From positions 1-20,685 of IMG/VR virus record IMGVR_UViG_3300042879_001533: a stretch of DNA of 20,685 nt. One strand, given 5' to 3'. The notes below the pieces were generated by a model, which saw nothing but the letters and a program-made list of their open reading frames with translations, had not been told where the DNA came from and ran no database searches. This stretch comes from a virus. Shown piece after piece: positions 1-20,685 of the stretch. How positions within the stretch are numbered: position 1 is the first letter of the stretch; each line of letters opens with the position of its first letter. The position numbers and the translations under genes were made by a program.

Positions 1-2
1 TG

Positions 3-701
3 CAAAACCTTGAATATGTGATTGACTGCCTTCAGCCGTGTGCGATTCGTTGGGAACAGGAAGCCAAGCGCAAGCTATTTCGTTCAGACGAAATCGACCT
101 TTACATAGCGCACAACTTCAACGCGCTATTGCGTGGCGATTCCAAGGCGCAGGCGGAAGTTATCCGCACGTACTCTAACCTTGGCATCTATTCAGTCAAC
201 GAGTCACGCAACTTCCTTGACATGAACTATATCGGCAACGAAGGCAACAAGCGATTCATTGCCGGCAACATGATTGAGCTCAAGGAAGATATGATGTTCC
301 CTGCCGATGTGAAAGCGCAGGCCCGTGCGCCAAGGGAACCCGACCCGAACATGAATATCCCCGAACCGCCCGCCGTCAATGTGACGGTGCACCGCGTAGG
401 CTTGACGCAAGAGCAAGCGTATAGCATGGTGATTCCGACTATCACCCATGCCCAGCGCAAGGCAGAGCTTGCTATACCGCGACTTGAAAAGAAGCACGCG
501 AATTGCGCGGATACGCTTGAGGCTAAGATAGCGGAATTCAAGTTAGACTTGCTGGCGGAACTTGTCACCAATCTATCCCCAATCTTCCAAGCGTTCAACG
601 TTGACGCAGAGAAATTTACCCAATACGCCGCAGGTGCAGAAAGCTATGAATCCGTAGCCCAATGGCTTGCGAATGAGATAAGGAGCAATCCCAATGAGTA
701 A
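3..701 (+). CDS. phage portal protein, C-terminal part (left end outside window)
   Basis: The reading frame is open from base 3, so this is the end of a longer gene. A GTG at 18 lies inside the frame and is probably not the start. The first residues (Y-V-I-D-C-L-Q-P, then R-W-E-Q-E and K-L-F) and the following F-N-A-L-L-R-G-D and N-E-S-R-N-F-L match the C-terminal pattern of HK97-family portal proteins: the clip/stem helix with its conserved W-E-Q-E, then the G-x-x-S-x-N-E-x-R segment. Portals form the dodecameric ring at one capsid vertex through which DNA is packaged. The last ~130 residues (about bases 310-700) are a long hydrophilic, partly helical extension rich in A, E and K, longer than in the smallest portals. 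The gene ends overlapping the protease start. Family call is good; exact boundaries are unknown. Confidence 0.85.
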   Translation, partial: QNLEYVIDCLQPCAIRWEQEAKRKLFRSDEIDLYIAHNFNALLRGDSKAQAEVIRTYSNLGIYSVNESRNFLDMNYIGNEGNKRFIAGNMIELKEDMMFPADVKAQARAPREPDPNMNIPEPPAVNVTVHRVGLTQEQAYSMVIPTITHAQRKAELAIPRLEKKHANCADTLEAKIAEFKLDLLAELVTNLSPIFQAFNVDAEKFTQYAAGAESYESVAQWLANEIRSNPNE

Positions 702-1596
702 CACCACCCCGCTATGCTTTGCGCACCACATGGGATTGTACATGCTTGAACCGACGTTCGCGGCGAACCTTCAAACCATGATGCAGCGATTCCCGCGACA
801 GACGGATGAGGCATTCACGCCGGACAAGCTACAGCAGGACATGCTCGCACTCGAACCTATCAGCGAGTCACGCGGCATCTATGGCCTCACGTCTGCCGGT
901 ATCGCCATTATCCCCATTGTTGGCTTGATGACGAAGGGCGGCACCAAGTTTGGCACTTCTACCAATCAGGCCCGCCGTGCATTGCAGACGGCGGTTAATG
1001 ACCCAAGCGTCAAGGCTATCATGCTTCATTTCGACACCCCCGGCGGCAGCTTTGCGGGTAGCGATGAGTTTGCGAATGACGTTGCCAAGGCGGCCACTGT
1101 GAAGCCCCTAGCGGCCCATGCAGACGATTTGATAGCGAGCGGCGGCATGTATGTAGCAAGCCAAGCCCCGCGACTCACAGTCAACGCAGCGGGTGAGGCA
1201 GGCAGTATCGGCACCTATGCAGTAGTCGAGGATATGAGCGGCGCGGCGGAAATGGCGGGCGTGAAGGTGCACGTAATCCGTACCGGCGAATTCAAGGGTA
1301 TGGGAACTCCCGGCACGGAAATCACGGAACCGCAGTTGGCCCGCTTTCAACAGATGGTAAACAACGCCCAGACCTTCTTCAGCGCAGCCATTCAGCGCGG
1401 GCGCGGATTGTCGAAGCAACAGGTAGATGCCCTCGTGGCCGATGGTGGCGTATGGTTTGCGAAGGAAGCGAAAGCACGCGGATTGATTGATGCCGTTGAG
1501 TCTTATGAGATGGCACTTGACAAGCTGGCCTCCCGCATCAAAACCCCGCGACTTGCAGCAGCCCGCCGCGCACTTTCTATCCTAGAAAAAAAGTAG
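694..1596 (+). CDS. S49-family (SppA-like) serine protease, prohead maturation protease
   Basis: This is a 300-aa protein of the signal-peptide-peptidase A fold used by many phages to trim the capsid protein delta domain and scaffold during head maturation. The core is visible: D-T-P-G-G at 114-118, the nucleophile Ser149 in A-S-G-G-M-Y, and Lys201 in T-G-E-F-K-G. The Ser-Lys distance of 52 residues equals that of the Ser147/Lys199 dyad of Bacillus SppA. No signal peptide or membrane segment is evident, fitting a cytoplasmic prohead enzyme. The start at 694 has AAGGAG nine bases upstream and overlaps the portal stop by 8 nt, suggesting coupled translation. It lies directly before the capsid gene, the usual place. 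I see no separate scaffold gene; the capsid N-terminal region may do that job. Confidence 0.93.
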   Translation: MSNTTPLCFAHHMGLYMLEPTFAANLQTMMQRFPRQTDEAFTPDKLQQDMLALEPISESRGIYGLTSAGIAIIPIVGLMTKGGTKFGTSTNQARRALQTAVNDPSVKAIMLHFDTPGGSFAGSDEFANDVAKAATVKPLAAHADDLIASGGMYVASQAPRLTVNAAGEAGSIGTYAVVEDMSGAAEMAGVKVHVIRTGEFKGMGTPGTEITEPQLARFQQMVNNAQTFFSAAIQRGRGLSKQQVDALVADGGVWFAKEAKARGLIDAVESYEMALDKLASRIKTPRLAAARRALSILEKK

Positions 1597-1625
1597 TTGC
1601 ATTCTGTTGTGACTTGATATATATT
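1597..1625 (+). promoter_or_regulatory. weak candidate promoter before capsid leader
   Basis: TTGCAT (1597-1602) and TATATT (1620-1625) are separated by 17 bases directly after the protease stop codon. The -10 matches consensus at five of six positions but the -35 at only three. A second possible pair is TTGTGA (1607-1612) with TAGATA (1631-1636). A promoter here would let the capsid gene be transcribed more than the genes upstream. Low certainty. Confidence 0.3.
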
Positions 1626-1667
1626 TTCGCTAGATAACCGCAAGGGCGCGACCGCCGCAGCGAATAT
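1621..1667 (+). other. inverted repeat in capsid leader
   Basis: ATATT-tt-CGCT (1621-1631) can pair with AGCGAATAT (1659-1667). A small GGCG/CGCC hairpin with loop CGAC (1645-1656) sits inside. It forms the first half of the 221-nt non-coding leader of the capsid gene. Pairing was read by eye, not folded. Confidence 0.4.
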
Positions 1668-1727
1668 CTAACGACGATGTAGACGAAACAAACTAAATCA
1701 ACGGACCAAAACGCCGTAAGCGAACTT

Positions 1728-1790
1728 GCGCGTAAAGGTTTGGGTACGAGTATCTAATAACTCGCCACCCGAATTCTTTACGCGCTTTTT
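1728..1790 (+). terminator. long hairpin with U-tract 28 nt before the capsid start
   Basis: GCGCGTAAAG (1728-1737) is perfectly complementary to CTTTACGCGC (1776-1785). The stem continues inward with TTTGGGT/ACCCGAA (one G-U pair) and CGAGT/ACTCG closing on an 8-base loop. TTTTTGTTTT follows at once from 1786. This has the form of an intrinsic terminator, but its U-tract ends just before the capsid ribosome-binding site (AAAGGAAG, about 1806-1813). Full termination here would silence the capsid gene from upstream promoters, so it may instead be a leaky terminator, an attenuator or a stabilising 5' mRNA structure. Confidence 0.7.
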
Positions 1791-1817
1791 GTTTTGCGGC
1801 CCAGCAAAGGAAGCAAG

Positions 1818-3164
1818 ATGAAAAACTTTCTCCAGTACAGCATTCAGGACTTGGGGCGACTCAAGCAAGAAGCACTCTCCGCAATGCAGGCCATTCACAC
1901 GAAGGCAGATGCCGAAGGGCGCGAACTGACCGATGATGAGAATGCCGCGTTCCAGCAGCACGAATCGGACTTCAATCAGATTGATTCCGTAATCACCAGC
2001 CGTCAGGCCTCGCAGACCCGCGCCGCCAAGCTGGCGAGCTTCACTGCCTCGGCCCCAGCGCCCAGTGTTGCCACGAACCCCGGCACCGCGCCACGCGTAA
2101 CCGATGTAAAGGAATCTTTCGAAAGCGACCCCAACGGCGGCTTCCGTTCCCGTCAAGAATTCATGGCCGCGGTCATGCAGGCCGGTATCACCGGCAAGGT
2201 TACCGATGAGCGTTTGAAATATCGCGCCGCTGTAGGCTCCGACGAACAGTCCGGCAGCAACAATCAGTACGGCGGATTCACGGTGCCGGAAGGCTTCATG
2301 GGCGGCTTGATGATGGTTGATGCGGAGGTGGACCCGATTGCCGGTCGCACGACCAACATCCCCGTCTCCACCCCGACCATCAAAGTCAACGCCCGCACCG
2401 ACAAGAATCACACCACTTCCGTTACGGGTGGCCTTGTGGTGTCGCGTCGTAGCGAAGCGGCTACGGTTGACCCCAGCCGTATGAGCATGGAACAGATCAC
2501 CCTCACGGCGAACAGCCTCATGGGCCTGAGCTATGCGACTGAGGAGCTGCTTGCCGATTCCCCGCTGTCGTTTGCGGCTATCATCGCTAACGGCTTCGCG
2601 CAGGAAATGTCCAGCAAGATTCTCTATGAGCGCATCCACGGCACCGGCGCGGGTGAGATGGAAGGCATCCTGAATACCCCGGCCCTTGTCACCGTTTCGA
2701 AGGAAACTGGGCAGGCTGCTGACACGCTCAAGTTTGAGAACGTGGTCAAGATGTATGCTCGCCTCTGGGGTAAGAATCAGGGAGTGTGGTTGGCGAACCA
2801 TGAGACACTGCCGCAGCTTATGACCATGAACCAGAACGTGGGCACGGCTGGATTCCCGGCGTGGCAGACCTCGGCCCGCGAAGGCGAACCCAATCGCCTG
2901 CTTGGCCTTCCGATTTACTTCACTGAATACGCCTCGGCCCTCGGCGACGCTGGCGACCTCATGCTGTGCAACTGGTCGCAGTATCTCGAAATCACCCTTG
3001 GTGGCATCAACACGGCTGAGAGCGTGCATGTGCGCTTCGTGAACAACGAGCGTGCGTTCCGCGTGACCCTCCGCAACGATGGCCGTTCGTGGTGGCGTTC
3101 TGCGCTGACCCCGAAGAAGGGCGCAGCAACCCTTAGCCCGTTTGTGACGCTTGAAGCCCGATAA
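1818..3164 (+). CDS. HK97-fold major capsid protein
   Basis: This 448-aa protein builds the icosahedral head. Residues 1-~105 are charged and helix-forming (D-L-G-R-L-K-Q-E-A, then D-D-E-N-A-A-F), as in the delta domain that acts as internal scaffold and is removed by the protease. The HK97 core starts near residue 136 with R-A-A-V-G and the hallmark G-G-F-T-V-P-E at 152-158. Later come L-G-L-P-I-Y-F and the D-L-M-L-C-N-W-S-Q-Y segment typical of the C-terminal P/A domain. An in-frame TTG at 1794 would add eight residues, but ATG 1818 is preferred: it has AAAGGAAG just upstream and gives the usual M-K-N start. The long AT-rich leader upstream is unusual. Family assignment is very secure. Confidence 0.95.
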   Translation: MKNFLQYSIQDLGRLKQEALSAMQAIHTKADAEGRELTDDENAAFQQHESDFNQIDSVITSRQASQTRAAKLASFTASAPAPSVATNPGTAPRVTDVKESFESDPNGGFRSRQEFMAAVMQAGITGKVTDERLKYRAAVGSDEQSGSNNQYGGFTVPEGFMGGLMMVDAEVDPIAGRTTNIPVSTPTIKVNARTDKNHTTSVTGGLVVSRRSEAATVDPSRMSMEQITLTANSLMGLSYATEELLADSPLSFAAIIANGFAQEMSSKILYERIHGTGAGEMEGILNTPALVTVSKETGQAADTLKFENVVKMYARLWGKNQGVWLANHETLPQLMTMNQNVGTAGFPAWQTSAREGEPNRLLGLPIYFTEYASALGDAGDLMLCNWSQYLEITLGGINTAESVHVRFVNNERAFRVTLRNDGRSWWRSALTPKKGAATLSPFVTLEAR

Positions 3165-3200
3165 CCAAACCGCGCCGAAAGCGCATAGGAGATAAGCAAC

Positions 3201-3680
3201 ATGGCAGGTTCCATTCTCGACTCTGAAAAGATTAAGAGCGAATACAAAATCATGAACTACGACCACGACCCCGGCGGTACTTCCGCCACCGTGGTTAGCC
3301 CCGATGGTGGCACGACCAAGTACATCATCGACATGCGCGACTATACGCATGTGCTGTACCAGACCACGACCTCTGTTAGCGCGTCTAGCTCTGGCGTGAC
3401 GAAGCTGGAGATTGTCGGGTATACCGACTCCGCAGGTGCGGGCACGGCGTATGTGGTCAAGGACTCCGGCACGGTTGCGGCTGACGCTGTAGGCGATCAG
3501 GTGACTATCGAGTGCAACGCGCAGGAAGTGGCGCAGATTGGCACGGACAACGGCGTTGCCCTCCGCTACGTGACTGCCCGCATTACCTGCTCCAATGCTG
3601 GCGACGAAGCCCGCGTTGCGTTTGTGGGCAAGGCTGTGCGCCCGTATGGTGGCCTCACTCCCGATACCATCATTGCCTAA
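3201..3680 (+). CDS. unknown structural protein, probable capsid accessory
   Basis: The 159-aa product is not a family I can name. It is rich in V, T, S, G and D, with alternating beta-like stretches (K-Y-I-I-D-M-R, V-L-Y-Q-T-T-T, V-T-A-R-I-T-C) and no membrane or signal segment. It looks like a small secreted-free beta-sandwich. A strong ribosome-binding site (AGGAGA) sits seven bases before ATG 3201, 36 nt after the capsid stop, so it is likely made at high level together with the capsid. Position and composition suggest a head decoration or head-stabilising protein. The function is inferred from position only. Confidence 0.75.
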   Translation: MAGSILDSEKIKSEYKIMNYDHDPGGTSATVVSPDGGTTKYIIDMRDYTHVLYQTTTSVSASSSGVTKLEIVGYTDSAGAGTAYVVKDSGTVAADAVGDQVTIECNAQEVAQIGTDNGVALRYVTARITCSNAGDEARVAFVGKAVRPYGGLTPDTIIA

Positions 3681-3701
3681 CCTGAACTGAAATTCTAACT
3701 A

Positions 3702-3726
3702 GCCGGGTGGGGTAACCTCACCCGGC
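3702..3726 (+). other. intergenic hairpin before decoration-like gene
   Basis: GCCGGGTG (3702-3709) pairs perfectly with CACCCGGC (3719-3726) around a 9-base loop. There is no U-tract, so it is not a standard terminator. It ends five bases before the AGGAGA ribosome-binding site of the gene at 3741. It could stabilise or process the head-gene mRNA. Confidence 0.6.
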
Positions 3727-3740
3727 AGTAGGAGAAACGA

Positions 3741-4502
3741 ATGAGCGAATACAACGCTTTCAAGATAGAGGGCTACCAGTCCCCGAATGGCGCGATTGGC
3801 ACGAAGGAAACTACCTACGGCCTTTCCTCTTCCGTTTGGCGATGGTTTCCGGTCAACGAGATTCTGCAAGACCCCGGCCTTGGCTACATTTTGCGCGATG
3901 ACTTCTTCGCCACCGACAACACCAATAACTATACGCTTGTCACCGATGCTGGCGGCACGGCTGCGGTTGTTGATTTGCAGGGTGGTATTCTGCGCATTAC
4001 CAACAATGGCACGGACAACGATGAATCCTACCTTTCCACCAAGGCGGAGAACTGGATCTTCAGCGACCGGCCTATTGCCTTTGAGGCAGAAGTCACGGCG
4101 ACCGGCGACCATAACTTTATCCTCGGCCTGAGCGATACCGTAGGTGCGAACTTCCTTCAGGACAGCGAAGCAGGCCCGGCGGCAAGCTATGACGGCGCTG
4201 TGTTCTTCGTGGATGGTGGCTCATATTGGAAATTTGAAACCTCCAACGCTGGCACGCAGGTAACGAATACGACCTTCACGCCGTACACGTCTGGCTCGTC
4301 TATCCGCCTTGGATTCATCTTCGATCCGAACGATGGTACCACGGGCAAGATTACGCCGTTCGTAAATGGCGTTGCTGGCACCACGCATAGCATTACGCTT
4401 TCCGGCCTTGAAGAGATGCACGTGGTTTTCGGCGCAAAGAACAAGACCGGCGCGGCTGCTGTGTTTGATGTGGACTACTTCCAGATTGCGAAGATCCGCT
4501 AA
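3741..4502 (+). CDS. concanavalin-like/LamG-like probable capsid decoration protein
   Basis: This is a 253-aa protein. Residues 1-~50 form a short N-terminal arm, followed by a jelly-roll-like domain that starts with R-D-D-F-F-A-T-D-N. The alternating strands, the D-N-D-E-S-Y-L-S-T segment, V-F-F-V-D-G-G-S-Y-W, and the closing F-D-V-D-Y-F-Q-I-A-K-I-R resemble the concanavalin A-like glucanase/lectin fold seen in phage head decoration proteins. Such domains may bind glycans on cells or mucus, or simply cement capsomers. AGGAGA precedes ATG 3741. The stop overlaps the next start as TAATG, so the two are probably co-translated. Fold call is moderate; the head role is inferred from its place between capsid and connector. 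Confidence 0.7.
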   Translation: MSEYNAFKIEGYQSPNGAIGTKETTYGLSSSVWRWFPVNEILQDPGLGYILRDDFFATDNTNNYTLVTDAGGTAAVVDLQGGILRITNNGTDNDESYLSTKAENWIFSDRPIAFEAEVTATGDHNFILGLSDTVGANFLQDSEAGPAASYDGAVFFVDGGSYWKFETSNAGTQVTNTTFTPYTSGSSIRLGFIFDPNDGTTGKITPFVNGVAGTTHSITLSGLEEMHVVFGAKNKTGAAAVFDVDYFQIAKIR

Positions 4503-4933
4503 TGAATAACGTAGCACGCTCTGCACAATTCACTAGAACCCTTGTAGCGAGTGCTGCAAGGACAACGACCGGTGTTAGCGATGCGACCTACATTCAGGAC
4601 GCGCCAAACGGTATCGTCTTTGTGTTGGGCGTTACGGCGGCTGCTACAGCGGCGGGCGATACGCTTGATGTGAAGATTCAGACCACGCTTGATGGCTCGA
4701 CTTGGACTGACGTGGTGGCGTTCACTCAGGTGCTTGGCAATGGTGGCGCAAAGGTGCATATCGCCAAGATTACCGCAAGCGGCACGCAGGCCATGTTTGA
4801 GAATGGCGCAAGTCTAAGCGCGGGAAGCGTGCGTAATATTCTTGGCGACACTTATCGGGCGGCATGGTCTATCACCGATGCCACTACGGATGATGCCTCG
4901 TTTACCTTTAGTGTCAATGCGATTGTGTGCTAA
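4502..4933 (+). CDS. unknown structural protein, probable head accessory
   Basis: The 143-aa product is rich in A, T and V with a beta-strand pattern (G-I-V-F-V-L-G-V-T, L-D-V-K-I-Q-T-T-L-D-G-S-T-W). The L-D-V-K-I-Q-T-T-x-D-G-x-x-W motif, followed later by Y-R-A-A-W-S-I and a strand ending in V-N-A-I-V-C, recurs in small beta-sandwich phage structural proteins. I cannot give it a family name. It overlaps its upstream neighbour (TAATG at 4500-4504) and the connector downstream (TAATG at 4931-4935), with no strong own ribosome-binding site, so re-initiation is likely. With the two genes before it, it makes an accessory head group. Confidence 0.65.
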   Translation: MNNVARSAQFTRTLVASAARTTTGVSDATYIQDAPNGIVFVLGVTAAATAAGDTLDVKIQTTLDGSTWTDVVAFTQVLGNGGAKVHIAKITASGTQAMFENGASLSAGSVRNILGDTYRAAWSITDATTDDASFTFSVNAIVC

Positions 4934-5523
4934 TGCGACAAATGCTTGAATTGGTAACCGGACCATCGGTGCAGCCGATAACAACGGATGAAGCGAAAGC
5001 ACATCTCCGCGTTGACCACACCACCGATGATTCGCTGATTGAAAGTTTAATCAAGGCGGCAACGCAAACAGCGGAACGGTTCCAGAATCGCCGGTATATC
5101 AACCAGACGTGGCGCATGACGCTGGATTACTTCCCAGATAACGGATGTGCGATTGAGATACCAATCGGCCCCGTGTCTAGCATAACGTCTGTGACCTATC
5201 TCGACGTAAACGGCGCAAGCCAAACGTGGAGTACGGCAGACTATCAAGTGGACACGCGATCGACTAAGGCGCGGATTCTTCCGGTAGAAGGCGTGACGTA
5301 TCCAGAAACGCAGGATGCCACGCTAAACACGGTGACGATTACATTTGTCGCAGGCTACGGTGCAACGTCTGCCAGCATACCGGAAAATATCCGGCACGCT
5401 ATCCGGTTGATTCTGTCCGACTTCTATACGCACCGCGAAAGCACAGTGACCGGAACGATTGTAAGTGAACTGCCACGAAGCGCGGAAATGCTGCTATGGC
5501 AGGACCGCATAGTTAACTTCTAG
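4933..5523 (+). CDS. head-tail connector protein, phiE125 gp8 / HK97 gp6-like
   Basis: This is a 197-aa adaptor that binds under the portal ring and continues the DNA channel. The N-terminus (V-T-G-P-S-V-Q-P-I-T-T-D-E-A-K-A-H-L-R-V) is the classic phiE125 gp8 opening. It is followed by D-D-S-L-I-x-x-L-I-K-A-A, Q-T-W-R-M-T-L-D-Y-F-P, the G-P-V-S-S-I-T-S-V-T-Y-L-D strand and F-V-A-G-Y-G. The C-terminal helices contain I-R-H-A-I-R-L-I-L-S-D-F-Y-T-H-R-E. ATG 4933 overlaps the preceding stop, which is preferred over a GTG two codons upstream. The next gene begins 11 nt after the stop. Length is normal for the family. Confidence 0.9.
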   Translation: MRQMLELVTGPSVQPITTDEAKAHLRVDHTTDDSLIESLIKAATQTAERFQNRRYINQTWRMTLDYFPDNGCAIEIPIGPVSSITSVTYLDVNGASQTWSTADYQVDTRSTKARILPVEGVTYPETQDATLNTVTITFVAGYGATSASIPENIRHAIRLILSDFYTHRESTVTGTIVSELPRSAEMLLWQDRIVNF

Positions 5524-5533
5524 GAGTGAAGAA

Positions 5534-5875
5534 ATGGCTACGCAGAAAGTAGTGGTGTTGAAGGCGATTACACCGCCGGGATTCTTTTACAAGGTATTTG
5601 TAGACCATCCTGTAACGGGTGCTAAGACCCTTGTGGACAAGTTTAACGTCTGCAAGGTGGGTGATGTCATTGAGATTGACGAAGCCGAGTTGACAGCCAA
5701 GTATGGCGTTGAGGCTGGCTATGTGGAGCGCGGTATCAAGGCAGGCATATTTGCCAAGGCACCGGCTAATGAGCGGGTTACAAAGCGTGCTACTCACGGA
5801 GAATTTATAGATGCCTCCAGCGGGGAAAAAGAATCGAATCCTGTACCTGCAAAAGCCGACGCGGGCGATAAGTAG
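5534..5875 (+). CDS. unknown small neck-region protein
   Basis: The product has 113 aa and no named family that I recognise. Residues 1-~80 look folded, with V-V-V-L-K-A-I-T, F-N-V-C-K-V-G-D-V-I-E-I and G-V-E-A-G-Y-V-E-R-G-I-K-A-G. The last ~30 residues are hydrophilic and probably disordered. AGGAG stands eight bases before ATG 5534. The final 65 nt also encode the start of the head closure protein in another frame, unusually long for this phage where overlaps are 1-8 nt. The disordered tail of this protein is therefore the part that shares DNA. Position suggests a minor connector or head completion factor. Confidence 0.7.
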   Translation: MATQKVVVLKAITPPGFFYKVFVDHPVTGAKTLVDKFNVCKVGDVIEIDEAELTAKYGVEAGYVERGIKAGIFAKAPANERVTKRATHGEFIDASSGEKESNPVPAKADAGDK

Positions 5876-6353
5876 CACAACCGGCGAAGAGACAGGGACG
5901 TGGACGAATGTAAGTTTTGTCTACGCGGAAGTGACACCCAAGGGTGGCAGCGAGACAGTTGAATACGGCCAGAACAGCGCAATGCAGCGGTACACGGTGC
6001 GGGTGAATTATAGGCCTGACGTGAACGCGGAACGGCGATTCCTCATTGATGACTTCGTTGGACAGCTTAACGGCGCGGTAACTAGCGGAACGACGCTAAC
6101 TGTAGACTCCGCAGACTTTGCGCTATTTGCACAGTCGCGGCGCGTGCGGGCATTGCGTGTCGATGATGAGTTGATGACCATTAGCTCTATAAGTGGCACG
6201 ACGATAACCGTAGCCCGTGCGCAGTTTGGAACCGCGCAAGCAAACCACGCGGACAATTCCAAGGTGATTCTATATCGCCAGCTTAATATTGAATCCGTAG
6301 TGCAGAGTGCAGACCGTGCGGATTTGCTTTGTGAATGCGTTGAGGTGAAGTAA
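5811..6353 (+). CDS. head closure / head-tail joining protein with an inserted domain
   Basis: The two ends match the small phage head-tail joining family (SPP1 gp16-like stopper). N-terminal residues 3-80 show G-K-K-N-R-I-L-Y-L-Q, G-T-W-T-N-V-x-x-V-Y-A-E-V-x-P, and Y-T-V-R-V-N-Y-R-P-D-V-N-A-E-R-R. The C-terminus is L-N-I-E-S-V-V-Q-S-A-D-R-A-D-L-L-C-E-C-V-E-V-K. The family is usually about 100-115 aa, while this protein has 180. The extra ~70 residues (about 83-155) lie where the short loop before the last strands should be. The insert contains V-D-D-E-L-M-T-I and V-A-R-A-Q-F-G-T-A-Q-A-N-H-A-D. CGGAGA before ATG 5811 supports this start inside the preceding gene. It plugs the portal channel after packaging. 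Confidence 0.8.
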   Translation: MPPAGKKNRILYLQKPTRAISSTTGEETGTWTNVSFVYAEVTPKGGSETVEYGQNSAMQRYTVRVNYRPDVNAERRFLIDDFVGQLNGAVTSGTTLTVDSADFALFAQSRRVRALRVDDELMTISSISGTTITVARAQFGTAQANHADNSKVILYRQLNIESVVQSADRADLLCECVEVK

Positions 6354-6859
6354 TGGCGGACCTAGTGAAATTCCAATTCAAAGGCGGACATGAGCTTGAC
6401 CGTGTTCTATACAACATGGAAAAGAAAGCGGCCCGCAATGTATTGGCTAGGACATTCCGCAAAACGCTTAACCCCGTGCGCGACCAAATCCGCAAGCGCA
6501 TACGCGATGACCTAGACACAATGGACGCGGTTGCGCGTGCGCAGTATGCAAAGCAAATCGGCGTGAGTGGTCGTGTGGTGCGTGGCGGGTACAAAGGCTA
6601 CATTCGCACAAGCGATAAGCGGGTAAAGACGCAGCACCGTAACGTGAAGTTTTCCAAACTGGCGCACTTGTTTGAAGATGGCGTAAAGCCGCACAAGATT
6701 ATCCAGCCGAAACGCAAGCGCACCATAAATCATCCCGGCATTACGCGCCGCCCGATATTTGCTGAAACGTTTGATTCGATGGCATCCCGACTGGTGGTAA
6801 ATTTTCGAGACATCATGTTTCAAGAGATATTCAGCGAGAACAGCAAGGTTAAAAAGTAG
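6353..6859 (+). CDS. HK97 gp10-like neck / tail component protein
   Basis: This 168-aa basic protein has the features of the HK97 gp10-like family, which sits at the neck between head closure and tail terminator. The N-terminus has F-K-G-G-H-E-L-D-R-V-L-Y-N-M followed by a basic helix ending T-L-N-P-V-R-D-Q-I-R-K-R-I. The characteristic A-H-L-F-E-D-G-V-K-P-H-K-I stretch, the later H-P-G and R-R-P-I-F-A-E-T-F-D segments, and a C-terminal helix follow. ATG 6353 overlaps the preceding stop as TAATG and the next start is GTG within TAGTG, so neck genes are translationally coupled. The high R/K content is normal for the family. Confidence 0.85.
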   Translation: MADLVKFQFKGGHELDRVLYNMEKKAARNVLARTFRKTLNPVRDQIRKRIRDDLDTMDAVARAQYAKQIGVSGRVVRGGYKGYIRTSDKRVKTQHRNVKFSKLAHLFEDGVKPHKIIQPKRKRTINHPGITRRPIFAETFDSMASRLVVNFRDIMFQEIFSENSKVKK

Positions 6860-7302
6860 TGGCGTTCCTTACTCCAGAAAAAGCAATGCGCAGCCTGATA
6901 CGCGCTAACGCCAGCGTACAAGCCTTGGCGAATGCTGATACAACGTGCGCACCGATAGATGACATACCGCGCAATGCGTTGATGCCGTTCATTGGCTATC
7001 GTCGAATAGAGGCCAGCACAGAGCATTACATGGGCGGCGTGGCTGCTTCTGGTTTGTGGATGGGTTCCAGCGAGATAACTGTATTTGCGGAGACGATGGA
7101 CGCAGCACAAAGTTTGGCCGATGCGGTGCGGGCGGTGTTGGATGGTAACGATAATGCGACGGTGACTATTGGTGGTAACGCTTGCACGTTCGAGCGGCTG
7201 CACTTGTCCCGCGAAGATGTACAGACTTTTGACCCGAAGGATTCTAGCGATTCAAGGGTGCATACAGTGACACAGGAATATGAATGGTCGTGTAGACCTT
7301 AG
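6859..7302 (+). CDS. tail terminator / tail completion protein (DUF3168-like)
   Basis: The 147-aa product starts at GTG 6859, overlapping the previous stop (TAGTG). The pattern L-T-P-E-K-A-M-R-S-L-I-R-A-N, then I-G-Y-R-R-I with a W-M-G-S-S-E-I-T-V-F-A-E-T-M-D-A-A-Q-S-L-A-D-A-V-R strand-helix, followed by F-E-R-L-H-L-S and a final H-T-V-T-Q-E-Y-E-W strand, is that of DUF3168 / lambda gpU-like tail terminators. These form a hexameric ring that caps the tail tube and joins it to the head. Position immediately before the tail tube gene agrees. No separate ribosome-binding site is seen. Confidence 0.85.
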   Translation: MAFLTPEKAMRSLIRANASVQALANADTTCAPIDDIPRNALMPFIGYRRIEASTEHYMGGVAASGLWMGSSEITVFAETMDAAQSLADAVRAVLDGNDNATVTIGGNACTFERLHLSREDVQTFDPKDSSDSRVHTVTQEYEWSCRP

Positions 7303-7313
7303 GAGGTAGTGAC

Positions 7314-7709
7314 ATGGCAGGAACTGCTGTAGACGGAACAGGGGTAACGGTGACGTTTGGCACGTCCACGTTCGCGGCTCAATTGCTTGATGCGGATTGG
7401 AGCGGGCGTGCCCGTGACGCGCTGAAAAGCACGCACATGGGTAGCACCGGCACACATACCTATATTCCGGCTGACCTCGTAGACGGTGGCGAGATTTCGC
7501 TTACCTACTACTTTGATTGCAGCGACAATACAGGAACGCTAATCAGCGCGGCGGCTGAGACGGTGACTATTGCATGGGCTACAAATCGCTCGTGGGCGGC
7601 TTCGTGTTTCTGTACTGAAATCGGCGCGTCTGCCAAGATTGGCGAAACGATGCAGCAAACCGTAAAGCTCAAGGTTGCTGGCGCCATTACAGAGGATTTG
7701 ACCGCATGA
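7314..7709 (+). CDS. major tail tube protein
   Basis: This 131-aa protein has a perfect AGGAGGT ribosome-binding site seven bases before ATG 7314, the strongest in the tail module. That fits a protein needed in hundreds of copies. The sequence is an all-beta tail-tube type: G-V-T-V-T-F-G-T-S-T-F-A-A-Q-L, R-D-A-L-K-S-T-H-M-G-S, Y-I-P-A-D-L-V-D-G-G-E-I-S-L-T-Y-Y-F and the closing T-V-K-L-K-V-A-G strand. It is small for the family, like the short single-domain tube proteins. The place between terminator and chaperone, and the lack of any other candidate, support the call. It overlaps the chaperone start by 4 nt. Confidence 0.8.
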   Translation: MAGTAVDGTGVTVTFGTSTFAAQLLDADWSGRARDALKSTHMGSTGTHTYIPADLVDGGEISLTYYFDCSDNTGTLISAAAETVTIAWATNRSWAASCFCTEIGASAKIGETMQQTVKLKVAGAITEDLTA

Positions 7710-8080
7710 GTCTTCGTGACAAAATTCTTGCAGCGAATGATCGTACATTTGAAGAGGTGTATATTCCTGAATGGGATTGCACCGTGCGGGTGTATGCTAT
7801 GAGTGCGGGTGACAAGACCCGAATCATGAAAGCGTTTACTGCGCAGGATGGATTGCCGGAAGATTACTTCGCACGGCTTGTATATCTTTGCGCTTGTGAC
7901 GAAACCGGCACGCGCATCTTTAATGAATCGGACATTCCAGAATTGCAGGAGAAGAGCGCAACGGCTGTATCCCGCATTGCTGAGGTGGCTGCAATCGTTA
8001 GCAAGATTCAAGAATCACCGGCGGCATTAGCGGAAAAAAACTCCGAAACGACCCAAGCTGGATTGAACGCCACAGAGTAG
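7706..8080 (+). CDS. tail assembly chaperone, short form (lambda gpG-like)
   Basis: The 124-aa unshifted product opens M-S-L-R-D-K-I-L-A-A-N-D, then E-E-V-Y-I-P-E-W-D-C-T-V-R-V and M-S-A-G-D-K-T-R-I. The middle holds A-R-L-V-Y-L-C-A-C-D-E-T-G-T-R-I-F, and later I-P-E-L-Q-E-K-S-A-T-A-V-S-R-I. This is the standard pattern of small tail chaperones encoded between tube and tape measure genes in siphoviruses. They coat the tape measure protein while the tube polymerises. GAGGA precedes ATG 7706. The slippery site lies at codons 110-112, so the last 12 residues are replaced in the shifted product. Confidence 0.88.
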   Translation: MSLRDKILAANDRTFEEVYIPEWDCTVRVYAMSAGDKTRIMKAFTAQDGLPEDYFARLVYLCACDETGTRIFNESDIPELQEKSATAVSRIAEVAAIVSKIQESPAALAEKNSETTQAGLNATE

Positions 8081-8373
8081 CTTTAGCCCTTGGGAAAACA
8101 TTAGCCGATGTTGACGCAATGCCAGCCGACGAATTTAGCAGTTGGCTGGCATATTTTGAAATTGAACCATTCGGCACGCATGGGCTGGAAGTGCTATTCG
8201 CTAGACTGTTACAGACGCAATACGCTTGCGCAGGTGCGAAGAGCATACCACCGGCAGATGACCTGATGCCTTTCGTTGCCTATCGAAAGCAAATGCTAGG
8301 CGCGAACAGAAAGACGGCGGATGATTTGCTTCAAACATTCTCCAGCTTCACAGCGACAAAGATAAAGGCGTAG
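7706..8373 (+). CDS. tail assembly chaperone, -1 frameshift fusion (lambda gpGT-like)
   Basis: Reading 7706-8041, slipping back one base on A AAA AAC, and continuing from 8041 to the stop at 8371-8373 gives 222 aa. The -1 frame after the slip runs open without a stop: L-R-N-D-P-S-W-I-E-R-H-R-V-A-L-A-L-G-K-T-L, then D-A-M-P-A-D-E-F-S-S-W-L-A-Y-F-E-I-E-P-F-G. The L-G-K-T-L-x-x-x-x-x-M-x-x-x-E-F-x-x-W and I-E-P-F-G elements are typical of the gpT-like second half of such fusions. An ATG at 8119 lies 30 codons inside this domain and has no ribosome-binding site, so the downstream part is most likely made only by frameshifting. The tape measure follows 4 nt after the stop. Confidence 0.87.
8035..8041 (+). 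promoter_or_regulatory. -1 ribosomal frameshift slippery heptamer A AAA AAC
   Basis: The heptamer is in the correct phase (GAA AAA AAC, codons 110-112 of the 7706 frame) for P- and A-site slippage to AAA AAA. Ten bases downstream, CCCAAG (8052-8057) can pair with CTTGGG (8089-8094), a possible stimulatory stem. The frame-0 stop is at 8078-8080. Confidence 0.87.
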
Positions 8374-8377
8374 CACG

Positions 8378-10069
8378 ATGGCCGATAAGAGAACGCTGAC
8401 AGTCTCGCTCGTTGCGGAAGTGGCCTCGCTAAAGAAGGGCATGAATGAGGCGCGTAATAGCCTCGGCATGTTGCAGAAATCCTCGCAGGCTACCGCGTCT
8501 GTGTTGCGCACGGCGTTTGCTGGCGCGGCCACGGTCATGGCGTTTCAGGCGGTGTCGAATGGTATCCGTAATGTGTTGACTACGTTCCAAGAGACGGCCA
8601 CCGCGATTGAAGATACTAAACACTTGGCCGATGCGCTAGGCGCGACTACGCAGGAAATCCAAGTCCTGCAACGTGCCGCGCAATTGGCGGAAGTTGATAT
8701 GGACATGCTCAATCGCAACGTTAAGATGCTAACCAAGAATCTTGGCAATGCGTCTATGGGAACCGGCCCTGCAAAGGAAATGCTCGACCGCCTCGGCATG
8801 AGTGCGCAAGAGTTGATTCAGATGCCACTGCCTGAACAGTTGGCGGCTATTGGTCAGCGGATGCAAGGACTTGGAAGCGCGGCCCAGCGTGTCGCGGTTG
8901 CGACTGCGCTATTTGGCAAGTCGGGCACGGATATGATTCCGTTCCTACTCCAGAGCGCAGATAGCTTACGTGAAGTACAAGATGAAATGCAGGCGACCGG
9001 CCAGCTATTCAGCGATGAGCAAGCGGCAATGGTTGATGAAATGGGCGACTCCGTGACAATGGCATGGGGTATCTGGGAAGCGTTCAAGAATCAGCTTGTG
9101 ATACAAGTTGCCCCGGCTATCCAATACCTTGCAGACCTAACCCGTGATTGGGCATCAAGCACAGACGGCGCGGTGAAGAATCTTGTCGCCAATGGCTTAG
9201 CGTATTTAGTGGACGGTATCGCGTCTGTCATTGATTCAGTAAACAAGATGCGTGCGGTTTGGTATGGCTTGAAAGCTGGCGTGCTTTTGATTGCCACTTC
9301 GCTAACATTCGTCTGGCAGTCGTTCGCCTCTACCTTTAACCTAGTCATGACCGGCGTTCAGGAAGTTTTCTTTCGTGTGCTTGCGGCGATTGGCAAGGGC
9401 ATCGACAAGTTGACCGGCGCGGTTGCTTCCTTGGGCAATGCCGTCCCTGGTGTTTCCGGTATGGCTGGCACTAACTTTGGTGATGCAATGCAGGGCTACG
9501 TTGATGAGGCTGTAAAAGCCCGTCAGCAGGCTTGGGACAATTTAGGCGGTGGCAATAGCCCATTCATGCAAAGCCTCGCTAAAGACAGCGCAGACGCATT
9601 GTCAGAGGCGCAGCGATTGTGGAGTGAGAAGTCTACCGTAGGCGACCAATTCCGCAAGAAAGCCACAGAGTTGCTAGGAATGCAGCCGGATAGCGCGGCG
9701 GCAATGGCGAAGGAAATCTATGATGACAATCTCGACATCCTCGAACCATTGCAGGAAGAAAAGAAACTCCGCGAAGATATCAACGGCATCATGGGCGACA
9801 CGGTAGACATGCAGAAAGAATTGTCAAAGGACTTTGGTGAAGGCGCCGGATTCCGTGCAGGCGAGTATACGCCGCCGGTTGGCAGCATTACGGGTGGCGT
9901 ACCGGGTGGCGGCGCGGTAGGCATGACGGGCGCGGCGATGAGCGGCGGGCGCGGCTCTACGGGCGCGGGTGGCACTGACGGCACCACAAGCTTGCTGCAG
10001 GGCATTCTCGATGCGACGCGGTTGACGGCGATTAACACAGGACGGGCGAGCGTGCCCGTGTACGGGTGA
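8378..10069 (+). CDS. tail tape measure protein
   Basis: This 563-aa protein sets tail length and is ejected with the DNA. Residues 1-120 are helical and alanine-rich (V-A-S-L-K-K-G-M-N-E-A-R-N-S-L). The segment 177-190, A-L-F-G-K-S-G-T-D-M-I-P-F-L, is a hallmark of phage tape measure proteins. A hydrophobic stretch follows at ~297-340 (G-V-L-L-I-A-T-S-L-T-F-V-W), the membrane-active region. A Gly-rich tail (~490-535) precedes a final L-L-Q-G-I-L-D-A-T-R-L helix. Using the usual ~0.15 nm per residue, a tail of about 80-90 nm is expected. It is short for the family, with no muramidase or peptidase domain visible. ATG 8378 follows the chaperone stop by 4 nt. Confidence 0.9.
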   Translation: MADKRTLTVSLVAEVASLKKGMNEARNSLGMLQKSSQATASVLRTAFAGAATVMAFQAVSNGIRNVLTTFQETATAIEDTKHLADALGATTQEIQVLQRAAQLAEVDMDMLNRNVKMLTKNLGNASMGTGPAKEMLDRLGMSAQELIQMPLPEQLAAIGQRMQGLGSAAQRVAVATALFGKSGTDMIPFLLQSADSLREVQDEMQATGQLFSDEQAAMVDEMGDSVTMAWGIWEAFKNQLVIQVAPAIQYLADLTRDWASSTDGAVKNLVANGLAYLVDGIASVIDSVNKMRAVWYGLKAGVLLIATSLTFVWQSFASTFNLVMTGVQEVFFRVLAAIGKGIDKLTGAVASLGNAVPGVSGMAGTNFGDAMQGYVDEAVKARQQAWDNLGGGNSPFMQSLAKDSADALSEAQRLWSEKSTVGDQFRKKATELLGMQPDSAAAMAKEIYDDNLDILEPLQEEKKLREDINGIMGDTVDMQKELSKDFGEGAGFRAGEYTPPVGSITGGVPGGGAVGMTGAAMSGGRGSTGAGGTDGTTSLLQGILDATRLTAINTGRASVPVYG

Positions 10070-10075
10070 TAGATT

Positions 10076-10894
10076 ATGGCGGCTAGTGTAGTCATAGACC
10101 ATATGCCGGGGCGGTTTTCATTTACGGATGAGAACGGCGCGGCGGTAGCATTCCAGCGCACGTTACTTGTTAAGGGGCTGACGGCTGGCACGACTAACCC
10201 GCTTGCCGCTCGCATTGACGAGGCGCGCACGGCGGTAGACGCGGCAGGGTTTGCCATTGGTGCGACCACTTCACTAGACAGCAATCTCCGCGTGGTGAAG
10301 CAGGAATTCGAGAGCGCGGGCGATTCGTATACTGGAAGCATGATTTGCACCGTGACCTATGCGGCGGTTGCTGATACGATTCCGCTTGAGGGTAACTGGA
10401 TTCCTACGCTCACCGGCACGCTGAACCAAATCCAGACGGCAAAGGACGTGCTAGGTTTTCCGATTAGCCTTAGCCATACCTTCCCAAATGATGACCCCAA
10501 CCACCCCGGCGAGACGATTACGCAGGGCGCGAAGGTCAACCAATTCCGGCCATTGTCTGAAATCACCTATGTTGGACGGCTCAAGGTGCCGTCGATATTC
10601 CAAGAGAAAATTAAGTACCTCGGCAAGACTAATTCGACCACTTGGAACTACGGCGGGCCGGGGCGATGGTTGTGCACCGGCTTTAACGCTTCCCTGCTTG
10701 ACCGTAGCACCACGCCGTATACGTGGAAGGTGGAGGTTACCTTTCAGGCTGACGGCTACTTGTGGCAGCAGGAAGCGGTATTCATTGACCCCGCGACGGG
10801 TAGGGAACCGGACGGCCTTGTTCCCGGCGTTGGCATCAAGAAAGTCATTACGCAATATTCCGTTGACTTCAACGACCTTATACCGGCGAGCTAG
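10076..10894 (+). CDS. unknown tail tip protein, possible distal-tail role
   Basis: The 272-aa product follows the tape measure by 6 nt, where siphoviruses place the distal tail protein. I do not recognise a family with confidence. It shows beta-rich stretches throughout: I-P-L-E-G-N-W-I-P-T-L, P-L-S-E-I-T-Y-V-G-R-L-K-V, and a C-terminal W-K-V-E-V-T-F-Q-A-D-G-Y-L-W followed by F-I-D-P-A-T-G-R-E-P-D-G-L-V and V-D-F-N-D-L-I. The F-I-D-P-A-T-G block suggests a conserved C-terminal motif. ATG 10076 has no good ribosome-binding site, so coupling to the tape measure gene is likely. No signal or membrane segment is present. Confidence 0.7.
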   Translation: MAASVVIDHMPGRFSFTDENGAAVAFQRTLLVKGLTAGTTNPLAARIDEARTAVDAAGFAIGATTSLDSNLRVVKQEFESAGDSYTGSMICTVTYAAVADTIPLEGNWIPTLTGTLNQIQTAKDVLGFPISLSHTFPNDDPNHPGETITQGAKVNQFRPLSEITYVGRLKVPSIFQEKIKYLGKTNSTTWNYGGPGRWLCTGFNASLLDRSTTPYTWKVEVTFQADGYLWQQEAVFIDPATGREPDGLVPGVGIKKVITQYSVDFNDLIPAS

Positions 10895-10902
10895 GTAACC
10901 AC

Positions 10903-11460
10903 ATGGCAGTAGGGCAAACATATAAGCCGGTAGGCAAAGGGCAGGCGGTAACGGCGAACAGCACAAACGCCAATGCCCGTGCGGTGCAGCGTGGGCAGAC
11001 GTACAGCGGCAATGTGAACCGGCGCAACTTTCAGGAAGGCGTAGCGGTAGACTTCCCGCAAAATGGCAGCGTGGCGGGTTCAAGTGTGTACTTCCGTTGG
11101 GCTGTAGTCGAGGCGGTGTACGCAGACTATCTAGAATGCAAGCTATATAATCCCGTGGCAGGTTCCACAAGTGGCGCAACGTTTGCGGTCGCCAAGCCGT
11201 TTCTGTTGCAACAAACGCCATTTGATGGTGAGACGATAACCTATATAGATGGCGAGTCAGTCACCTATACGGCGGACGGCACCGACCCCGAATACAAGCG
11301 CAACCATGATAATGGAATCACGGCGGCGGATTTTGTGGTGACTCCGAATTGGTTTATCGGGGAACAAATCATCATCATGCAAATGCCGGTATTAGTCAAC
11401 GGCACGCTATACAATTGGGTGGAGTTGGCTATGGGCCGGTATTGGGCAGAGGCATCATGA
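10903..11460 (+). CDS. unknown tail tip protein
   Basis: The 185-aa product starts with a basic, low-complexity arm (V-G-K-G-Q-A-V-T-A-N-S-T-N-A-N-A) and continues as a beta-type domain: V-Y-F-R-W-A-V-V-E-A-V-Y-A-D-Y-L-E-C-K-L-Y-N-P, T-I-T-Y-I-D-G-E-S-V-T-Y, W-F-I-G-E-Q-I-I-I. The last residues (L-Y-N-W-V-E-L-A-M-G-R-Y-W-A) are aromatic-rich. This resembles minor tail proteins that bridge hub and fibres, but no family can be named. Only a weak AGGT precedes ATG 10903. Its stop overlaps the next start as ATGA. Confidence 0.65.
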   Translation: MAVGQTYKPVGKGQAVTANSTNANARAVQRGQTYSGNVNRRNFQEGVAVDFPQNGSVAGSSVYFRWAVVEAVYADYLECKLYNPVAGSTSGATFAVAKPFLLQQTPFDGETITYIDGESVTYTADGTDPEYKRNHDNGITAADFVVTPNWFIGEQIIIMQMPVLVNGTLYNWVELAMGRYWAEAS

Positions 11461-12392
11461 CGCTGCAAGGATTCAATAGCCGCAGGCTGCAAGGGTTATA
11501 TAGAAATTTGCAGGCTTTTGGCATTGGTACTATCCCAGCGCGAACCCTTTTATCCATTGCGGTAAGCGATGACGGCACTTTATTTATATGCGATGCGCTA
11601 AATAACAAAGTCTTGTCTTACCTTACTGATGGCACAAAGGTAGATGAATGGGGCACTACCGGAACATCCGCAGGCCAATTAACATCACCTTTTTTTATTA
11701 GATGGTATGATAATGAGGTTTATGTAGCTGATGGTGTTGTGTCTGGTACTCGTTTGCAAGTATTTTCAGAAAGTGGAACATATAGCAGGACAATAAAAAC
11801 AGGTTTGTCAGCATTTGATATATATAATGGGGATATATATTCAACTGACAGTACATTGTTTGATTATACGCCAACATTTTCCAAGTTTGATACTACTGGA
11901 ACTCCAGAATCTAATTTTACAATAACAGATATTGATACAGAAGTTTATACAATAAACTATCAAACCGGAGTGCTAACAGTAAGCGCAATAATTCCACAAG
12001 ATCCAGATGATAGCCTAGAAGATGGACCACCAGTATATTTAATGGTTTATAAATTTGATGATGATGGGACAAAAATATTGGAATTTAATTCCACCATATC
12101 TCACACTTCTTCTCAGCAGTTTAATTATCAACTAGACAACACAACAAGCGATGGTATTTATTTTTTTAGTTTTGATACAGGATTTAGCCGCATATCAAAA
12201 CATACAACATCTTTAGGATATATTGATAGAAACATTGTAAGCAACACGCCATTTAAGACTTGGCGCGGAATCGTTTACTACGATTCATTCTTATACTTGC
12301 CAACAAACTATAGCGACACAAGCATTAATTCCAAAGTGCAGGTATATCGGGCCGATACACTAGACTTCGATTCTGAATGGACTGCCACATGA
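11457..12392 (+). CDS. NHL-like beta-propeller tail protein, AT-rich core, probable receptor contact
   Basis: The product has 311 aa from ATG 11457, which overlaps the preceding stop (ATGA). An upstream in-frame start at 11349 would lie wholly in the previous gene and is rejected. Two NHL-type blades are readable near the N-terminus: L-L-S-I-A-V-S-D-D-G-T-L-F-I-C-D followed by N-N-K-V-L-S-Y (residues ~31-56), and I-R-W-Y-D-N-E-V-Y-V-A-D followed by R-L-Q-V-F (~81-103). Later repeats are weaker, for example D-I-Y-N-G-D-I-Y-S-T-D-S. A six-bladed propeller is plausible. Bases 11761-12240 (residues ~102-261) are about 31% GC by hand count, far below neighbours. A host-binding role is inferred from position. 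Confidence 0.72.
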   Translation: MTLQGFNSRRLQGLYRNLQAFGIGTIPARTLLSIAVSDDGTLFICDALNNKVLSYLTDGTKVDEWGTTGTSAGQLTSPFFIRWYDNEVYVADGVVSGTRLQVFSESGTYSRTIKTGLSAFDIYNGDIYSTDSTLFDYTPTFSKFDTTGTPESNFTITDIDTEVYTINYQTGVLTVSAIIPQDPDDSLEDGPPVYLMVYKFDDDGTKILEFNSTISHTSSQQFNYQLDNTTSDGIYFFSFDTGFSRISKHTTSLGYIDRNIVSNTPFKTWRGIVYYDSFLYLPTNYSDTSINSKVQVYRADTLDFDSEWTAT

Positions 12393-12925
12393 CCACCCTA
12401 TCCCCACCCACAAAGACAGCATACGGAATATGGCGGTATGACTGGACCGGCACCGGCCCGTATCGCGTGTACTCGTATGGCCTATACCAATTCATCGAGG
12501 AAGAAACGGATGACGAATTCATCTACCTATCCAGCACCGGCAACATTGAACCGCCAGCGATAGAAGTATTCGACTCCACAGAAACCGACGATATACCGCA
12601 GGGCGAACAGTATCAATCGCGATTCATCATCCAATGGCGCGGATACCAATATGCCGATTACTACACCATCCAAAAGGAAACCGCACCATCCACATGGACC
12701 GACGTTCAAACCTACATTGAGGACGGGCGCGGGTACTACAAGTTTCAGTCAACCATCGAATCATCAGACTACACGGAACCCTCCTACCGTGTGATACTCA
12801 CCGACAAAGCGGGCGCGACTTCCACGACTGAATTCAGCTATTATGTAGCGAGGAACCCTGACCCTCCAGAATTGACGTATACTTACAACGCGGGCACCGG
12901 CCTGCTAACCATAGCGGCGGCATAA
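12389..12925 (+). CDS. fibronectin type III-like tail protein
   Basis: The 178-aa product starts at ATG 12389, overlapping the previous stop as ATGA; an in-frame start four codons upstream is less likely. The first ~45 residues are aromatic (Y-G-I-W-R-Y-D-W-T-G-T-G-P-Y-R-V-Y). From about residue 70 the pattern R-F-I-I-Q-W-R-G-Y-Q-Y-A-D-Y-Y-T-I-Q-K-E, W-T-D-V-Q-T-Y-I-E-D, and Y-R-V-I-L-T-D-K-A-G-A-T-S-T is that of a fibronectin III or related Ig-like beta-sandwich. A proline-rich linker (N-P-D-P-P-E-L) leads to the C-terminus. Base composition returns to about 60% GC after the AT-rich gene upstream. Likely a tail-tip accessory or adhesin. Confidence 0.65.
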   Translation: MTTLSPPTKTAYGIWRYDWTGTGPYRVYSYGLYQFIEEETDDEFIYLSSTGNIEPPAIEVFDSTETDDIPQGEQYQSRFIIQWRGYQYADYYTIQKETAPSTWTDVQTYIEDGRGYYKFQSTIESSDYTEPSYRVILTDKAGATSTTEFSYYVARNPDPPELTYTYNAGTGLLTIAAA

Positions 12926-12928
12926 CAC

Positions 12929-15055
12929 ATGGCACAAGCCTACACACGCGGCGACTCGTTAGGAGTCTATGAGACGGTCAATAACTCAAACGTTGTTGGC
13001 CTCGGCGGCTTTCGTGGCGCAGGGCAGGTTACTAACCTTGGCTTTCTCACGGATACGCCAATCCCGCAAATCGTAATCACCGGCATCTCTAGCTACAATG
13101 GCACGGGCATAGGTGAGCTATCCGTAGATGGCACCAACGCGCTAACGTGGACCCCGCCCAGCGGCACGCCAACCACGCCCGTCACAATCGCCGCGAATCA
13201 GTCCAAGCTAATCGAATCGTCCAGCCCGTCCAAGTGGATTCGTGTATTCTGGGATGGCGACTACTCCACCGACAATCTAGGCGGGGGCGATGACCTAACG
13301 CTATATGAATCGGAAGTAGACGCAAGCGGCTCTGCGGCTGGCACAACTTATATCGGCCTAATGCTAACAAACCACTCCGCACTTGCGCAGGACATAACCG
13401 CCGTCAAAGCATGGATTGCCACCATTGCCACGCAGCGCACAACCGGCACGGCGCAGCTATCCAGCTCCGGCGCGGGCACCATTACCACGGCGACCACAAA
13501 CGGATTTGCAGACTGGCCCTCCGCAGGATGGGCGCACATCAAAACCAGCGGCGGAACCACACGGGAAATCGTCTATTACACATCACGCACCGCTACAAGC
13601 CTTACAGTGCCCTCTGGTGGACGCGGGCTGCTAGGTACGAGTACAGCCGCAGGAAGTGCCACCGACACCGTAGATGCGATTCCTGGTTGCTGTATCGGCA
13701 AGGAAACGGCAGACTCGGACAACCGCATCCAAGTGATAGCCAACGCGACCACCGCGCCAACCGGCGTGACTTGGAACACGGGCACCACATCGGCAAGCGG
13801 GCTATCCATCGGCACGCTTGTATCAAACCAGAATGCCGGACTATGGCTGAAATTCGATATACCAGCCGTGGCAGTGGCAAGCATGGTTAATCAACTGAAC
13901 ATCATCTTAGAATTCACGGTGGGCGGCGCGACGTACAACAATGCGATTATGTACAACATGCGCATTAAAGACACCACCATGAACCGCTACGAGTTATACG
14001 CGGGCATTGATGCAAACCCGAATCTAGACGGCGCGGCATCCACCACTAGCGCAACGTTGCCATTTACCTACGCGCTTTCTACCCCCGTGTCCGGCACGCG
14101 GGAACATCGCATTACCGTGCGCAAGCGCAACTCGTTAGGGCTTACCAGCCTCAATAACTTCTATCGTTCGTTCATTGTGGACAATACCGGAGCATTGGTA
14201 GGCAGCGAGATATCGGCACCACAAGATATATCCGTAGAGAACGTAGGCGACAAGTCACTACGCATTCGCGCTTCCTACTCCGCAGCACTAGATGATGACC
14301 CGGCGGATACGTTTATCATCTACGCGACAGATGACGGCGTTGACCCTGACCCAACAGTAGACACGCCCATAACAATCGGCACCGTTGGGGATGCTGATAT
14401 CATAACGGGCAAGTCTTATATCTCCTTTGTGCTCGACTCTGCAACGTATGGCCTAGAGTGGAATACCACAATCAAGGTAATCGTGCGAATGCTACGCTCT
14501 GGCGACAGTGTAGAATCTGACAATCTCGATATTGTAACCACGGTTATAGACAGTGGAGAACCTGCCGTAATTGCAAACGGGCAGGATGTTTTGATAAGCA
14601 CCACCACGCATAACGCCTCTCCCGCTTGCGTGACGTACTCGCTCTATGGGCAAACCTACACGCTACTATCCAGCACGCTGCTATGGCGTGCGATTGTTGG
14701 CGACAAAGAAAGCGGGCGACTGTTCATAAACAACGCGCTTGCACTTGCCAACGCCACCATTAGCGGCTCTGGTACGGGCGATATAGAAGTGGTTGACGCT
14801 AACACGCTCTACCTGAACGTAGGCGGCACGCGACGCGCCAAGGTGGACCTATCCGCTAACACCATCTCCGCAGCGACCATTGTATACAACGGCGTGATAG
14901 ACGATAATGTTTCTGTTGGACCATTAAGCACAGACAACGGCAAGCTATATTTGAGCGTTTACAATCCATCGCGCCAATTGTGGCAACCGTTCCTGCAACT
15001 CGACTCCAGCGGAGTGCTAACCTTTGGCTTCCCGATAATCCAGAAGGATACCTAA
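12929..15055 (+). CDS. large tail tip / fibre protein
   Basis: This 708-aa protein is the largest in the window. It is beta-rich, with many T, S, G and D residues and no signal peptide. Residues ~1-130 resemble a beta domain with W-I-R-V-F-W-D-G-D at 103-111. Residues ~178-253 form a small module with F-A-D-W-P-S-A-G-W-A-H-I, R-E-I-V-Y-Y-T-S and G-R-G-L-L-G-T, like the insert in the head closure protein. An Ig/Fn3-like region lies around residue 430 (S-V-E-N-V-G-D-K-S-L-R-I-R-A). The C-terminus, Y-N-P-S-R-Q-L-W-Q-P-F-L-Q-L-D, may be a joining segment. ATG 12929 lies 3 nt after the preceding stop without a clear ribosome-binding site. Likely the central tail fibre or tip. Confidence 0.75.
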   Translation: MAQAYTRGDSLGVYETVNNSNVVGLGGFRGAGQVTNLGFLTDTPIPQIVITGISSYNGTGIGELSVDGTNALTWTPPSGTPTTPVTIAANQSKLIESSSPSKWIRVFWDGDYSTDNLGGGDDLTLYESEVDASGSAAGTTYIGLMLTNHSALAQDITAVKAWIATIATQRTTGTAQLSSSGAGTITTATTNGFADWPSAGWAHIKTSGGTTREIVYYTSRTATSLTVPSGGRGLLGTSTAAGSATDTVDAIPGCCIGKETADSDNRIQVIANATTAPTGVTWNTGTTSASGLSIGTLVSNQNAGLWLKFDIPAVAVASMVNQLNIILEFTVGGATYNNAIMYNMRIKDTTMNRYELYAGIDANPNLDGAASTTSATLPFTYALSTPVSGTREHRITVRKRNSLGLTSLNNFYRSFIVDNTGALVGSEISAPQDISVENVGDKSLRIRASYSAALDDDPADTFIIYATDDGVDPDPTVDTPITIGTVGDADIITGKSYISFVLDSATYGLEWNTTIKVIVRMLRSGDSVESDNLDIVTTVIDSGEPAVIANGQDVLISTTTHNASPACVTYSLYGQTYTLLSSTLLWRAIVGDKESGRLFINNALALANATISGSGTGDIEVVDANTLYLNVGGTRRAKVDLSANTISAATIVYNGVIDDNVSVGPLSTDNGKLYLSVYNPSRQLWQPFLQLDSSGVLTFGFPIIQKDT

Positions 15056-15058
15056 TAG

Positions 15059-15583
15059 ATGCCAGCGAATGAACTGAATGAAACGACATTCCTAGACGAC
15101 CAAACGCTAAACTTTGGCACGTCAAAGGACTTCAAGTTTGTGTATAACAGCGCGGACAATCGATTGGAGATACGCGACACATCCGGCACCGTTATTTGGC
15201 GCATGTCTGTTACCGGAGCAGTCACAGCGGTTGGTGGTATTGTGTCAAGCGGTAATGCGGAATTCGCGGGCCTGATGAGATTCTCTACCGCACAAGCCGC
15301 TACCATTTCCGCAGGCGCAATCACTGCCACATCAAGCTATATCGTGCTAGACACGGAAGGCGCGGCGGCAACAGATGACCTAGACACCATCAATGGTGAT
15401 TCCGCAGGGCAGATACTTATTCTCACTACTGCCAATGGCGCACGCGACGTGGTGCTAAAGAATGGCACTGGCAATCTATCTATTGGTGCGGATATTACTA
15501 TTGGGACTACAAATGATGTAGCTGTGCTATTCCGCCGATCCGGTTCAAACTATAAGCTACTTGCAAAAGGAATCATCGCATGA
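15059..15583 (+). CDS. small tail fibre / fibre end protein
   Basis: The 174-aa product begins L-N-E-T-T-F-L-D-D-Q-T-L-N-F-G-T-S-K-D-F-K-F-V-Y-N, a repeat-like beta start seen in phage fibres. Its C-terminal half contains I-N-G-D-S-A-G-Q-I-L-I-L-T-T, R-D-V-V-L-K-N-G-T-G-N-L-S-I, and L-F-R-R-S-G-S-N-Y-K-L-L-A-K-G. This is the form of the trimeric beta-fibre ends common in phages and giant-virus-like repeats. The gene lies 3 nt after the big fibre gene and may form its distal end. AAGGAT precedes ATG 15059, and its stop overlaps the next start (ATGA). Family is recognised by pattern only. Confidence 0.68.
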   Translation: MPANELNETTFLDDQTLNFGTSKDFKFVYNSADNRLEIRDTSGTVIWRMSVTGAVTAVGGIVSSGNAEFAGLMRFSTAQAATISAGAITATSSYIVLDTEGAAATDDLDTINGDSAGQILILTTANGARDVVLKNGTGNLSIGADITIGTTNDVAVLFRRSGSNYKLLAKGIIA

Positions 15584-15912
15584 ACGAACATATCCAGAAA
15601 CTACTCAAGCGTGCCGAAACCCTCCGCAAGAAGGCTGACGCACAACGCGCCGCCGCACAAGTGGAGATTGACGCGCTACTATCAAAAGTGGCAATCCTGT
15701 CTATTGGCGCAGAAAACATCAAATCCACCAAGCTGGCAGAACTTCAAGCCGCAGCCAATGACGCAGCGGAAGATGACGCAAACGACTTCGCAGCCCAAAA
15801 GCTGGAAGAGCGAAAGAAAATGAAAGCACGCGGAGAGAATATTGATGTGCCGAAAAGTGTAGCAGAAATGCGGGCCATACTTGAGGCGCAAGAGAATGCC
15901 AACCCCAGCTAA
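15580..15912 (+). CDS. coiled-coil protein of unknown function
   Basis: The 110-aa product is almost all helix-forming: I-Q-K-L-L-K-R-A-E-T-L-R-K-K-A-D-A-Q-R-A with heptad-like spacing, a short middle, and a charged K-L-E-E-R-K-K-M-K-A-R-G segment. There is no signal peptide, lipobox or membrane span, so it is not an obvious spanin. AAAGGA precedes ATG 15580, which overlaps the fibre stop as ATGA. It may be a tail fibre assembly factor or chaperone, because such genes often follow fibre genes, but no family match is seen. Confidence 0.7.
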   Translation: MNEHIQKLLKRAETLRKKADAQRAAAQVEIDALLSKVAILSIGAENIKSTKLAELQAAANDAAEDDANDFAAQKLEERKKMKARGENIDVPKSVAEMRAILEAQENANPS

Positions 15913-15920
15913 CCACAATA

Positions 15921-15949
15921 CCCCGCATCATATATTCGATGGGCCGGGG
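15921..15949 (+). other. GC-rich hairpin after the tail genes
   Basis: CCCCGCATC (15921-15929) pairs with GATG (15938-15941) and CGGGG (15945-15949), leaving a 3-base bulge and an 8-base loop. No U-tract follows, so termination would need another factor. It separates the tail operon from the lysis promoter. Confidence 0.45.
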
Positions 15950-15992
15950 TGGCGCGTAAATGGTGATAGTGTGCAATTCTCCTACATACATC

Positions 15993-16020
15993 TTGCCTTG
16001 CACAATATTCGTGCTATACT
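15993..16020 (+). promoter_or_regulatory. lysis-module promoter with extended -10
   Basis: TTGCCT (15993-15998), a 16-base spacer, and TATACT (16015-16020) preceded by TG at 16012-16013 form an extended -10 sigma70-type promoter. Transcription would start near 16027, giving a ~34-nt leader before ATG 16061. It lies in non-coding DNA between the tail and lysis genes, which supports a real role. Confidence 0.65.
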
Positions 16021-16060
16021 ATCGCGCATCGGTTCATTGTTTCATAGGAGCACTAGACGA

Positions 16061-16303
16061 ATGGAAACTCACAACGACGCAGGGCTACTTACGTGGTTGA
16101 TGGGGGTGGTGAATATAATCTTCGGCGCGGCAATTATGCGTGGCATCCCTTGGGCAATAGGAATGCACAGCGATGTATCAGCACTCAAGTCTGACGTGCA
16201 GGAGCTAAAGCAACTGCGCAGCCTATTCCATGAAATGGATAAAAAGCTAGACGTGGTGATAGACCGTATGCCAAAGCGCAAAACCGATGAGGACCACCAA
16301 TGA
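16061..16303 (+). CDS. small membrane protein with coiled coil, lysis-associated
   Basis: The 80-aa product starts at ATG 16061 with AGGAGC upstream. A longer in-frame start at 15881 would run through the promoter and hairpin and overlap the previous gene, so it is rejected. Residues 9-34 form one hydrophobic segment (L-L-T-W-L-M-G-V-V-N-I-I-F-G-A-A-I). Residues 38-70 are a charged helix (V-S-A-L-K-S-D-V-Q-E-L-K-Q-L-R-S-L-F), and the tail is basic then acidic. The topology, one span plus a coiled coil, recalls holin partners or anti-holins. It is first in the lysis operon and overlaps the next start by 4 nt. The role is inferred from position. Confidence 0.75.
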   Translation: METHNDAGLLTWLMGVVNIIFGAAIMRGIPWAIGMHSDVSALKSDVQELKQLRSLFHEMDKKLDVVIDRMPKRKTDEDHQ

Positions 16304-16701
16304 ACGACCTAACCGACATCTTGACAAGCGAGGCGGTACTGACCGCGCTAGGTGTATTCGTGGGCGTGGTGTGGAGCGTGGTGAAGGGCAGCGAGCTATA
16401 CAGCAGGAGGACTAATGCAGTCACGCGGTTTATCATTCGCATCATCGAAGGCGCAGTAGCCTATACCTACACCAATGCCGTGCGCGAATGGAAAGCGCAG
16501 AACGGCGGCAAGCTACTACCGGAACAAAAGGGCGTGGCCGTGGCGTTGGCGACTGCCAAGGCGAAAGAGGTTGCGGAGATTTACGGGCTGGAGAATAACC
16601 GGATAATCTCGGAACCGGCCATCATCGAAGCGGAAATCGAAAAGGCCGTCACGCGGTTGAAGAATCGCGGCAAGGGCGGTGCGGTGCGCGTCAATGAGTG
16701 A
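16300..16701 (+). CDS. holin-like membrane protein (LLH-type candidate)
   Basis: The 133-aa product has one N-terminal hydrophobic segment, residues 12-28 (A-V-L-T-A-L-G-V-F-V-G-V-V-W-S-V-V). A long amphipathic helical region follows with A-V-A-Y-T-Y-T-N-A-V-R-E-W-K, Q-K-G-V-A-V-A-L-A-T-A-K-A-K-E-V and I-I-E-A-E-I-E-K-A-V. This layout fits the LLH group of phage holins, in which a single N-terminal span is followed by a helical domain with conserved A and K. It lies between another membrane protein and the endolysin, the classic holin place. ATG 16300 overlaps the upstream stop (ATGA). Which of the two membrane proteins makes the lethal hole cannot be decided by sequence alone. Confidence 0.7.
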   Translation: MNDLTDILTSEAVLTALGVFVGVVWSVVKGSELYSRRTNAVTRFIIRIIEGAVAYTYTNAVREWKAQNGGKLLPEQKGVAVALATAKAKEVAEIYGLENNRIISEPAIIEAEIEKAVTRLKNRGKGGAVRVNE

Positions 16702-17242
16702 GGCATTCAACGCGGCCCTACTCCGCACAAAACAATTCGAGGGTGGCTGGAGCGATGACCCCCGCGACCGTGGCGGACAGACGAAGTACGGCATAACGCA
16801 GAAAACATGGGAAATGTGGCTGCGGAATCCGGCCTCGTTTAAGTACGGCAAACTCCCTCAACACGTGGCTGATATCGCGTGGAACATGGCAGTCCCAATT
16901 TACAAAACGCTCTATTGGGATGCTTGCCGTTGCGATGAAATAACAGACACAGACCTAGCAGCCCGCGTGTTTGACTTCGCAGTGAACAGCGGCGGCGGGC
17001 GTTCAATCAAAGCACTACAGCAAGCGTACAATCGCATTAAACCGGAAGAATGGCAAGACCTGAAAGAAGATGGACTTATCGGAGGAATCACACTGCAAGC
17101 GGTTAACAGAGCTTCCGGCAAATACTCGGACGCGATGCTTGCCTCATTCAATTATTCCCGCGCCCGATACTATGAATCCATTGTTCAGAATAGCCCACTT
17201 CAACGCGCATTCATTCGCGGGTGGTTCCAGCGGTGTCTGTGA
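16694..17242 (+). CDS. GH108-family endolysin (N-acetylmuramidase)
   Basis: This 182-aa peptidoglycan hydrolase has the GH108 signature. Glu16 in F-E-G-G-W is the probable catalytic acid, followed by R-G-G-Q-T-K-Y-G-I-T at 26-35. The C-terminal part carries the linked peptidoglycan-binding-like region: V-F-D-F-A-V-N-S-G, then K-A-L-Q-Q-A-Y-N-R and D-G-L-I-G-G-I-T-L-Q-A-V-N. There is no signal peptide, so export depends on the holin. ATG 16694 is chosen over an upstream non-ATG start because it overlaps the holin stop (ATGAGTGA) and places M-S-E-A-F-N at the usual family start. GH108 enzymes are most common in phages of Gram-negative bacteria. Confidence 0.9.
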   Translation: MSEAFNAALLRTKQFEGGWSDDPRDRGGQTKYGITQKTWEMWLRNPASFKYGKLPQHVADIAWNMAVPIYKTLYWDACRCDEITDTDLAARVFDFAVNSGGGRSIKALQQAYNRIKPEEWQDLKEDGLIGGITLQAVNRASGKYSDAMLASFNYSRARYYESIVQNSPLQRAFIRGWFQRCL

Positions 17243-17261
17243 CAACTAAGCGTGTGGCCTG

Positions 17262-17528
17262 ATGGATACGCTCCGCATTGGCGCAGTGACCTACACGGTG
17301 GCAGAGGCACCCATAAGCGAATGCGGGCTGATTGACTACGAAACGCAGACGATTGTTATCCGCAAGGGACTCGCAAAGGACGTTCGCGCCGTCACCGTCT
17401 GGCATGAAGTTATTCACGCCATCCTCTACAACATGGGCCACGTCAACCATGACGAGATTTTAGTAGACGGAATCGCGCATGGTGTACTACAATGCTTGCG
17501 GGATAACCCACAACTTAAAGGGAGGTAG
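17262..17528 (+). CDS. small HEXXH zinc metallopeptidase-like protein
   Basis: The 88-aa product contains W-H-E-V-I-H-A-I-L with His48, Glu49 and His52 as zinc ligands and catalytic base. Glu65 in H-D-E-I-L-V-D-G-I is a candidate third ligand. The core is like the minimal ImmA/IrrE-type metallopeptidases, but the N-terminal DNA-contact and C-terminal parts of full-length ImmA are missing. Small proteins of this kind are common in tailed phage genomes, and their substrate is unknown. No good ribosome-binding site is seen before ATG 17262. The next gene starts 2 nt after its stop. In this location, between lysis genes and a phosphoesterase, it may be an accessory or anti-host factor. Confidence 0.78.
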   Translation: MDTLRIGAVTYTVAEAPISECGLIDYETQTIVIRKGLAKDVRAVTVWHEVIHAILYNMGHVNHDEILVDGIAHGVLQCLRDNPQLKGR

Positions 17529-17530
17529 GT

Positions 17531-18370
17531 ATGGCACGCATTAACAACGTGGTGATAATCTCCGATACCCATTGCGGGTGCAAGCTGGCATTATGCCCGC
17601 CTGACGGTATCACCTTGGACGAGGGTAACCAGATACAGCCCAGCGCATTCCAGCGATGGATGTGGCAACAATGGGAGTATTTCTGGAACGTCTTTGTACC
17701 AGAGACCATCCACGATGAACCGTTCTACCTAGTCCACAACGGCGATGCTCTGGACGGTATGCACCACGGCACCACAACCACATTCACAAACAACTGGAAT
17801 GACCAAATCAAGATAGCGCACGAGGTGCTAAAGCCGGTGGTGGACAGGGCGGAACGGTACTACCACATTCGCGGCACAGAGGCCCACGTAGGCCCGTCTG
17901 CGCAGTACGAGGAGATGCTTGCGCGGATGCTTGGCGCGTTTCCAGACGATACCGGCAACTATGCGCGGTATGAGCTTTGGCTAAAGATGGGAGTACAGAA
18001 TGATATTCTTCTTCACGCCCTGCATCACATTGGCAGTACTGGCAGCCAAGCGTATGAAAGCACGGCGGTAAACAAGGAATTGATGGAGTCCTATGTAGAG
18101 GCTGGCCGATGGGGTAGGCGACCGCCTGACGTAATCATCCGCAGCCATCGCCACCGAGCGTACGAGTGCAAGATTCCAAGCGCGAAAGGTAGTGCCTACT
18201 CGATTGTCACCCCGGCGTGGCAGGGCAAGACTCCATTCGTCTGGAAGATTCCCGGCGGGCGGTTGTCGCAGCCTCAATTCGGCGGCGTGATTATTCGTGA
18301 GGCTCCAGATGGGGTATGGTATCCAAAGTCATTCACAGTTAGCTTTGAACGACCAGAAGCGGAGGAATAG
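17531..18370 (+). CDS. calcineurin-like metallophosphoesterase
   Basis: The 279-aa protein has the metallophosphoesterase metal ligands in order: Asp12 and His14 (I-S-D-T-H), Asp72 (N-G-D-A-L-D-G), His119 within R-G-T-E-A-H, His165/166 (H-A-L-H-H), and His206/His208 (R-S-H-R-H). The third block reads G-T-E-A-H instead of the usual G-N-H-D/E, so the catalytic Asn is replaced by Thr-Glu. This variant is familiar among phage phosphoesterases. The substrate may be nucleic acid or a nucleotide, but this is not shown. An excellent GGGAGGT ribosome-binding site precedes ATG 17531. No signal peptide is seen, so it acts in the cytoplasm. It lies in an accessory cassette after lysis. Confidence 0.85.
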   Translation: MARINNVVIISDTHCGCKLALCPPDGITLDEGNQIQPSAFQRWMWQQWEYFWNVFVPETIHDEPFYLVHNGDALDGMHHGTTTTFTNNWNDQIKIAHEVLKPVVDRAERYYHIRGTEAHVGPSAQYEEMLARMLGAFPDDTGNYARYELWLKMGVQNDILLHALHHIGSTGSQAYESTAVNKELMESYVEAGRWGRRPPDVIIRSHRHRAYECKIPSAKGSAYSIVTPAWQGKTPFVWKIPGGRLSQPQFGGVIIREAPDGVWYPKSFTVSFERPEAEE

Positions 18371-18372
18371 AG

Positions 18373-18612
18373 ATGACAGTAGACGGATGGTTGAAGGCGT
18401 GGCAAGATGCCGAAACGGTGCACGATGCCGACGGCATGAGTACCGAAGAAATCGCAGCCCTTTGGAATACAAGCCTATGCACGGCACAGCGGCGGATTCG
18501 CAAACTGGTGGCTGATGGGTTTGCCAAGTTTGCAGGCTACAGAACAGAAAAGTCTTTGATAGGTGTACCTAAAAAGGTGCCGGTGTTCACACTAACAGAC
18601 AGCAAAGGATAA
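18373..18612 (+). CDS. small helix-turn-helix DNA-binding protein
   Basis: The 79-aa product has a likely winged helix-turn-helix at residues 22-50: M-S-T-E-E-I-A-A-L-W-N-T-S-L-C-T-A-Q-R-R-I. The sequence R-K-L-V-A-D-G-F-A-K follows, then a possible wing (K-K-V-P-V-F-T-L). The Arg-rich second helix would face DNA. The gene lies 2 nt after the phosphoesterase stop, with GAGGAA overlapping that stop. Because a promoter and paired repeats lie a few hundred bases downstream, it could regulate the small-gene operon, but this is a guess from position. Confidence 0.75.
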   Translation: MTVDGWLKAWQDAETVHDADGMSTEEIAALWNTSLCTAQRRIRKLVADGFAKFAGYRTEKSLIGVPKKVPVFTLTDSKG

Positions 18613-18616
18613 TCAC

Positions 18617-18727
18617 ATGGACCTAATCGCATTCCTCACCCCGTGGTTTCAAGCTGGATTTGCCATTGGCGCAAGCGAGGTGTTTCAGCTTTTGCTGGCC
18701 CTGCTGTGGGCGTTTCTAGGCTATTGA
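18617..18727 (+). CDS. 36-aa hydrophobic membrane microprotein
   Basis: ATG 18617 follows AAGGAT at suitable spacing, 4 nt after the HTH gene stop. The peptide starts M-D-L-I-A-F-L-T-P-W-F-Q-A-G-F and ends L-L-L-A-L-L-W-A-F-L-G-Y, so it is almost wholly hydrophobic with one probable membrane span at ~22-35 and a hydrophobic front part. There is one acidic residue near the N-terminus. Its stop codon lies inside the -35 box of the following promoter. It may be a membrane-acting toxin-like or lysis-modulating peptide. No family can be named and a random ORF cannot be excluded, although the ribosome-binding site argues for translation. Confidence 0.5.
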   Translation: MDLIAFLTPWFQAGFAIGASEVFQLLLALLWAFLGY

Positions 18728-18752
18728 CAACCCGCGTGCTTTGTGGCACAGT
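18724..18752 (+). promoter_or_regulatory. candidate promoter for short RNA
   Basis: A perfect TTGACA (18724-18729) is followed after 17 bases by CACAGT (18747-18752), with TG at 18744-18745 as an extended -10. The -10 box matches only at its A2, A4 and T6 positions. It lies at the end of the microprotein gene and reads toward a terminator ~70 nt away. Confidence 0.45.
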
Positions 18753-18758
18753 AACGCT

Positions 18759-18829
18759 ACTCCCTTCGAGGCGTGCAACGCGCCTCTGCCTAGCCCGCTG
18801 GTACTCCCCCTCGCCAGCGGGCGTTTTCT
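18759..18829 (+). ncRNA. candidate ~70-nt small RNA with two hairpins
   Basis: A transcript from the preceding promoter would hold a hairpin GAGGCGTG-CAA-CGCGCCTC (18768-18786, one G-U pair) and then end at the terminator hairpin GCCCGCTGG/CCAGCGGGC. No ORF with a ribosome-binding site fits in it. It may instead be simply a double terminator for the lysis operon. Only sequence symmetry supports it. Confidence 0.35.
18793..18829 (+). terminator. intrinsic terminator ending the lysis/accessory operon
   Basis: GCCCGCTGG (18793-18801) and CCAGCGGGC (18814-18822) form a perfect 9-bp GC-rich stem with a 12-base loop, followed by GTTTTCTTT. This is a standard Rho-independent terminator on the + strand. 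It separates the late operon from the new promoter. Confidence 0.85.
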
Positions 18830-18856
18830 TTGCTTTCCTGCAAATTGTCATCTGGC

Positions 18857-18884
18857 GTTCAGTGTTTCAAGGGAAATGTTCAGT
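18857..18884 (+). repeat. two direct repeats GTTCAGT, possible operator
   Basis: GTTCAGT occurs at 18857-18863 and 18878-18884, a 21-base period (two helical turns) that places both on the same DNA face. They lie 22 bases upstream of the -35 box of a strong promoter. A regulator could bind them, but none is shown. Confidence 0.35.
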
Positions 18885-18905
18885 AAAAATTCCCTCACAA
18901 TCCAC

Positions 18906-18934
18906 TTGACAGTGTGACCGCAATCGGGTATAGT
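18906..18934 (+). promoter_or_regulatory. strong sigma70-like promoter of the small-gene operon
   Basis: TTGACA (18906-18911), 17 bases, and TATAGT (18929-18934) form a near-consensus promoter with only one mismatch in twelve. Transcription should start near 18941, about 35 nt before ATG 18976. It is the best promoter in the window and lies in DNA without genes. Confidence 0.88.
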
Positions 18935-18975
18935 ATGGTTACAACAGCGGCAGGGAGCCGCAAGGGAGACACGAA

Positions 18976-19188
18976 ATGAACCACTGGACAAAGCACCTGC
19001 CGGAAGCTGGTACCGATAGTTTTGCGCGTGAAGCTGCTGATATTGAATGCCGTATTGAGCAGCTACAATCACAAATTGATGCCCTGTATGGTGTGCGCCA
19101 AGAATTAGAAGATAATGCTATGCGCTGGGCTAAAAAGTATTGGACCGCCGAAGAGATTTCGGAAGCTATTGAGTCGGCCAATAACTAA
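18976..19188 (+). CDS. small coiled-coil protein, first gene of small operon
   Basis: The 70-aa product begins M-N-H-W-T-K-H-L-P-E-A-G and continues as a helix: A-A-D-I-E-C-R-I-E-Q-L-Q-S-Q-I-D-A-L-Y-G-V-R-Q-E-L. It ends with W-A-K-K-Y-W-T-A-E-E-I. The middle has clear leucine/isoleucine heptads and could dimerise. There is no membrane segment or known family. It has the repeated AGGGAGACAC leader and is the first gene after the strong promoter. Codon use is somewhat more AT-rich than in the late genes. Confidence 0.75.
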   Translation: MNHWTKHLPEAGTDSFAREAADIECRIEQLQSQIDALYGVRQELEDNAMRWAKKYWTAEEISEAIESANN

Positions 19189-19231
19189 CCACCACGGGGG
19201 CGCGCATCGTACACGCGCAGGGAGACACAAG

Positions 19232-19411
19232 ATGATACCAGCAGACCGCAAGCGCAAACTCCAAAAGCTAGCCCTTGAATTGTTTACCAGTGACAACTGG
19301 AAACATGGCTACAAATACGTAGACGATGGGGAATATGCTTGCCATTTGTCAATTACCTACAACGGCAAGATGCCGCGCAAGAGCTGGCAGTTCGATAAAC
19401 TTACAAATTAG
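19232..19411 (+). CDS. 59-aa protein of unknown function
   Basis: ATG 19232 is preceded by the AGGGAGACAC leader; a longer in-frame start at 19115 would overlap most of the previous gene's end and is rejected. The peptide has an N-terminal basic helix (P-A-D-R-K-R-K-L-Q-K-L-A-L-E-L-F) and a C-terminal aromatic part (N-W-K-H-G-Y-K-Y-V-D-D-G-E-Y, K-S-W-Q-F-D-K). The leader contains GCGCG/CGCGC (19200-19218), a small hairpin just before the ribosome-binding site. Its stop overlaps the next gene's leader. Function unknown. Confidence 0.68.
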   Translation: MIPADRKRKLQKLALELFTSDNWKHGYKYVDDGEYACHLSITYNGKMPRKSWQFDKLTN

Positions 19412-19423
19412 GGAGACCACACG

Positions 19424-19636
19424 ATGAACGAGCGATACAACAGGATTGCGGGCTGCCAGATGGCCGTGGACGCGGCGCGGGCACAGTGCGATATTGCTGC
19501 ACGGCGGCTTGCTGATGGGTTTATGGCTTGCGAAGATGAGGGCGGCGAGTGCTTGCCGGATAGCCGCGACTACCGCGCCGCACAGGAAGCCTACGCGGAC
19601 ACGCTTGACCAACTCGCAGACGCGCTGCGTCGATGA
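19424..19636 (+). CDS. 70-aa helical protein of unknown function
   Basis: The product is alanine-rich and mostly helical: R-I-A-G-C-Q-M-A-V-D-A-A-R-A-Q-C-D-I-A, then A-R-R-L-A-D-G-F-M-A-C-E-D-E-G-G-E-C and A-D-T-L-D-Q-L-A-D-A-L-R-R. It has three cysteines and an acidic middle. The third copy of the AGGGAGAC leader precedes ATG 19424. No family is recognised. The next gene begins 11 nt after the stop. Confidence 0.7.
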   Translation: MNERYNRIAGCQMAVDAARAQCDIAARRLADGFMACEDEGGECLPDSRDYRAAQEAYADTLDQLADALRR

Positions 19637-19647
19637 AAGGGAGTGAG

Positions 19648-19779
19648 ATGGAAGATTTGCTACACCTTGCGCGGCTTGTCGCCAGCCTGAACGAGAATCA
19701 CCTTGAGATTGGCGCAGGTCGCATGTTGGAAATGGTAACCGTGGCGCGTAATGCGCTCGCCAAAGCGGAGGGCAAGTGA
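19648..19779 (+). CDS. 43-aa protein of unknown function
   Basis: This short gene (M-E-D-L-L-H-L-A-R-L-V-A-S-L, later M-L-E-M-V-T-V-A-R-N-A-L-A-K-A) has AAGGGAG five bases before ATG 19648 and a TGATG overlap with the next start. Without it there would be a ~140-nt hole in an otherwise packed operon. The peptide is one or two amphipathic helices. No family is known. Confidence 0.6.
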   Translation: MEDLLHLARLVASLNENHLEIGAGRMLEMVTVARNALAKAEGK

Positions 19780-20033
19780 TGAACAACTTCCACACCTACG
19801 AGCATCTTGGCTGCAAAGTCTGGCAGCACGTCACCGCGCCGGTGTGGGTGCGGGAGTACACGGGGCAGGATATCTACACGCCAACCCGCTACGGCGCGTA
19901 CAAGTCAATTGAACCCGTGCCCGAGGGCCGCAAGCCGTGGAGCGTTAACAATGTGCGCGTGGCACCGATTAGCACCAATTTGCAGGCCACACTGAATGCA
20001 GCTATCGAGGCTGCGGAGGAGTTTGAAGGATGA
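19779..20033 (+). CDS. 84-aa protein of unknown function
   Basis: ATG 19779 overlaps the preceding stop (TGATG), preferred over a GTG one codon upstream. The sequence has an aromatic N-terminus (F-H-T-Y-E-H-L-G-C-K-V-W-Q-H-V), a Y-T-G-Q-D-I-Y-T-P-T-R-Y-G-A-Y core and an acidic helix at the end (L-N-A-A-I-E-A-A-E-E-F-E-G). No metal or nucleotide motif is evident. The mixed pattern suggests a small folded domain. Its stop overlaps the following start as ATGA. Confidence 0.68.
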   Translation: MNNFHTYEHLGCKVWQHVTAPVWVREYTGQDIYTPTRYGAYKSIEPVPEGRKPWSVNNVRVAPISTNLQATLNAAIEAAEEFEG

Positions 20034-20314
20034 GAAACATCTTTATGATTACCGACAAGTACCGCATCAACAACCTTGATGATTTGAATTGGTGCATTCA
20101 GGAGGCTGTCACCGTCAAGAAATCCAAGGATGCCGAGCGCATAGGCACAGTACACTGGAAAAACGTCTCGTATCACCGCGACCTTGCCCAAGCGTGTACG
20201 CGCCTCGCTAAAACACTGGCAGACGAAACCGAATGCGATACCCTTAACGATTACGCAAACGCCTTGAAACGCCACTGTGACGGCCTAGCGGCGGCTGTAG
20301 GAGCAATTCAATGA
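20030..20314 (+). CDS. 94-aa phage protein, weak DUF5405-like pattern
   Basis: The product opens M-I-T-D-K-Y-R-I-N-N-L-D-D-L-N-W-C-I-Q-E near residue 6, followed by G-T-V-H-W-K-N-V-S-Y-H-R-D-L-A-Q-A-C-T-R-L. The K-Y-x-I-x-x-x-x-x-N start and Y-x-x-D-L-x-x-A helix recall small phage proteins of the DUF5405 kind, but the match is by memory and weak. AGGAG stands upstream of ATG 20030, which overlaps the preceding stop. Function unknown. Confidence 0.7.
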   Translation: MRNIFMITDKYRINNLDDLNWCIQEAVTVKKSKDAERIGTVHWKNVSYHRDLAQACTRLAKTLADETECDTLNDYANALKRHCDGLAAAVGAIQ

Positions 20315-20508
20315 ACGAATACCAACCGGGAGTGAACGGCATCACAGCTGCGGACATTGAGCAGGCCAAGCGCGAATACGAGCGGGCGCGGTTCGAGGAA
20401 ATGCAGCTAATCACGGCGGAACATGAGGCGGACAGTAAGCGTGCATTCGACCTGCTTGAACGGGCAAAGGCGCGTGTACGGCGCAACAGTGGAGGGCTTG
20501 GAGAATGA
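20311..20508 (+). CDS. 65-aa coiled-coil protein of unknown function
   Basis: The product is mostly one charged helix: D-I-E-Q-A-K-R-E-Y-E-R-A-R-F-E-E-M-Q-L-I, then D-S-K-R-A-F-D-L-L-E-R-A-K-A-R-V. A short N-terminal segment holds N-E-Y-Q-P-G-V-N-G. AGGAG precedes ATG 20311, which overlaps the upstream stop (ATGA), and its own stop overlaps the next start. No family is recognised. Confidence 0.68.
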   Translation: MNEYQPGVNGITAADIEQAKREYERARFEEMQLITAEHEADSKRAFDLLERAKARVRRNSGGLGE

Positions 20509-20685
20509 TGGACCTATTTCTAGGCGCGTGCTTTGGCGGTGGCGTGGTTGCGTTGCTAATCGAATTGATGAGCAAGAGGCCGCAGAAAAGCGAGGCCGAT
20601 GAGCTGCGCGACATGTTGCAAGATGCCGCGGTGGAGTACTGCGAGGAAAAGCGCGGTAACAGCATGGAGTCGTTCCAGCGTGCGA
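20505..20685 (+). CDS. membrane-anchored small protein, cut by right edge
   Basis: The frame opens at ATG 20505 (or the adjoining ATG 20508), overlapping the previous stop, and is open to the window end: 60 codons are visible. Residues ~3-21 are hydrophobic (L-F-L-G-A-C-F-G-G-G-V-V-A-L-L-I), followed by a charged helix (S-E-A-D-E-L-R-D-M-L-Q). It looks like a single N-terminal membrane anchor with a cytoplasmic helix. GGAGGG lies upstream. Confidence 0.65.
   Translation, partial: MMDLFLGACFGGGVVALLIELMSKRPQKSEADELRDMLQDAAVEYCEEKRGNSMESFQRA

Follow-up and report, generated by a model that had tools for sequence, protein, structure and literature searches.

The stretch of DNA analyzed here (the window, a 20.7-kb virus record) carries directly upstream of its major capsid gene a structured gap that is probably the 5′ leader of the capsid mRNA, built as a promoter-driven attenuator with an antiterminator switch that a trans-acting factor probably operates. 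Judged by sequence comparison, the leader appears to represent a widespread class that lies upstream of the capsid gene in uncultured tailed phages related to this one and for which we found no description. Capsid protein is needed in far more copies than portal and protease, and in tailed phages with one long late operon the route to this excess is often unclear. A separate promoter and RNA switch on the capsid gene alone would explain it, in a form open to testing, across a large group of uncultured phages, and the leader would be a new RNA class that points to an RNA-binding factor.

The head module of the window reads portal (3′ part), S49-type head maturation protease, 221-nt gap, HK97-type capsid, 159-aa protein, and then connector and tail genes (Table 1). 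The best named relative of the capsid is only about 36% identical. One contig (L001) is a near copy of the window, identical over positions 1297–4545 (3.25 kb, comprising the protease 3′ end, the leader, the capsid and the following genes) and clearly diverged on both sides, a pattern that reads as a recent exchange of the head module. Because of this exchange, the identity of the two leaders is uninformative on constraint, and we rejected it as a sign of constraint since the whole block is identical. The 159-aa protein (3201–3680), encoded directly 3′ of the capsid, is conserved in every leader-bearing contig that was checked and matches nothing in PHROG or Pfam. It is predicted to be mostly beta (pLDDT 85), has weak PDB matches to viral jelly-roll and lectin folds (TM about 0.4), and is perhaps a head decoration protein. 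As a candidate leader-binding factor it was set aside, the mostly beta fold being closer to a decoration protein than to an RNA binder. Separately, an open frame of 550 codons lies antisense to the capsid gene (1698–3350, minus strand); such antisense frames recur in relatives and are most likely an artefact of codon usage. A 79-aa protein at 18373–18612 resembles a winged-helix regulator by eye, has no PHROG match, and no evidence ties it to the leader.

Table 1. Positions of the leader elements and neighboring genes in the window.
Feature	Position	Strand	Basis or remark
S49-type head maturation protease	694–1596		stop codon 1594–1596
Pre-capsid gap	1597–1817		3′ of protease stop; capsid ATG at 1818
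Sigma70-type promoter, weak, TTGCAT-17-TATATT	1597–1625	+	8/12; scored by hand; predicted
P1 domain, nested 5′ hairpin	1620–1681	+	fold of −23.5 kcal/mol
P1 apical stem-loop, GGCG-CGAC-CGCC	1645–1656	+	apical helix kept in five family types, one doubly changed pair
A-rich unpaired linker	1682–1700	+	alignment and centroid folds
ACGGACCAAAACGCCGU, ACGG...CCGU, possible small helix competing with P2	1701–1717	+	in all five types
P2 small hairpin, GC-(C)-GUAAG-CGAA-CUUGC-GC, putative antiterminator	1713–1731	+	−5.7 kcal/mol
Putative intrinsic terminator hairpin (attenuator), 11+7+5 pairs	1728–1785	+	−31.6 kcal/mol
U-tract TTTTTGTTTT (= UUUUUGUUUU), 10 nt, U-rich	1786–1795	+	present in all five family types
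Capsid ribosome-binding site, AAGGAAG	about 1807–1813	+	by inspection
Major capsid gene, HK97 type, controlled gene	1818–3164	+	Pfam PF05065, E 1.4e-34; PHROG 10 major head protein

The original prediction, made from the window alone, described a gap with two inverted repeats before the capsid gene, and folding confirmed it: positions 1597–1830 fold with −79.4 kcal/mol compared to −53.9 ± 3.9 kcal/mol for dinucleotide shuffles (z −6.5, 0/200). Most of the signal comes from the 3′ half of the leader (z −7.0), while the 5′ half is less extreme (z −2.9). The first repeat corresponds to nested helices within 1620–1680. The second had been described as 10 bp extended by 7 and 5 more, which was right to within one pair, and the U-tract does end just before the capsid ribosome-binding site as claimed. 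When the U-tract is added to the terminator hairpin, the extended fold comes to −45.8 kcal/mol. P2 uses positions 1728–1731, the foot of the terminator stem, for its 3′ strand, and a scan found the same relation in relatives. P2 of the window is small compared to the terminator (−5.7 vs −31.6 kcal/mol) and the two overlap by only about 4 nt; the ACGG...CCGU helix is weak by itself (−2.7 kcal/mol). A longest-repeat test on the window leader was at chance level (p 0.71), and for this reason the presence of two copies of one loop is no more than suggestive in the window itself. A simple terminator scan did not list the 1728–1785 hairpin because its bulges and loop do not fit the pattern, pattern scans did not list the promoter at 1597–1625, and promoter and terminator counts by pattern scan across the whole window were at chance level. 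Because the scans list neither element, we built the case on the fold z-score and on comparative evidence.

Informative relatives of the leader were found via the protease (L006, L007, L008, identical to L009, and L014, identical to L015), giving a window family of five distinct sequences: the window and the L006, L007, L008 and L014 types. These four have proteases 57–68% identical and capsids 53–59% identical to those of the window, and in the same gap all four carry ACGG...CCGU(U)AAG[C/A]GAACUU, a long hairpin, a U-tract and a ribosome-binding site. When the five types are aligned contiguously, the ten pairs at the base of the terminator are standard in 50 of 50 cells, and four of the ten are changed on both sides (1/500 shuffles), with slid alignments at most 70% paired. 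Compensatory changes in homologous leaders, whose absence had been set beforehand as a refuting test, are thus found in the terminator. Across P1 and P2, 88% of cells are paired and the only doubly changed pair lies in P1, in a block alignment that was assembled by hand around the structure and so favors it. The apical loops of the two hairpins vary together, reading CGAC/CGAA in four types and AGAC/AGAA in L007, a joint change that is suggestive. A pattern search with the family motif matched 31 contigs, among which only the five known types were real and the others were without hairpin and U-tract; a search of named phages for the leader by nucleotide similarity found none.

To extend the comparison, about 80 distinct capsid leaders were collected using the capsid and the 159-aa protein that follows it, and in most of them the gap before the capsid is 100–450 nt. 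Among 75 leaders the median fold z was −4.3, compared to −0.6 in capsid-coding segments, and z was below −2 in 61 of 75 leaders vs 14 of 78 coding segments. In the best-conserved subset (L101, L102, L108, L112, L116, L119, L126, L128, L130, L139, L141, L143, L147, L156 and L162), each leader holds at least one and up to three copies, most often two or three, of a bulged-A hairpin of the form NNNN-A-CGC-NNNN-GCG-NNNN. The motif ACGCN3-5GCGG occurs at 2.24/kb in the 400 nt before the capsid and at 0.30/kb elsewhere (7-fold), and the base preceding CGCN4GCG is A in 52 of 64 leader matches vs 71 of 391 elsewhere. Pairing in the lower stem on either side, unselected because this stem lay outside the search pattern, reaches.83/.67/.58/.71 in leaders vs.30/.24/.43/.39 elsewhere, with 33 doubly changed cells (0/500 shuffles). 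The upper stems are also compensated (CCG/CGG, GGC/GCC, CGU/ACG, CCC/GGG), in a comparison for which the scan itself required pairing. Since the bulged-A hairpins of six long contigs sit at the capsid leader, we favor capsid-specific control; elsewhere in these contigs there are a few isolated matches inside ORFs, and a regulon of such hairpins across the phage was rejected.

These repeated elements could alternatively be DNA operators, CGC-N4-GCG half-palindromes read by a transcription regulator and not by way of RNA, and indeed they lie near a promoter and at a nearly constant distance from each other (P1 and P2 are 48 nt apart in many relatives). We consider this highly improbable because the matches are strand-specific (55 vs 5 on the opposite strand), the bulged A is solely on the 5′ side, and one strand is common to the terminator and ribosome-binding-site helices and covaries across its alternative partners.

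Other leaders repeat different loops but follow the same logic. Of 28 leaders subjected to the longest-repeat test, L086, L094, L087, L042 and L020 gave significant results and L093 and L092 weaker ones, with p values uncorrected for the number of leaders tested. In L086 (p 0.003) the loop CAGAGUU occurs twice and its second copy overlaps the terminator; CAGAGC occurs twice in L094, CGCAGAG twice in both L105 and L115, and CACGCCACGGCGG twice in L042. The repeats of L087 and L020 gave p 0.003 and 0.007, respectively. In the 123-nt pre-capsid gap of L020, the unit AGGCGGCGAA...GCTGGAGA is present twice and may be a different repeated RNA domain. Among 294 genomes drawn evenly from the Planctomycetota, the phylum of L042, 13 encode related capsids, the closest (L243, 56% identical) with the repeat ACGCGGAGCCG before the capsid. 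Two further members, L244 and L245, have GCACCG-A-GGC-CGN-GCC-CGGUGC hairpins before the capsid and are possibly a further branch of the leader class; their 300 nt upstream of the capsid hold several hairpins of the GGC-CGU-GCC type, one with a bulged A and a six-pair lower stem. These sequences hint that part of the group infects Planctomycetota, which need not hold for the window. A search of eight host genomes with the class covariance model (R1) gave no match.

The putative switch was examined in 14 contiguous leaders (A12), in which the P2 3′ strand is also the terminator 5′ arm. P2 is 99% paired with three doubly changed pairs, the terminator is 100% paired with six, and both covariation scores lie above those of all 500 shuffles. 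Single columns covary with two partners: the partner of GAUG is CAUU in P2 and either CAUCC or UAUCC in the terminator, and in other A12 members GACG has the partners CGUU and CGUYC, respectively. A third hairpin, P3, lies some 50–65 nt before the ATG in relatives and has the form CC-A-CGC-NNNN-GCG-GG, its CC belonging to a CUCC/CUUCC strand that pairs alternatively with the Shine-Dalgarno. The stem hiding the Shine-Dalgarno covaries as well (GAUCUUCC/GGAAGAUC, GAUCUACC/GGUAGAUC, GAUCAUCC/GGAUGAUU, with further versions CACCCUCC/GGAGGGUG and GACCCUCC/GGAGGGUU). Because formation of the hairpins would oppose both the terminator and the block of the ribosome-binding site, the formed hairpin would be the ON state of both.

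The window shares with the class its position between S49 protease and capsid, the placement of the promoter at the stop codon and the mutual exclusion of P2 and terminator, while it differs from the best-conserved subset in having neither P3 nor a bulged A in its own hairpins. R1 matched neither the window leader, at E up to 1, nor the window family. When a model of the window family (R2) was searched over 539 kb on both strands, its seven best non-family matches (L110, L112, L211, L222, L097, L163 and L171; E 0.0014 to 2.7) were all capsid leaders in the correct orientation, the bridging leaders L110 and L112 matching at E 0.0014–0.0016. R1 and R2 both detect L110, L112, L211 and L222, with part of the R2 cross-match signal being a generic hairpin plus U-tract. 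We conclude, with moderate support, that the window appears to be a divergent branch of the capsid-leader class.

The weak promoter that the original prediction placed at the start of the gap stands as a weak copy of a site that is near consensus in relatives. L006, L008 and L014 have TTGACA and a near-consensus sigma70 site (10–11/12) with a spacing of 17 or 18 nt at the protease stop, and L007 likewise has TTGACA there. In the leaders of relatives, promoter-like sites occur at 1.82/kb, compared to 0.18/kb elsewhere (10-fold), often at the upstream stop codon.

From this arrangement we infer an active promoter, termination, a default state and a factor acting in trans, which would work together as follows. 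Transcription would start at the sigma70-type promoter at the protease stop; by default the 1728–1785 hairpin would form, and transcription would stop at the U-tract after about 160 nt. P2, when formed or held, would take the 5′ foot of the terminator stem, such that the base of the terminator next to the U-tract could not close and polymerase would enter the capsid gene. P1, with its similar apical loop, is probably a recruiting site of the same factor. In many relatives, formation of P3 would also free the Shine-Dalgarno, so that one signal would increase transcription and translation together. That the terminator is controlled, by attenuation or antitermination, had been proposed from the window alone, and the proposal is supported by the recurrence of the leader before divergent capsids, the compensatory changes, and the promoter in the same place. 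Since what the leader-bearing contigs have in common is mainly virion genes, the leading candidates for the factor are a head protein, implying autogenous control, or a host protein. There is a small chance that a head protein, possibly the capsid itself, binds the hairpins of its own leader and switches on both transcription (P2/terminator) and translation (P3/Shine-Dalgarno stem); such an RNA circuit would reinforce itself and form a counterpart of the MS2 operator among HK97-type phages, its loops and stems differing in type from one phage group to another.

Three further explanations bear on the same observations. Late control like that at lambda pR′/tR′, in which the terminator about 160 nt on is overcome by a Q-like protein that loads at promoter DNA and RNA structure matters little, would account for the enrichment of promoters at the gap start and has the same promoter-terminator spacing before late genes. 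We nevertheless regard it as unlikely: the stretch from promoter to terminator contains repeated, covarying RNA hairpins, and P3 sits past the terminator, at the ribosome-binding site; a DNA-loading Q would need neither. A stand-alone small RNA gene, acting in trans and placed before the capsid by chance, seems to us quite unlikely, even though the promoter and terminator delimit an RNA of about 160 nt and its structure is conserved, because the pre-capsid position is kept in all relatives despite sequence divergence, P2 is built to exclude the terminator, and P3 and the ribosome-binding-site stem are downstream of it. Finally, the leader could stabilize or process the mRNA, with the long hairpin as a shield for the 5′ end of the abundant capsid mRNA and with no more than leaky termination. 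The very stable extended fold just before the ribosome-binding site and the need for capsid in excess over protease would suit such a role, which we hold to be very doubtful given that all members of the window family retain the U-tract and that relatives conserve both alternative structures, which would be superfluous for a mere stabilizer. We therefore retain the attenuator with an antiterminator switch as the preferred reading.

The original prediction also suggested an undescribed class of structured RNA at capsid genes, which is supported by the recurrence of the leader with compensatory changes and by its lack of a match in Rfam. Searches of Rfam 15 with the window and 16 relatives gave no match at the gathering score, the sub-threshold matches (E 0.016–0.27) being only to microRNA models and one plasmid pseudoknot. 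Full-text searches gave no account of an RNA class at the capsid leaders of tailed phages, and capsid genes go unmentioned in two large surveys of structured RNAs; novelty is not proven, because most subscription papers and bioRxiv were outside the literature searched.

To our knowledge, the logic of dual-hairpin antitermination is so far known only from ANTAR-controlled bacterial genes. The ANTAR dual-hairpin antiterminators include those of the eutP, nasF and amiE leaders (PMC3369931, PMC8934654); their targets have loops of six nucleotides in which the first is A and the fourth is G (PMC3369931), and in eut leaders a linker of 5–12 nt separates the hairpins (PMC3369931, PMC8934654). The window leader likewise has two small hairpins with similar loops upstream of a terminator, the second overlapping its 5′ arm, and binding would favor read-through. 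In contrast to ANTAR targets, the loops of the window, taken as hexaloops, have the sequences GCGACC and GCGAAC and fail the A1/G4 rule, the linker is about 56 nt (1656 to 1713), the controlled gene is a phage capsid gene, and relatives have a third hairpin at the ribosome-binding site. ANTAR membership was rejected because the loop and linker rules fail. No ANTAR-domain protein (PF03861) was found on 16 contigs, which are mostly fragments, and such a protein may come from the host.

Among phage systems, the lambda late leader is defined by pR′, the 6S RNA, tR′ and the Q protein. As in lambda, a promoter is followed by a leader of ∼160–200 nt and a terminator before late genes; unlike in lambda, the leader described here has conserved, covarying RNA hairpins that are mutually exclusive with the terminator, and it precedes the capsid gene and not the whole late operon. 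The put RNA of HK022 consists of two neighboring stem-loops, a module of ∼70 nt downstream of an early promoter, and acts on RNA polymerase to suppress distant terminators without other factors (PMC9378689). Two stem-loops soon after a phage promoter and antitermination by nascent RNA are common to both, whereas here the hairpins are ∼56 nt apart and the second overlaps the very next terminator. The MS2/R17 coat-protein operator has a short upper stem, a tetraloop with the sequence ANYA and a bulged A on the 5′ side. The hairpin of the relatives resembles it in the short upper stem, tetraloop, single 5′-side bulged A and a copy at a phage ribosome-binding site. The window's own hairpins differ from the operator in lacking the bulged A, and the relatives differ in having loops that are mostly YNCG or GNNA, two to three copies, and a link to a terminator. 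Moreover, these are tailed DNA phages with an HK97-type capsid, and formation of the hairpin would open, rather than close, the ribosome-binding site.
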